Below, in pieces: positions 1 to 58,519 of a stretch of DNA of 58,519 nt. A model generated the notes under the pieces. The model had not been told where the DNA came from. It searched no databases and worked only from the letters and a program-made list of their open reading frames with translations. This stretch comes from Gammaproteobacteria bacterium (GTDB taxonomy: Bacteria; Pseudomonadota; Gammaproteobacteria; GRL18), in the NCBI GenBank assembly GCA_026196615.1, contig JAPHSW010000166.1:1-58519 (forward strand). The letters run 5' to 3'. The first letter of the stretch is position 1, and every line of letters starts with the position of its first letter. The translations under genes were made by a program, and so were the position numbers.

Positions 1-1
1 A

Positions 2-151
2 AATCAATTGCGACTGGTTGAAGGACGTTTTGGTAGGATATTATCAAGTGATTCAGCGACTTATGAGCTAAAGCTACCGCAAAGCGGTTTTGTTCAACAG
101 TTAAATATACGGAAACACGAATATTGGATAAACACGATTCCGTATTTCTAG
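2..151 (+). CDS. 3' end of an unidentified gene (partial)
   Basis: An open frame enters from the left edge and ends at a TAG at 149-151, giving 49 residues that end in NTIPYF. The composition is protein-like, but too little remains to name a family. The stop codon lies inside a 16-base motif (gattccgtatttctag) that recurs with one change about 170 bases downstream. The frame could be the real end of a gene or a chance open frame at the edge. Confidence 0.4.
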   Translation, partial: NQLRLVEGRFGRILSSDSATYELKLPQSGFVQQLNIRKHEYWINTIPYF

Positions 152-593
152 GTTGATTTTTTTACAATTATACACAGATATAAAATCAATTAATGTAAGA
201 TTTTTCTCAAAAATTCCTTTTGTTTCAATAAAATACGAATAAGAATCACTTGTTCATTCTTAGAAAATAATCTTAATTTACTGAATTTTTAAAAATATCA
301 GTCTGGAAAAAGGCTGATTCCGTATATCTAGACTAGATAAAAATCTTTTTAGTTAGACTTTTTGGAATATCAGTTCTGGGACACTTTAAGTTAAGTTGAC
401 AGTTAAATGACATTATTTTTTATCTACTGACTGAGTATCGATAGAATTTTGTTTTTATAAAGTCATGTGAACTGTGTAAATGAAAAGAGGTTTATATCTG
501 ATATAATTCAAATGCTGTAAATAAATATTTTTTAATTTTTAAAATAAATCAATGGCTTACTGATTCTTAGCTATTAAAACCAGAGTATGATTA
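152..593. other. AT-rich intergenic region
   Basis: This 442-base stretch is very AT-rich and has no convincing reading frame on either strand. It contains the second copy of the gattccgtatNtctag motif, at about 316-331. The segment just before 594 must hold the promoter of the next gene, but I see no clear -35/-10 pair. Confidence 0.5.
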
Positions 594-986
594 ATGTCGC
601 TATCAGAAATAAACTCAAAAAAATTGTTGCTGGCTGTTGTGGAGCAGGGTGGTTATCCTGATTTTACTGCTTTATATGAATCAATGGGATATGAAGTGGT
701 GACTGTTAAAACACCACGGAAGGCGATTAGTTTTTTGAAAAAGAATCAAGTAAGCATGTTGGTAGCAGAATTTAATTTTCAGACTGATTTTCGAGATAGA
801 ACCAGTTCTTTGGAATCTATAATGGCCAGTGTTCAGCATCAGCAGGCTATTAATGTTGTTATTCTTCTGGATAAAGAGAATATTGAACGTTTTGAAAGAG
901 TCAGTTCACGCTTTTCTATTCACAATACGGTGGCGTTTCCTTTTGATGAAGTGCAATTAAGAGAAGCAGTTACTCTGACTGATTGA
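594..986 (+). CDS. Receiver-like protein of unknown function
   Basis: This 130-residue cytosolic protein has the alternating hydrophobic strand/helix pattern of a CheY-like receiver. A strand LLLAVVEQGG is followed by a helix, then VSMLVAEFNF where the phosphoacceptor strand would lie, then NVVILLDKE and a terminal FPFDEVQLREAV like the last receiver helix. The usual acidic pair and phosphorylatable Asp are not in place, so if it is a receiver fold it is degenerate. There is no signal peptide or membrane segment. AGAG about 8 bases upstream supports the ATG. It lies 45 bases before the NlpC/P60-type hydrolase in the same direction, so the two may be co-transcribed. The fold is inferred by eye and the function is unknown. 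Confidence 0.6.
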   Translation: MSLSEINSKKLLLAVVEQGGYPDFTALYESMGYEVVTVKTPRKAISFLKKNQVSMLVAEFNFQTDFRDRTSSLESIMASVQHQQAINVVILLDKENIERFERVSSRFSIHNTVAFPFDEVQLREAVTLTD

Positions 987-1031
987 TTAACAAAAAGTCC
1001 TGTTTTTTTGTAAAGGCTGAGAAAAATTTTT

Positions 1032-2567
1032 ATGTTCCAGAAATCCATTTTATTTGTGTTTACTTTTTTGTTACTTCTCTGTCATAACTCCATTTACGCA
1101 ATATGCGTAAGTCCTGATAATTATTCTGAAAATGCTAGTATAAAGCGCTCTAATCAATTAGAACAAGATATTGAATCTTATTATTCCTTAATTGAGAAAT
1201 CACTACACCATCGAACAGTGAGTCTGGAACTGTTTGAAACTTTACAGCAGGATCTCCAAAAAAATCATCATCTCTCTGCAGCAAACCTGAATCGTTTTAA
1301 ACAGGCGATTAAAACACATCTTGAATTACGAGAGCGTTTATATGACATTGTGAGAGAAAGAGAATGTTGGTTAACGATGTCCTCCTTTGTATTAGATAAT
1401 GTTTTATCAAAATCAGTTGATAACGATCAGGAAATTCAATTAACAGGCATTATGTTATCTCTTTCAGCGGCATTAAACTTATATGATAATTATTTATTGA
1501 TTGTTGCAATGTTTCAGGAAGAAGAGATATTAAGGCGTATTATTGATCAGCCGGATAAAGGCTTTGGTTTGTCCAGTAACCAACTTTTAGATGCAGGTTT
1601 GGCGTTTAATTCGGTGATTAACCGAGAAAAAGTGAAGTATGCTATTAAATATTATCAAGACCGAATTGATCTTTATTTACCCAAAGAGAAGAAGGGCTTA
1701 GCCTTTGATGTTAAAAATGGTACTAATAATAACTCTAAGAAAAACAACTTACTTTATTTAAAGACTCTTATAGAACAAAGTTCTTCCTACCAAATGTTGA
1801 GAAGTCGCTCAGCACTCTCTTTTTTGAAAGATAAAATTCAATTTTATACTGTAGTAAGTAATGATTCTCTCATTAAACTGGAAAAAGAAGGCGTTAATCT
1901 ATTAAGTTTGGTGTTTGGTAATACGGTGGGGCTGGTTGAGACTCGCAAAGGCAAACTTTATCAGGAAATGACGATTCATAATGACTTACTAAAGAATTTG
2001 CAAGCGGGTGATATTTTACTGGAAAAAACTCCGTTTCGTTTAACTGATCAATTTATACCGGGTTATTGGGGGCATGCAGCGGTCTGGATTGGCAATGAAA
2101 AAGAACTGAAAGATTTAGAATTGTGGGATAATCCTCTGGTTAAGCCCTGGCAGAAAAAAATTAGAGATGGACATTCTATAGTGGAAGCTTTGAGATCAGG
2201 CGTTGAACTTGATCCATTAAGCCATTTTATGAATATTGATGACATGGTAGTTTTAAGAGATAACGAGATGTCCAAGGACCAATTACGTGAAGTGATCATT
2301 AATGCTTTTCGTCAATTGGGAAAATCTTATGATTTTAATTTTGATATCACCACAAGTGATCGAATTGTTTGTTCAGAGCTGGTTTATGTCAGTTATTTAC
2401 ATATAAAATGGCCGACAGAAAAAACGATGGGACGTTATACCATCAGCCCTGATCATATTGCTGAAAAAGTAAAAGGAGATACTTTAAATGTGGTCAGTTT
2501 GTATTTAAATGGTTCAGAAATTGATCGCGATCATAATCAAATGTTGATTAAGACCTTATCAGATTAA
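1032..2567 (+). CDS. YiiX/YebB-like permuted NlpC/P60 cysteine hydrolase, exported
   Basis: This 511-residue protein starts with a signal peptide (hydrophobic FVFTFLLLLCHNSIYA). A long helical region of about 300 residues follows. The C-terminal third matches the circularly permuted papain-like NlpC/P60 group (YiiX, YycO, poxvirus G6R). It has AGDILLEKTPF, then the His motif GYWGHAAVWIG near residue 349, and finally the nucleophile motif IVCSELVYVSY with Cys near residue 447. Members are thiol hydrolases acting on amide bonds of cell wall or lipid-linked substrates. The long N-terminal helical domain is larger than in YiiX and could be a substrate or partner module. It is convergent with the glutamate synthase-like gene, with only 16 bases between stops. 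Confidence 0.8.
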   Translation: MFQKSILFVFTFLLLLCHNSIYAICVSPDNYSENASIKRSNQLEQDIESYYSLIEKSLHHRTVSLELFETLQQDLQKNHHLSAANLNRFKQAIKTHLELRERLYDIVRERECWLTMSSFVLDNVLSKSVDNDQEIQLTGIMLSLSAALNLYDNYLLIVAMFQEEEILRRIIDQPDKGFGLSSNQLLDAGLAFNSVINREKVKYAIKYYQDRIDLYLPKEKKGLAFDVKNGTNNNSKKNNLLYLKTLIEQSSSYQMLRSRSALSFLKDKIQFYTVVSNDSLIKLEKEGVNLLSLVFGNTVGLVETRKGKLYQEMTIHNDLLKNLQAGDILLEKTPFRLTDQFIPGYWGHAAVWIGNEKELKDLELWDNPLVKPWQKKIRDGHSIVEALRSGVELDPLSHFMNIDDMVVLRDNEMSKDQLREVIINAFRQLGKSYDFNFDITTSDRIVCSELVYVSYLHIKWPTEKTMGRYTISPDHIAEKVKGDTLNVVSLYLNGSEIDRDHNQMLIKTLSD

Positions 2568-2583
2568 TCTGGTGAATAAGACA

Positions 2584-4137
2584 TTATTTACTGTTTATTG
2601 GATTAACAAACCCTGAATAACGAACACCAGACAATAAAGCCATTTCACGATGCCAGGTGGCAAGATCCTCTTTATTAAATTGATTTAAGGCATTGTGGCC
2701 ACAGGCTCGCGCCATAACCTGCATCAGTTCTACCGATGCATTAAAAAAGTTATTTAGCTGCAATGCTGATTTTTCAATATCGAGATTTTTTCTTAGTTCC
2801 TCTTTTTGAGTTGCTATGCCAGCAGGACAATTATTGGTGTTGCACATTCGCGCAGCTACACAACCAATGGCTTGCATTGCACTATTTGAAAGTGCGACAC
2901 CATCCGCACCCAATGCCATTGCTTTGACAAAGTCTATAGGTAAACGTAAACCACCAGTTATGATTAATGTGACGCGACCACTGGCCCCTTGTTCATCCAG
3001 ATAGTGTCGAGCTCGTGCAAGTGCAGGTATTGTTGGTACACTGATATGATCTCTGAATATTTCAGGAGCTGCACCAGTGCCACCACCTCGACCATCTAGT
3101 ATGATGTAATCAGCACTTGAATCAAGTGCAAATTGAATGTCTCTTTCAATATGATTGGCACTGAGTTTAAAACCAATAGGAATCCCACCTGTAACTTCTC
3201 TAACTCGATCAGCAAATCGTTTAAAATCAGCAACAGAAGAAAGATCTTTAAATGTGGGGGGCGATATTGCAGGTTGACCTTCTGGTATATTTCTAACTTG
3301 AGATATTTTTCCTCTATTTTTTATGCCTGGTAGGTGACCTCCAGTCCCTGTTTTTGCACCTTGACCACCTTTAAAATGAAATGCTTGTACTTTTGCCAAT
3401 AGTTCTTCTTTGTAGCCAAAAGCAGCGCTGGCGTATTCATAGAAATATCGTGAATTGGCTTGTTGTTCTTCCGGTAACATCCCACCTTCACCAGAACAAA
3501 TACCAGTACCTGCAAGTTCAGCCCCTTTGGCTAATGCAATTTTTGCTTCTTCAGATAGTGCACCGAAACTCATATCAGAAACAAATAGTGGTATTTTTAA
3601 TGTTAAAGGCTTCTTAGCTTCTGGCCCAATAATCAACTCTGTTGTAACATTGGTATCTTCCATAAGAGGTTTAGTCGCCATTTGGGCAACCATTATTTGT
3701 AGGTCATCCCAGTGAGGCAATTCATGGCGTGGGACACCCATAGAAGTCATTACACCATGATGACCTAATTTGGATAAACCCTCTTTTGCAAGCTGATGAA
3801 TGAACTCAACGGTTGGCTCTTCTGTAGTTGCAACGGCTTTTAGAGATTCTGATTCTATTGGTTTTATGCCTGGACCCTCTTTGCCAATATCACTGTCATT
3901 AAACTGTTTATGTGTCCCATCACAAAAAGGTGCATTTTGGGTATGTTTGCATGCACATAGATAAGCCTCACCATCTTCTTCTGAAATAATTGCTTTGGGC
4001 TTAAATAAGGTGTCGGCATGTGAGCCATCACAAAATGGCTGATTTTTGGATTTGCCGCAAGTACAAAAATAATACTCCTGACCTTTTGAAAGACTGACTT
4101 TGACCGGTTTGTTGTCAGCGATTGTTGGGTTAGACAT
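2584..4137 (-). CDS. FMN-dependent glutamate synthase-like protein with two N-terminal CDGSH iron-sulfur domains
   Basis: I start this 517-residue protein at the ATG preceded by AAGAGGAT; a longer frame exists but would overlap the upstream gene. Two CDGSH motifs open the protein: C25-x-C27-x8-C36-x3-H40 and C61-x-C63-x8-C72-x3-H76, each expected to hold a [2Fe-2S] cluster. The rest is the FMN-binding glutamate synthase (GltB central domain) barrel. It has LFVSDMSFGALS, GGQGAKTGTGG, the phosphate-binding ILDGRGGGTGAAPE, and the cysteines of the [3Fe-4S] site in CVAARMCNTNNCPAG. No glutaminase domain is present, so glutamine-dependent synthesis of glutamate is not assured and the true substrate is unknown. 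It is the last gene of the pirin-GST operon, 37 bases after the GST stop. That context suggests electron transfer or redox repair rather than bulk nitrogen assimilation. Confidence 0.85.
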   Translation of the reverse strand: MSNPTIADNKPVKVSLSKGQEYYFCTCGKSKNQPFCDGSHADTLFKPKAIISEEDGEAYLCACKHTQNAPFCDGTHKQFNDSDIGKEGPGIKPIESESLKAVATTEEPTVEFIHQLAKEGLSKLGHHGVMTSMGVPRHELPHWDDLQIMVAQMATKPLMEDTNVTTELIIGPEAKKPLTLKIPLFVSDMSFGALSEEAKIALAKGAELAGTGICSGEGGMLPEEQQANSRYFYEYASAAFGYKEELLAKVQAFHFKGGQGAKTGTGGHLPGIKNRGKISQVRNIPEGQPAISPPTFKDLSSVADFKRFADRVREVTGGIPIGFKLSANHIERDIQFALDSSADYIILDGRGGGTGAAPEIFRDHISVPTIPALARARHYLDEQGASGRVTLIITGGLRLPIDFVKAMALGADGVALSNSAMQAIGCVAARMCNTNNCPAGIATQKEELRKNLDIEKSALQLNNFFNASVELMQVMARACGHNALNQFNKEDLATWHREMALLSGVRYSGFVNPINSK

Positions 4138-4174
4138 AGTTTGATATCCTCTTTTCTTAGTATTAGTCTTTTTC

Positions 4175-5122
4175 TTAAGAAATTTTTTCTCGTCCATGTG
4201 GAATCATGAAATCAATGTCGGGCCCTTTGGGCACAATTCCTGTTGGATTGATTGAACGATGACTGGCAAAATAGTGATACTTGATATGATCCATGTTGAC
4301 TGTTTTTTCAATACCTGGGAGCTGATAAAGTTCACGTGTGTAGTCCCATAAATTAGAGTAATCCAGCAGACGTTTTTTATTGGTTTTAAAGTGATTATAA
4401 TATACCGCATCAAAACGTACCAATGTGGTAAACAAGCGCCAATCTGCTTCAGTTATCTGGTTGCCAACTAAATAGCGTTGTGTTGATAATCTTTCTTCAA
4501 GTTCATCCATTGTCTTAAATAAAAGATCAAATGCTGTATCATAGGCTGCTTGTGTTGTGGCAAATCCAGCGCTATAGACTCCATTGTTGATATTGTGATA
4601 AACAATATTATTAATTGCATCAATCTCTTCACGAAGTGACTCTGGATAATAATCTATGTATGAATGACTATATTTATTAAAGGAAGAGTTCAACATACGA
4701 ATGATTTCTGAAGATTCATTATTCACAATTGTTGCACGTTTTTTATCCCACAAGACTGGGACTGTCACGAGTCCGTCAAAATTTGGATCGGCCTTTTGAT
4801 AATTTTCAAAAAGATAATGAGCATGATTGATATGATCTTCTGTAGCGCCTGGGTAGTCATCAAAGACCCAACTCTCAGTGGGCATTAATGGGTGTACCAC
4901 AGAGACTGAAATTATATCTTCCAGTCCTTTTAAGGCACGAAAAATCAGTGTGCGATGAGCCCAAGGACAGGCGTATGAAATATACAGGTGATAACGATCC
5001 GGTTCAGCGATAAAACCACTGTCACCACTTGGACCCGCACTTCCATCCTGAGTTACCCAATTTCTGAAATTTGATTCCGAACGAATAAATTCACCTTTTA
5101 CTTTTTTGAGTTGTTCAGTCAT
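4175..5122 (-). CDS. Glutathione S-transferase, glutathionyl-hydroquinone reductase (ECM4/YqjG) type
   Basis: This 315-residue protein matches the omega/Xi-class GST family that removes glutathione from glutathionyl-hydroquinones. The thioredoxin-fold N-domain carries YISYACPWAHRTLIFRALKG, with the catalytic Cys of the CPWAHR motif. A helical C-domain includes QRYLVGNQITEADWRLFTTLVRFD and ends with the family-typical FASHRSINPTGIVPKGP. The start is the ATG with AAGGTATT upstream; the 27-residue longer frame lies within the pirin gene and is not needed. It sits 1 base beyond the pirin stop, so the two are translationally linked. Its neighbours, pirin and a CDGSH-flavoprotein, suggest quinone or electrophile stress. 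Confidence 0.88.
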   Translation of the reverse strand: MTEQLKKVKGEFIRSESNFRNWVTQDGSAGPSGDSGFIAEPDRYHLYISYACPWAHRTLIFRALKGLEDIISVSVVHPLMPTESWVFDDYPGATEDHINHAHYLFENYQKADPNFDGLVTVPVLWDKKRATIVNNESSEIIRMLNSSFNKYSHSYIDYYPESLREEIDAINNIVYHNINNGVYSAGFATTQAAYDTAFDLLFKTMDELEERLSTQRYLVGNQITEADWRLFTTLVRFDAVYYNHFKTNKKRLLDYSNLWDYTRELYQLPGIEKTVNMDHIKYHYFASHRSINPTGIVPKGPDIDFMIPHGREKIS

Positions 5123-5123
5123 T

Positions 5124-6011
5124 TTATAATACCTTGGTCTTTGCCTTTTGAGGGCGATTAATCCATGCACGATCACGGACAAAATTATTGGACTGGAAGT
5201 CACTCATTGCCTGATCAATTTCTTCTTTTGAGTTCATTACGAATGGGCCATACTGAATAATAGACTCATTGATTGGTTTGCCACTAATCATTAGAAAACG
5301 TGCTCCTTGAATGCCTGCAATAAAGTCAGACACTGTATTGTTTTCACCTAATACAATTAATGTATTTAACTGTACTTTGTTACCACTTAATTGCCCGTTG
5401 CCTTCAAAAATATAAAGAAAAGTATTGTTCTCTAGAGGCAATTTATGCTGGAAGCTTTTCCCTGCTTTTAACTGTACATCGAAATATGACACATTAGTGA
5501 TGTTATCCTCTATTGGTGAATTGACATTATCCAAATGACCAATGAGCACCTTGGCTTTCCAGTCAGGAGTTTCAACGACTGAAAATGCATCTGATTTATA
5601 CTCCTGATATTCAGGAGCATCCATTTTGTTTTCTGATGGCAGATTAATCCAAAGCTGAAAACCTCGCATCAGGCCATTTTCCTGTTTTGGCATTTCTGAA
5701 TGGATCACACCACTTGCAGCTTTCATCCATTGAGCACCGCCAGGTCCAAGATTACCTGTATTACCCATACTGTCTTTATGCTCCATATCACCATCGATCA
5801 TATAGGTAAAAGTATTAAAACCACGATGTGGATGCTGTGGGAATCCTGCAATATACTCATCGGGATTGTCGCTGCTGATGTGATCCAGCATCATGAATGG
5901 ATCATAATGGCGTAATGCTGGTGTACCGATTGTACGATGTACAGTGACGCCAGCTCCATCTGATGTTTTCATTGCTGGTATGAATCGTGTTGAATTGGAT
6001 TGTGTCTTCAT
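5124..6011 (-). CDS. Pirin family protein (quercetinase-like bicupin)
   Basis: This 295-residue protein is the usual pirin length. The N-terminal cupin has the metal-binding motif GFPQHPHRGFNTFTYMIDG and a second set ASGVIHSEMP, which together give the three His and one Glu that bind iron in pirins. The second cupin lies around residues 180-270. Pirins act as quercetin 2,3-dioxygenases or as redox-sensing regulators; which applies cannot be told from sequence. AGGGGAT lies 6 bases before the ATG. It is the first gene of the operon pirin-GST-CDGSH/glutamate synthase and is divergent from the LysR gene at 6144, which likely controls it. Confidence 0.9.
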   Translation of the reverse strand: MKTQSNSTRFIPAMKTSDGAGVTVHRTIGTPALRHYDPFMMLDHISSDNPDEYIAGFPQHPHRGFNTFTYMIDGDMEHKDSMGNTGNLGPGGAQWMKAASGVIHSEMPKQENGLMRGFQLWINLPSENKMDAPEYQEYKSDAFSVVETPDWKAKVLIGHLDNVNSPIEDNITNVSYFDVQLKAGKSFQHKLPLENNTFLYIFEGNGQLSGNKVQLNTLIVLGENNTVSDFIAGIQGARFLMISGKPINESIIQYGPFVMNSKEEIDQAMSDFQSNNFVRDRAWINRPQKAKTKVL

Positions 6012-6065
6012 TATGATCCCCTATATTTTTCTTACAACACTAAATTGTGTGCTGTTAGAACTATT

Positions 6066-6125
6066 ATTATCATTGTGAAAAAAAGAATAAACAGTGATAA
6101 TGGGAAATGTTTGTTCATATTATCA
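6066..6125. promoter_or_regulatory. Three ATTATCA half-sites in the pirin/lysR divergent promoter
   Basis: The heptamer ATTATCA occurs at 6066-6072 and 6119-6125 on the plus strand, and as TGATAAT at 6095-6101. The first and second form an inverted pair, as do the second and third, so they look like operator half-sites for the adjacent LysR protein. The intergenic region is only 132 bases, so three copies are more than expected even in AT-rich DNA. The link to the regulator is inferred from position. Confidence 0.45.
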
Positions 6126-6143
6126 CAACAATAGGGGAGTGAA

Positions 6144-7061
6144 ATGGATCGTTTTGAGAATATGAGTTCCTTCATTCGAGTTGTCGAAACCGGAAGTATT
6201 AGTGGTGCTGCCGATAGACTTGGAGTAGCTAAATCAGCTGTTAGCAGGCGTTTAAAAGAACTTGAAGAGCACCTTGGAGTAGAACTTTTTCACCGAACGA
6301 CCAGGAGTATGAACCTGACGGATACCGGAAGGGCTTTTTATCATCAATCTGTTCGTATACTGGAAGATGTCATTGAAGCGGAACTGGCCACATCACAGGC
6401 TCATGGCACATTAAAAGGCAGTTTAAAAATTGCCTTACCATCAACCTTTGGTCTTATGCATATGGGGCCTGCTATTAATGAGTTTTTAAAGGCTCACCCT
6501 AATATCGAATTTGATCTGGATTTTAATGATCGTGAAGTGGATTTGATTCAAGAGGGATTTGATCTGGCTATTCGCATTGCCAACCTACCTGATTCAAGTT
6601 TAATTGCACGTCGCCTTGCTCCGATCCAGATTGTCATGTGTGCCAGTCCACTTTATCTTGAAAAGATGGGCGTGCCTCAATCACCAGAAGAATTGAGTGA
6701 ACACCAATGCCTGGTCTACAGCTTATTACGTGATTTTGATTATTGGCATTTAACTGATCCTGATGGCAAAGAAATAAAGGTAAAAATACATCCTTACCTA
6801 AAAGCTAGTACAGGGGAATTTCTTAAAAATGCAGCAGTAGAAGGGCTTGGAGTTATTCTTATGCCGTCGTTTATTGCCTATAAAGAAATTGAGCGAGGTG
6901 CATTGGTTCCAATTCTTCAGGATTATAAAATACCGCAGATTGATGCTTATGCGATTTATCCACAAACCCGTCATTTATCTCAACGTGTTAGAGCCTTTGT
7001 CGATTTTCTTGTAAAACGATTTGAGGGAACTCCTTATTGGGATTTATGCTTTAGGAAATAA
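6144..7061 (+). CDS. LysR family transcriptional regulator
   Basis: This is a 305-residue protein of normal LysR length. The N-terminal winged helix-turn-helix covers residues 1-60 (FIRVVETGSISGAADRLGVAKSAVSRRLKELEEH... in outline, with SAVSRRLKELE as recognition helix). The effector-binding domain (SLKIALPSTFGLMHMGP onward) follows and resembles the DhaP/AphB-type subgroup. AGGGGAGTGAA precedes the ATG. It is divergent from the pirin-GST-CDGSH operon, the classic arrangement for a LysR protein and its target. The inducer is unknown; an electrophile or quinone would fit the neighbouring genes. Confidence 0.92.
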   Translation: MDRFENMSSFIRVVETGSISGAADRLGVAKSAVSRRLKELEEHLGVELFHRTTRSMNLTDTGRAFYHQSVRILEDVIEAELATSQAHGTLKGSLKIALPSTFGLMHMGPAINEFLKAHPNIEFDLDFNDREVDLIQEGFDLAIRIANLPDSSLIARRLAPIQIVMCASPLYLEKMGVPQSPEELSEHQCLVYSLLRDFDYWHLTDPDGKEIKVKIHPYLKASTGEFLKNAAVEGLGVILMPSFIAYKEIERGALVPILQDYKIPQIDAYAIYPQTRHLSQRVRAFVDFLVKRFEGTPYWDLCFRK

Positions 7062-7185
7062 ATATTTATCTGATTTTACTCTATTGTATCGTCACTCATT
7101 GGCTTTATGTTGCTTTTTAAATGATGAATAGACACTTGATGTTTATGATATAATGAGCGTTCTAAATGATACAAAAAGGTTAATT

Positions 7186-7446
7186 ATGAGCGAAGTTAAA
7201 ATCTACAGTACTGGAACCTGTCCTATGTGCACTCGTGCTAAGGGACTATTTGATAAATGGAATATCGATTTTAAAGAAGTCCGTGTGGATATGGATCGAG
7301 CTGGTCTAGTTGAGATGAGTAAAGTGACAAATGGGGCGAGAACTGTTCCTCAAATAACTGTGAATGGTAAATGGATTGGTAGTTTGACCGAGTTAACCGA
7401 ATTGCATATGGATGGTGAACTAGACCACCTAATGCAAGAAGGTTAA
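7186..7446 (+). CDS. grxC: Glutaredoxin, GrxC type
   Basis: This 86-residue thioredoxin-fold protein carries the dithiol motif C-P-M-C in TGTCPMCTRAKGLF, the cis-Pro segment ARTVPQITVNGKWIGS and a glutathione-binding end. GrxC proteins usually have CPYC; Met in the third position is a mild variant. It reduces disulfides or glutathione mixed disulfides using glutathione. The start is the ATG with AAAAAGG upstream, 11 codons into the longer frame. A perfect TATAAT at 7149-7154 lies about 30 bases before the start and is a plausible -10, although no good -35 is seen. Confidence 0.9.
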   Translation: MSEVKIYSTGTCPMCTRAKGLFDKWNIDFKEVRVDMDRAGLVEMSKVTNGARTVPQITVNGKWIGSLTELTELHMDGELDHLMQEG

Positions 7447-7489
7447 TTGAAACATGTTAAGTGCCAGAAATTTAAGAGAAATAAGCTAG

Positions 7490-8947
7490 CTATTTCCCTA
7501 AAAAAGTTTTCATAATACCGCGTACGATCTGTCTTCCAAGTGAACTCCCAACTGAGCGTAAGACGCTTTTTGTAATTGATTCAGCATAACTTTGTCGATT
7601 GGATGTACGCTTTTTTGGAGCCGATTGCTTTTCTTGCTCTGCTTTCTCTGCTGATAATCGTTCTTGTTCTGCACGTTGTTTTAAAATTTCATAAGCAGAT
7701 TCTCTATCAATGACTTCTTCGTATCGCCCTTTTATGGGCGAGCGTTGGATAATATCCTGACGCTCTGAGTCATTCAACGGACCGATTCGAGAGGCAGGGG
7801 GACAGATCAAAACTCTCTCGACAGGTGTTGGTGCGCCCTTATCATCCAATACAGAAACCAATGCTTCACCTGTCGATAATTCAGTGATGGCTGTTTTTGT
7901 ATCCAGTTCAGGGTTTTCTCTGAAAGTTTCAGCCACCATTTTGACTGTTTTTTTATCTTTTGGTGTAAATGCTCTCAGAGCATGCTGAATTTTTGTACCC
8001 AATTGCCCCATAATATCTTCGGGAATATCCAATGGACTTTGGCTGATAAAATAGATGCCAACACCTTTTGAACGAATGAGTCGAACGACTTGCTCAATTT
8101 TATCGACTAGAGAACGGGGAGCACGATCAAATAATAGATGGGCTTCATCAAAAAATAATACCAGTTTTGGTTTTTCTGCATCACCAACTTCTGGAAGCTG
8201 TTCATATAATTCAGCGAGTAGCCAGATTAAAAAAGAGGCATAAACACGTGGTGACTGAGTTATCAATTCTGTCACATCCATTATGCTGATGACACCTTGA
8301 CCTGAAAAATCAGTGATCATTAAATCATTTAACTTCAGGGCAGGCTCAGCAAATAGCATTTCTCCACCTTGTTGTTCAAGCACTAATAAGCGACGCTGTA
8401 TGGCACCAAGACTTGAACCACTGATGTTACCGTATTCTGTTGAGAGTGTTTTCGCGTTTTTGCCAACCCAGGAGAGCATACTGCGAAGATCTTTTAAGTC
8501 CAATAAGAGCATGCCATTATCGTCTGCAATGGCAAATGCACTGTATAGAATACCCGTTTGGACTTCATTGAGTTCTAAAAGGTTGGATAGTAATAATGGG
8601 CCCATTTCAGAAATTGTAGTGTGTACTGGATGGCCTTGTTTGGCAAATAAGTCCCAGAACAATGTTGGGCTGGCATGATTGGAATAATTATCCATTTTGA
8701 TGGTATCAAGTCTGGATTGTATTTTATCGTTCATAGCTCCAGCAGAAGCCAGCCCTGATAAATCACCTTTTACATCAGCGAGAAATACGGGAACTCCAAT
8801 TTTAGAAAAATTTTCAGCTAAAATTTGCAATGTGACTGTTTTACCTGTCCCTGTTGCACCAGCAATCATACCGTGTCTATTAGCTGTTTTGGCAGAAAAG
8901 TTAACTTGAGTTTTCTCATTACCGCCGATTAAAAAATTGATACCCAT
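7490..8947 (-). CDS. HerA-like DUF853 ATPase (YjgR family)
   Basis: This 485-residue protein matches the DUF853/YjgR family of HerA-FtsK superfamily ATPases. The Walker A motif is AGATGTGKTVTLQ near residue 30, the Walker B motif is KLVLFFDEAHLLF near residue 260, and an arginine-finger region FISQSPLDIPEDIMGQLG follows. The C-terminus has a basic, Glu/Gln/Lys-rich coiled linker and a short hydrophobic tail. Members form hexameric rings related to DNA-pumping motors, but no cellular role is established for YjgR. No partner nuclease (NurA-like) or SIR2 gene is adjacent, so I see no sign that it belongs to a defence system here. Confidence 0.88.
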   Translation of the reverse strand: MGINFLIGGNEKTQVNFSAKTANRHGMIAGATGTGKTVTLQILAENFSKIGVPVFLADVKGDLSGLASAGAMNDKIQSRLDTIKMDNYSNHASPTLFWDLFAKQGHPVHTTISEMGPLLLSNLLELNEVQTGILYSAFAIADDNGMLLLDLKDLRSMLSWVGKNAKTLSTEYGNISGSSLGAIQRRLLVLEQQGGEMLFAEPALKLNDLMITDFSGQGVISIMDVTELITQSPRVYASFLIWLLAELYEQLPEVGDAEKPKLVLFFDEAHLLFDRAPRSLVDKIEQVVRLIRSKGVGIYFISQSPLDIPEDIMGQLGTKIQHALRAFTPKDKKTVKMVAETFRENPELDTKTAITELSTGEALVSVLDDKGAPTPVERVLICPPASRIGPLNDSERQDIIQRSPIKGRYEEVIDRESAYEILKQRAEQERLSAEKAEQEKQSAPKKRTSNRQSYAESITKSVLRSVGSSLGRQIVRGIMKTFLGK

Positions 8948-9047
8948 GACTTGAACCTACCTTTATTTTTATATCGCTTCATATAGTAATTTTTCATGGT
9001 GTTGAATACAAGAAATTCTTGTTTTTAGCTGTTATCAGTGAATCGAT

Positions 9048-9075
9048 TTGCAATTATTTTTTTTAACGATATTAT
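9048..9075 (+). promoter_or_regulatory. Candidate sigma-70 promoter of the MscS channel gene
   Basis: TTGCAA at 9048-9053 and TATTAT at 9070-9075 are separated by 16 bases, about 100 bases before the mscS-type start. Each element is close to consensus, but AT-rich sequence makes chance matches common. Confidence 0.35.
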
Positions 9076-9174
9076 ACAGTCACTTATAAATATAGGGTCG
9101 TATTTGGTAATTAGAGTTTTTTTACAAACTTTATATCCTGGCGACGAAGAAAAACAATTAACGGAGACAACTAT

Positions 9175-10068
9175 ATGCCTGAAGAAGCTGCGAGTACTGC
9201 AGAACCAATTGATGTTGCTGAAACAGTGACGGAGTTAATGGATCCTGAAAAATCTGCTGAACTATTGAATGCAGGGGTGGATTTACTCATACAATATGCA
9301 CCCAATGTCATATTTGCTATTTTGATTTTTTATGTTGGTAAAATAATTGCCAAATTGGTCAAAGGAATGGTAGTAAAAATGATGACAAAAGGGTCTGTTG
9401 ATCCTTTGATTGTTGGTTTTACCAGTAGTATTGTTTATATGGGTGTCTTAGTTTTTGTGGTTGTTGCTGCACTGGGACAACTGGGTATTCAAACGACTTC
9501 ATTTATTGCTATTTTGGGTGCTGCTGGTTTGGCTATTGGTTTGGCGTTACAGGGATCATTGGCCAACTTTGCAGCTGGTTTTTTGCTTATTATTTTCCGT
9601 CCTTTCAAAGAAGGAGATGTTATTGAAGCTGCTGGAGTGACAGGTAAAGTGGATGTGATCCAAATATTTACTACGACCTTAAAAACTCCGGATAATAAAA
9701 CCATTATTATTCCAAATGCGAGTCTGGGTAATGATAATATTATAAATTATTCAACTCAGGATAAGCGTCGTGTCGATTTAACAATTGGTGTTTCTTATGA
9801 TGCCGATCTGAAAGATGTTCGTAGTATTCTTTCTGATATTGTTGCTAAGGAAGAGAGAATTATTACTGAACCAGAGCCTCAGATAGTAGTAGGAGAGCTT
9901 GCAGATAATAGTGTGAACTTTTTTGTTCGCGTCTGGGTGAAATCAGAAGATTATTGGGATGTTTATTTTGCAGCTAATGAGACCGTTAAATTACGTCTTG
10001 ATGAAGCTGGAATCGGTATTCCATATCCACAACGCGATGTTCATGTTTATGAGCATAAAGCAGCTTAA
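9175..10068 (+). CDS. Small-conductance mechanosensitive channel, MscS family
   Basis: This 297-residue protein has the MscS layout. There are three membrane segments (about residues 40-60, 85-105 and 112-135). The third is the Gly/Ala-rich pore helix AILGAAGLAIGLALQGSLANFAAG. The cytoplasmic beta domain (FKEGDVIEAAGVTGKV, IFTTTLKTPDNKTIIIPNASLG) and a C-terminal alpha/beta domain follow. It opens under membrane tension and releases solutes on osmotic downshock. GGAGACAACTAT precedes the ATG. It stands alone and is followed by a palindromic repeat. Confidence 0.92.
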   Translation: MPEEAASTAEPIDVAETVTELMDPEKSAELLNAGVDLLIQYAPNVIFAILIFYVGKIIAKLVKGMVVKMMTKGSVDPLIVGFTSSIVYMGVLVFVVVAALGQLGIQTTSFIAILGAAGLAIGLALQGSLANFAAGFLLIIFRPFKEGDVIEAAGVTGKVDVIQIFTTTLKTPDNKTIIIPNASLGNDNIINYSTQDKRRVDLTIGVSYDADLKDVRSILSDIVAKEERIITEPEPQIVVGELADNSVNFFVRVWVKSEDYWDVYFAANETVKLRLDEAGIGIPYPQRDVHVYEHKAA

Positions 10069-10541
10069 TATTTTATAATTGAGTATCGTTTGTTTTGCCT
10101 CTGTGCAGCTATTTGAACTAAAAGTAGGTGTCTGAGGCGAGAACGAGAAGGCGCTTGAAACAGGGTGCTAAAAATGGAAGATACGATGGCCTGACCGTAT
10201 TCTGTTCCTCAGTATGGGTGTAAGAGCAAAAGCATCCGAACTTAGGCTATGGGCACTATTCTTATCTTTTGACCTTGCTCTACCTCTCCCAGCGAGAAAT
10301 ATGATGTCGTCAAGAAGGTGGAGATGTGTGGTTGGCTTTGCAGTGGTTTTTCGAGGCAGGACGCCGAGAATAAGCGCCCCATGGATGGGCTTGCAGCGTC
10401 CACAGCAAAGCCAACCACACCTCACCACCTTCTGAATTTAAACACCGTTTTCGAGCGACACCCTATTCTTTTTCTCTTGATTTTTCTTAAATCCAAATAG
10501 CTTAAACACTCAAATCTTATATAATTTAGAGCAATTTTTCT
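10069..10541. other. Intergenic region holding a palindromic repeat
   Basis: This 473-base gap lies between two convergent genes. Its right half holds the large inverted repeat at 10313-10433. The outer sequence also pairs loosely: cgcttgaaacagggtg near 10152 against the complement of the segment near 10445-10470. The whole could therefore be a MITE-like unit of about 320 bases. Open frames here on both strands are side effects of the palindrome and have no ribosome sites or recognisable families. Confidence 0.5.
10313..10433. repeat. Palindromic intergenic repeat with nested hairpin (copy 1)
   Basis: The left arm 10313-10346 and right arm 10400-10433 are complementary over 34 bases with about four mismatches. 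Inside lies a second dyad, GGACGC at 10359-10364 against GCGTCC at 10396-10401, around the core GCCCCATGGATGGGC. It is GC-richer than its surroundings. The CATGGATG-type core with GGACGC/GCGTCC flanks is like small palindromic repeats found in intergenic regions of many gammaproteobacteria. It sits between convergent genes and could also stop transcription from both sides. Confidence 0.65.
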
Positions 10542-10994
10542 CTATGACGGAGCTCTGGGAGCAACAGGTGGCATTTGTTGGGGAGGGGCTGTGCCTAACT
10601 GTTGCTTAACACGTTGGGCTTCTGCCGCTTCTACTGCTTTTAAATAGTCTTCTCTGTTCATCATTGAGGATGCTGCATCACGAAAACGCTCAGATTCACG
10701 CTCGCCTGATAGATACCCCATGTGAAACCAGATATAGGCCTGTTGGTAATCTTTCTTTGTGCCCAGGCCATATAAGTACATACTACCTAATCTACCATAA
10801 GCACGGGGTTCTCTTTCTTGAGCGGCAGCATAAAATTCATTAAAAGCGGTTTGGCGATCACCCCTTTTATTAGCTTCTTCACCAGCTATATATTCGGCTA
10901 AAACTATACTGGATGTCATGGAAAAAAGAGCAGAAATGAATCCTACTCGAATTGCTTTCAAATAATACTGTTTCAAAATAAATACTCGCTTCAA
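10542..10994 (-). CDS. Exported Sel1/TPR-repeat protein
   Basis: This roughly 150-residue protein has a signal peptide (FISALFSMTSSIVLA) and a short Sel1-like repeat region, with repeat units YGRLGSMYLYGLGTKKDYQQAYIWF near residues 70-93 and a following helix pair. The tail is Pro/Gln-rich (PPQQMPPVAPRAPS). Sel1 repeats mediate protein contacts. The longest frame begins with TTG; other near starts are possible, and only those keeping the signal peptide make sense. No partner gene is adjacent. Confidence 0.65.
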   Translation of the reverse strand: MKRVFILKQYYLKAIRVGFISALFSMTSSIVLAEYIAGEEANKRGDRQTAFNEFYAAAQEREPRAYGRLGSMYLYGLGTKKDYQQAYIWFHMGYLSGERESERFRDAASSMMNREDYLKAVEAAEAQRVKQQLGTAPPQQMPPVAPRAPS

Positions 10995-11311
10995 AAGGGA
11001 ATTTAGTTTATCTAAGTTTTAATGAATAGGCAATTTTATAAAACTGCTTTTTAATAGAAAATAAGCTTTTTATTATATAAGTGGCTGTTTATAAAGAATG
11101 ATTTCACATCATGAAAATGTTAATAAAACAGAAATTATAGGGTTATTACTCTTGACAATGATTATTAAAATACTTGAGAATAAATACACAATAATAATAA
11201 TTTTAATATCGACTGCTTACAAAACATTTGTTTTACAAAAAAGAAAAATATACTTTATAAATCAAGAATGAAACATAAGAATGGATTCTATTGTTTAGGG
11301 AGGCTACTCAA
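10995..11311. other. Intergenic region with a Fur-like sequence
   Basis: This AT-rich region lies between the divergent Sel1 and hemerythrin genes. The stretch 11154-11172 (gacaatgattattaaaata) matches about 13 of 19 bases of the Fur consensus and overlaps a TTGACA at 11152-11157. There is no good -10 at the expected spacing. Iron control of the hemerythrin gene is possible but unproven. Confidence 0.25.
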
Positions 11312-11749
11312 ATGGTATCTTTTAAGGAACTGAACGAACAAAATCATAATATTGCAGAGCGTACTAAAATTATTTTATATATGATCCAAGATCGTACAAT
11401 CTGTGACACTGATGTGACCTGTGATCTGTTTTTTGACCTAACGGACAAAATTAAGAAGCATATGGACATTGAAGAACGTGAATTATATAAAGACATGTTA
11501 ACTCATCATGATCACCACATTAAACAAACTGCAGAAAACTTTTTGTCTGGTTCTGCAGAAATTAAACGCGTTTTTAAACAATATATGAAGCGCTGGTGTC
11601 ATAACAAAAACTTACGTATAAAAAATCACTCTCAGTTTGTTCAAGAGACTGAGGAACTATTTGAATTAATTCAGATTCGTATGATTAATGAAGTCGAAAA
11701 GTTTTATCCAGTGGTACGTAGTGTTTATGGTGAGAAAATGGCAGCTTAA
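11312..11749 (+). CDS. Hemerythrin (HHE) domain protein
   Basis: This 145-residue four-helix protein has His/Glu residues in hemerythrin-like positions. They are NHNIAERTK in helix 1, KKHMDIEERELYKDM in helix 2, a cluster HHDHHIKQTAENF, and NHSQFVQETEELFELIQ. Hemerythrin-like proteins bind a di-iron centre and sense or store oxygen or NO, or protect against oxidants. The start is the ATG with AGGGAGG upstream; a TTG 21 bases earlier is less likely because it overlaps that ribosome site. It is monocistronic, and the next gene encodes a c-di-GMP response regulator. Confidence 0.75.
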   Translation: MVSFKELNEQNHNIAERTKIILYMIQDRTICDTDVTCDLFFDLTDKIKKHMDIEERELYKDMLTHHDHHIKQTAENFLSGSAEIKRVFKQYMKRWCHNKNLRIKNHSQFVQETEELFELIQIRMINEVEKFYPVVRSVYGEKMAA

Positions 11750-12014
11750 CTTAATTTAAGCTTTGATTTTTAGCTCCATTATTTAAAACACGGTATTAAA
11801 AGTATTTCGGTACACATGTTGATAGCTTAGAAATTATTTATTGCTCAATCATAGTGATATGATTTCTAAGTAATGTGTGAGCTGGGTATTTGTCTCTTTT
11901 TTCCTACATATACAGCACTTCTAAGTATTTCCCCTATATTAGCCTTGATAAGCAAGCAAGATACACTAAACTGATATTATCATCATTATTGAGTAATACA
12001 CCCCTATCTGTGCT

Positions 12015-14534
12015 ATGGAAATATTAATAGTTGATAATTCAAAATTATACTCTCAGATTCTTGAATCTAATATTGAGCCTGACGGTAATACAATTCATTA
12101 CTATAAATCACCCGTAGAAGCCTTAGAAACTGTTTCAAATATTAATTATGACTATATCTGTGTATCTCTTGCTCTGGAACAAATGGATGGTATTGAATTT
12201 ACCCGCCAAATCCGTTTATTAAATGATTATGCACATACTCCTGTTATTTTATTTGCGTCAAAAAAAGACGAGGGCATTATTGATAATGCGTTTAAGAGTG
12301 GTATTACAGACATTTTTTTTAAGGAAGATGATGTCCAGGAATTCATTGCCCATATAATTCGTTTTAGTCAGAGAAAAAAGAAAATAAATGCCAAGGTGCT
12401 CCTTGTTGAGGATTCGTTGTCACAACAACAAATGATGCAAAGTATTCTAGAAGATTATGGCTTGACAGTGACCTCTTTTGAAAATGGTAGTGATGCATTC
12501 GATGCATTTTTACAGACCGAATTTGATCTGGTTATTACGGATATCATTCTTGAAGGGCATGTTTCTGGAGTTAAACTGGTTAATATGATCCGTCGATTAA
12601 ATTCAGAAAAAGGTGATGTCCCAATTTTAGCCATGACTGCCTTTGATAATTTATCAAGACGGATTGATTTGTTCAGTCGAGGTATTAGTGATTATGTCCA
12701 GAAACCTATTGTTGAGGAAGAGTTTCTTTCCAGAGTAAATAACCTGATTAACAATCGTCGCTTACTCAAACTCTTAATGGAACAACGTAAAGCAGTTGAA
12801 TTAGCGTCTGATGAAGAATTAAGAGTAATGGCTTGTGCTTTTGAGAGTAGTGATGCCATCTTAATTTCTGATGCTTATGGTCATATTATTCGCACGAATC
12901 AATCATTTTTAAATATCAGTGGTTATGCTTCTGAAGAAGTCGTTAATAAAAATATTTGGTCTTTTGTTTTTATTCCAGAATATGAAAATTTTAAGCATTT
13001 AGATGAAAAAATAAAATCTATCAAACAGGATATTATCCAAAGTGGTAAAGCATGGGAAAGCAATGGAAGGAATAAGAGAAAAAATGGTGAGTTGTATGAT
13101 ATCAATTTAAAAATTGGTATTACGAGAAATTATGAGCAGGAAATACGTCATTATGTTGTGGTTTTTTCTGATTGTTCTGCACAAATAGAAGCAGAAGAGC
13201 AACTCATAAAAAAAGAGTACTATGACAGCTTAACTGGTTTGGCTAATCGAAAACGATTGATGAAAGATTTAGAAAGTGAATTTATTGCATTAGAGCCAAC
13301 CAATAAATTTGGTATTTTATTTTTTATTAATCTCGTGCGTTTTAAATCTGTCAATGAATCACTTGGTACTCATATTGGCGATCAATTATTGATTGAAGTC
13401 TCAAAGAGACTAAGTGAAGCTGTATGTGAACAGCAAGTTACTGTATCAAGAATTGGTGGTCAAAAATTTGTTATCTTAATGTCAAACATATCTTCTAAAG
13501 AAGATGAGCGAATTTCTAAAGCAGAATTTTTTGCAAATAAGATAAAAAAAACCGTTTGTAAAAACTATGTAATTGAAGAACATTCAATTCATTTAAGTAT
13601 TCATATTGGTATCAGTTTGTTTCCTTCTGGTCAAAATAGTATTCATGATGTTTTGAAACAGGCAGAATTAGCAAATTACTCTGCGGGCCTGGATCATAAA
13701 GATATTTTTTTCTTTACACAAAGTTTACAGGACAAAATTAATCAAACAGCATTTATCGAACAAAATCTTGAACATGCTCTGGATAAAAATGAATTAAGTC
13801 TTTATTTTCAACCTCAATATGATCATGAAAGCAAATTGATTGGTGCTGAAGCACTGTTGAGGTGGCGTCATGACAATTTTTCAATTCCACCTGATTTGTT
13901 TATCCCTGTTGCTGAAAAAACACTACAAATTAATAAAATTGGGCGGTGGGTTTTATTGAAGGCATTTGAAACAGTTAATGAGTGGCTATTATCCAAACAG
14001 ATTTCACCTTCATTTAAAATGGCGATCAATGTCAGCCCTGTCCAGTACTTAAACGATGATTTTGTGTTAGATATTGAAAACCTTTTTCAACAGTTTCCAG
14101 AAGCGTCAAATTTGATTCAATTTGAAATAACAGAGACTATTTTTGCAGAAAAAATTGATCAAGTTATTGTAAAAATGAAAAAACTAAAAACATTAGGTTT
14201 TGAAATCTCTATTGATGATTTTGGTACAGGATATTCTTCGTTAAGTTATTTGACAAAGTTGCCAATTAGTTTTTTAAAGATTGATAAATCATTTGTGCGT
14301 GATATCAATATTGATAAAAATAATGAAATGATTGTTGAAACTATTATTTCTATGGCACATCATATGGGTATGAAAGTGATTGCAGAGGGAGTTGAGACTC
14401 AGCGACAGTTCATTTTTTTGAGAAATAAAAATTGTGAGTTTTTTCAGGGGTATTTATTTTCAAAGCCATTGACAATTAAACAATTTGAAATACTTCTCAG
14501 ACAAAATCAAACGAATCTTTTAGTGAAAAGCTAA
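12015..14534 (+). CDS. Response regulator with REC-REC-PAS-GGDEF-EAL domains, probable c-di-GMP phosphodiesterase
   Basis: This is an 839-residue soluble protein. The first receiver (residues 1-120) is degenerate: the phosphoacceptor position in YDYICVSLALEQMDG is Ser51 instead of Asp. The second receiver (about 128-250) is intact, with VEDS, LVITDIILEG and QKP. A PAS domain follows (about 270-390: SSDAILISDAYGHIIRTNQS). The GGDEF motif reads GGQKF at residues 481-485, so cyclase activity is unlikely. The EAL domain is intact, with EAL at 612-614 and IDDFGTGYSSLSYLTKLP, so it should hydrolyse c-di-GMP. No clear ribosome site precedes the ATG. It lies 22 bases before a second response regulator in the same direction. 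Confidence 0.9.
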   Translation: MEILIVDNSKLYSQILESNIEPDGNTIHYYKSPVEALETVSNINYDYICVSLALEQMDGIEFTRQIRLLNDYAHTPVILFASKKDEGIIDNAFKSGITDIFFKEDDVQEFIAHIIRFSQRKKKINAKVLLVEDSLSQQQMMQSILEDYGLTVTSFENGSDAFDAFLQTEFDLVITDIILEGHVSGVKLVNMIRRLNSEKGDVPILAMTAFDNLSRRIDLFSRGISDYVQKPIVEEEFLSRVNNLINNRRLLKLLMEQRKAVELASDEELRVMACAFESSDAILISDAYGHIIRTNQSFLNISGYASEEVVNKNIWSFVFIPEYENFKHLDEKIKSIKQDIIQSGKAWESNGRNKRKNGELYDINLKIGITRNYEQEIRHYVVVFSDCSAQIEAEEQLIKKEYYDSLTGLANRKRLMKDLESEFIALEPTNKFGILFFINLVRFKSVNESLGTHIGDQLLIEVSKRLSEAVCEQQVTVSRIGGQKFVILMSNISSKEDERISKAEFFANKIKKTVCKNYVIEEHSIHLSIHIGISLFPSGQNSIHDVLKQAELANYSAGLDHKDIFFFTQSLQDKINQTAFIEQNLEHALDKNELSLYFQPQYDHESKLIGAEALLRWRHDNFSIPPDLFIPVAEKTLQINKIGRWVLLKAFETVNEWLLSKQISPSFKMAINVSPVQYLNDDFVLDIENLFQQFPEASNLIQFEITETIFAEKIDQVIVKMKKLKTLGFEISIDDFGTGYSSLSYLTKLPISFLKIDKSFVRDINIDKNNEMIVETIISMAHHMGMKVIAEGVETQRQFIFLRNKNCEFFQGYLFSKPLTIKQFEILLRQNQTNLLVKS

Positions 14535-14555
14535 GTGGTAAATTAGAAAAATAAT

Positions 14556-15416
14556 ATGAAAAAAATAAAAATATTGATTGTTGATGATGCTTCTTTTATG
14601 CGTGATATTGTACGAAAAGGGGTGCGCAGTCTTTATCCCACTTTTGTTACTAAGGAGGCAGCTGATGGTAGTCAGGCTAAATCACTTTTAAAGCAGGAAG
14701 ATTTTGATTTAATTCTCTGTGATTGGGAAATGCCTAAAATGACGGGAGAGGAACTATTAGGTTGGCTTCGAAATGAAAGCTCTAAACCTGAGACACCTTT
14801 TGTAATGATCACCAGTCGTGGTGATAAAGATCATGTCGTTAAAGCTCTAGAACTAAAAGCCAATAACTATATTGTTAAGCCATTTACTAATGAGAAGTTA
14901 ACGGATGTTATTACTAAACAGCTGAGTCAATCACTAGGCTTGAAAGCCAATGAATTGCGTAAACTGGGTGCGACTTCTTCTTCTGCTATGGCTCCAGGAA
15001 CGAATGATGCAATGAGTTTATTGACCGGTGGTGTGACTAAAAATAAAGCCTCAGAAACGGCTTCAAAGCCAAAAGAAGAGCCAGTAAAAGGAGTTCGCCC
15101 CAAAGAGCAAAGTATTGCTCAACTTCGTTGGAAAGACTTAAAGACCAAATGTTTGATTAAAGAACTGACCATGAATTCTGTCACTGCTGTGATACGCGGT
15201 GACAATGATATTCCCTCTATTATGGAAATGGTTGTATTTGATTTGGTGACCAATAGCGGGAAGGATGTCTCAAGAATTAATGGCTATACTTATCAATTAC
15301 AAGCCAGGGAAGCAAATGCTGAATCAGAATTTGTCAATATCACCATTCGCTTTATTGATGGTAATGATCCTGATAAGCAAGATCATTTATCACGGTATAT
15401 CAGTTCTATCTCTTAA
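14556..15416 (+). CDS. CheY-type response regulator with a C-terminal PilZ-like domain
   Basis: This is a 286-residue protein. Residues 1-125 are a canonical receiver: acidic pair in ILIVDDASFMRDI, phosphoacceptor in LILCDWEMPKMTGEELL, then MITSRG and Lys in NNYIVKPF. A Ser/Ala/Lys linker follows (about 130-185). The C-terminal 100 residues have beta-strand spacing and an end (FVNITIRFIDGN...LSRYISSI) like PilZ domains, but I do not see a clear RxxxR c-di-GMP motif. It could be a c-di-GMP receptor or a PilZ-derived partner domain. It is paired with the upstream GGDEF-EAL regulator, so the two probably act in one pathway. Confidence 0.75.
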   Translation: MKKIKILIVDDASFMRDIVRKGVRSLYPTFVTKEAADGSQAKSLLKQEDFDLILCDWEMPKMTGEELLGWLRNESSKPETPFVMITSRGDKDHVVKALELKANNYIVKPFTNEKLTDVITKQLSQSLGLKANELRKLGATSSSAMAPGTNDAMSLLTGGVTKNKASETASKPKEEPVKGVRPKEQSIAQLRWKDLKTKCLIKELTMNSVTAVIRGDNDIPSIMEMVVFDLVTNSGKDVSRINGYTYQLQAREANAESEFVNITIRFIDGNDPDKQDHLSRYISSIS

Positions 15417-15427
15417 GTGAGCAGTCT

Positions 15428-15826
15428 CTAATTTTTGTCCCCAAACCAGTCATAGCTGCAATCTAGATGTTTGCGTATTGTAATCAAACCTTCCAGACCA
15501 TCTTCAATGATAACTTGTGCAGGAGCACGGTTTTGAAATTTCTTACTGCTGCGAGTCATCCAAAATAGAGACATTCTGGGGTTAGTTGGATAACTGGTTG
15601 ATAAAGCATCAATAATCCCAAGAACATGGCGTAAGCGTTCATTAACTTCGGGGGTATCTGGAAATGGTTGTGAATTTCTGTATTGAGCAAGATGTCGCAC
15701 TTTTACATTTTCAGGCAAGGCCATAGTAGATAAAATATGTTCACCATCAAATTTCCACTCATCTAATGCATGCATGACTGCCTGAGTTATTTCTATGTTA
15801 TGATCGCCCTGAATTGAATTTTGCAT
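15428..15826 (-). CDS. MbcA/ParS/Xre-type antitoxin-like protein, orphan
   Basis: This is a 132-residue protein. The C-terminal half (PRMSLFWMTRSSKKFQN, then RAPAQVIIEDGLEGLITIRKHLD) resembles the toxin-binding domain of MbcA/ParS antitoxins (DUF2384 type), where a small residue pair WL..pn....g..P..ll..g precedes a final helix. No RES-domain or other toxin gene is adjacent, so it is an orphan or has a different role. The N-terminal half lacks a clear helix-turn-helix. The family call is by eye and moderate. Confidence 0.5.
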   Translation of the reverse strand: MQNSIQGDHNIEITQAVMHALDEWKFDGEHILSTMALPENVKVRHLAQYRNSQPFPDTPEVNERLRHVLGIIDALSTSYPTNPRMSLFWMTRSSKKFQNRAPAQVIIEDGLEGLITIRKHLDCSYDWFGDKN

Positions 15827-15975
15827 ATTTGTTTTAATATTTGTTAAAATATAATCCTTAGTAATTTACTTGGTTATTATTGTATCATTAGTAAAATAAT
15901 AATTCTAGGAGCTTGTTCTTTGATTATTAAACAAGCTTCTGGACACCTTAGTTAACGGTAGTGAGAGAGAAGTAT

Positions 15976-16374
15976 ATGTCTGAAAAAGTGGGTTTCATCC
16001 TAGATGGTGAGGAAGTTCTAACCTATGATCGTCTACAGAGTTTACCTGATAAGCAACGTGAATATTTAGATATGATTGATGAACAGATGGATGATGGCTT
16101 TGTGTTGAGTGACAAAAAAATTGAAAAGCCAAATTTACAACAAAAAACTCAATTTGTGGCTTTAAACTTAGTCTCTGCTTTATCAAAAAATGATGATAAT
16201 ACGGCAATTATGATGTTCACCTATTTGGTCAATCGTATGCCAGAGCTTAAGCAGGCTAAAGCAAAGACAAAAACATTGGATTCAGGGCAGCAAGTGGGCG
16301 TGGAATTTGTTTTTGATGAAGTGAAGGCAGAAGGTCAAAAAATTGAATTTCGTCCCAATCACAAAGTACATTAA
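15976..16374 (+). CDS. Hypothetical protein, cytosolic, 132 residues
   Basis: I do not recognise this protein. It begins MSEKVGFILDGEEVLTYD, has an acidic, Gln-rich first half and a helical middle (FVALNLVSALSKNDDNTAIMMFTYLVNRMPEL). It ends with a strand pair (VGVEFVFDEVKAEGQKIEF). No membrane segment or metal motif is seen. The ATG with GAGAGAAG upstream is preferred to a GTG five codons earlier. It starts a run of three unknown plus-strand genes (15976, 16450, 17300), each with its own spacing of 75-170 bases. Confidence 0.7.
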   Translation: MSEKVGFILDGEEVLTYDRLQSLPDKQREYLDMIDEQMDDGFVLSDKKIEKPNLQQKTQFVALNLVSALSKNDDNTAIMMFTYLVNRMPELKQAKAKTKTLDSGQQVGVEFVFDEVKAEGQKIEFRPNHKVH

Positions 16375-16449
16375 ACAGGTTGTAATCAACTTGAGTTGTT
16401 AAGTTTACCTGACTATTTTGAACGATTTTATTTAAGAGCTTGATATTTT

Positions 16450-17127
16450 ATGTCCCTGATTTTTTCATCCAACCCTGGTGCCAGAGAAAGACACCTTCAG
16501 CGTCAATATCATAATCCATTATTTGCTAGTGAACACCGTGACTTTGATGAGCAACGACTTTCAGGAGCTCGTTATATGGATGAAAAAGAACAGGATGAAT
16601 TCCTGAAAACATTTCATACATTGCTTGGTAAAGTGGCAGAGCTTAAGCCTAATGAAGGCAGTGAAGTGATGTTGGAACTGAAATCACAACTTGATCAAAG
16701 TTATGAACAATGTTGTGGTTTGATGGGGGATCATCGCAATGAACAAGAGGCTATTGTCAAATTACTTAAAGTCATAATGGATTCTATCTGGCAGGGGGCA
16801 GAAGGTGATTCTGAAGCAGAACAAAACCTCAAAGAAGAAGAATTGGCCAGGAATACTCACTTTCAGTTGTTACAGTTTCCATTAGTAGCAGATTTATTAC
16901 GGCCCCGTTCACCAATTGCTCAAGATCAATTAGTTCCTACATTGCTATCTGAATCAGACAATTCGATTAGAGCGGCATTTCAATTATTTGATAAAGAACA
17001 TCAGGAGCTGATTTGCCAACAGGCCGTTCAGCTTTTAGAGACAAAAGAACAGGAATCTCATCAGTTGACAGATGCCTGGAACAACCTTGAATTGATGCAA
17101 GAAATATTAGCGACGACTAATCACTAA
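16450..17127 (+). CDS. Hypothetical helical protein, 225 residues
   Basis: This protein belongs to no family I recognise. It starts MSLIFSSNPGARERHLQRQYHN and is almost entirely charged alpha-helix, with many Glu and Gln. A conserved-looking segment AGARYMDEKEQDEF near residue 40 would be worth using as a search seed. Cys-Cys occurs in SYEQCCGLMGDH. There is no signal peptide. It is the middle gene of the unknown trio and probably acts as a scaffold or regulatory protein, but nothing in the sequence proves this. Confidence 0.7.
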   Translation: MSLIFSSNPGARERHLQRQYHNPLFASEHRDFDEQRLSGARYMDEKEQDEFLKTFHTLLGKVAELKPNEGSEVMLELKSQLDQSYEQCCGLMGDHRNEQEAIVKLLKVIMDSIWQGAEGDSEAEQNLKEEELARNTHFQLLQFPLVADLLRPRSPIAQDQLVPTLLSESDNSIRAAFQLFDKEHQELICQQAVQLLETKEQESHQLTDAWNNLELMQEILATTNH

Positions 17128-17299
17128 GCACAGTCTTTTTTGGAATGTGAAACTTCTGCAACTTTGCATGAAATAAATTTTAAATTGACACGTATTAACA
17201 TTCTTGAATATAAACGATACCATCCCCAACTTTAATTTATATCGATTTTTGGGATTATCTATCTAATATCCCTTTTATTTTTTGAATCTGGGAGCTGAA

Positions 17300-18001
17300 A
17301 TGAGCCAGGAAAGCAATGTAAAACAAGACTTTATTGAAACATCTGATGCTAAGGAATCACGTGAATTTCTGGCTGAAAAAGTCGTTGAATTAACTGAAAA
17401 ACTAGAAAAATTACCCTCGGTTGTTCAACCAATGGAAAGAGCCAGAGTTTTATTGGATTTGGCTAATGCTGAATTAGGTATGACTCACATGAGTGATGTC
17501 TGGAATCATGCTAAAGCCGCTTTTGATATCTGTGTTGCCCATGAAGAATGGCAATTAGCAATAGAAGCCTGTGATATGTTGTATCAAACAGAACAACCAT
17601 CTTCTATCGTGGCTTTGGGACATGGTGTCTGGTTGTCTGTCACTTATCCTGTTGAACCTGAGTACACGATCAATATGCTCAACAATGTCATCACTGAAAC
17701 AACGGATGATGCCGATGGGGCGGCACTGGCGGCCATTACGGCTCATTTTATCGTTGATCAGCGTACAGAAGGCAAAAAACGAGATGATTTAAAAGTACTG
17801 ACATCAAATATGATTGCCAAAGTGGCTTTACGTCATAGTAAGGTCGAAACTCAAGTAGGACTGGATGTCTGGATGGATAAATTAGATTTGAGAGATCCAG
17901 ATGTTTTCTTACCACGCATGGGTATGGTAGTTGGTGCTATTGTTGGTGATGAGAACTGGTGGTTTAATCGAGATGAATTAAGAAGTAAATTACCGCAGTA
18001 A
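17300..18001 (+). CDS. Hypothetical helical-repeat protein, 233 residues
   Basis: This unknown protein starts at an ATG with GGGAGCTGA upstream; the TTG 18 bases earlier would include that site. Residues 40-130 contain paired helices with TPR-like spacing (RARVLLDLANAELGMTHMSDVWNHA and WQLAIEACDMLYQTE). A conserved-looking end with WWFNRDELRSKLPQ follows. It may be a helical adaptor. It is convergent with the ferredoxin-reductase fusion gene, with a palindromic repeat between them. Confidence 0.7.
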   Translation: MSQESNVKQDFIETSDAKESREFLAEKVVELTEKLEKLPSVVQPMERARVLLDLANAELGMTHMSDVWNHAKAAFDICVAHEEWQLAIEACDMLYQTEQPSSIVALGHGVWLSVTYPVEPEYTINMLNNVITETTDDADGAALAAITAHFIVDQRTEGKKRDDLKVLTSNMIAKVALRHSKVETQVGLDVWMDKLDLRDPDVFLPRMGMVVGAIVGDENWWFNRDELRSKLPQ

Positions 18002-18051
18002 AAAACTTAAAATTAGTGTTTGGAAGCGATGTTTATAAAGTCGTCGCTGAA

Positions 18052-18153
18052 GAGGTGTGATTGGCCTCGCGGGGGACGCTTTGCCTCGTGGTACCTACTT
18101 TTGGCAAGCACGTCCATGTGCTCGAGCGTCCCCCTGCCCATAACTACACACTC
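18052..18153. repeat. Palindromic intergenic repeat with nested hairpin (copy 2)
   Basis: Inner arms GGGGGACGCT and AGCGTCCCCC flank a core AGCACGTCCATGTGCT. Outer arms starting GAGGTGTGATTGGC pair loosely with the segment ending at 18153. Its arm order and key words (GTGTG-TTGGC, GGACGC, CATG core, GCGTCC) match the copy at 10313-10433. It lies between convergent genes, is GC-richer than its surroundings and is followed by a T-run, so it could also terminate transcription. Confidence 0.6.
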
Positions 18154-18192
18154 AATGCGTTTTTTTATTCACACCATCCCCGAATGACCACC

Positions 18193-19701
18193 TTAATCTG
18201 TAATCTCATCCCCATGAAATATACTTTCAAAATGCATATTCTGACTTTTTATCCCATGTGAAATTAACAAAGGTTTCAATAAATGATTTAAATGCCCCGG
18301 AGCAGCAATATATAAATCAAAATTCAATAAGTGACTATGTTCTTCATGAAGATGGCTCATTAATGATTCTGCAACGACACCTGTATTGGCTTCACACATG
18401 ATGCGAGTATAAGTGAAATTATCCAGTGCATCATTCCAGGAACGACATAAATTATCGAGATAGTGGTTTTCCACCTTTGTTGTCATCCAATAAAGATGGA
18501 TTGTCTCAGCTTGTTCAAGTGACATTGCATGTTCCATCAGACTTTTTATTGGAGCAAAACCTGTATCCCAGGCAACAAAAATGAGTGAGTTGGGTGAATC
18601 TTCATTCAATACAAAACTTCCATGTGGTCCTTTGAGTTTAATATTACTATTTAGATTATTTTGAATCGCATTAGCAAAAGGTTCATTTGCTCTAGTGGGG
18701 ATATGAAATTCTAAATTAGCAGGCTCACAAGGACAACTGGCAATGGAATATTCAGCAATAATTGCTTGTTCCTCTTCATTATCAGGCTTAAGGGAAAGTT
18801 CAATATGCTGGCCAGCAAGAAAACGAAGTCGTTGGCTACGAGGTGTTTTTAAAGTTAAGATCATAACATCATCATTGACTTGATGTGTTTTTTTGATTTT
18901 GGCATTAATGGTTTGCAATGGAATGTCATCAGAACTGACTGCTTCTTCTGTTTCTAATGTAATATCAGTGACTGCTGTATTTGAACAGGTCAGGATGTAA
19001 CCCTGACTTTTTTCACTTTCTGAAAACACATAATCCTGATGGACTGTTTTTTCAACTTTTCCAGAGAGTAGCTTCGCTTTACATTTTCCACACTTGCCAT
19101 TATTGCAGCCATAATCGACGGCCAGCCCAGAACGAAGAGCTGATTCTAATAAGGTTTCAGATTTATCTGAAATATAATCATGGCGACTGGGTAATAAGCG
19201 AACATGAGGCAACATAAATTGTTTGATTTGGTTTTCAAGACTTTGAACTGGTGTTGTGAGTTTTTCTTCACCTAATGCTTGAAGAGCTGTATTAAACCAT
19301 GATTTGATTTCATTGAAACTATTTTCCTGTATCGGGTTAGTTTTCAACTCCATGAATTTTTGTTTCATACCATCAATGAGTTCTTCCATTTGATTGGCAC
19401 GAGCTTTTTCATCTGTGAGTTCTTTATTGAGTTTGACCAGTCGACGACTCAAACCATCAACTTGTGCACCTTCACGTTCACTTTGGGCCATTTTATGCAC
19501 AGCATCTTGCATAAACTTTTCCATTTTTTCCACCATAGTATTATCTTCATAGGTGGCATCAGGAAAAGCTTTTTTTAAATCAGAAAGAACAACGGTTCCT
19601 TCCATGACAGCGAGTTTATTTTCCTGTATTTTTTTTTGTATATCTGTTCGTTTGACGCCAATAAGTCGTGCGGCTTGAGAAAGAGATAAATGACGATCCA
19701 T
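18193..19701 (-). CDS. Fusion protein: helix-turn-helix, coiled coil, [2Fe-2S] ferredoxin and FNR-like flavoprotein domain
   Basis: This 502-residue protein starts at an ATG with AAAGGAG upstream. Residues 4-45 look like an excisionase/MerR-type helix-turn-helix (LSLSQAARLIGVKRTDIQ). Residues about 53-165 are a charged coiled coil. A plant-type ferredoxin follows with C199, C204, C207 and C239 (C-x4-C-x2-C-x31-C). Then comes an FAD/NAD-type reductase domain (FLAGQHIELSL, EYSIASCPC, LKGPHGSF, FVAWDTGFAPIKSL). Two usual cofactor motifs are altered: the FAD motif R-x-Y-S reads A-E-Y-S, and the nucleotide motif GGTGFAP reads WDTGFAP. It may be a redox sensor instead of, or as well as, an enzyme. 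It is the last gene of a minus-strand run behind the CHASE4-GGDEF-EAL gene. Confidence 0.8.
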   Translation of the reverse strand: MDRHLSLSQAARLIGVKRTDIQKKIQENKLAVMEGTVVLSDLKKAFPDATYEDNTMVEKMEKFMQDAVHKMAQSEREGAQVDGLSRRLVKLNKELTDEKARANQMEELIDGMKQKFMELKTNPIQENSFNEIKSWFNTALQALGEEKLTTPVQSLENQIKQFMLPHVRLLPSRHDYISDKSETLLESALRSGLAVDYGCNNGKCGKCKAKLLSGKVEKTVHQDYVFSESEKSQGYILTCSNTAVTDITLETEEAVSSDDIPLQTINAKIKKTHQVNDDVMILTLKTPRSQRLRFLAGQHIELSLKPDNEEEQAIIAEYSIASCPCEPANLEFHIPTRANEPFANAIQNNLNSNIKLKGPHGSFVLNEDSPNSLIFVAWDTGFAPIKSLMEHAMSLEQAETIHLYWMTTKVENHYLDNLCRSWNDALDNFTYTRIMCEANTGVVAESLMSHLHEEHSHLLNFDLYIAAPGHLNHLLKPLLISHGIKSQNMHFESIFHGDEITD

Positions 19702-19750
19702 TGTTAACTCCTTTGAGTCATAATAATGATTAATACTCAATATATTGGTA

Positions 19751-21967
19751 TTAATATTTTATTGTAGGTGAGGGTTTACCGTATAAATAACCCTGAGCAT
19801 AATTAAAGCCAAGTTGTTTTATTTTTTCTTTAAGTTCTTCCGTTTCAATACCCTCTGCAACAAGCAGATGACCTGTTTCGCCAATCATTTTTGCTAGATG
19901 ACTGATAATACTGAATTGTTTATCATCTTCAAGTTGTCTTATTAAAGTAATATCAAATTTAACAATATCAACGGGCATAGATGAAAGATAACTTATGGAT
20001 GAGTAGCCGCTTCCAAAATCATCTAGAGCAATGAGAAATCCTAATTTTTTTAGTTGACTAATGTTATCAGATGCGTGATTGATATTGGTAATTAAAGAGG
20101 TTTCAGTGATTTCCAGTACAATCTTATAGTGTGATAAATATGGAACAAAAGTTAATAATTGTTCAACTATGTTTTCACTAATGATTGATGGACCTGAAAC
20201 ATTAACGGAGATCCCTGTTTTGGGTGGAATGAGACCACTTTTAAGATCGCTGGAGATTTGTCTGAAAATAGCAGTATCCAGTTCATAATCCAGTTTCTTT
20301 GCTTCGATTAGTTGAAATATTTTATTGGGAGGAATAATTTCATTGTTCGCTTTTATTCTAAGTAGCGCTTCATAATACTCTACTCTATTTTCATCCAGAT
20401 TGATGATGGGTTGATAAAACATTTTAATGTCATCGCCTGTTTCAATAGCATTGAAGACGATGTTATTGATCTTACTAGATAGGATTGTTGTTGAAATATC
20501 CTTAATTTTATCTGAATAAGTCACAACATGAGAGTGTCCCGGCTTTTTTGCTGTGTAAACTGCAATATCAGCTTGCCAAAGTAACTCAGATATACTTGCA
20601 GGATTGTTGATGTCATTGTGAGCAACACCAATACTGGCCCTGACAGGTTCTTTTATACCTTGCTCTGTAAAAGAAAGACTACTGATTGCCATTTGACATC
20701 GGTTCGCAATGAGAATTGCATCTTCTGGCTTGCAATTATGTAATATAGCAGCAAACTCGTCGCCACCAATGCGATAGGTTTTTTCTCCCTTACGTAGTAC
20801 TTTTTGTATGGCATAGGCAATTTTCTTTAGGACTTCATCTCCAATTGGATGACCATAGCTATCATTGATGCTTTTGAATAAATTAATATCAAATAATATT
20901 AAAGACACATGGCATCGGCTCTTTGAAAAAAGATCAGCAATATTTGCCCAGTGTTCCTCAAAGGCTCTGCGATTTAAGGCACCTGTAAGAGCGTCATGAT
21001 GTGCCATTTCCCATAGTTCGTGATTTTTTTCATCAAGATTTGTATAAACTAATTGTAGTTTTTTTTGGTATAAACTTAGTGAATGTTTGACGTTTTCTAA
21101 CTCATAAATATGAAAGTTGATATCTAATTTTTGATGCAGTTGTAGTTCAGGCTGGCTGTTTAATGCATCAATATATGATGAAATTTGACGTAAAGGGCGA
21201 GATAAAAAATAACTGATTAAAAAATAAAAAATTAAAGCAAAAACAATTAAAATAGAGGTGTTTTTTAATAAAATTTGTTCTATCTGACGAGAAATAAGAA
21301 GTGTTTCAGAACTTTCTTTAATCTCAAATTGGAAGTAGTTAATGAACTCATTGACTTCTATATGGTCTTTTTCCTGGAATTGTAGTTTGACTGAATCTAC
21401 CTGGATATAATCATACTGTTTAATTTTAAGTAACTGCTCTAATATTTTACTTTTTGTGGCAATATAGCCTATTGTTTTATTAGAATTTTCTTTGCTCTCA
21501 TCAATAACAGGGCACATAACTGTTAGTAGTCCAGTATTGTCTTCAATGCTAAAAAAACTTTTGATGCCGGTTAAATTCACTTGATCGGGTAAGGTTAATG
21601 TACTGGCTGTATCTAATGTCTTTCCTTGATTATCATAAATGGATGCTTCAATAAAATTATCAGGTAATATGCCTGCGTTTAAAAGTCGATGTGTTTGCCA
21701 ATAAGAATAGTGTTCTGAATTATCAATTTGTTGACGTACTTCGTCCCAATTTGAAAATTTAATGCTAGCTTCTATATTTTTACTGACCAGTGTAACGATT
21801 GCTTCAATAAGCTCTGTTTTACCTGAGTTTAGGTTTGCCTGACTGATATCATCGTTAAGTTTTTGAATGTCGAGATAGGCAATAGTACTACTTAAGAAAA
21901 AGATCAGGATATAAAGCAAAATAAAGCTGAGAGCATAGCGTTTGATAGACATTTTTTTTATATGCAT
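19751..21967 (-). CDS. Membrane c-di-GMP enzyme with CHASE4-like sensor, GGDEF and EAL domains
   Basis: This is a 738-residue protein. A membrane segment near the N-terminus and another around residue 240 enclose a periplasmic CHASE4-like sensor (FSNWDEVRQQIDNS). A short linker precedes GGDEF, with intact RIGGDEFAAIL. The EAL domain is also intact, with YEALLRIKA, NVSGPS and LDDFGSGYSSISYLSSMP. Both cyclase and phosphodiesterase activities are possible and would be set by the sensor. It starts 3 bases after the alpha/beta hydrolase stop and ends 50 bases before the HTH-ferredoxin-reductase fusion, so a three-gene transcript is likely. A second Met at codon 6 is an alternative start. Confidence 0.88.
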   Translation of the reverse strand: MHIKKMSIKRYALSFILLYILIFFLSSTIAYLDIQKLNDDISQANLNSGKTELIEAIVTLVSKNIEASIKFSNWDEVRQQIDNSEHYSYWQTHRLLNAGILPDNFIEASIYDNQGKTLDTASTLTLPDQVNLTGIKSFFSIEDNTGLLTVMCPVIDESKENSNKTIGYIATKSKILEQLLKIKQYDYIQVDSVKLQFQEKDHIEVNEFINYFQFEIKESSETLLISRQIEQILLKNTSILIVFALIFYFLISYFLSRPLRQISSYIDALNSQPELQLHQKLDINFHIYELENVKHSLSLYQKKLQLVYTNLDEKNHELWEMAHHDALTGALNRRAFEEHWANIADLFSKSRCHVSLILFDINLFKSINDSYGHPIGDEVLKKIAYAIQKVLRKGEKTYRIGGDEFAAILHNCKPEDAILIANRCQMAISSLSFTEQGIKEPVRASIGVAHNDINNPASISELLWQADIAVYTAKKPGHSHVVTYSDKIKDISTTILSSKINNIVFNAIETGDDIKMFYQPIINLDENRVEYYEALLRIKANNEIIPPNKIFQLIEAKKLDYELDTAIFRQISSDLKSGLIPPKTGISVNVSGPSIISENIVEQLLTFVPYLSHYKIVLEITETSLITNINHASDNISQLKKLGFLIALDDFGSGYSSISYLSSMPVDIVKFDITLIRQLEDDKQFSIISHLAKMIGETGHLLVAEGIETEELKEKIKQLGFNYAQGYLYGKPSPTIKY

Positions 21968-21969
21968 TG

Positions 21970-22848
21970 TTAACTATTTTTTACTGTCGCTTTATTATTA
22001 ATAATTAGACTTTCAATAATATCTAACAAATCAAATTCATATTCATCATTAAAAAAATGATTTGCACCATCAATTTTAATAACGTCTATGCCATGTTGGG
22101 TAAGCATCTGACTCCATTCTTGGTCAACTCTTTTATCTTTAGAGCCCACAATTAATATTTTTGGAATTGTTATTTTATCGAGATAAGTCATGATGTTTTC
22201 TTTAGATAATTGAAGATAAGAAAGAAAATTTTCAGCAGATGTAGGATATTTTTCACAATAAGCTAATTTGAAATCATGTAGTGAGTTATTCTTATTTAAA
22301 ACCAACTCTTCAGCTTTTATTTTTAACTGATTAATTTGGTCGGCATGAGATTCAATATTGAAATTGGGTATGGCAATAAAAATTATTTGTTTAATTTTAT
22401 TTGATGGGTGTTTGCTTAAATAATTGGCAAGATGAATTGAACCGGCACTATGACCAATGAGAATAATGGGTTGATTGGATTGTTTTTCTAGCCATGTAAT
22501 CCATTTTTCTAGCTCATAAACATCTTTTTCTAAAGAATGAGTATGGATTGCCTCACAAGCCAGGCTCTTTTTTCGATGGCTAATCCCTAAGCTCAGGCTA
22601 GGGGTTAAAACATTATAATCACTTTCATTTAAAGATTCAGCCAGACGTTTAACGGTTGGGAAACTATGGGTTTGCATAAAGCCATGCAGTATAAAAATAT
22701 AGGGTTTATTTGTTTCTCCGGGATAATATTCAGCATTTGCAGTAATTTTATCTGAAATTTTAAGTTGAATTATTTCTCCAAAGGCTGGATTGGCAATTAT
22801 TACGGAGATAAAAATAACTAAGATATTCTTTATTATTGTATGGCACAT
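21970..22848 (-). CDS. Exported alpha/beta hydrolase
   Basis: This 292-residue protein has a signal peptide (NILVIFISVIIANPAFG). The hydrolase fold shows the oxyanion segment FILHGFMQT, nucleophile elbow ILIGHSAGS, acid in VGSKDKRVD and His in GANHFFND. It is a periplasmic serine esterase, peptidase or lipase of unknown substrate. GAGGTATAACA precedes the ATG. Its stop is 3 bases from the start of the CHASE4-GGDEF-EAL gene, so translation is coupled; its product might relate to the ligand sensed there. Confidence 0.82.
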   Translation of the reverse strand: MCHTIIKNILVIFISVIIANPAFGEIIQLKISDKITANAEYYPGETNKPYIFILHGFMQTHSFPTVKRLAESLNESDYNVLTPSLSLGISHRKKSLACEAIHTHSLEKDVYELEKWITWLEKQSNQPIILIGHSAGSIHLANYLSKHPSNKIKQIIFIAIPNFNIESHADQINQLKIKAEELVLNKNNSLHDFKLAYCEKYPTSAENFLSYLQLSKENIMTYLDKITIPKILIVGSKDKRVDQEWSQMLTQHGIDVIKIDGANHFFNDEYEFDLLDIIESLIINNKATVKNS

Positions 22849-22953
22849 TGTTATACCTCGAAAAATCGAGTTTCATGTCTAAAGGTTTATTTCTAAATGT
22901 AGACTATAAACTAGAGTTTGTCTGTGATTAGAAAAATAAAACTTTAAGCGATG

Positions 22954-24150
22954 CTAAACCATGTCAAGGTATTTTTGTGGGTCAATATTCCATTTTTGAT
23001 CGGATTCAGAACTGATGACTTTAAGTTTATCTTGCTTAGAAAGATCCACTACTTTTGGTTCAATGGTTTCATTGGTTTTAGTGTTAAGCACAGCAATAAC
23101 TCTGGGGAGTAATAAATTACTGTTATTTTCTATAACCACAGCAAGATAATGGTTACTTAACATGACAAGTGTAGCGGGAGGGTAGATGCCAACACATTGA
23201 ATGAATTCATGCATAAGTTGAGGGTTAAAATGAGCACCTGTCCAGGAGAGCATTCGTTTTAAAACGACAGAGGGATCTTGCCCTTTGTGATAACAGCGAT
23301 CTGCTGTGAGAGCATCATAAACATCAACAATTGCTGACATTTGCCCAACAATGCTGATTTCATCGCCCTTTTTTCCATCAGGATATCCAGAGCCATCATA
23401 TTTTTCATGATGTAGAGCTGCAACATCCAGAGCATTTTGACTGATTCCAGGTGTGTTTAACAGGATGAGACGACTGTCAACCACATGATTCTTCATAATC
23501 ACGAACTCTTCGTCGGTTAATTTTCCGGCTTTATTCAGGATTTCTGTAGGTGTGAGGGCTTTACCGATATCATGTAATAAGCCACCAATTCCGACTTCCT
23601 GAATGATTTCTTTTGGCATTCCACGGCTTTTGGTAAAAGACATCATTAACACCCCTATATTAACTGAGTGTTCAAAAGTATAAGTGTCCATGCTGCGGAT
23701 GCGAGATAAGCCCAGTAACGCATTATGATTATTCAATACAGATTCAGCCATTTTATCAACAACGGGAGTAACTTGCTCCATTTCAACCTGTTGGCCTAAT
23801 TTTACATCAGCCATAATATTTGAAATGGCTTGTTCTGCATGATTTTTTATTTGTTTGGCATCTTTTCTTGTTTTTGTAAGGTTATTAGAAGGTGTTGATG
23901 TTATTTTGCTTTCTGGAGTAGATGGGATATCAGTATGAGGTGTTTTTTTCTCAATATCAGTTTCTAAATCAAGGCCTTTATCTGTGTCGATTTTAAGTGA
24001 CTTAATACCAACACTGTGTATTTTTTTTATATCATTGATGTCTGTAATTTTAAATTGATTACGTGCAAAAGGGTGTTTCATCCAGGAACAATCTAATTCA
24101 TGTATATACATGCCTTTTTTTAATTGCCTGGAAGAAATTGTTTTTATCAT
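22954..24150 (-). CDS. HD-GYP domain c-di-GMP phosphodiesterase with N-terminal DUF3391
   Basis: This is a 398-residue protein. Residues 1-60 (ISSRQLKKGMYIHELDCSWMKHPF) match the DUF3391 domain often found before HD-GYP. A low-complexity Thr/Ser/Pro linker follows. The HD-GYP domain is intact: GGLLHDIGKALTP, KNHVVDSRLIL, LHHEKYDGSGYPDG with the GYP triad, and VDVYDALTADRCYH. It should cleave c-di-GMP to pGpG or GMP with a di-metal centre. It is upstream of the hydrolase gene in the same direction, about 105 bases away. Confidence 0.92.
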   Translation of the reverse strand: MIKTISSRQLKKGMYIHELDCSWMKHPFARNQFKITDINDIKKIHSVGIKSLKIDTDKGLDLETDIEKKTPHTDIPSTPESKITSTPSNNLTKTRKDAKQIKNHAEQAISNIMADVKLGQQVEMEQVTPVVDKMAESVLNNHNALLGLSRIRSMDTYTFEHSVNIGVLMMSFTKSRGMPKEIIQEVGIGGLLHDIGKALTPTEILNKAGKLTDEEFVIMKNHVVDSRLILLNTPGISQNALDVAALHHEKYDGSGYPDGKKGDEISIVGQMSAIVDVYDALTADRCYHKGQDPSVVLKRMLSWTGAHFNPQLMHEFIQCVGIYPPATLVMLSNHYLAVVIENNSNLLLPRVIAVLNTKTNETIEPKVVDLSKQDKLKVISSESDQKWNIDPQKYLDMV

Positions 24151-24344
24151 AGTTAAAGCCTGGTGCGGTATATTTTAGTAATATAGATATCTATGAGTAT
24201 AGGATCGAATTATTAAAAAAAAAGGGTAAGTTTATTATTTTTTAAAAGGTAATATTACAGTTAGTCATGGATTAACTATGATTTATAATGAGAGATAATT
24301 AAGAATAGATCTACAAAGAAATATATAATCGGAATAAAGAAAAG

Positions 24345-24420
24345 TGGCGTCCCCTAGGGGGTTCGAACCCCTGTTACCGCCGTGAAAGGGCGGTGTCCTA
24401 GGCCACTAGACGAAGGGGAC
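24345..24420 (-). tRNA. tRNA-Glu (anticodon UUC), copy 1
   Basis: The complement folds as a full cloverleaf. The 7-bp acceptor is GTCCCCT/AGGGGAC, the anticodon loop CTTTCAC carries TTC, and the T arm is GGGGTTCGAACCCC. Discriminator G and an encoded CCA end the gene. It is identical over 76 bases to the copy at 30829-30904. Confidence 0.97.
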
Positions 24421-24728
24421 AACATTTCAGACTGTCTAACTACTTTTTCTCGTGTGAGATTAAGTTAAAGACATATTTTGAAGCAGTCCTTCGTAGCAAT
24501 TAGCTAGAAAGTGGGCATATTATATTGTCGAGATTTTAATTAGTCAAACATTAATTAAAATATTTTTTTTCTTTTTAAAAAAATAAATATAATTGTTAAA
24601 TTATCAATTACTTATGGATAATATAAGAGTCTTTTTATATTATATAAGATAAAGCTGTTTGCAAAAGTATAGCGAATTGACTTTTAAGACGCCTATTATA
24701 TGGATTATTTTCAGGATCTCAGACTATT
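24421..24728. other. Intergenic region between tRNA-Glu and pgi
   Basis: This divergent, AT-rich region contains the strong leftward promoter at 24519-24547 for tRNA-Glu. Toward pgi I see TTGACT near 24678, but no -10 at proper spacing. No small gene is apparent. Confidence 0.5.
24519..24547 (-). promoter_or_regulatory. Sigma-70 promoter of tRNA-Glu copy 1
   Basis: On the minus strand TTGACT and a perfect TATAAT are 17 bases apart. A GC-rich discriminator (GCCC) follows, typical of stringently controlled stable RNA promoters. The predicted leader is about 90 bases before the tRNA. Confidence 0.7.
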
Positions 24729-26399
24729 ATGAAAGATTTAATCGAATCACCCGCCTGGTTAGAACTTAAAGCACATTATGAAGAAGTCAAAGAGCTTCAT
24801 ATGAGGGATATGTTTAATGAAGATCCAAATCGCTTTGAACAATTTTCAGCCAGCTTAAATGATATCTTATTGGACTATTCAAAAAACCGGGTGACTGCTA
24901 AGACGATGGACTTATTATTCGGTTTAGCTCGTCAGGCCAATGTTGAAGAATGGCGAGATCATATGTTTTCCGGTGAAGAAATAAACTTGACGGAAAGTCG
25001 TTCAGTTTTACACACCGCTTTGAGAAATCGTTCCAATAAACCAGTACGAGTGAATGGTCGAAATGTGATGCCGAAGGTTAAAGCTGTTTTGGCTCATATG
25101 CGAGATTTTTCTGAACAGGTTCGTTCGGGAGAATGGCGAGGCTATAATGGTGAAAGAATTAAAAGCATTATTAATATTGGTATTGGTGGTTCCGATTTAG
25201 GGCCTCATGTTATTTGTGAATCGATGCAGCCTTATGCACAAAGAGGTTTAAAGGCTTATTTTGTGTCAAATGCTGATGCGACTCACTTAGTTGAAACTTT
25301 AAAGCAAGTTGAACCTGAATCCACTTTATTTGTTATTGCATCAAAAACCTTTACGACTCAAGAAACCATGCTGAATGCCTTCAGTGCTAGAAAATGGTTT
25401 CTGGACTTGGTGGGCAATGAAAAAGCTATCGAAAAACATTTTGTTGCAGTAACAACAAATATTGAACTTGCAACCGATTTTGGTATTAATGAAAATAATA
25501 CGTTTGCTTTTTGGGATTGGGTAGGCGGACGATATTCGCTGTGGTCATCGATTGGTTTGACTATTGCACTTTATTTGGGAATGGATCACTTTGAAGCTCT
25601 TTTAGAGGGTGCTTATGATATGGATCAGCATTTTCAAAAAGCGCCTTTAGAAGAAAATATTCCTGTTATTATGGCACTGTTGGGTATTTGGTATAATAAC
25701 TTCTTTGATGCACAAAGCCATGCCATCATGCCTTATAGTCAATATTTAGAACGCTTACCTGCTTATTTGCAGCAGTTGGATATGGAAAGTAATGGTAAAA
25801 CCATTGATAAGAACGGTCATAGGGTAAACTATTTGACAGGACCTATTATCTGGGGCCAATCAGGTACAAATGGTCAACATGCTTTTTTCCAATTGTTACA
25901 TCAAGGGACTAAACCCGTACCAGCAGATTTTCTTATTCCTTCTCTTAGCCAAAACCCTTTAGGCCTACATCATCGAGTGTTGTTTTCAAATTGTCTTGCT
26001 CAGACTAAAGCCTTAATGTTAGGAAAAAAGTATGTAGAAGCGGTTGAAGAAATGAAACATCAGGGCTTTGATGATGATGCTATTGATGATGTGATTCAGC
26101 ATAAAGTCTTTGATGGTAATAAGCCGACCAACACTATTATCTTTGAACGTTTGTCTCCAAAAACTTTAGGGTCTATTCTTGCTATGTATGAGCATAAAGT
26201 TTTTGTTCAGGGCATTGTTTGGAATATTAACTCTTTTGATCAATGGGGAGTGGAATACGGTAAGGTTTTGGCTGGTCAAATCCAGTCTGATTTATCCACT
26301 CCAGGTGATGTTGAAAATCATGATTCATCAACTAATGGTTTAATTAACTATCGTAAGCGAGTTTATTTTGATGAAATTGAAAAAAATAAAGCGGATTAA
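24729..26399 (+). CDS. pgi: Glucose-6-phosphate isomerase
   Basis: This 556-residue protein is the full length of bacterial Pgi and interconverts glucose-6-phosphate and fructose-6-phosphate. Family signatures are present: NIGIGGSDLGPH, VGGRYSLWSSIGLT, the catalytic Glu region QQLDMESNGK, GQSGTNGQHAFFQLLHQG, and a C-terminal NSFDQWGVEYGKVLA. It stands alone, followed by a probable terminator. It serves glycolysis and gluconeogenesis and supplies sugar precursors for the envelope. Confidence 0.97.
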   Translation: MKDLIESPAWLELKAHYEEVKELHMRDMFNEDPNRFEQFSASLNDILLDYSKNRVTAKTMDLLFGLARQANVEEWRDHMFSGEEINLTESRSVLHTALRNRSNKPVRVNGRNVMPKVKAVLAHMRDFSEQVRSGEWRGYNGERIKSIINIGIGGSDLGPHVICESMQPYAQRGLKAYFVSNADATHLVETLKQVEPESTLFVIASKTFTTQETMLNAFSARKWFLDLVGNEKAIEKHFVAVTTNIELATDFGINENNTFAFWDWVGGRYSLWSSIGLTIALYLGMDHFEALLEGAYDMDQHFQKAPLEENIPVIMALLGIWYNNFFDAQSHAIMPYSQYLERLPAYLQQLDMESNGKTIDKNGHRVNYLTGPIIWGQSGTNGQHAFFQLLHQGTKPVPADFLIPSLSQNPLGLHHRVLFSNCLAQTKALMLGKKYVEAVEEMKHQGFDDDAIDDVIQHKVFDGNKPTNTIIFERLSPKTLGSILAMYEHKVFVQGIVWNINSFDQWGVEYGKVLAGQIQSDLSTPGDVENHDSSTNGLINYRKRVYFDEIEKNKAD

Positions 26400-26701
26400 A
26401 TCATAGCAATACATAATCAATTTTTTTTCTTGCCCGAAAATCATAGCATCATTTATGATAACAATTAAATCGTTAGATATTTTGTGATTATCTGAATATG
26501 GGCAAGGAGTTTTTTTATTCTTTCTGCTTCCTCTGTATGACGTTATATTTCACTTAGTTGAATATACGTTACGTTTCTTCTTTAAAGTTGTTATCTTTTT
26601 TATATCTTATCTAAACCCAAACGCCCATATTTTGCTTAATTAATTTCAGTTACATTGTTGTACATCAATGCATCATTTGTCAGAGATAATATAATTATTG
26701 T
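26400..26701 (+). other. Intergenic region with probable pgi terminator
   Basis: CTTGCCC at 26429-26435 pairs with GGGCAAG at 26500-26506, followed by gagttttttta, which would stop transcription from pgi. The loop is long (about 64 bases), which weakens the call. Further right, TATAAT at 26690-26695 sits exactly where it would start a transcript at the ATG of the next gene. Confidence 0.4.
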
Positions 26702-28294
26702 ATGACAAATAAAAAGCAAATATTTATTATCATCAGTATTGTTGTTTTTATACTGGATTTGATTTTTGTTGCCATCAATTATTACTCCTCACTACACGCT
26801 CTTAATATTACCCTGCTTGATAGTCTTCAAGAAAAACAAACTCATTTTAATCATACTCTTTCAATGGTGTATAGGAACATGCTGCAAATTTCCGAGCATT
26901 ATTCTCAACTAAATGAATATAATCAATTATTTTTGAAAGGAAAAAAAGCAATTAAAACAGAAGGTGGGGGAAAAGGAGGTATAGAGGCTCAACAAGCCCG
27001 TCAAATGTTGCTGAATAAGGTCAAGCCAGGTTGGGACAACATGACCAGTCATTTTAAAGTGAGGCAACTACATTATCATATTGGCCCTGGAAGTCTTAGC
27101 TTTTTACGTGTTCATGAACCCGACAAGTATGGTGATCGACTGGATAATGTTCGCAATATAATAGTTGATACTAATAAAGAAAAAGTATCGAGAGTGGGAT
27201 TTGAAACAGGTCGAATTTTTAGTGGTTTAAGAGGTGTTTCTCCCATTTGGACTATTGATCCTGAGACTCATCAGGAAGTCTATGTAGGAGCTTTAGAAGT
27301 AGGAACCTCTTTTGAACAAATATTACCGATTATTAGTAATAATTATAAGACGAATTTAGCTGTATTATTGACAAAACAACATGTTGAAAAAAATATTTGG
27401 CCTGAACTTATTCAAGAAGCTGCTCAATCATATGTTCAAAGTAAATCGAATATTGATTACTATATTGAGTCTAGTTCATCTAAAAATTTAAAAGTTATTT
27501 TATCTCAAATTAATGTGCCCTATGATTTTATTTCTGAGCGGGTTGGATTAATTAAAATGAATGGTCAATACATCTCAACCTTCTTTTTTCCCTTTAGAGA
27601 TTATTCTTCCACCAAGAATAATCAACTACCTGCAATCGGTTTTGTGCTTCTTTGGGAAGATGTTTCTGAGCTGATTATTGAATTTCATACGAATATTATC
27701 ATTAATGTTTTGTTTGCCCTTATTGCTCTGATTATTATTGAGGTGACACTTTATTTATTGTTTAAACATGAAATTAAATTAACGAATAGTGCGATGTTTG
27801 ATGGCTTAACTGAAATTCCAAATCGTCGTTACTTTGATGAGTATTTGATGCTTGAACTGAGAAGAGCTAAAAGAAATAAGCAGATTATGTCTCTTCTTCT
27901 TTGTGATCTCGATTATTTCAAACAATTTAATGACACCTATGGTCATCTGGCAGGAGATGATTGTCTCAGAAAGGTGGCGACGACATTGACTAGTAATATG
28001 AAGCGAGCAGGGGATTGTGTTGCACGTTTTGGAGGTGAAGAATTTACAATTTTATTGCCAGATACGAGCTTAAATACAGCTGTACAAATAGCTGAACGAC
28101 TTAGAAACAAAATTAATAATCTTAAAATACCACATGCAGATTCTAAAATTAACCAATTTGTTACTATTAGTATCGGGGTGGCTTCGACAGAAACAATACA
28201 GAAAGCGGATGAACTTTTGGCACAGGCTGATATTAACTTATATGCTGCAAAAAATAAGGGACGAAATCGAGTTGAGTATGAGATTTTGAATTGA
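26702..28294 (+). CDS. Membrane diguanylate cyclase with dCache-type sensor
   Basis: This is a 530-residue protein. An N-terminal membrane segment (about 5-27) and a second near residues 330-350 flank a periplasmic sensor. The sensor segment YHIGPGSLSFLRVHEPDKYGD, with FETGRIFSGLRGVSPIW, resembles the double Cache (dCache_3) type. The GGDEF domain is intact: FDGLTEIPNRRYFDEYL, RFGGEEFTILLP and the final NKGRNRVE. It should make c-di-GMP. No Shine-Dalgarno sequence is seen; TATAAT ends 7 bases before the ATG, so a leaderless message is possible. It is convergent with icd, with a shared hairpin terminator. Confidence 0.9.
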   Translation: MTNKKQIFIIISIVVFILDLIFVAINYYSSLHALNITLLDSLQEKQTHFNHTLSMVYRNMLQISEHYSQLNEYNQLFLKGKKAIKTEGGGKGGIEAQQARQMLLNKVKPGWDNMTSHFKVRQLHYHIGPGSLSFLRVHEPDKYGDRLDNVRNIIVDTNKEKVSRVGFETGRIFSGLRGVSPIWTIDPETHQEVYVGALEVGTSFEQILPIISNNYKTNLAVLLTKQHVEKNIWPELIQEAAQSYVQSKSNIDYYIESSSSKNLKVILSQINVPYDFISERVGLIKMNGQYISTFFFPFRDYSSTKNNQLPAIGFVLLWEDVSELIIEFHTNIIINVLFALIALIIIEVTLYLLFKHEIKLTNSAMFDGLTEIPNRRYFDEYLMLELRRAKRNKQIMSLLLCDLDYFKQFNDTYGHLAGDDCLRKVATTLTSNMKRAGDCVARFGGEEFTILLPDTSLNTAVQIAERLRNKINNLKIPHADSKINQFVTISIGVASTETIQKADELLAQADINLYAAKNKGRNRVEYEILN

Positions 28295-28348
28295 TTATTA
28301 TAAAACTATTTCCTGATGTAAGTTGTAAGCCATAAGTTGTCTGATGGA

Positions 28349-28396
28349 CTAAAATTTTCTTAGTTTGAAGCACTGCTTTAAACTAAGAAAATTTAG
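28349..28396. terminator. Bidirectional terminator between the cyclase gene and icd
   Basis: Arms 28349-28366 and 28380-28396 pair over 17 bases with one bulged A, around a 13-base loop. The stem is A/T-rich at its base, so U-runs follow it on both strands. It lies between two convergent genes. Confidence 0.75.
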
Positions 28397-28409
28397 AGTG
28401 GATTTTGAT

Positions 28410-30716
<2,307 letters not shown>

Positions 30717-30828
30717 TTAAAAATTTTTGTTAAATGCGGACAACATCATACGGAAATATGGTGGAAAATGAAATATGGATAAAGGTGATTTTAAATAAAA
30801 TCTGAATATTTTACTTAAAAAGAGAGAG

Positions 30829-30904
30829 TGGCGTCCCCTAGGGGGTTCGAACCCCTGTTACCGCCGTGAAAGGGCGGTGTCCTAGGCCACTAGACGAAGG
30901 GGAC
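30829..30904 (-). tRNA. tRNA-Glu (anticodon UUC), copy 2
   Basis: This is identical in sequence to the tRNA-Glu at 24345-24420, including encoded CCA. It lies 95 bases downstream of tRNA-Ala on the same strand and is probably cut from the same transcript. Confidence 0.97.
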
Positions 30905-30999
30905 ATATTCGTTCTCTTCGCTGTGTAAACAGCTTGTAGTTGCATTCGAAAAAAGTATTTTTAGTACGTTTCGTAGAATGACTTGTAGAAAAAGTTGAT

Positions 31000-31075
31000 T
31001 GGTGGAGCTAAGGAGGATCGAACTCCTGACCTCTTCGCTGCCAGCGAAGCGCTCTCCCAGCTGAGCTATAGCCCC
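31000..31075 (-). tRNA. tRNA-Ala (anticodon GGC)
   Basis: The complement begins GGGGCTATAGCTCAGCTGGG. The anticodon stem-loop CTTCG-CTGGCAG-CGAAG contains GGC, and the T arm AGGAGTTCGATCCTCCT and acceptor end in ACCA. All stems pair, with the usual G-U style variation in the acceptor. Confidence 0.97.
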
Positions 31076-31090
31076 GAACAACAGGCGTGT

Positions 31091-31119
31091 ATGATACTGG
31101 GAAGAGAGTGATTTGTCTA
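31091..31119 (-). promoter_or_regulatory. Promoter of the tRNA-Ala/tRNA-Glu transcript
   Basis: On the minus strand TAGACA and TATCAT are separated by 17 bases. The GC-containing discriminator ACACGCC follows. Transcription would begin about 8 bases before tRNA-Ala. Confidence 0.6.
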
Positions 31120-31158
31120 TAAAAATTTAATTCAAATGAGTGAATTTTTACTTATATT

Positions 31159-31347
31159 TTATCTTGGAGCAAAAAACATCACAAAAAAGCAAAATATTAC
31201 CAAACCAATAAAGTAGTAAATAAATTTCTTAGGCGTTTTCTTTTGCCAATCTTTTCCATGAAAATGGGTCGGTGCATTACAGATTGGGCAACTGCCTGCG
31301 TCTTTTTCAATTTCATTGCCACAGTGACTGCAATAATTTTTGTCCAT
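31159..31347 (-). CDS. Small zinc-ribbon membrane protein
   Basis: This is a 62-residue protein. An N-terminal zinc ribbon has two C-x2-C knuckles (CSHCGNE and CPICNAP). A basic linker and a single membrane helix (IYYFIGLVIFCFFVMFF) at the C-terminus follow. It probably sits in the inner membrane with the ribbon in the cytoplasm. The function is unknown. It lies between the tRNA promoter and another small gene on the same strand. Confidence 0.7.
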   Translation of the reverse strand: MDKNYCSHCGNEIEKDAGSCPICNAPTHFHGKDWQKKTPKKFIYYFIGLVIFCFFVMFFAPR

Positions 31348-31406
31348 GTCTTCAGCTACTTTTTAATTTAATGATGTAATAATCTATCCAGACTCATGAA
31401 TATACT

Positions 31407-31748
31407 TTAGTCGATGTCCAGACCTTCTCTGTGAACTCTATTCACTTCTTTGAGCAAGTGAAGCATGGGTAAAAGAGCAGTATGGTTGTTTTCTTTGACG
31501 ATACTCATATAAGGCAAATCTTCGTCTTTGAACTCATATGTACCATCAACAAATGACTGATAAAGTTCCTCGACAATTTTTTCTAAAGGTTCGACAAGTA
31601 ACCCTGAACGGCCCATTTCGTCAGGAGCGTATTCACAGGCTTCACGTAAATCAAAGACATCTTCTCTAAGTTCTTTAACCATGCTAATGAATTCTTCAGG
31701 TGTTCTTACTTTACGGAGCATGGAGCCGTTGACTTGACCAAATGACAT
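31407..31748 (-). CDS. Hypothetical protein, 113 residues
   Basis: I do not recognise this acidic, helical cytosolic protein. It begins MSFGQVNGSMLRKVRTPEEF and contains FDLREACEYAPDEMGR, LVEPLEKIVEELYQS and a final helix LLPMLHLLKEVNRVHREGLD. An AGAG is placed properly before the ATG and codon use matches the neighbours, so it is a real gene. It lies about 59 bases upstream of the zinc-ribbon gene and 81 bases downstream of the HIT-like gene, all on the minus strand. Confidence 0.7.
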   Translation of the reverse strand: MSFGQVNGSMLRKVRTPEEFISMVKELREDVFDLREACEYAPDEMGRSGLLVEPLEKIVEELYQSFVDGTYEFKDEDLPYMSIVKENNHTALLPMLHLLKEVNRVHREGLDID

Positions 31749-31829
31749 AATAAAACTCTTTTTACTTTAAATTAATTAATGGTGAATTTTAGATATAGGT
31801 TTAATAAATAGTGTCAAACCTGCTTAAAA

Positions 31830-32903
31830 TCAACCCCCAGTATTTAATAGGGATAATTCCTTTTCAAGCTCTTTACAGTCCAGTTCCATGAACTGAGTAT
31901 GATTAAACGTTGTGAAACCTCCACTCACTTCATACCAGGCAAAGCCACTACTCCAGGATGCATCAGGATAAGTTCCCTGATGTTTCCGTGGTAGACAATA
32001 AACCACTCCAGGTTGGTAAATCAGGTTAAAACTAATCTGCTGCTGGTGCAATTCTTCAATATAGTGCCAGGCATCTTCAATGGAGTGAAATGCATTGCAT
32101 TCAATTGGGTAGTCTTTATCACCCCCATTGTGTTTCCAAATAGGGGTAGTCACAGGAAGAGGGTGTTCTTTAATAAATAAGTGAAAATGCAAGTGATTGA
32201 TTGATGAAAATGCACCATATGAATTATAGGCCATACCAATTCCTGGTAATTTGTCACCAAGGTGTTCTGTTATTTGCCAGATGTACTCATGATATTCATG
32301 AGTGAGGTATTGAGGTAGAGAAGCCTCTTTTTCTGGCACTAAAAGTGAGTGAAAACGGGCAAAAGGAAACTTGTTATAAAAAATATCCAGGTGTTTACCA
32401 TTCATTATGCCATTCCAATAACTTTCTTTTTGTAAAAAAGGTTTATTGAAATGAAAACTATCAGGGTCAAAATCAAGACGGATACCTTCAATTATATTCT
32501 TACTGATACGAGCAGGTCTTAGAGAACGAATGTGATTAAATTGCAACTCCCATTGTTTGGTCTGGCGAAATTCAGTTTGACTGACTCTGTCTATTCCCAT
32601 AGCCATTAGTTTTAAAAAAACCAGAATGTCGTCTTCTGGCTCAGTTAATAACTGGCCATCTTGTAATAAAAAACGATATTTGTTGGTTAATTGTTCGTAT
32701 TTTTCTAATAGGGCTTTATGGGTGTAATCATGAACGTGTTCATCAAAGCTTGCATTGGCTAAGACTAAAATAAAAATTCCCAGACCATCATAATCCAGGA
32801 GTTTAACTAGTCCTTGCTCAAAAATATGGCGAAATTGTTCTTTGGAAGCAAATAATTCGTTGTTCATTATAAGTCGTTGTGGTTGAAAACGACTATTATC
32901 CAC
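31830..32903 (-). CDS. HIT-like nucleotide phosphorylase/hydrolase family protein
   Basis: This is a 357-residue protein. The key feature is the histidine triad-like motif H-x-H-x-H in SSINHLHFHLFI near residue 226, preceded by FARFHSLLVPEKEA and GIGMAYNSYGAFSS. This is the layout of the Ap4A phosphorylase / GDP-galactose phosphorylase / GalT branch of the HIT superfamily. The substrate is probably a nucleoside diphosphate derivative, but it cannot be named. The longest frame begins with GTG; an ATG 36 bases inside (32867) is an alternative, and neither has a good ribosome site. Confidence 0.7.
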   Translation of the reverse strand: MDNSRFQPQRLIMNNELFASKEQFRHIFEQGLVKLLDYDGLGIFILVLANASFDEHVHDYTHKALLEKYEQLTNKYRFLLQDGQLLTEPEDDILVFLKLMAMGIDRVSQTEFRQTKQWELQFNHIRSLRPARISKNIIEGIRLDFDPDSFHFNKPFLQKESYWNGIMNGKHLDIFYNKFPFARFHSLLVPEKEASLPQYLTHEYHEYIWQITEHLGDKLPGIGMAYNSYGAFSSINHLHFHLFIKEHPLPVTTPIWKHNGGDKDYPIECNAFHSIEDAWHYIEELHQQQISFNLIYQPGVVYCLPRKHQGTYPDASWSSGFAWYEVSGGFTTFNHTQFMELDCKELEKELSLLNTGG

Positions 32904-33161
32904 TAAATCTTATGTCAAATTCCAGAAATCAATAAGTTATTAGCATAAATGTGATAAAACTAAGTAGTTTCCGTGATTGTTTCGTGACATATATCAACTA
33001 TACTGAATTTAACTTAACGAATTGGCACAATTTTTATCTTTTTTATAAAGTAAGAAAATGAATAAAAATTGAGTTATTTCTGAAAGAGTTACTTTTGTTA
33101 TTACTTAAACACCCCTGGGGCACTTCCTTTGGGTATAAATCACTGGATTAAGGAATTGAAT

Positions 33162-33422
33162 ATGAATGCAACTAAAACATTATCAGGTGCAGCAATTGCT
33201 GCGGCAGCAGCAGCTCTTTTTGCAACCGGTTTCACTGCAACAGCGACAGCTTCAGCAGAAGAAGCAACAGTAAAATGCAGTGGTATCAATGCCTGTAAAG
33301 GAAGTTCTGCATGTGCAACTGCAACGAATGCTTGTAAAGGCCAAAACAGCTGTAAAGGTCATGGTTGGATTAAAGCAAGTGCAAAAGAGTGCGCAGATAA
33401 AGGTGGTAAAGTTCTAGGCTAA
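33162..33422 (+). CDS. bufA: Bufferin precursor peptide, BufA1 type (DUF2282)
   Basis: This is an 86-residue precursor with a long Ala-rich signal peptide ending ATASA near residue 32. The mature part carries six cysteines (C39, C45, C51, C58, C64, C77), four of them in CSG/CKG steps. Bufferins are exported RiPPs whose cysteines are modified by a DUF692 enzyme and which bind copper in the periplasm. Both partner genes follow directly. AAGGAATTGA precedes this ATG; the longer frame begins 33 bases earlier without support. Upstream lies a CCCCTGGGG palindrome (33112-33120) that may be an operator. The copper role is known from the family. Confidence 0.88.
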   Translation: MNATKTLSGAAIAAAAAALFATGFTATATASAEEATVKCSGINACKGSSACATATNACKGQNSCKGHGWIKASAKECADKGGKVLG

Positions 33423-33435
33423 GCATTACATTAAT

Positions 33436-33480
33436 ATGGCTCCTTCATTATGATGATACTTACTTGATGATGGGAGTCAT
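33436..33480 (+). terminator. Imperfect hairpin between bufA and bufB (possible attenuator)
   Basis: ATGGCTCCTTCAT near 33436 pairs imperfectly with ATGATGGGAGTCAT ending at 33480. No U-run follows. It could cause partial termination or protect the short bufA message, so that precursor exceeds enzyme. Confidence 0.4.
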
Positions 33481-33531
33481 ATCCAAATGGAAGAATGAAA
33501 CAAATATTATCTTTAAATAAATGACTGGTTG

Positions 33532-34482
33532 ATGAACAATAGTAAAAAATATCAGGGACTAGGTTTTGGTCTGGGCTTAAGAAAAGAACACTATCAGGAC
33601 GTTCTGGATTCTTTTCAGGCTAATGGCTCTTCACCTGCTAAAGGCTCTTCTCTCCCTATTGACTGGTTTGAAATACTGACTGAAAATTATTTAATTCCAG
33701 GTGGAAAACCGCTTTATTATCTGGAACAAATTGCTGAACGATATCCCATGGTTATGCATGGTGTGTCTATGAATATTGGTAATACTGAACCACTTGATCA
33801 AAATTACCTGAAGCAAGTAAAATTGCTCAAAAATCGAATTAATGCTCACTGGCTTTCCGATCATCTTTGTTGGACTGGTACCAATGGCACCAACGCTCAT
33901 GATTTACTTCCCTTACCTTATACTGAAGAAAGTATCAAAAATGTGGTTGATCGTATTAGTCAGGTTCAGGACTTTCTTGGTTGCCGTATGTTGATTGAAA
34001 ATGTATCCAGTTATGTGAGTTATAAACAGTCTGATATGACCGAGTGGGAATTTCTAAATGAAATTGCTGAAAGGGCTGATTGTTTATTATTACTGGATAT
34101 CAATAATATTTATGTTTCATCAGTAAACCATGAGTTTGATCCCCTAGAGTATCTTTTATCAGTACCTGAACATCGAGTCCAGCAATTTCATTTAGCAGGA
34201 CATAGTGATTATGGGGATTATGTTATTGATACCCATGATATGCCGGTGTGTGATGCGGTTTGGTCTCTTTATGCAAAAGCAGTAGAACGTTTTGGTGATG
34301 TGACTTTTATGATTGAACGGGATGATAATATTCCGTCATTGAATGAACTATTATTAGAGTTGGATCTGGCCAGGAATATCTCAGATAATGTTCTTAAAAA
34401 TGGCTATGATCCCAGTTTAGTAAAGAATCTACAAATCAGGCAGGAACAAATAACTGCTCAAAAACAAAAGATATCTGTATGA
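33532..34482 (+). CDS. bufB: Bufferin-modifying multinuclear iron enzyme (DUF692, MNIO)
   Basis: This 316-residue TIM-barrel protein is of the DUF692 family. Metal-ligand segments are seen in order: MHGVSMNIG, WLSDHLCWTG, MLIENVSSY, LLLDINNIYVSS, FHLAGHSDYG with DTHDMPVCD, and FMIERDDNIPS. MNIO enzymes use two or three irons and oxygen to modify precursor cysteines, to thiooxazole in bufferins. It follows bufA by 109 bases and overlaps bufC by 4 bases (ATGA). The ATG is chosen over an adjacent TTG. Confidence 0.92.
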   Translation: MNNSKKYQGLGFGLGLRKEHYQDVLDSFQANGSSPAKGSSLPIDWFEILTENYLIPGGKPLYYLEQIAERYPMVMHGVSMNIGNTEPLDQNYLKQVKLLKNRINAHWLSDHLCWTGTNGTNAHDLLPLPYTEESIKNVVDRISQVQDFLGCRMLIENVSSYVSYKQSDMTEWEFLNEIAERADCLLLLDINNIYVSSVNHEFDPLEYLLSVPEHRVQQFHLAGHSDYGDYVIDTHDMPVCDAVWSLYAKAVERFGDVTFMIERDDNIPSLNELLLELDLARNISDNVLKNGYDPSLVKNLQIRQEQITAQKQKISV

Positions 34483-35282
34483 GTTCTGAAACCTCAGAAA
34501 TGAATTCTTCACCATTAAAGTCTTTGCAACAAGAAATGCTGTCCTGGTTACAGGAGGCTAAACCTCAAATAAAACAATCAGTAACTGGAACTGAAAAAGT
34601 ATCAGCAGATACTCGATTGGATATTTATTTCAATGCTTATCGATTTCGCTTAATTGAAGCATTACAAGAAACTTTTCCTGCACTACATACTTTACTTGGT
34701 GATGAAGATTTTTTTAATCTTGGCATGGAATACCTGACCGCCAATCCCTCGAAGCATTTTTCTCTGCGATTTTTTGGACACCAGATGAGTTCTTTTTTAA
34801 ATACATCTGAGCATTTTAAAGATCAACCTGTTTTATCTGAAATGGCTCATTTTGAATGGTTATTGAGAGATGCTTTTGATGCGAAAAATAGCGAAATCTT
34901 GAACATTGAAGCATTGCAGCAAATTGATCCTCAGTCATGGCCGGAATTGAAATTTGTTTTTCATCCAACAGTCCATCGTGTGGATTTGAGTTTTAATACC
35001 CCTCAACTTTGGCAAGCTATTGATCAGGAGGAGCCACCAATTGATATTGTCAAAAATGAATATCCTATTGCATGGTGTCTATGGCGTAAGGATTTACGGA
35101 CCTTGTATCGTTCGATGGATGTTGATGAAGCATGGGCTATGGATGCCATGCTTTCTGGCCACAATTTTACTGATATTTGTAGTGGTGTTTGCGAGTGGGT
35201 TGATGAGCAACATGCAGCAGTCAGAGTGGCTGGTTTTATACAAAACTGGATCAATGAAGGGATGATTCAAAAAGTACTTTGA
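34479..35282 (+). CDS. bufC: Bufferin maturation partner (DUF2063, BufC)
   Basis: This is a 267-residue protein. The N-terminal half is the DUF2063 DNA-binding-like/partner domain (LDIYFNAYRFRLIEALQETFPALHTLLG is its hallmark, split here as FNAYRFRLIEAL and FPALHTLLGD). The C-terminal half is a looser module thought to recognise the precursor (RiPP recognition element-like). It is needed with BufB for modification in characterised systems. Its start overlaps the bufB stop (ATGA). No bufD/DoxX-type membrane gene follows; the next gene, nadA, is on the opposite strand. Confidence 0.9.
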   Translation: MSSETSEMNSSPLKSLQQEMLSWLQEAKPQIKQSVTGTEKVSADTRLDIYFNAYRFRLIEALQETFPALHTLLGDEDFFNLGMEYLTANPSKHFSLRFFGHQMSSFLNTSEHFKDQPVLSEMAHFEWLLRDAFDAKNSEILNIEALQQIDPQSWPELKFVFHPTVHRVDLSFNTPQLWQAIDQEEPPIDIVKNEYPIAWCLWRKDLRTLYRSMDVDEAWAMDAMLSGHNFTDICSGVCEWVDEQHAAVRVAGFIQNWINEGMIQKVL

Positions 35283-35288
35283 AAAAAC

Positions 35289-36335
35289 TTATTGAGAAGC
35301 AGCGAAATCCAATAAACGTTGTGTTGATTCAAATGCCTTAAGTCTCACACTTTCTTCCACATGAATTTCATTCTTTCCTTGCTCAAGAACATCAAGTATT
35401 CCCTGAAGAGTATTCATTGCCATCCAGGAACAGTGGGCACACATAGTGCAAGTTGCGCCAACACCACCTGTGGGAGCTTCGATAAGAGTCTTGTCTGGAG
35501 CGGCTTCTTTCATCTTATAAAAGATACGGTTATCAGTCGCCACAACAAACGTTTGATCGGGCATGGTTTTTACTGCATCAATAAGCTGTGTAGTAGAACC
35601 GACCATATCTGCCATTTCAACAACTGTGTAAGGGGATTCTGGATGAACCAGAATTTTGGCATCAGGGTATTTTTCTTTGAGTGCCAGTAGGGCATCTGCT
35701 TTAAATTCATCATGTACAATACAAGATGCCTGCCAAAGTAACATATCTGCGCCGGTCACGCTTTGAATATATTTGCCCAGGTGACGATCAGGAGCCCAGA
35801 GCACTTTTTTTCCTTCACTGGCTAAATGTTCAATGACTTTAGTTGCAATGCCTGAAGTCACGACCCAGTCAGCTCGGGCTTTAACTTTAGCGCTGGTATT
35901 GGCATAAACCACCACAGTGTGATCAGGGTGTGCATCACAAAAAGGGATAAAATCTTCAGCCGAACATCCCAGATCAAGTGAACACGTTGCATTCAGATTA
36001 GGCATACAGACTGTTTTTTCAGGGGAAAGAATCTTTGCTGTTTCACCCATAAAACGAACACCTGCAACAATTATCTTTTCGGCAGGGCTTGCTTTACCAA
36101 ATCGAGCCATCTCCAGAGAGTCTGAAACGCAGCCCCCCGTTTCATCAGCTAATTGCTGTAAAATTGGATCAGTATAATAGTGAGCCACTAAAACTGCATT
36201 TTGCTCTTTAAGTAATTGTTTGATACGTTTAATGAGGTTTTCTTGTTCTTGCTCATTAATTTGAGGTTTTTTATGCTCTATTTCCTGGGTTGATGGTACG
36301 TTGTCTGCCCAGATTGGAGTGACTTGTGTGCTCAT
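35289..36335 (-). CDS. nadA: Quinolinate synthase
   Basis: This is about 348 residues from the chosen ATG (a frame 57 bases longer exists, but neither start has a strong ribosome site). NadA condenses iminoaspartate with dihydroxyacetone phosphate to quinolinate in NAD synthesis, using a [4Fe-4S] cluster. Signatures are [29 protein letters not shown] with a cluster Cys, [15 protein letters not shown], and [18 protein letters not shown] near the C-terminus. It is monocistronic and convergent with bufC, with 6 bases between stops. Confidence 0.95.
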
Positions 36336-36492
36336 ATGCTTTATTTGGCTAACGCTCGTATTACTGAATGTTATTATGAAAATAGAACACATTATTATCT
36401 ATTGAATTTGCATTTGAGTCCAGATTTTTATATTGTCATATAAGACATTTTGGGGAATCTCTTTAGTATTTATAGAGGGGTGATGACTTCTT

Positions 36493-36768
36493 ATGAAAAA
36501 CACACAGCTGAATCTTTCAGAAAAAGCAGTTGTTAATCTGGCAACATTAAGTCAGGAGCTGGGAATCAGCCGTGATGATTTTGCAACTCTTTGCTTTGAA
36601 TATGTTGATATTAAGCATCAGGGAATTGTTAATGCTGCCAGAAAGATTAGAGATAAAAAAAGTAAAAAAACAATTAATAAGAAAAATCTCAGCCAGCATT
36701 TAAAACAACTGTCAGCAGAACAGGTTGAGCTGCTTTTAAATAAAGCAGCTCAAAAAAAGAAAAGCTAG
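36493..36768 (+). CDS. Small hypothetical basic protein, 91 residues
   Basis: The protein has an N-terminal helical region (LSEKAVVNLATLSQELGISRDDFATLC) that looks like a short DNA-binding or ribbon-helix-helix-like start. A Lys-rich stretch (RKIRDKKSKKTINKKN) and a final helix follow. It is probably nucleic-acid associated, but no family is recognised. It is divergent from nadA and convergent with the SCP2-like gene. Confidence 0.6.
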   Translation: MKNTQLNLSEKAVVNLATLSQELGISRDDFATLCFEYVDIKHQGIVNAARKIRDKKSKKTINKKNLSQHLKQLSAEQVELLLNKAAQKKKS

Positions 36769-36784
36769 AAGAGTTATAAGATAT

Positions 36785-37192
36785 TTAAAACGTTGTTTTT
36801 AATTGAGTCATCAATACAAAATGACGTAAAAAAGGTCTGCTTAATGCCGGATTTCGAATCATTTGACGATAATCACCCTGTGCAAATTGTAATGCCCGTG
36901 TAGCAACTGCAGGGCCTAGTTTGGTTAAACCAAAACCTTTAGTTACCCACTTTTCCCAATTTTGTGGATCAGCGCGTAAATCCCAGTCAATGGCTTCATT
37001 ATTATATAAAGAAGCGTTTACAATTTTTCCATTTACAATGTCTATTACGCATTTTGGAGTAGCATCACCTATAAAGCCATATGAAATTTTGGAAGTAAAA
37101 CCTGCTTTATTTAACGGTTCAACAACTTGAGGATCATTATTCCAGGCGTCGGCTAATGATTTTACCCATGATTCAGAAAATAATTCGCTCAT
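36785..37192 (-). CDS. SCP2 sterol-binding-like domain protein
   Basis: This 135-residue single-domain protein has the SCP2 pattern. An amphipathic helix (SWVKSLADAWNND) leads to strands SYGFIGDATPKCVIDIVNGKI and ASLYNNEAIDWDLRADPQNW. A helix KWVTKGFGLTKLGPAVATRALQFAQGDYRQM follows. SCP2 folds bind lipids or acyl ligands in a hydrophobic tunnel. GAGATAAATTA precedes the ATG. The ligand is unknown. Confidence 0.7.
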   Translation of the reverse strand: MSELFSESWVKSLADAWNNDPQVVEPLNKAGFTSKISYGFIGDATPKCVIDIVNGKIVNASLYNNEAIDWDLRADPQNWEKWVTKGFGLTKLGPAVATRALQFAQGDYRQMIRNPALSRPFLRHFVLMTQLKTTF

Positions 37193-37524
37193 TAATTTAT
37201 CTCGTAGAAATTTATTTTATTATTGTTGTAATGATTCAATGCGAATATTTTTCTCTTAACAATCGTTTGTAAGACTTCAAGTTAAGAATAGTGACTTATT
37301 AGCGTCAGTTTAAGCTTTTGTAGTAGAGGATTTAATCTTCAAGAAGGCTCTGATTCTTCATCCATGTTTATTCGTCAGAATTATCTATCGTATTGGCTTG
37401 TCGTTAGCCACTTAATCAATTGCATTAAATAATTATTTTTATATTAGTAAATGAAAATAACTTTTTTTTTCATTTTTTTCAAGTAATTTAAGTGTTTATT
37501 TATAAAGTTGAGTGTTAATTTCAC
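37193..37524. other. AT-rich intergenic region
   Basis: This is a 332-base region between the SCP2-like gene start and the PfkB gene stop. I find no reading frame, tRNA or clear hairpin in it. It must contain the SCP2 gene promoter near 37200-37260. Confidence 0.5.
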
Positions 37525-38391
37525 TTATTTAATGAATAATTCTCCAATTCCTTTCTGTGCACATTTTTTACCGGCAAGTTGACAGGCAAATTCAAGACAT
37601 TTTTCAAGTGGGTATTTTTTGAGCTGCTGATCAATTATTGCGGCATTAAATACGTCACCAGCTGCGAGTGTATCGATGGCTTTTATGTCTAATGCATTCT
37701 GCCAATGATATCCTTGCTTAAATGATGCGCCTGCACCAGTGTCTCCCCAGGCACAGACAATAGATTTATCATTATATTGTGAGCTAATGAGGTGACATAA
37801 ATCTTTTGCTGATGTTACAGATTTTGAAAGTGCGTATTGTTTAGAAAATAAAATGGTGTCAGCCAACTCAAATAGTTCTTGTATCGAGTCTCGTGGTTTT
37901 TCAATTTCAACTGATATAGGAGTTCCTGGACATTGTTGTCGACACCATTGCATCATTTTTTGTGTTTCTTCTACATTACGTCCTTCAAAATGAAACCAGT
38001 CAAATTGATGTAAATTAATTTTTTTGAATGTTTCAAATGTGTATTCTGGCAAATCACGAAAATGGCTTATCGTTCTTGAACCTGAGCCCTGACTGAGCGT
38101 AATGTAGGATGTGGGAATTTTACCCTGATCAAGGAAATGACAATAATCATAATTAATTTGATAGTGTTTTAAATCGGATAAAATGGTTTGGCTATCCACT
38201 TCGTTGACCAGTGTGCCAGCCCAAAAACACTCATGCCCTAACTGGCTTAAGATGACGGCAGTATTTGTGGCATTTCCGCCACGGCGTTTTTCCTGAGACA
38301 GTATTCTTATTTCATCATCTTCATCTGGATAGCACTTTACTTCATTGATAATGTCCAAAGTGGCAATACCAGTGCATAAGATTTTTGCCAT
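37525..38391 (-). CDS. PfkB family sugar kinase, ketohexokinase-like
   Basis: This 288-residue ribokinase-fold protein has an N-terminal GGNATNTAVILSQLGH (substrate region) and the C-terminal PfkB signature DTLAAGDVFNAAII with catalytic Asp in AAGD. The overall look, including FHFEGRNVEETQKM, is like ketohexokinase and related kinases. It phosphorylates a sugar or nucleoside-like substrate with ATP; which one is not evident. It overlaps the queG stop by one base (TAATG), so it is translated with queG. Confidence 0.85.
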   Translation of the reverse strand: MAKILCTGIATLDIINEVKCYPDEDDEIRILSQEKRRGGNATNTAVILSQLGHECFWAGTLVNEVDSQTILSDLKHYQINYDYCHFLDQGKIPTSYITLSQGSGSRTISHFRDLPEYTFETFKKINLHQFDWFHFEGRNVEETQKMMQWCRQQCPGTPISVEIEKPRDSIQELFELADTILFSKQYALSKSVTSAKDLCHLISSQYNDKSIVCAWGDTGAGASFKQGYHWQNALDIKAIDTLAAGDVFNAAIIDQQLKKYPLEKCLEFACQLAGKKCAQKGIGELFIK

Positions 38392-39533
38392 TATGATTGG
38401 TTTCCCTGTTCGAGGTTATTTTGTTTTAGAGCCCATAAAACATGCTCTTTAACCATTTCAGAAGGATATTGTAAACGAAGCATTAAGGCGTTAGTAATTG
38501 TCTGAATTTCTTCATCTTTTTTTGTTGTTCTCAAATGATTACCTAAGGCCACAGCAATATTTCTCAACCATGATTCATGGCCAATTCGTCGAATGGCTGT
38601 ACCTTCTGTCTGTTTTAAGAATTCATCCTCAGTCCATTGAAAGAGATCAAGTAATTGAGGACTGGCTAAATCACCACGAGAAAAATAATCAGTTTCTACT
38701 GTTTGCTGTGAGAATCGATTCCAGGGACAAAATAACTGACAATCATCACAGCCATAAATTCGGTTTCCGATGAGTGGTCGGAGCTTTTCAGGTATAGATT
38801 GATGAGATTCAATGGTGAGGTAAGAGATACAAAGACGTGAATCAACCACATAAGGCTCTACAATGGCCTGAGTGGGACACACTTCCATACATTTTGTACA
38901 ACTACCACAATGATTTGCGGATGGTGTATCTATGGGCAATGGTAGATTGGTAAAGATTTCACCAAGAAAAAACCAGGAGCCCGTTTTTTCTTGCAATACA
39001 TTGGAATGTTTTCCTATCCAACCAATACCCGCTTTTTCTGCTAAAGGCTTTTCCAGCACAGGCGCACTATCGGTGAACACGCGATAGCCAAATGAGCCAA
39101 TTTCCTGTTCCAGTTTTTTTGCGAGTGCTTGCAGGCGTTTTCTAACCACTTTGTGGTAATCTCTACCCAGACTATAGCGGGCAATGTATCCCTGATTAGG
39201 TTTATTAAGTAATTCGATGGCATTTTCTGGATCTTCAGGAAAATAATCCATGCGAACAGAAATAATACTTAAGGTACCTGCTTCTAATTCAGCAGGGCGG
39301 GTGCGTTTATTTCCATGATGAGACATATACTCCATATCGCCATGCATTTGTTGTTCTAGCCAACTATTGAAACGCTGTTCAGCAATGGTTAAGTCCGTAT
39401 CAGTTATACCTATAGCCTGAAAGCCAAGTTCATGTCCCCATTGCTTGATTTTCTTTACTAGAATAGAAAGGTTAACTGGGTCACAAAGTTCTTCGTGTGA
39501 TAGTTGTTTATGGGTGTTATTTTTCTGGTTCAT
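38391..39533 (-). CDS. queG: Epoxyqueuosine reductase
   Basis: This 380-residue protein carries two [4Fe-4S] ferredoxin-like motifs, CGSCTKCMEVCP and GCDDCQLFCPWNRF. The cobalamin-dependent reductase core (DSAPVLEKPLAEKAGIGWIGKHSN) precedes them, and a HEAT-like C-terminus follows. QueG performs the last step of queuosine synthesis in tRNA. It is divergent from tsaE. In many gammaproteobacteria nnr lies between them; here it does not. Confidence 0.95.
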   Translation of the reverse strand: MNQKNNTHKQLSHEELCDPVNLSILVKKIKQWGHELGFQAIGITDTDLTIAEQRFNSWLEQQMHGDMEYMSHHGNKRTRPAELEAGTLSIISVRMDYFPEDPENAIELLNKPNQGYIARYSLGRDYHKVVRKRLQALAKKLEQEIGSFGYRVFTDSAPVLEKPLAEKAGIGWIGKHSNVLQEKTGSWFFLGEIFTNLPLPIDTPSANHCGSCTKCMEVCPTQAIVEPYVVDSRLCISYLTIESHQSIPEKLRPLIGNRIYGCDDCQLFCPWNRFSQQTVETDYFSRGDLASPQLLDLFQWTEDEFLKQTEGTAIRRIGHESWLRNIAVALGNHLRTTKKDEEIQTITNALMLRLQYPSEMVKEHVLWALKQNNLEQGNQS

Positions 39534-39576
39534 TCAATACAATAGGCATTTAATTATTAATGATGTTTAAGAACGG

Positions 39577-40185
39577 TTGACCAAGCAATTGCAAATTATA
39601 GATGAAAACGCCATGACAGAGCTAGGTGCAAAGTTGGCAATGGTGTCAGTACCGGGAACAATTGTCTATCTTGATGGTGATTTAGGGGCAGGTAAAACAA
39701 CTCTGGTCAGAGGATTTCTTCGTTCACAGGGCTACTCTGGAGCGGTAAAAAGTCCGACATTTACGGTTGTGGAACCTTATACACTTGATAATAACAAATT
39801 TTATAATTACAATGAGTTAGAGGATGATCTTAAGCTAGATGGTGATAATAACTCTGTAACTCATTCTATAAGTAATAAAAATACTGAAAGTGACCGAGAG
39901 CAAATTGAATCTCAGGTACAAAGAGTTTACCATTTTGATCTTTATCGATTAGAAGATCCCGAAGAGCTTGAGTACATAGGGATTCGAGACTATCTGGATG
40001 GACATGCCATTGCTTTGGTTGAATGGCCAGAAAAAGGATATGGTGTTTTACCACAGGCTGATTTAATTATAAAAATAACTCATCAAAAACAGGGACGGAA
40101 GGTTGAATTACAGTCACACTCTGAAGTTGGGACGGTAATTGTTTCTAAATTAGTATCGAATGAGCGAAACAAAAGCTCTATTTAA
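39577..40185 (+). CDS. tsaE: tRNA threonylcarbamoyladenosine biosynthesis ATPase TsaE, with insertion
   Basis: This 202-residue protein is longer than the usual 150-160. The P-loop is DGDLGAGKTTLVRGF (residues 33-47), then KSPTFTVVEPY. An acidic, Asn/Ser-rich segment covers about residues 70-115. The conserved VYHFDLYRLEDPEELEYIGIRDYL and the C-terminal VEWPEKG follow. TsaE works with TsaB and TsaD to make t6A in ANN-reading tRNAs. The insertion is absent from usual TsaE and appears as a surface loop. The frame begins with TTG; a tiny upstream frame ends over it. amiB follows with overlap. Confidence 0.9.
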   Translation: MTKQLQIIDENAMTELGAKLAMVSVPGTIVYLDGDLGAGKTTLVRGFLRSQGYSGAVKSPTFTVVEPYTLDNNKFYNYNELEDDLKLDGDNNSVTHSISNKNTESDREQIESQVQRVYHFDLYRLEDPEELEYIGIRDYLDGHAIALVEWPEKGYGVLPQADLIIKITHQKQGRKVELQSHSEVGTVIVSKLVSNERNKSSI

Positions 40186-40195
40186 TAACATATTG

Positions 40196-41590
40196 ATGAA
40201 GATAATAATGCAAATTATGACAAACCGTTTTCTTACATTCTTTTTTGCCTTACAGTTTTCCTTATTAATTGGGGCTGAGATGGCGATTGCTTCTGTTGCC
40301 CAGGTTAAAGGTGTCCGTATGTGGGCATCGCCAGATTCTACGAGACTTGTTATTGATTTATCTCAGTCAGTTGAACATCGGCTGACTCGTCTTTCCAATC
40401 CCGAACGTGTCGTTATTGATGTTGATCAGGCCAAATTGCCCAATACTATCACTCATCTTGATTACAAAAAGGGTTCAATTTTAGATATTCGTAGTGCTAA
40501 CAAAAAACAGAACAAACTTCGTCTGGTTCTGGATCTTAAACACAAAGTACACCCCAAAAGTTTTTTACTAAAACCCAATTCAAAGTATGGTTATCGACTC
40601 GTTATCGATCTGGAAAAAGTGACTCAAAAAACACTTTCCAGTAAGCCTAAAATAGTTAAAAGTGTCAATTCATCTAAGAAACGTGATCTGATTGTGGCTA
40701 TTGATGCAGGTCATGGTGGTGAAGATCCGGGTGCGATAGGTCCAAGAGGAACCAGGGAAAAATATGTTGTCATGGCCATTGCTCGTAAACTCAGGGATAT
40801 GGTGAATAAGAAGCCAGGTATGAAAGCCGTTATGATACGTACTGGCGACTATTACATTAGTTTACGCAATCGTACTAAAAAAGCTCGCAAGCTCAATGCC
40901 GATATTTTTATTTCCATTCATGCTGACGCTTTTAAAAGTCCTAAAGCACATGGTTCTTCAGTTTTTATTCTTTCTTCAAAAGGTGCAACCAGTGAAGCTG
41001 CTAAGTGGTTAGCAAAAAAGGAAAATGAGGCTGATTTAGTGGGTGGTGTCAGTCTGGATGATAAAGATGATATGCTGGCAAAAATGCTTTTGGATTTATC
41101 ACAAACGGCCACTATTGAAGCCAGTAATAGTGCAGCATCAAGAGTTTTATCAGGTTTAACAAAAATTGGTGATACTCATAAAAACAGAGTGGAGCGTGCT
41201 GGATTTGCGGTTTTAAAGTCACCTGACATTCCATCTTTATTAGTTGAAACGGGGTTTATTTCAAACTATAAGGAAGAAAGACTTCTTAAAACTCCTTCTT
41301 ATCAAAAGAAGTTGGCGGGTGCTATTTTGAGTGGAGTTGATGGATACTTTAAGCAATATCCAATTCCAGGCACTATCTATGCAAAAGAGACTGTCGTTAA
41401 AGAACTGAACAGGGAACAGTTAGCTTCTGCTCTACGAACAAAAAGTCATAAGCATAAAGTGGTTCGTGGTGATACTTTGTCAGGTATTTCTAAACGTTAC
41501 CAAGTCAGTATGTCTGCAATTAAAAAAGCCAATAAAATGAAAAGTAATACATTGTATCTTGGTAAAGTTTTGAGTATTCCTCGTTCCTGA
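40196..41590 (+). CDS. amiB: N-acetylmuramoyl-L-alanine amidase with AMIN, Amidase_3 and LysM domains
   Basis: This is a roughly 464-residue exported protein. A signal peptide (FLTFFFALQFSLLIGAEMAIA) precedes an AMIN domain (KGVRMWASPDSTRLVIDLSQS) that targets the septum. The zinc amidase domain (AIDAGHGGEDPGAIGPRG, IFISIHADAF, VERAGFAVLKSPDIPSLLVETGFISN) and a C-terminal LysM motif (HKVVRGDTLSGISKRYQVS) complete it. It cuts peptide stems from glycan strands at cell division. The start is uncertain: three ATGs lie at 40196, 40208 and 40217. It follows tsaE, as is common, but mutL does not follow. Confidence 0.92.
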   Translation: MKIIMQIMTNRFLTFFFALQFSLLIGAEMAIASVAQVKGVRMWASPDSTRLVIDLSQSVEHRLTRLSNPERVVIDVDQAKLPNTITHLDYKKGSILDIRSANKKQNKLRLVLDLKHKVHPKSFLLKPNSKYGYRLVIDLEKVTQKTLSSKPKIVKSVNSSKKRDLIVAIDAGHGGEDPGAIGPRGTREKYVVMAIARKLRDMVNKKPGMKAVMIRTGDYYISLRNRTKKARKLNADIFISIHADAFKSPKAHGSSVFILSSKGATSEAAKWLAKKENEADLVGGVSLDDKDDMLAKMLLDLSQTATIEASNSAASRVLSGLTKIGDTHKNRVERAGFAVLKSPDIPSLLVETGFISNYKEERLLKTPSYQKKLAGAILSGVDGYFKQYPIPGTIYAKETVVKELNREQLASALRTKSHKHKVVRGDTLSGISKRYQVSMSAIKKANKMKSNTLYLGKVLSIPRS

Positions 41591-41594
41591 TTTT

Positions 41595-42476
41595 TTACTT
41601 TGATTCACTTAGATAATTAGTCACTGAAGATTTAATAAATTTGGTTCTGTTAGTAAGTATTGAATGTCTGTTAAAGCACAAATATAGACTTTCACTGACT
41701 GGATTTTTTAGATGATGTATTTTTATTAAGCTTTGCGGCTGAAATGCCTTAGCGGCATATAATGGAAGAACTGTAAACCCAAACCCCTTACTGACAGGTT
41801 CTAGTATTAAACTAATTTGATTTGAAAACCCCTTATGTGTAAATTGCTCTATGTGTTCAAATTCAGGAAAATTAGCACTTAACAATTGTCTCCCATGATG
41901 TGCGGCATCTGGATGTGAAATAAAGCCCAGTTCAATTAGTTGTTCCCAGCATATTGATTCAATATTATTTGATGTAACTAACACTAAGGGTTCGATGGAA
42001 ATTTTCTGACTTATCAAGCTACCAAGGTTACTTAATTCTGTAATCAGACATAAATCAATTTTACGGTTAACTAAGTCTTTCTCTATGCTTTTATTGGGTG
42101 CAAACATATAATCAATGACTAACTTTGGGTGGGCTTGTTGTATATCGAGCAAATAGGGATAGAGTTTTAACCCTACACTACCTGGCGACGCTATTTTTAT
42201 TCTTCCCTCGTATTCTTCATCTTGCTTAATTAAATTTTCCAATTCTTCAGAAGATCGTAACAACTCTTGCCCTTTTTGATGTAATTGATATCCCGCGTTA
42301 GTTAATGAAAAAGATTTACCCTCCCTTATCAACAGAGCTGTATCAAGTTGTTTTTCTAATTTTTTAATATGCTGGCTAACCCCCGATTGTGTCATGAACA
42401 GTTTGTCAGCCGTTTGAGTGAAGTGACAAACTTCAACAAGTGTACAAAATGTTTTTAACCAAACCTGATTAATCAT
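41595..42476 (-). CDS. LysR family transcriptional regulator
   Basis: This is a 293-residue protein. The N-terminal helix-turn-helix (FCTLVEVCHFTQTADKLFMTQSGVSQHIKKLEKQL, in parts) is typical. The ligand domain (RIKIASPGSVGLKLYPYLLD) follows. It is divergent from the VOC gene at 42578 with 100 bases between, so it probably regulates it. It is convergent with amiB, 4 bases apart. The inducer is unknown. Confidence 0.9.
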   Translation of the reverse strand: MINQVWLKTFCTLVEVCHFTQTADKLFMTQSGVSQHIKKLEKQLDTALLIREGKSFSLTNAGYQLHQKGQELLRSSEELENLIKQDEEYEGRIKIASPGSVGLKLYPYLLDIQQAHPKLVIDYMFAPNKSIEKDLVNRKIDLCLITELSNLGSLISQKISIEPLVLVTSNNIESICWEQLIELGFISHPDAAHHGRQLLSANFPEFEHIEQFTHKGFSNQISLILEPVSKGFGFTVLPLYAAKAFQPQSLIKIHHLKNPVSESLYLCFNRHSILTNRTKFIKSSVTNYLSESK

Positions 42477-42577
42477 TACAAAACATACTCATTATTATAA
42501 TAAACGATAATTTTTAATACTTTAACATGAGAAGTATACTTATACCATCAAATGAAAAATGGACAGAGGAAAAAAAC

Positions 42578-43081
42578 ATGAGCAAAGCATATCCAAGAAC
42601 ATTTTCACATATAGGCATTTCTGTACCAGAATTGGAAGCCGCCGTGAAATTTTACACTGAAGTCCTCGGCTGGTATCTTATTATGGAACCGACTGAAATA
42701 ACTGAAGATGATTCTCCAATTGGTGAAATGTGTACCGATGTATTTGGTGCAGGATGGGAACATTTCCGTATAGCACACCTTTCTACGGGGGATCGTATCG
42801 GAGTTGAACTGTTTGAGTTCAAGAATCAGGAAAATCCGAAAAATAACTTTGAATACTGGAAAACGGGCGTATTCCATTTCTGTGTTCAAGACCCGAATGT
42901 AGAAGAGTTAGCTGATAAAATCGTTGCAGCTGGCGGTAAGAAACGCATGAAAAAACCACGTTATTATTACCCGGGAGAAAAACCATATCGTATGATCTAC
43001 ATGGAAGACCCATTCGGTAACATTCTTGAAATATATAGTCACAGTTATGAGCTCCACTATGCAAGCGGTGCTTATAACTAA
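42578..43081 (+). CDS. VOC (glyoxalase/bleomycin resistance/dioxygenase) family protein
   Basis: This 167-residue protein has two beta-alpha-beta-beta-beta modules. FSHIGISVPELEAAVKFYTEVLGWY begins the first; VFHFCVQDPNVEEL and YMEDPFGNILEIYSHSYE belong to the second. Metal-binding His and Glu in typical VOC positions are H11 near the start, H in GVFHF and E in ILEI. The substrate is unknown: a glyoxalase, epimerase or dioxygenase-type reaction is possible. GAGGAAAAAAAC before the ATG decides this start over one 51 bases earlier. It is divergent from a LysR gene. Confidence 0.88.
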   Translation: MSKAYPRTFSHIGISVPELEAAVKFYTEVLGWYLIMEPTEITEDDSPIGEMCTDVFGAGWEHFRIAHLSTGDRIGVELFEFKNQENPKNNFEYWKTGVFHFCVQDPNVEELADKIVAAGGKKRMKKPRYYYPGEKPYRMIYMEDPFGNILEIYSHSYELHYASGAYN

Positions 43082-43093
43082 TTAAACATATTT

Positions 43094-43119
43094 ATTGGGT
43101 GTGATTTTTCACACCCAAT
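43094..43119. terminator. Perfect 11-bp hairpin after the VOC gene
   Basis: ATTGGGTGTGA pairs with TCACACCCAAT around a TTTT loop. It lies just after the VOC stop and before the stop of the convergent chemoreceptor gene. No U-run follows, so it may mainly be an mRNA end structure. Confidence 0.6.
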
Positions 43120-43194
43120 AGCAGTATGAAGCTATATATTCACCCGCAGCTATCTTATAACTGTTGTGGAGATACCAATTGATATCTCTAAATA

Positions 43195-44784
43195 TTATAC
43201 AGTAAATTGTCCTACTAAATTTCGTAACTGTACTCCAAGCTCGTTAAGTTCTTTACTTGATGCAGAAGTTTGTTCTGCACCTGAAGCAGTTTGTTCAGAG
43301 ACGGTCTGAATGTTACTGATGTTACGATTAACTTCTTCAGCAGTTGTTGCTTGTTGTTCGGCTGCAATCGCAATTTGAGTATTTAGTTGAAGAATATTGT
43401 CAACTGACTTATTAATTGCATCAAGTGATTTGCCGGCTTGTTCTGCCTGAGTCACTGTACTTTCAGTTTTCTCCTGACTTTTCTGCATGACTTCAACTGC
43501 TCTTCCAGCACCACCTTGAAGTGTATCGACTAAAGTTTCAATCTCTTTTGTGGATTCTTGTGTCCGTTGGGCAAGAGTTCGAACTTCATCAGCCACAACA
43601 GCAAAGCCTCGTCCCTGTTCGCCTGCACGAGCAGCTTCAATTGCGGCATTGAGTGCAAGAAGGTTGGTTTGCTCTGCAATATTTTTAATGACATCTAAAA
43701 CAGTACCAATATTTTCACTGTCATTTTTAAACTTTTCAATAACTTCGGCTGCATCCTGAACACCATTAGCCAAATCGTTAATGGCAATAATTGTTTGACT
43801 GACTACCTGGCTGCCATTTGTGGCTTCTTCATTACCTATTTCAGCGGAATCTGATGCGTGTTGTGCATTGGAAGCTACTTCGCTGACAGTAGAAGACATT
43901 TGATTCATTGCTGATGCAGCCTGAACAATATCACTTGATTGTTGCTTTACTCCTTTATTGGTTTGTTCAGTAACAGCTGAAAGCTGTTCAGCTGATGAAG
44001 CCAGTTGATCTGACTTTTGTATGACTTCTGAAACAATAGTGGACATATTATCAATCAATCGATTAAAGGCTGCAGCTAAAATACCGACTTCATCATTGGA
44101 TTTAATGTCGGCTCGTTGAGTGAGATCACCACTTTTTTCAATTGATTCTACAGTATTTCTCAAGCTATTAAGTGCGTTGCTGATGATGTTGGCAAGAAAC
44201 ATAGAAGCGCCTATACCAACGATTACCATGACAACCAATAATAAATAAATTGAGAAACTGACATTTTTATTTGATTGATGAACGGCTGAAACAATTTTTT
44301 CTTGCTCTTGTTTATGAATTTTATATTGTTCTTTTAAAGCATCTAATATTGTTGATGATGTTTTTATCGATTTATTCAGTAGTAAACTGCCTTCCATTTT
44401 TTCATCGTTGATGAAAGCAGCGGCCGCTTGTTTTATTTGCTTATTATATTTAATAAAGTCTGCTGATTTAGCTTTTATTTCAGGACTTGTTGTATTTTTA
44501 AAAAGACGTTCCAATTCTATAAATATTTTTTCACTTTGTTCTTTTTTATCATTTTGCAGAAGAATAAGAAATTCAGTGCTGGATAATCGAAACTCAATAA
44601 ACTTCTCTTGAAAGTCTGATAGTTTTTGTAAGGACTTAAAAGATTGTTCTTCTTCATGTAGTAGTTTCTGATTAAGGTTCAATTGCATCAAGGCATACAC
44701 TAAAACCATGAGCAGTATTATCAATAAGAGCCCATTACTTGCAAGAATTTTCTTTCGGATGGTATTAATTTTTAAGTAATTCAT
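43195..44784 (-). CDS. Methyl-accepting chemotaxis protein
   Basis: This is a 529-residue protein. Two membrane segments (about residues 13-33 and 180-205) enclose a helical periplasmic domain of about 145 residues, like the four-helix-bundle sensor. HAMP (about 205-260) and the cytoplasmic signalling domain follow, with the tip [35 protein letters not shown] (in parts). There is no C-terminal NWETF-type pentapeptide. It begins at the ATG after GGATAT rather than TTG four codons earlier. It lies 26 bases after the secreted repeat-protein gene, so the two are probably a receptor and a periplasmic partner. Confidence 0.92.
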
Positions 44785-44810
44785 TGTTATATCCAAAGTC
44801 TATTATGAAG

Positions 44811-45809
44811 TTAGAGGGTATTTATGAGTCGTTCAAGCATATAGTTGATATGTTTGACTACTTGATAAACATCAGAAGGGGTTTTACCTGTTGCTGGTTT
44901 GGCACTATTGGTTGTACTGTTGATATCCAAAGGTATTTTAAGAAGGTTTAATTCAGCTATTATAAATTGTGTTTGTAAAAAAACATCGATGGGTTTTATT
45001 TTTTTATATTCACTTAGTGATGGTATGGTAATTTGTGGAAGTTTATTATGCTGTCTTAGTATGTTTAACTTTTTGCGTACTTCAAATGATATTGTCATCA
45101 CATCACCTGGTTTTTTATTCATCTCCTGAGCAGAAATAACTGTCCCGTCAGGATGCATACCATAAATAGCCGTCATCAATAAACGCTTTTTTTGTTCCTG
45201 AGAATTATCAAATTTTTTTGATAATAATAATAGTGTATACTGCAAGTCTTCTTTAGCACGAATAATGTGCGAATAAACCTCGCTAGGACTTATTTTTTCT
45301 TTATCATTTAATCGGTTGAGTTGGTAATATAATTTAAAGAGTTCCTGATAAACGTCTGCTGGTGATTTTCCACTGTTAGTTTTCATTGAAAAATCAATAG
45401 TGTTGTTGTCATCCTTATAAATACCTTCCAAATTATTTATAACTAATTCAGTCAGATAATAAACATCAGTCGGAGTATATTTTATTGGAGTAGAAACAGG
45501 AAGTGGTGGAGGGGGACGATTATTTTTAATACTATAATGATAGAGTTCGTTAAGAACAGATACATGCAGTTCATACACATGCATTGGTTTGGCATCTTTT
45601 TCTTTTGAAGATGGTATCTGAAGATCAGTAATGTTTTTTGACTTCAGAAGCAAATCAAGAATTTGGTTAGAATATTCTACTCCAGAAAATACATCATTGG
45701 GTGAATATTTTTGTACTGCATAAACATGACTACCACAAAAAAAACTGAACAGTAATGACATTGTTATAATTGAGGCACATCGAAATAACTTAAGCTTAGG
45801 TGTTATCAT
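44811..45809 (-). CDS. Exported protein with eight P-x-[DEH]-V helical repeats
   Basis: This 332-residue protein has a signal peptide (ASIITMSLLFSFFCGSHVYA). I count eight copies of a short motif P-x-[D/E/H]-V at residues 37, 75, 113, 150, 175, 234, 273 and 311, mostly 37-39 apart. Each is followed by a helix of about 20 residues (such as PTDVYYLTELVINNLEGI). It looks like a helical repeat protein in the periplasm. I do not know a family that fits. It is upstream of and close to the chemoreceptor gene on the same strand (26 bases), which suggests that it binds a ligand and docks on the receptor, or is a periplasmic modulator. Confidence 0.75.
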   Translation of the reverse strand: MITPKLKLFRCASIITMSLLFSFFCGSHVYAVQKYSPNDVFSGVEYSNQILDLLLKSKNITDLQIPSSKEKDAKPMHVYELHVSVLNELYHYSIKNNRPPPPLPVSTPIKYTPTDVYYLTELVINNLEGIYKDDNNTIDFSMKTNSGKSPADVYQELFKLYYQLNRLNDKEKISPSEVYSHIIRAKEDLQYTLLLLSKKFDNSQEQKKRLLMTAIYGMHPDGTVISAQEMNKKPGDVMTISFEVRKKLNILRQHNKLPQITIPSLSEYKKIKPIDVFLQTQFIIAELNLLKIPLDINSTTNSAKPATGKTPSDVYQVVKHINYMLERLINTL

Positions 45810-46124
45810 TATTTGCTACCATATATTTAGAAAGAGTCATAAATAAGTTCATTATTTAATTATAAAATCCAACAAAAATTTATTTATTACTTTTATCGGA
45901 TGAATTGATAATTACTTTAATTCACACTTGTATTCAAACATATAAAAAATATAGTGTATGGATATAGGCTTATCAAGTTAACTAAAAGACTGTTTAAAAC
46001 ACCATAGAATTTTAAAGGTTATTTTTAACTGTGTAAGTCTTTGATAATAATGAATACAAATGATAACTTCTTCGTAGCGTCAAAAAAAATAAGTGAATTT
46101 TACTGTTCGAAAAATTATCAATTC
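45810..46124. other. AT-rich intergenic region
   Basis: This 315-base region lies between the repeat-protein start and the peroxiredoxin stop, both on the minus strand. I see no coding potential and no RNA gene. The repeat-protein promoter should be near 45830-45900. Confidence 0.5.
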
Positions 46125-46589
46125 TTAGATTTTTTTTATTTTCTCTAAAACCTTTTGTGCGTGACCATCAGGGGTGACGCCATATTCAATATCAGCTAAC
46201 TGTCCCTGTTTGTTAATAATAAAAGTGGAACGGACAATACCCATTTTTTTTATGCCATTTTTTTCTTTCTCTTGCCATACACCGTATGCATTACAAAGTT
46301 CACCTGATGTGTCAGCTAATAACATAACTTTTAAAGCGAATTTTTTTATAAATGCCTGGTGAGAATCACAGTCATCTTTACTCACACCAATAATCACGGT
46401 TTCTAATTGAGAAAACTCATCTGCCAGAGCCGTAAATTGATTCGCCTCAAGAGTACAGCCACTGGTATCATCTTTGGGATAAAAATATAAAACAATATTT
46501 TTTTTACCATTAAAATTATTCAGACTAATAGTTTCATTAAGTTCATTGACAGTACTAAAATTGGGTGCATTTTCATGAGCTGTTAGCAT
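46125..46589 (-). CDS. bcp: Peroxiredoxin, BCP/PrxQ type
   Basis: This 154-residue thioredoxin-fold protein has the peroxidatic Cys45 in YPKDDTSGCTLEANQF, then VIGVSKDD and ending VTPDGHAQKVLEKI. It reduces peroxides with thiols. In E. coli BCP a resolving Cys lies five residues after the peroxidatic one; here that place is Asn50, so resolution must use a later Cys (DDCDSH or LCNAYG) or an external thiol. AAGGATAAC precedes the ATG. Confidence 0.9.
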   Translation of the reverse strand: MLTAHENAPNFSTVNELNETISLNNFNGKKNIVLYFYPKDDTSGCTLEANQFTALADEFSQLETVIIGVSKDDCDSHQAFIKKFALKVMLLADTSGELCNAYGVWQEKEKNGIKKMGIVRSTFIINKQGQLADIEYGVTPDGHAQKVLEKIKKI

Positions 46590-46829
46590 TTATAGTTATC
46601 CTTGATAAAGACATAAAAAAAATAAATAGTATTTATTAAGACAATGTGGATGATTGAAATAAAAAACAATGATACAAAAACTAAGGTTATTAGAAATAAT
46701 GCTATAAAATTATTGAATAACTTAAACTTTTCCTGTCATGAAAATGAAATATTTCTTTGCTAAGCTCACCTGATTATTTACAATAGACAGTTCAAAATAA
46801 AAAATTTCTAAATCACAGGATGGAAACTC

Positions 46830-47774
46830 TTGATAGAAAATAACTGGAAAGACAGTATAAATAGACAACGACGAATACTTGCACACTCACTTTCCAAACC
46901 ATTACATAACATTGCTGATGAATGTGCTCTCATTGAATTTGATCGTGAAAAAATTAATGAAATATTAATAGCTGGGTTTCCAAAAGTTCCAAACTGTACT
47001 TACCTTTACCTCACAGATCTTAATGGTATTCAACTTTGTGACAATATGAGTAAGAGAGGTTTACTTGATGGACATTTTGGGCGTGATCGTTCTGAACGAC
47101 CTTATATGAAAGAAGTTGTACCTACGGAAGGATTTTTATTATCTGATGCTTATATTAGTAAAAATTTAACACGTCCTTCAATTACCGCATTGCATGTCGT
47201 AAAAAAAGACAATGAGCCGGTAGGATTTCTCGGTGCAGACTTTGATTTGAGAGATCTCCCAGTTACCACAAAACTCTATCAAGAGTCTGATAGCTGGCGA
47301 CAAATTAAAGGTGATCCATCAATACGCAGTTTGGTCTTTCAGCAAAGCCGTACTGAAAGTGTGCTTGATCAAAATATTGATCAGATATTTGCCATTCTCG
47401 AAGAACTTTTAACCCAGCATGGTATGTTTCAGGGTGTTTTTCACTTTTCTAGTAGTCGAGCGACAGTTTGGGTGATGGATGATCCTTACCGCTATAGAAT
47501 TTTAGATCAGGAAGCATTACTAGATACGGATATCTGTATGGCTTATCCTAATTGCTCGTATCCCGATGATGCTTTAATTCCTAAAGAAATGATTAAACCC
47601 ATTTTTAAGACAATGAAAGACTTACGTATTGCTGATGATACTATTTATCTACGCTCAGCTTCTATTAATATTTTTAATGGATTAATCAGCCTGACATTTT
47701 CCTGTGATGGTAGCCACTATATGCCTTATCATGAATTTCTAGAAAAAAATGTGGCATTTTGGGGTGCACAATAA
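46830..47774 (+). CDS. Stand-alone Cache/PDC sensor domain protein
   Basis: This is a 314-residue soluble protein. Residues about 15-140 look like a PDC/Cache sensor (YLYLTDLNGIQLCDNM, FGRDRSERPYMKEV, SITALHVVKKDNEPVGFLGADFDLRDL). A second helical and mixed domain follows with VWVMDDPYRYRI and ISLTFSCDGSHYMPYHEFL. There is no signal peptide, membrane segment, kinase, GGDEF or receptor domain. It may therefore be a cytosolic ligand-binding partner of other signalling proteins. The first codon is TTG. It is followed 70 bases later by the tautomerase gene. Confidence 0.65.
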   Translation: MIENNWKDSINRQRRILAHSLSKPLHNIADECALIEFDREKINEILIAGFPKVPNCTYLYLTDLNGIQLCDNMSKRGLLDGHFGRDRSERPYMKEVVPTEGFLLSDAYISKNLTRPSITALHVVKKDNEPVGFLGADFDLRDLPVTTKLYQESDSWRQIKGDPSIRSLVFQQSRTESVLDQNIDQIFAILEELLTQHGMFQGVFHFSSSRATVWVMDDPYRYRILDQEALLDTDICMAYPNCSYPDDALIPKEMIKPIFKTMKDLRIADDTIYLRSASINIFNGLISLTFSCDGSHYMPYHEFLEKNVAFWGAQ

Positions 47775-47844
47775 ATCTGTATTATGAATGTATTTATTAT
47801 ATGTTTGTACACAGTAAATTTTCGATAAGTTAAATTGGGTACTT

Positions 47845-48192
47845 ATGCCTCATATCATTATTGAACATAGTCAAAATGTTGTTTCTGAAAGTCATTGTTC
47901 ATCGTTTATTGACGCTGTATTTCAAGCGGTATTGGATACAAAGTTATTCACCTCGGATAATCTTAAAGTGCGTTTGAAACCGGTGAAGGATTTTCGTTTG
48001 GGGTTGGAAGGCTTTGAGTTTGTTCATGTGCAATGTCGCATTCATACCGGGCGTGATGAATTACAGAAGAAATTCTTAACTGAGAGAATATTAGAGGCTT
48101 TGTCTCAAGAAATTACCAGCTCCACTGTTATGACTTGTGAGGTTGTGGAGATGGATAGAGCTTCATACAGCAAGTCTATTATTAATAAATAA
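47845..48192 (+). CDS. 5-carboxymethyl-2-hydroxymuconate isomerase-like tautomerase
   Basis: This 115-residue protein belongs to the CHMI branch of the tautomerase superfamily. After Met removal it starts PHIIIEHSQNV, giving the catalytic N-terminal proline, and it has the family end with EITSSTVMTCEVVEMDRASY. The characterised enzymes act in homoprotocatechuate breakdown, but no hpa genes lie nearby. Its true substrate may differ. Confidence 0.82.
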   Translation: MPHIIIEHSQNVVSESHCSSFIDAVFQAVLDTKLFTSDNLKVRLKPVKDFRLGLEGFEFVHVQCRIHTGRDELQKKFLTERILEALSQEITSSTVMTCEVVEMDRASYSKSIINK

Positions 48193-48365
48193 TAAAGCTT
48201 ATATATGTAGGGGAACAAGAAGCATCAAATATTTTCCAAAAAATGTCATTGGATGTAACCTCTATTACTTTAGGTTGGAGCACCTCGATAGTAATGTCAG
48301 AGAAATAGTGAACCTATTACTACACCATGGAGCTCAATGAGCAACAAGATCTTTAGCTTGTCTAG

Positions 48366-48392
48366 CCACCTGAAAAATTAATTGTCAGGTGG
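48366..48392. terminator. Hairpin after the convergent tautomerase and sulfatase genes
   Basis: CCACCTGA pairs perfectly with TCAGGTGG across an 11-base loop, 7 bases beyond the sulfatase stop on the minus strand. No strong U-run follows. Confidence 0.45.
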
Positions 48393-48398
48393 TAACGG

Positions 48399-50048
48399 TT
48401 AGTGCCAGGACATAAAGTCATCAACCAATTGCTTTGTTTCTGGTCGGAGATTTTCAATACCAGAATAAGGAGCACCTTTTCCTAATGGTAGGTGCGGATA
48501 TTTTTTAATTGTCATCATGTGACGTTTGAGCATATCCTGGAAAGATGCACCAGACCATAATGCCATACCGATGTGTGCATTTTCTTCACGAGGGTCACGA
48601 TAAACATTAAATACAGGAGCCGCTGCACCCGGCATGCCCGGTGTTGGCATATGCATTTTAAACTCATCTTTCACTACGGCAGCTAATCTATCGCCCTGGT
48701 AAACATAAACATAATCACGACGACCATTTTTTTCACCTTCGAGTAATAAGGCCGTTTGGTCAAGACCATCAATTACACGATCTCTAGGGATGTATTTTTT
48801 TGCCTGGCCAATTCTTGCTAATGTAGTATAAAGGTCACTTACATGAACAATATCGCTCGCAGCACTATTTGCTTCGATAGCTGCTGGCCAGCGTACATAA
48901 GCGTCAGTACGAATGCCACCTTCTAAGAAGTCAGTTTTACCACCTCGATAAATTAATTCACTTAAACCAGAAGGTCCGCCGTAGTGATACATCAAGCCAT
49001 TATCAGCCATTAATACAACCAATGTATTATCTGCAATGCCCAGCTTATCCATTTCAGCAAGAAACTCTCCAAACCACGTGTCTAATAATTGTAATTTTTC
49101 AGCCATGTAACCACCATTACGTGACTTGTTAGGCGTTTGGTCATGGACAAAATTTAATGGATATAGTGGCCAGTATTGTAAGTAAAAAGGTTTATCAGAT
49201 TTTGAAAGCTGTTGTAGCTGCTCGATAGCTTGTTTTTGATAACGTACATTCATCGCATGATAGTCAGCCTGTGTCCATTTATGACCAGCAGGCATGTGTA
49301 CCTCTTTGGCTTTTTTGTCTTTATAGCCTTCAAGACCTGTTACCATTCCGTTTGGTCTAAAGGTTCTATCAATAACAAAATCATTATTTTGGATTGGTTC
49401 ATACCAACCAAATAAATTATTAGCTAATGACGCTTCTTTTGTCATTAAAGCAAGCTGTACTTGCTGGTGCGCTGGAAATGCAGCAAAGTCAAAACCTTGA
49501 TTATGTGGATATGATTCTTCAATATCACCTTGATGCCATTTACCAATATGAGCAGTGTTATAACCAGCTTCCGATAACACTTCTGCGATAGTGACTTCTT
49601 CTTTAGATAAACCTTCACCCACCAAAGTTACTTTCACTTCGCTTGAACCACTACGAATTGGATGACGACCGGTCATCATCGCCGCTCGTGTTGGTGTACA
49701 AGATGGCTCAGTATACATTCGCTCTAAAGATAAACTCTGATTGGCAAAATGATTAATATTTTTAGTATCAACTCCCATTACATGGTTCATCTTGCGATTT
49801 CCCATCTGTCCAAAACTTAAGTCATCAACTAATATATAAACAATATTAGGGCGCTTCCCGCCATTTTTTTTGCGAATGTCAGCTAATTTAGCTTCAATCT
49901 CTTTATCTTGCTCTTTCCACTTTTCACCATGTTGACGTTCTAATATATTAAATTGACCATCATGGATAATTTCTTTTGCCATAATGATTGAAGACACTGC
50001 TAGTAGTGTACAAGCTACTGCAAGCCTTTTGATTACCAAATGTTTCAT
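48399..50048 (-). CDS. Exported type I sulfatase (arylsulfatase family), copy 1
   Basis: This is a 549-residue protein with signal peptide (LAVACTLLAVSSIIMA). Type I sulfatases convert a Cys to formylglycine: here C117 in SCTPTRAAMMTGR matches C-x-P-x-R. Metal-binding VDD (D75, D76) and a later ADNG (VLMADNGLMYHYGG) are present. It hydrolyses a sulfate ester in the periplasm or outside. The ATG with AGGT eight bases upstream is preferred. It is a clear paralog of the sulfatase at 55699, sharing the N-terminal LADIRKKNGGK-PNIVYIL and GIENLRPE-K-LVD ends. No formylglycine-generating enzyme is in the window. Confidence 0.92.
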   Translation of the reverse strand: MKHLVIKRLAVACTLLAVSSIIMAKEIIHDGQFNILERQHGEKWKEQDKEIEAKLADIRKKNGGKRPNIVYILVDDLSFGQMGNRKMNHVMGVDTKNINHFANQSLSLERMYTEPSCTPTRAAMMTGRHPIRSGSSEVKVTLVGEGLSKEEVTIAEVLSEAGYNTAHIGKWHQGDIEESYPHNQGFDFAAFPAHQQVQLALMTKEASLANNLFGWYEPIQNNDFVIDRTFRPNGMVTGLEGYKDKKAKEVHMPAGHKWTQADYHAMNVRYQKQAIEQLQQLSKSDKPFYLQYWPLYPLNFVHDQTPNKSRNGGYMAEKLQLLDTWFGEFLAEMDKLGIADNTLVVLMADNGLMYHYGGPSGLSELIYRGGKTDFLEGGIRTDAYVRWPAAIEANSAASDIVHVSDLYTTLARIGQAKKYIPRDRVIDGLDQTALLLEGEKNGRRDYVYVYQGDRLAAVVKDEFKMHMPTPGMPGAAAPVFNVYRDPREENAHIGMALWSGASFQDMLKRHMMTIKKYPHLPLGKGAPYSGIENLRPETKQLVDDFMSWH

Positions 50049-50113
50049 AATATTCATTACCTGTATAAGGTTAATAATAGTCGTTGTAGTTAGTGTAATC
50101 TAATCAATTATCT

Positions 50114-50148
50114 TGTACTAAATACATTAATGTAAAACTGATAGTACA
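50114..50148. promoter_or_regulatory. Nested dyad upstream of sulfatase 1
   Basis: TGTACTA (50114-50120) and TAGTACA (50142-50148) form an outer inverted repeat. They enclose the palindrome TACATTAATGTA (50123-50134). The site lies about 70-100 bases before the sulfatase ATG, where an activator would bind. The word TAGTACATA recurs upstream of the cytochrome c gene at 58039-58047. Confidence 0.4.
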
Positions 50149-50221
50149 TAGATTGTAGTTCACATACTCATAATGTTTCAAGGTGGACATCGAAGATCAA
50201 AAATAACACAAAAAGAAAATT

Positions 50222-50253
50222 AATGTATAGTTTTTTTTGTCTCACTATACATT
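50222..50253. terminator. Inverted repeat between the AraC gene and sulfatase 1
   Basis: AATGTATAGT and ACTATACATT pair perfectly across a 12-base loop. On the minus strand it lies downstream of the AraC gene and could terminate it, or it may be another regulator site. Confidence 0.4.
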
Positions 50254-50726
50254 TTAAAAATCTTCTCTGGGAATCAGGAAGTTACCTTAATCATATATTC
50301 TCGAAGGTTATAGTTTATGACTGTTCATTAGTTACTAAAAAAAAATTGGCTGACATAAAGTAATTAAGATTAATAATTTATAACATTAATCCAAAAATTA
50401 TTTTTATAAGATCAAGCCTTATATTTATGGTTATTAGAATAATCATTACAGACATAATTATGCTTAATAATGGTGCATGGATGTAGTTGGTTTGCGGAAA
50501 ATAGATATTCTTTTTTTGGATTTTTTCTATAAAAGAAAAAACTGTAACAACGGTCATTGAAAATGATCTAGTCAGTGATAGAAAGCACTGCAGTTGCAGT
50601 CGAGAGTGTGGATAAAGAAAAAAGTTTCAGCAACTCTTGTTGAAAAAAATGATGTTTTAGAGCAGATTAGTGAATACAGTTTTGTTATTTTTGGCAGCAT
50701 TTATCAACTGTTCGGTTGACTCCTGC

Positions 50727-51668
50727 TTATCTTTTCAAGGTTGCTAATGGCTTTTCATTAAACAGTAATTGATAATCATGCGCCAATTGTCCCATATGTA
50801 AGAATCCAAATTTTTTGGCAATGCTCTCGACAGTATTATTGTTTCTACTAGAAAAATAGAGCGCCTTACGTAGCTGATTTAATCGATATGATTTTAAATA
50901 AGCTTTTGGCGACATGTTATAGTGATCCTGAAATGCATAGCATAATGTTCTTTCGCTGACTTGAGTGATTTCGAGAAGCTTAGGGATGTTAATATTATCA
51001 TTGAACATGGAGTCATTAATAAATTCTTCTGCTTTTTTTATCGCCTTAAATCGGGAAGCAATAGATGTTTTTTTTGATTGAGCTTTGCCAGTCTCCAGGA
51101 GTTTTAAAATGGTGCTGAGGATTTCCATTGAAAACATATCATCTGAATTATTAAGCTGAGTATCTTCAGACGTATTTAATCTTAATAAAAAATTCGATAT
51201 TTGAGAGCGTAATAAATTAAGTTCAGGTATTGCAACTTTTTGCACAGAATTTTTTATTGATGAGAGCATCATATGAATATCAGATATACCAAGATAGTTC
51301 GCGACATTAATTATAAATCTTTCAGGAAATGAAAAAGTATAAACGCTAAAATTGGAATGTGTTATTGCTTCTAGTTCAGAACTCGGAGCGTAGATGACAA
51401 TCGAGTCTTGTTGTACAAGAGAGTTTTTCCAGGTGAATTCAGAAGATTGTTGTTTAGGAACTCCAAATGTCCACAAATTTTTTGGGGCTGTACCACGTTG
51501 ATGTATTGATTTGTTAAAATTAACACTGGTGAGTAAAAAATCGGTATTAACATACTGAAAAAGTTCAGAGTGAAATTTTCCAGATTTTAATTGAATAAAA
51601 TCCAGGTCCCAAGAATGAACTATTTCTGAAAATGAGTCAAAATTATCAAATTTAGAACTGATATACAT
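50727..51668 (-). CDS. AraC family transcriptional regulator
   Basis: This is a 313-residue protein. The C-terminal two helix-turn-helix AraC domain covers about residues 210-310 (NIPKLLEITQVSERTLCYAFQDHYNMSPKAYLKSYRLNQLRKAL in parts, then VESIAKKFGFLHMGQLAHDYQLLF). The N-terminal 200 residues are a ligand-sensing region. It lies between sulfatase 1 and the patatin/FadL/sulfatase 2 operon, so it likely controls both. The inducer is presumably the sulfated compound or its product. Confidence 0.9.
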   Translation of the reverse strand: MYISSKFDNFDSFSEIVHSWDLDFIQLKSGKFHSELFQYVNTDFLLTSVNFNKSIHQRGTAPKNLWTFGVPKQQSSEFTWKNSLVQQDSIVIYAPSSELEAITHSNFSVYTFSFPERFIINVANYLGISDIHMMLSSIKNSVQKVAIPELNLLRSQISNFLLRLNTSEDTQLNNSDDMFSMEILSTILKLLETGKAQSKKTSIASRFKAIKKAEEFINDSMFNDNINIPKLLEITQVSERTLCYAFQDHYNMSPKAYLKSYRLNQLRKALYFSSRNNNTVESIAKKFGFLHMGQLAHDYQLLFNEKPLATLKR

Positions 51669-52272
51669 ACAATTGTGCTGACATAGTTTTATTCAGGTAA
51701 AAAGTTTATTTATAATTTTAATCCTAGCATTTTTTTGTATTTTATCAACCACGTTAAATTCAGGGGCATTATTTCATTATTTATAGAGTTAATTGGCACT
51801 ATAATGGTGCGTAGTTGTGATTGAATTGCGAATAAATGATTTTTGTGTTGCTGTATCTTGATAAAAGAAAAAATTAATTATTTAGTTATAATTAATACTA
51901 CAAAATATAATTTTTGTATGCTAATTTTGCTGTCATCTTTGGATAAGGTAACTGATAAATATCTATTTTATGAGTAATTTAAGAGGCATTTAAGGGTAAA
52001 TACTTATTTGTATTTGATGTTACTATGTCAATGAATTTACCTGTTCTATTATGAATAGTAATACTAATTTGGAAGAAGGAAGCAACCAGAAATTTATAAG
52101 CAGTTAAGATTGTTCGGTCTATACTATTAATTCTAGTCATTAAAAAAAACACTGAGACTATTTTGTGTATCAAGAATAGTCAAGTTTTTACCAATCACTT
52201 AAATATAATGATTGATATTTTTTATAAGAAGTAATTTTGAAAGTTAGAATTTAATTATACGAGGATTTAATA
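51669..52272. other. Divergent intergenic region between AraC and patatin genes
   Basis: This is a 604-base AT-rich region. A 64-codon minus-strand frame at 51979-52173 has no ribosome site and unnatural composition. The region likely contains promoters for both flanking genes. I see no strong operator repeat. Confidence 0.5.
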
Positions 52273-53631
52273 TTGTTGGATAATAATAGCTTTATTAAAA
52301 AAAGAATTTTTTTGTTTTTGATAATAGCTCTAATTTCTGGTTGTAGCACTAGTACAAAAATAAAAAATATTGAACTTGATACACCTCTGGACTCAGATAG
52401 TTATTCACTGCTCAATCATAAGCAAAAAAATAATGATATTAAAATGTTCTTATCTTTTTCTGGTGGTGGTACTCGTGCGGCGGCATTTTCATATGGTGTA
52501 TTAGAAACACTCAGAGATACCGAAATTTCATACAATAATGAAACATCGACTTTGTTGTCGGAAGTGGATGTCATCAGTTCAGTTTCAGGTGGAAGTTTCA
52601 CTTCGGCTTATTATGGTTTACATGGTAATAGAATTTTTGAAGATTATGAGAAAAAAGTTCTCAAAAGGGATATTCAAAAAGATTTAGTGAGTGGCTTATT
52701 CAATCCTCTAAACTGGTTTAAGTTTACCACTTCTGGATTTGATCGGACGGAGCTGGCAATTAACTATTATGATACGCATATTTTTAAAGGGGCGACTTTT
52801 GCTGATTTTAGAAAAGATATGCCGTTTATACAGATTAATGCGACTGATTTGAGTGGGGGACAATCCTTTTTATTCAAACAGGAATATTTTAATTTTCTTT
52901 GCTCTGACCTTTCACAATTCAAAGTATCCAGAGCTGTCGCAGCATCATCAGCCGTTCCTGTTGCTTTTGCTCCCATAACTTTGAAAAATTATGAAAACTG
53001 TGGTGACTTTGAACCTATTGTGTCAGTGACAGAAGTTAAGGATAATGATAATTTTAGAAGTAAGTCAATGAAAAAATCATTGGCACGATATCTTGACAAA
53101 GAGTCAGTTAAATATGTTCACCTTATTGATGGGGGGATTGCTGATAATTTAGGCGTGCGTGTACTTTATGATACGGTGAATGTTCTTGGTGGTATTTCAG
53201 AGTTAAGCAAAAAACTGGGCACAAATCCACCTCGATACATGGTAGTCATTTTGGTCAATGCAGCGGTATCACCTGAGAAAGAAATGGATGGTTTACCTGA
53301 TGAACCATCACTTGGTGCTCAAGTAGACGCGGTCACTTCAGCACAAATCGATCGTTATAGCCTGGAAAGTATCCAGTTAATGAAAGACAGTTTGATTAAA
53401 TGGACAACAAAACTATCAAAAGATGCTGGCTATGAAGTAAAACCTTTTTTTATTCAGGTTGATTTTGAGGGACTTCAAGATAAACAACAGAATATGCTTG
53501 CCAATAAAATCTCAACAAGCCTGGCTTTACCTGCAGAACAGGTTGATGGTTTGCGCAAAGCCGCTAGACATTTATTAACACAATCACCTGAATTCCAAAA
53601 ACTAATTGCTGATCTTAATAATGATAAATAA
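52273..53631 (+). CDS. Patatin-like phospholipase lipoprotein
   Basis: This is a 452-residue protein. The lipobox LISGC places a lipidated Cys at residue 24. The patatin fold has the oxyanion segment SGGGTRAAAFSYGVL (63-77), nucleophile S105 in SSVSGGSFTS and the Asp in LIDGGIADNLG near residue 296. It should hydrolyse acyl esters at the outer membrane or periplasm. The first codon is TTG with GAGGA upstream. It begins the operon patatin, barrel protein, FadL and sulfatase 2. Confidence 0.9.
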   Translation: MLDNNSFIKKRIFLFLIIALISGCSTSTKIKNIELDTPLDSDSYSLLNHKQKNNDIKMFLSFSGGGTRAAAFSYGVLETLRDTEISYNNETSTLLSEVDVISSVSGGSFTSAYYGLHGNRIFEDYEKKVLKRDIQKDLVSGLFNPLNWFKFTTSGFDRTELAINYYDTHIFKGATFADFRKDMPFIQINATDLSGGQSFLFKQEYFNFLCSDLSQFKVSRAVAASSAVPVAFAPITLKNYENCGDFEPIVSVTEVKDNDNFRSKSMKKSLARYLDKESVKYVHLIDGGIADNLGVRVLYDTVNVLGGISELSKKLGTNPPRYMVVILVNAAVSPEKEMDGLPDEPSLGAQVDAVTSAQIDRYSLESIQLMKDSLIKWTTKLSKDAGYEVKPFFIQVDFEGLQDKQQNMLANKISTSLALPAEQVDGLRKAARHLLTQSPEFQKLIADLNNDK

Positions 53632-54397
53632 AAATACTCTCTTTTTTTCAGAACAGGTAATTCTTTTTATATTTTGTTTGATACTGACTTTTTTTTACTC
53701 AGAGAAAATTTTAGCTGAAGATAAAAAAACAGAAAATGCCTCAAATCCTTTGGCAGCAGTGAGTAATACCGACTTAAAATTTAAATATTATGATTTAGAT
53801 AATCAGTCTGAACGAATGGAATATGGTGTTGATGGTTCAACAATGTTGAATCCAAAATTAAAGCTTAAGTATGAAATGTATTATTGGGATACTGATGTCA
53901 CTGGGCAAGATGAAGATGATTTGGAATCTTTTCATCTAAAATTAATTCATTTTATAAAACAAGGGAAGTTAGATTCTGGTCAACCCTATCGTTTGGCTGT
54001 TGGCGTTGAATGGATCAAAGATCTGGGTGACACCGATAAAGGTATTGGCTCTGGTGGTGATCAAATTGCTCCGCTTATGGGGGTGGCAATTGCTTTACGT
54101 CCAGGAACTATGGTTATTCCTTTAATACAACATTTTGAGAGTTATGAAGGTGATGATGTCAGCCAGACGGCATTGCGCTTTATTGCCTTGCAGACACTCC
54201 CCGATAATGTATGGGCAAAAATGGATTTTAAAGTCCCCTATGATTGGGAAAATGACACCATACCATCTTCAGTTGAATTTCAAGTTGGAAAAAGTTTTAC
54301 AAAAGCTGTTGGTGCTTATATCGATCTCCAATCGGGTATCGGTGGTGATAAACCTTATGATTTTGCTGCTGGTATTGGCTTACGATTTAATTATTAG
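53621..54397 (+). CDS. Exported outer membrane barrel-like protein
   Basis: This 258-residue protein has a signal peptide (VILFIFCLILTFFYSEKILA). The mature part alternates polar and hydrophobic residues in strands such as FKYYDLDNQSERMEYG, LKYEMYYWDTD and FAAGIGLRFNY. It ends in an aromatic residue, as transmembrane barrels do. The family is unknown to me. The ATG at 53621 overlaps the patatin stop by 11 bases. It may be a porin or accessory for uptake in this cluster. Confidence 0.7.
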   Translation: MINKNTLFFSEQVILFIFCLILTFFYSEKILAEDKKTENASNPLAAVSNTDLKFKYYDLDNQSERMEYGVDGSTMLNPKLKLKYEMYYWDTDVTGQDEDDLESFHLKLIHFIKQGKLDSGQPYRLAVGVEWIKDLGDTDKGIGSGGDQIAPLMGVAIALRPGTMVIPLIQHFESYEGDDVSQTALRFIALQTLPDNVWAKMDFKVPYDWENDTIPSSVEFQVGKSFTKAVGAYIDLQSGIGGDKPYDFAAGIGLRFNY

Positions 54398-54420
54398 TTT
54401 TTACATCTTAATTATTATTA

Positions 54421-55671
54421 ATGAGACTAAACATGTTTTTTTCACGTTCACAAATAATTTATAGTTTATTATTAATTGGTTTTTCTTCTAGTGTTTTTTC
54501 TGCAGGATTTTATATTTCTGAAATAGGAACGCCAGGTAGCTTAGGGACAGCTGGTGTCGCTAATGTAAGCAATAACTTCAGTGCCGATTCATCCTGGACA
54601 AATCCAGCAGGAATGACTGGCGTAAAAGAAAAACAAACAATAGTTGCAGGTACTCAGATTTTATTTCCGAAAGTTGAATTTAATTCTTCCATTGCAGAAG
54701 CGGGTGGTAGTGATGGTGGTAATGCAGGAGATATTGTCGGAATCCCCAGTTTTTTTATGACAAAACAATTATCTGACGATGTGACATTAGGATTTTCAGT
54801 GGTTGGCACTATGGGAGGGGGGATGGATTATGGTGATGATTTTGTTGGCCGTTACGCTGTGACTGAAGTGCTTTTGCAAGGAATGTTTATATCACCCTCA
54901 CTGGGTTATAAAGTCAATGATAACTTGTCTTTAGGTGTAGGTGTATCTTTTGTTTATACTCAGTTTGAGCAAGAAATTGCGATGCCAACTCTTAATCCTG
55001 CTTCTGATGGTGAAGTTAAATTTGATGATTTAGATGACTGGGGACTGCAGCCTTTTATGGGGTTAACCTATCAACTCAATGAAAAAATCATGTTGGGAAT
55101 TGTTTATCGAGCAGAATTTGACGCAGAACTTGAAGGCGATATTAAGTTTTCTAACATTGCTCTACCAGCAGCTACCAATAAAAAGATGGAGATTGATTGG
55201 ACTAACCCACAAGTGCTAAAAATCGGATTGCAATATAAATTTGATGATGAATATACCTTTTTTGTTAGTGCCGATTGGGAAGACTGGTCTGAATTTAGTG
55301 ATAATCACATTAGTGTGACCAATGGTGTGGTTACAACATTAGAAAGAAACTTTAAAGATACCTGGCAAATTGGTTTTGCTTTATCAAAGAAAATGAGTGA
55401 AGACTCACAAATGGCTCTGGGATTCTCTTATGATAGTTCGCCCGTTGATGATGATGATCGAACATTAGATTTGCCCTTTGATGAACAAATAAAACTTTCA
55501 GCTGCTTATGGCTGGAAGGGAAATAAAAACCTGGATTATTCAATTGGTACAACCTTAATGTATGCGGGAAAGGCAAAGGTTGATCAAATGACACCAGGTG
55601 GTCGTGTTAAAGGTGAATTTGATAAAAACTATATATTATTTGTTGGCGCTACATTACGTTATATTTTTTGA
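54421..55671 (+). CDS. FadL/TodX-type outer membrane transporter
   Basis: This is a 416-residue protein with signal peptide (LLLIGFSSSVFSA). The N-terminal hatch region contains GFYISEIGTPGSLGTAG and SSWTNPAGMTG, the FadL hallmark NPAGM. The beta-barrel ends LFVGATLRYIF with terminal Phe. FadL proteins let hydrophobic compounds cross the outer membrane laterally. Next to two exported sulfatases it could take up desulfated hydrophobic products or the sulfated compound itself. The first or fifth codon ATG may be used; neither has a clear ribosome site. Confidence 0.9.
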   Translation: MRLNMFFSRSQIIYSLLLIGFSSSVFSAGFYISEIGTPGSLGTAGVANVSNNFSADSSWTNPAGMTGVKEKQTIVAGTQILFPKVEFNSSIAEAGGSDGGNAGDIVGIPSFFMTKQLSDDVTLGFSVVGTMGGGMDYGDDFVGRYAVTEVLLQGMFISPSLGYKVNDNLSLGVGVSFVYTQFEQEIAMPTLNPASDGEVKFDDLDDWGLQPFMGLTYQLNEKIMLGIVYRAEFDAELEGDIKFSNIALPAATNKKMEIDWTNPQVLKIGLQYKFDDEYTFFVSADWEDWSEFSDNHISVTNGVVTTLERNFKDTWQIGFALSKKMSEDSQMALGFSYDSSPVDDDDRTLDLPFDEQIKLSAAYGWKGNKNLDYSIGTTLMYAGKAKVDQMTPGGRVKGEFDKNYILFVGATLRYIF

Positions 55672-55698
55672 GCAATTTTTTATTAAGGGGGAATGTTT

Positions 55699-57366
55699 AT
55701 GAAAAAACAATTAATTTCAATAGCGTCCGTTGGCTTGATGACATTGTCCTGCCAAGGCTTTGCTAAACCACTCATGCATGATGCTGAATATGCCATAATT
55801 GAAGCTCAAAATGGTAAAACATGGGCTGCTGATAATAAAACGATTGATAAAAAATTAGCGGACATTCGCAAGAAAAATGGTGGTAAGCCACCAAACATAG
55901 TCTATATACTTTTGGATGATGTGGGTTTTGGTGAAATTGGTATGGATAATTTAAGTGTTATTCGCGGCTATAAAACACCTAATATGACAGCCCTTGCAAA
56001 AACAGGAATGAGCCTGGATCGTATGTATTCAGAACCATCTTGTACTCCAACGCGTGTGGCAATGATGACAGGCCGCTATCCAATACGAACAGGTTTAACC
56101 AAAGCCAAAGCAACAATGTCTGGTGATGGTTTGCCAGCTGAAGAGGTTACGCTGGCCGAAGTATTAAAAAAAGCGGGTTATTATACTTCACATGTTGGTA
56201 AATGGCATATGGGTGATATCGAACAAGCCTATGCCAGTAATCAAGGTTTCATGCATGCTGAGTTTCCTATTCACCAACAGGGTCAGCTTGCCATTATGGG
56301 TAGAGATATGGAGTCTGCGGACATCATTCGTGGTGTCGATCCAAGTAGACAGAAGCAAACCTTTACATTGGACAAATTCTTTACACCTGATCCAGCTCAC
56401 ATGGTCACTGGTGTTGAACTACGCGATGGAAAGCTCTATGAAGTAGAGATGGAAGCAGGTGAAGAATGGACACAAAAAAAGTATCGAGAGATGAACGAAC
56501 GTTATCAAAGGAATGCGCTTGGTCAACTTCGTAAACTGTCCAAGCAGGATAAACCTTTCTTCTTAAACTACTGGCCTTTATTCCCACTTTCATTTGTTCA
56601 GGAGCACCGAAGCAAATACAACACGCTCAACGGTGGTACTATGGCAGACATCTTAGTTGAAATGGATGAATGGATTGGCGAAATTGTTGCTGAAATTGAT
56701 AAATTAGGTATTGCTGAAAATACGATTATTGTTGTCATGGGTGACAATGGTCCTTTCTTGCAGTATGAAGGACCTACTGGCGCAAGTGATAGAATCTATC
56801 GTGGTGGTAAGACCGATCACCTGGAAGGCGGTGTTCGTGTTAATGCATGGATAAAATGGGACGGTGTGATTGAAGCTGGAGGTGCTGCCCAGGATATTAT
56901 TCATGTTAGTGACTTGTTTACTACGTTTGCACGTCTAGCCAATGCAACGGATGAAATCCCAAGAGATAGAATTATTGATGGTGTCGACCAAAGTGGCATA
57001 ATGTTGTTAGGTGAATCTCATGGTCGTCGTGATTATGTGCATATTTATGAAGGTAAAACACTAAAATCTGTAGTAAAAAATAAGTACAAGATGCATTTAC
57101 CACCTCCTGGCTCTAATCCGATTAAAGCACCAATTTATGATCTTTATCGTGACCCTCGTGAACGTCGTCCAATTGATGGAATAAAATATGGTCCATGGGC
57201 AGGTGGTCAATTTGAGGCAATGATTAAGCGTCATATGGCCCTTAAGAAAGCATATCCTGACAGACCTTCTACTCATGCTAAGCCTTATGAAGGGATTGAA
57301 AACCTTAGGCCTGAAAGTAAAAAGTTAGTTGATATCTTTATGCTGGGCCTGCCTCAAAAGAAATAG
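55699..57366 (+). CDS. Exported type I sulfatase (arylsulfatase family), copy 2
   Basis: This is a 555-residue protein. The formylglycine site C115 lies in SCTPTRVAMMTGR. Metal ligands are in LLDDVGFG (D73, D74) and MGDNGPF, with HVGKWHMGD carrying active-site His/Lys. The start is the ATG six bases after a weaker one; AAGGGGG is then properly spaced. The leader ends at SCQGFA, so it could be an ordinary secreted protein or, less likely, a lipoprotein. It is the last gene of the patatin-barrel-FadL operon and a paralog of sulfatase 1. Confidence 0.92.
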   Translation: MKKQLISIASVGLMTLSCQGFAKPLMHDAEYAIIEAQNGKTWAADNKTIDKKLADIRKKNGGKPPNIVYILLDDVGFGEIGMDNLSVIRGYKTPNMTALAKTGMSLDRMYSEPSCTPTRVAMMTGRYPIRTGLTKAKATMSGDGLPAEEVTLAEVLKKAGYYTSHVGKWHMGDIEQAYASNQGFMHAEFPIHQQGQLAIMGRDMESADIIRGVDPSRQKQTFTLDKFFTPDPAHMVTGVELRDGKLYEVEMEAGEEWTQKKYREMNERYQRNALGQLRKLSKQDKPFFLNYWPLFPLSFVQEHRSKYNTLNGGTMADILVEMDEWIGEIVAEIDKLGIAENTIIVVMGDNGPFLQYEGPTGASDRIYRGGKTDHLEGGVRVNAWIKWDGVIEAGGAAQDIIHVSDLFTTFARLANATDEIPRDRIIDGVDQSGIMLLGESHGRRDYVHIYEGKTLKSVVKNKYKMHLPPPGSNPIKAPIYDLYRDPRERRPIDGIKYGPWAGGQFEAMIKRHMALKKAYPDRPSTHAKPYEGIENLRPESKKLVDIFMLGLPQKK

Positions 57367-57389
57367 AGCATTCGCTCATCTATAATCTT

Positions 57390-57423
57390 CCCGCAAAAGG
57401 AAAGTGATATCCTTTTTGTGGGA
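57390..57423 (+). terminator. Terminator after sulfatase 2
   Basis: CCCGCAAAAGGA pairs with TCCTTTTTGTGGG around a short loop, 24 bases beyond the sulfatase 2 stop. Confidence 0.6.
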
Positions 57424-57573
57424 TCTCATTATTATTAATACAACGATTGAAGACCAACAATGACAATACTCATTAAACCCATATTCAGAATCCAAAAAAT
57501 TATAGTGAGCTAGCCCTGTTTAAACTTCCTAATCAGCCATTTTAATCATCAACATGTGTTTTGAATGTTATGA

Positions 57574-57945
57574 TTATTTTTGGACGGATTTTATGTACTC
57601 ACTAATAAAATAGACCTTTTCTAAAGAGATAACATCTTTAAGAAGTGTCATTTTTGCACCCTCTGTCGTAGATTTGTGACGACCTAAAACAGCTTTCATA
57701 ACTTTTTCAGCCACACAGCTTTTATCTGATGATTGATTTAATACTGTTAAATCTGCTGGTGTAATCTTCAAAAAGCTAACCAAATGGCCTTTGCCATCAG
57801 CTTTATCACCATGACAATGCATACAACGAGCTTCGTATTCCAGACGTCCTTTATTAATCGACTCCTCTTCTACTGGTGCAGCCTGGGCAAAAGAAGCTGC
57901 CAAACTGATTGATAATAAAAATGTGATAGTAAATTTTTGAAACAT
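57574..57945 (-). CDS. Exported class I cytochrome c
   Basis: This is a 123-residue protein. A signal peptide (FLLSISLAASFAQA) leads to the heme site C41-x2-C44-H45 in RCMHCHGDKADGKG. A probable axial Met is in AKMTLLKD, and a final helix EKVYFISEYIKS packs on the heme. It carries one electron in the periplasm. GAGG before the second ATG of the frame sets the start. It is convergent with sulfatase 2. The upstream region carries TAGTACATA as in the sulfatase 1 promoter. Confidence 0.88.
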   Translation of the reverse strand: MFQKFTITFLLSISLAASFAQAAPVEEESINKGRLEYEARCMHCHGDKADGKGHLVSFLKITPADLTVLNQSSDKSCVAEKVMKAVLGRHKSTTEGAKMTLLKDVISLEKVYFISEYIKSVQK

Positions 57946-57960
57946 ATAATTTGACCTCAT

Positions 57961-58312
57961 TTATAATCAGAATCACAACAGCTATTAAAATAGTCAATCA
58001 TGATATTCCTAGTTAAAAAACTGTATGTATTTAAATAATAGTACATAAGAAAGGAATGCTAAAGTAATAGTTAAATAAAGATAGCGAATAGATTGAATAA
58101 AGAAAGATAATGCTAGATAGTCTGTTACTATGGTTGTTTCTGCAAATGATTGTGGATTTTTGGTAGTAAAAATTGCAAAAATGAAAATGGCTTTTGAAAG
58201 GAGTAATTGTGCCTTTAATTCCTTTGTGCTGAAAGGCGAGCTTGATTGATAAGTTTGTTAAGCATGTTCTAACTTCTCCTTTACAACATGGAGAAGTTAG
58301 AATCAGTCTTTA
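57961..58312. other. Intergenic region upstream of the cytochrome c gene
   Basis: This region holds TAGTACATA at 58039-58047 and the hairpin at 58267-58302. Very short frames are present, none convincing. Confidence 0.5.
58267..58302 (-). terminator. Hairpin after the aminotransferase gene
   Basis: TTCTAACTTCTCC pairs perfectly over 13 bases with GGAGAAGTTAGAA, 10 bases beyond the stop of the minus-strand aminotransferase gene. Few U residues follow it. Confidence 0.6.
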
Positions 58313-58519
58313 TTATTGATTTAATGCTTTTTGTGCAGCAGGAATGGCAACACCAGTATTAATTGGGGCACCCATATCAGAAAGTATAGCTTCTAAAGCA
58401 CTTAAACAAAGCAGGATGTTTTCACCGCGACTACTATGTCCCATCAGGCCAACACGCCATACTTTTCCAGCTAAGGCTCCTAAGCCTGCACCGATTTCAA
58501 GGTTGTACTCATTAAGCAA
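58313..58519 (-). CDS. Alanine/serine-glyoxylate aminotransferase, C-terminal part (partial)
   Basis: The last 68 residues of a class V aminotransferase run off the right edge. NEYNLEIGAGLGALAGKVWRVGLMGHSS and the following NILLCLSALEAIL are typical of the C-terminal domain of alanine/serine-glyoxylate aminotransferases. PLP-binding Lys is outside the window. The enzyme transfers an amino group to glyoxylate, as in photorespiratory-type or serine-cycle metabolism. Confidence 0.85.
   Translation of the reverse strand: MLNEYNLEIGAGLGALAGKVWRVGLMGHSSRGENILLCLSALEAILSDMGAPINTGVAIPAAQKALNQ

Follow-up and report, generated by a model that had tools for sequence, protein, structure and literature searches.

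An uncatalogued family of exported helical proteins encoded beside bacterial membrane transducers

The repeat gene and its chemoreceptor

The window analyzed here is a stretch of 58,519 nucleotides from a gammaproteobacterium (contig JAPHSW010000166.1). It holds, on the reverse strand, a gene for a helical protein with eight sequence motifs and, directly downstream, a gene for a methyl-accepting chemotaxis protein (MCP; Table 1). A sequence-only reading of the window had placed the repeat gene 26 bases upstream of the chemoreceptor on the same strand, and we find the same arrangement; an alternative TTG start of the receptor at 44796 would shrink the gap to 14 bases. Beyond the receptor gene lies a terminator-like hairpin, and there is a promoter-like match upstream of the repeat gene, although such promoter-like matches are no commoner in this region than in shuffled sequence. 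Together, the two elements suggest that the genes probably form a bicistronic operon.

Table 1. Features of the repeat–receptor locus, in positions of the window
Feature	Position	Strand	Basis or remark
Promoter-like match 5' of repeat gene, 10/12	45948..45976	-	Consensus match only
Gene for exported eight-motif helical protein, 332 aa	44811..45809	-	ORF, motifs, family profile matches
Apparent type I signal peptide (residues 1-31)	45717..45809	-	Hydropathy, A-x-A-like end; homologues alike
Module 1, residues 33-172, motifs at 37, 75, 113, 150	45294..45713	-	Aligns with module 2
Module 2, residues 173-332, motifs at 175, 234, 273, 311	44814..45293	-	Aligns with module 1
21-residue insert, residues 200-220	45150..45212	-	Private to window clade; makes 59-residue gap
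26-base gap, repeat-gene stop to receptor ATG (44784)	44785..44810	-	Sequence
MCP gene, 529 aa from ATG	43195..44784	-	HAMP, MCPsignal, two TM segments
Predicted periplasmic four-helix-bundle sensor of receptor, about residues 32-178	44251..44691	-	AF2, Foldseek
Terminator-like hairpin 3' of receptor gene, 12-bp stem	43093..43120	-	Consensus match only

The receptor has the features of an MCP, with matches to HAMP (1.5e-11) and MCPsignal (2.9e-47). Its periplasmic part is predicted by AF2, run on the first 230 residues, to be an up-down four-helix bundle, with pLDDT of about 90-96 over the bundle. Pfam 4HB_MCP_1 was not reached in this receptor and fell under the cut-off in the homologue at locus L050. 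The best Foldseek match of the sensor model is the ligand-binding domain of Vc1313 (probability 1.00 and target TM 0.68-0.75, with an E of only 0.014). Other relevant but weak matches (E at least 0.014) are PcaY_PP, NarQ and LytS-N of the XylFII-LytS complex, and the weak matches also include the QseE sensor in 9m08, the entry of the QseG-QseE complex. Binding to a periplasmic partner is known for LytS-N. The window receptor shares both its sensor fold and its HAMP-MCPsignal output with the four-helix-bundle chemoreceptors Tar, Vc1313 and PcaY_PP, but its sensor is only 12-13% identical to the matched Vc1313 structures and, unlike those receptors, it has a dedicated helical partner.

Elsewhere in the window, a TsaE-like open reading frame (39577-40185) contains an apparent acidic stretch of about 45 residues (NNKFYNYNELEDD to ESQVQR) before HFDLYR, which resembles an insertion.

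A duplicated four-helix module in an uncatalogued family

The eight P-x-[DEH]-V motifs of the repeat protein lie exactly where they had been read, with spacings of 38, 38, 37, 25, 59, 39 and 38 residues; 100,000 composition shuffles of the protein gave a mean of 0.15 motifs and a maximum of 4. The description of the protein as exported also holds, as judged from its apparent signal peptide, with a hydrophobic stretch at about residues 8-31 and an end of V-Y-A|V (...HVYA). A lipobox is absent from this protein and from the other 51 aligned homologues, no other membrane anchor was seen in the 52 homologues inspected, and the mature window protein has no cysteine. The AF2 model of the window protein consists of helices only and is of low confidence overall (pLDDT 53.6, from a shallow three-sequence alignment); it begins a helix at all eight motif prolines, in agreement with the helix that had been read after each motif. 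Foldseek returned no usable match for this model, as expected because its confidence is low.

Two lines of comparison indicate how the eight motifs are organized. In a profile comparison, residues 33-172 align with residues 171-332 over 138 columns (probability 99.8, E 7e-30). Among single units, the best matches are 1-5, 3-7 and 4-8 (92, 87 and 83%), and the best match of unit 2 is 2-6 (55%). By these alignments the window protein arose through tandem duplication of one module, which has four motifs and, as predicted, four helices. The spacing of about 38-39-38, then 24, then 38-39-39 residues persists throughout the 52 divergent aligned homologues, so that the gap of 24-25 residues is a conserved junction between modules. 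At the position of the window's 59-residue gap, the spacing is 59 in the five members of the window clade and 37-41 in the other 47; the window gap is an ordinary 38 residues plus a 21-residue insert. The suggestion that the irregular gaps of 25 and 59 mark shifted or degenerate units is thus not upheld, one being the junction and the other the clade-specific insert, and we also reject an open-ended array with degenerate units in favor of two copies of a fixed four-motif module. An hhalign comparison of the repeat modules with the window receptor's own sensor domain showed no homology (probability 0.2%). A separate set of paralogues of about 590-650 residues (L048, L068-L070, L143-L146) gives two tandem profile matches each, equivalent to four modules.

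The family is uncatalogued by Pfam, NCBIfam and the PDB, although proteins of its proposed kind, accessory periplasmic input proteins, are already known. For the window protein, Pfam-A gave a best E of 0.07, under the cut-off, and NCBIfam gave no match; among homologues, no common family emerged from Pfam on 19 or NCBIfam on 52, and the NCBIfam matches of single homologues are attributed to chance, as each occurs in one of the 52 members. Profile searches of all PDB chains returned nothing below E 0.2, and the weak sequence matches above it (decorin-binding protein, azoreductase and nucleoporin, E 0.2-0.9) were likewise rejected as chance. The sequence-only reading had assigned the protein to no recognized family, and these searches found it no relative. 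No earlier description was found in the part of the literature covered, and one under another name may exist.

Homologues were sought in relatives, then in the class, then in the phylum, using the window protein or its profile. By our own tally over these searches, 59 of the sampled genomes, from Gammaproteobacteria and other classes of Pseudomonadota, carry the family; many of the sampled genomes are fragmented assemblies. The family is present in 20 of 369 genomes sampled from the window's class and in 22 of 48 from the class of genome G393. Outside the five-member window clade, identity to the window protein in the 52-row alignment, which includes that clade, is 13-27%. A plasmid collection searched with the window protein gave no match, and viral contigs searched with the close-relative alignment and one homologue gave no relative.

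Recurrent pairing with membrane transducers

The neighborhoods of 66 homologous loci were read, two of which stop at a contig edge. In 61 of the remaining 64, or 62 of 65 counting the window, the repeat gene directly adjoins a gene for a membrane transducer on the same strand. For comparison, of 401 other genes at these loci, 13 have a gene with a transducer motif next downstream, a background drawn from loci that are themselves rich in signaling genes. The pair is therefore not restricted to the window, nor did any search return a known family unlinked to chemotaxis. The idea of a helical-repeat protein as a chemoreceptor partner is supported in that the pairing recurs throughout the family, and the partnership is broader than had been proposed, extending to hybrid histidine kinases and diguanylate cyclases.

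These three outputs were recognized by Pfam scans of representatives. For some other partners, the class rests only on a motif, on likeness of the sensor or on an incomplete gene; examples are L129 and L146, which run into contig ends, and L066, where the kinase domain lies in the next gene. Chemoreceptors are the partners at L055, L057, L058, L060, L147-L149, L151 and L157. Hybrid histidine kinases with a dCache-like sensor are found at L046, L048, L049, L052, L053, L054, L059, L067 and L124, hybrid kinases without such a sensor at L063 and L064, and diguanylate cyclases at L062 and L075. The gaps between repeat and transducer genes are mostly below 25 bp, and many of the gene pairs overlap. 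Gene order is reversed, with the receptor first, at L147, L148, L150 and L152. The clear homologues at L047 and L061 are exceptions, having no adjacent transducer, and the third exception is the weak homologue at L065 described below. No natural fusion of a repeat domain to a transducer was seen.

Several loci carry further genes nearby. At L046 (6803-10157, genome G006), two membrane proteins and a phosphonate-type solute-binding protein are encoded in the same direction upstream of the repeat–kinase pair; the solute-binding protein (PF12974, 5e-46), three genes upstream, is a possible extra input component. A membrane protein with a CHASE3 stretch and no kinase domain is encoded directly upstream of the pair at L124:4608-5651 and L127:3715-5571 and, by likeness, at L125 and L126; its gene overlaps the repeat gene or lies no more than 6 bp from it, and it may be a third component. 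Downstream of some repeat–kinase pairs are reading frames that appear by eye to be CheR- or CheB-like (L067:10988-12283, L132:400-1092, L154:628-2084), as if methylation enzymes were part of these kinase systems. Finally, a weak homologue of 193 residues at L065:6111-6689 (G181) has no adjoining receptor and lies inside an apparent chemotaxis cluster, among neighbors that look by eye CheD-, CheB-, CheW- and CheA-like.

The two genes also appear to have evolved together. On a quick tree of 52 repeat proteins, partner type changes 6 times, compared with 17.9 times with shuffled labels, a clustering of the sort that near-copies inflate; by this tree, the repeat subfamilies track partner type, with few switches. 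Copies from one genome follow the same pattern: those of G393 at L123 (kinase) and L150 (MCP) fall in the clades of their own partner types, not together, as do L122 and L152 of G399 and L066 and L073 of G004.

From the receptor side, searches of 24 genomes from the order and 274 from the class showed the window-type sensor domain in no more than 5, in each case directly beside a repeat gene. A dCache profile built from 11 partner sensors was run over 398 genomes. Every one of the best 21 matches, which score at least 216 bits, has a repeat gene next to it, and about half of the 21 lie outside the profile's own sequences; the next match, at 158 bits, is where other dCache kinases begin. The kinases beside the four-module paralogues score lower with this profile, at about 105 bits, and make up a sensor subgroup of their own.

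In four genomes of the genus (the window, L071, L072 and L073), both genes are homologous end to end, and the two-gene unit at L050 in G057 shows homology to the genus units in two long stretches. The 3-kb flanks of the unit in these five genomes are unrelated, save for about 300 bp upstream in one genome pair. By this comparison of unit and flanks, the repeat–receptor pair behaves as a two-gene cassette. The receptor gene at L050 is interrupted by a 262-bp element (L050:7984-8245; G057:C1:2634983-2635244), which has at least 41 copies at 95-100% identity in the complete genome of G057 and therefore looks like a small mobile, MITE-like element.

Possible roles of the repeat protein

Near-constant pairing with three types of receptor suggests that the family acts as a general helper, feeding outside signals into many kinds of receptor. 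The reading that we favor for the repeat protein, with a probability of roughly 65%, is that of an accessory co-receptor: a soluble protein of the periplasm that engages the adjoining transducer through its sensor domain. The protein would be exported through its cleavable signal peptide and would fold into two duplicated, all-helical four-helix modules, the P-x-D-V motifs starting the helices. Its target would be the sensor domain that its own transducer exposes outside the cytoplasm, in the window the predicted four-helix bundle of the chemoreceptor; there it would present or withhold a stimulus, thereby setting the output of the transducer; a ligand or a further binding protein may take part in this modulation. 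The analyses show the export signal (from sequence), the duplication, the conserved pairing, the cassette behavior and the match between subfamily and partner type; the direct contact, the stimulus and the direction of its effect are the elements that we infer. In this way one family would serve all three kinds of transducer, for the most part through a separate subfamily for each. Because the sensor folds of the partners differ (dCache, four-helix bundle and unassigned), a single binding mode cannot hold for all of them. On a broader proposition we would put even odds: that these proteins are a widespread, unnamed class of periplasmic co-receptor, indifferent to output, in which one helical family was recruited several times to the three kinds of transducer, its subfamilies recognizing unrelated sensor folds and its genes traveling in two-gene cassettes.

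By analogy, the repeat protein may work like partners in several known systems. Chemoreceptors and kinases can be stimulated by solute-binding proteins that bind to the sensor domain, as in MBP-Tar, PstS-CtpL and XylFII-LytS (PMC9864684). Like these binding proteins, the repeat protein is apparently soluble and periplasmic, is encoded apart from the receptor and is proposed to act through its extracytoplasmic sensor domain. They are, however, transporter subunits with a two-lobed alpha/beta fold, whereas the repeat protein is a dedicated receptor neighbor built of duplicated helical modules; the family gave no match to solute-binding families, and its low-confidence AF2 model contains helices only. 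QseG, which binds and activates QseE, belongs to an accessory lipoprotein system widespread in Pseudomonadota (PMC12691602). It is likewise a helper outside the cytoplasm, encoded beside a membrane kinase, but it is a lipoprotein of the outer membrane that serves a single type of kinase, whereas the repeat family lacks a lipobox and has three types of output. The PDB profile searches disclosed no relation to QseG under E 0.2, though 9m08 was in the PDB of that period. In the VtrA/VtrC and ToxR/ToxS co-component systems, the periplasmic input to a membrane signaling protein comes from the product of a neighboring gene (PMC9214523), and the two-gene cassette with the neighbor as input is shared, as proposed here. 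Their outputs are DNA-binding membrane proteins and their partner has a lipocalin-like domain, in contrast to the helical partner here, whose transducers are MCP, hybrid kinase and GGDEF proteins with no DNA-binding membrane regulator among them. Since the defining features of these three kinds are lacking, the repeat family is a member of none.

Other roles would also account for some of the data. The repeat protein could sense the state of the envelope or surface (the outer membrane, peptidoglycan or a large polymer) and relay it to the transducer in the manner of QseG or RcsF, instead of delivering a small ligand. The all-helical protein is not of the solute-binding type, its partners have several outputs, QseG-QseE is a precedent for a helical accessory protein (PMC12691602), and QseE itself is among the weak structural matches of the window sensor. 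But in 52 homologues there is neither a lipobox nor another anchor to hold the protein at a membrane, and chemoreceptor partners more often serve soluble chemicals, so that we regard this role as unlikely.

Another alternative, quite unlikely in our judgment, gives the repeat protein no part in signaling: as a chaperone or assembly factor in the periplasm, it would only stabilize its receptor. Such a factor would also be consistent with co-translation and strict pairing, and for ToxS and some other co-components a chaperone-like role has been suggested (PMC9214523). In the same genomes, however, the majority of chemoreceptors and dCache kinases manage without a repeat gene, and the dCache profile search turned up many kinases that have none beside them; the gene accompanies only one or a few receptors per genome, a distribution that a specific input suits better. 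Very improbable is an arrangement of shared regulation only, in which the repeat protein has its own envelope function and is co-expressed with the receptor but never contacts it. The lack of any fusion protein would be compatible with this, and direct binding is itself a matter of inference, but the association spans three output types and very divergent homologues, both gene orders occur, and the unit is found as a pair at unrelated sites.

Should the repeat protein act as an accessory co-receptor, the consequences would reach beyond this locus. Most bacterial receptors lack a known ligand. Were receptors of this type to take in their signal by way of a dedicated helical partner, ligand screens of isolated sensor domains would fail, and the partner would be the missing reagent. 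The family offers a clear and testable set of pairs and what would be a rare case of one input family feeding three outputs, in which the rules of sensor–partner specificity become directly testable.
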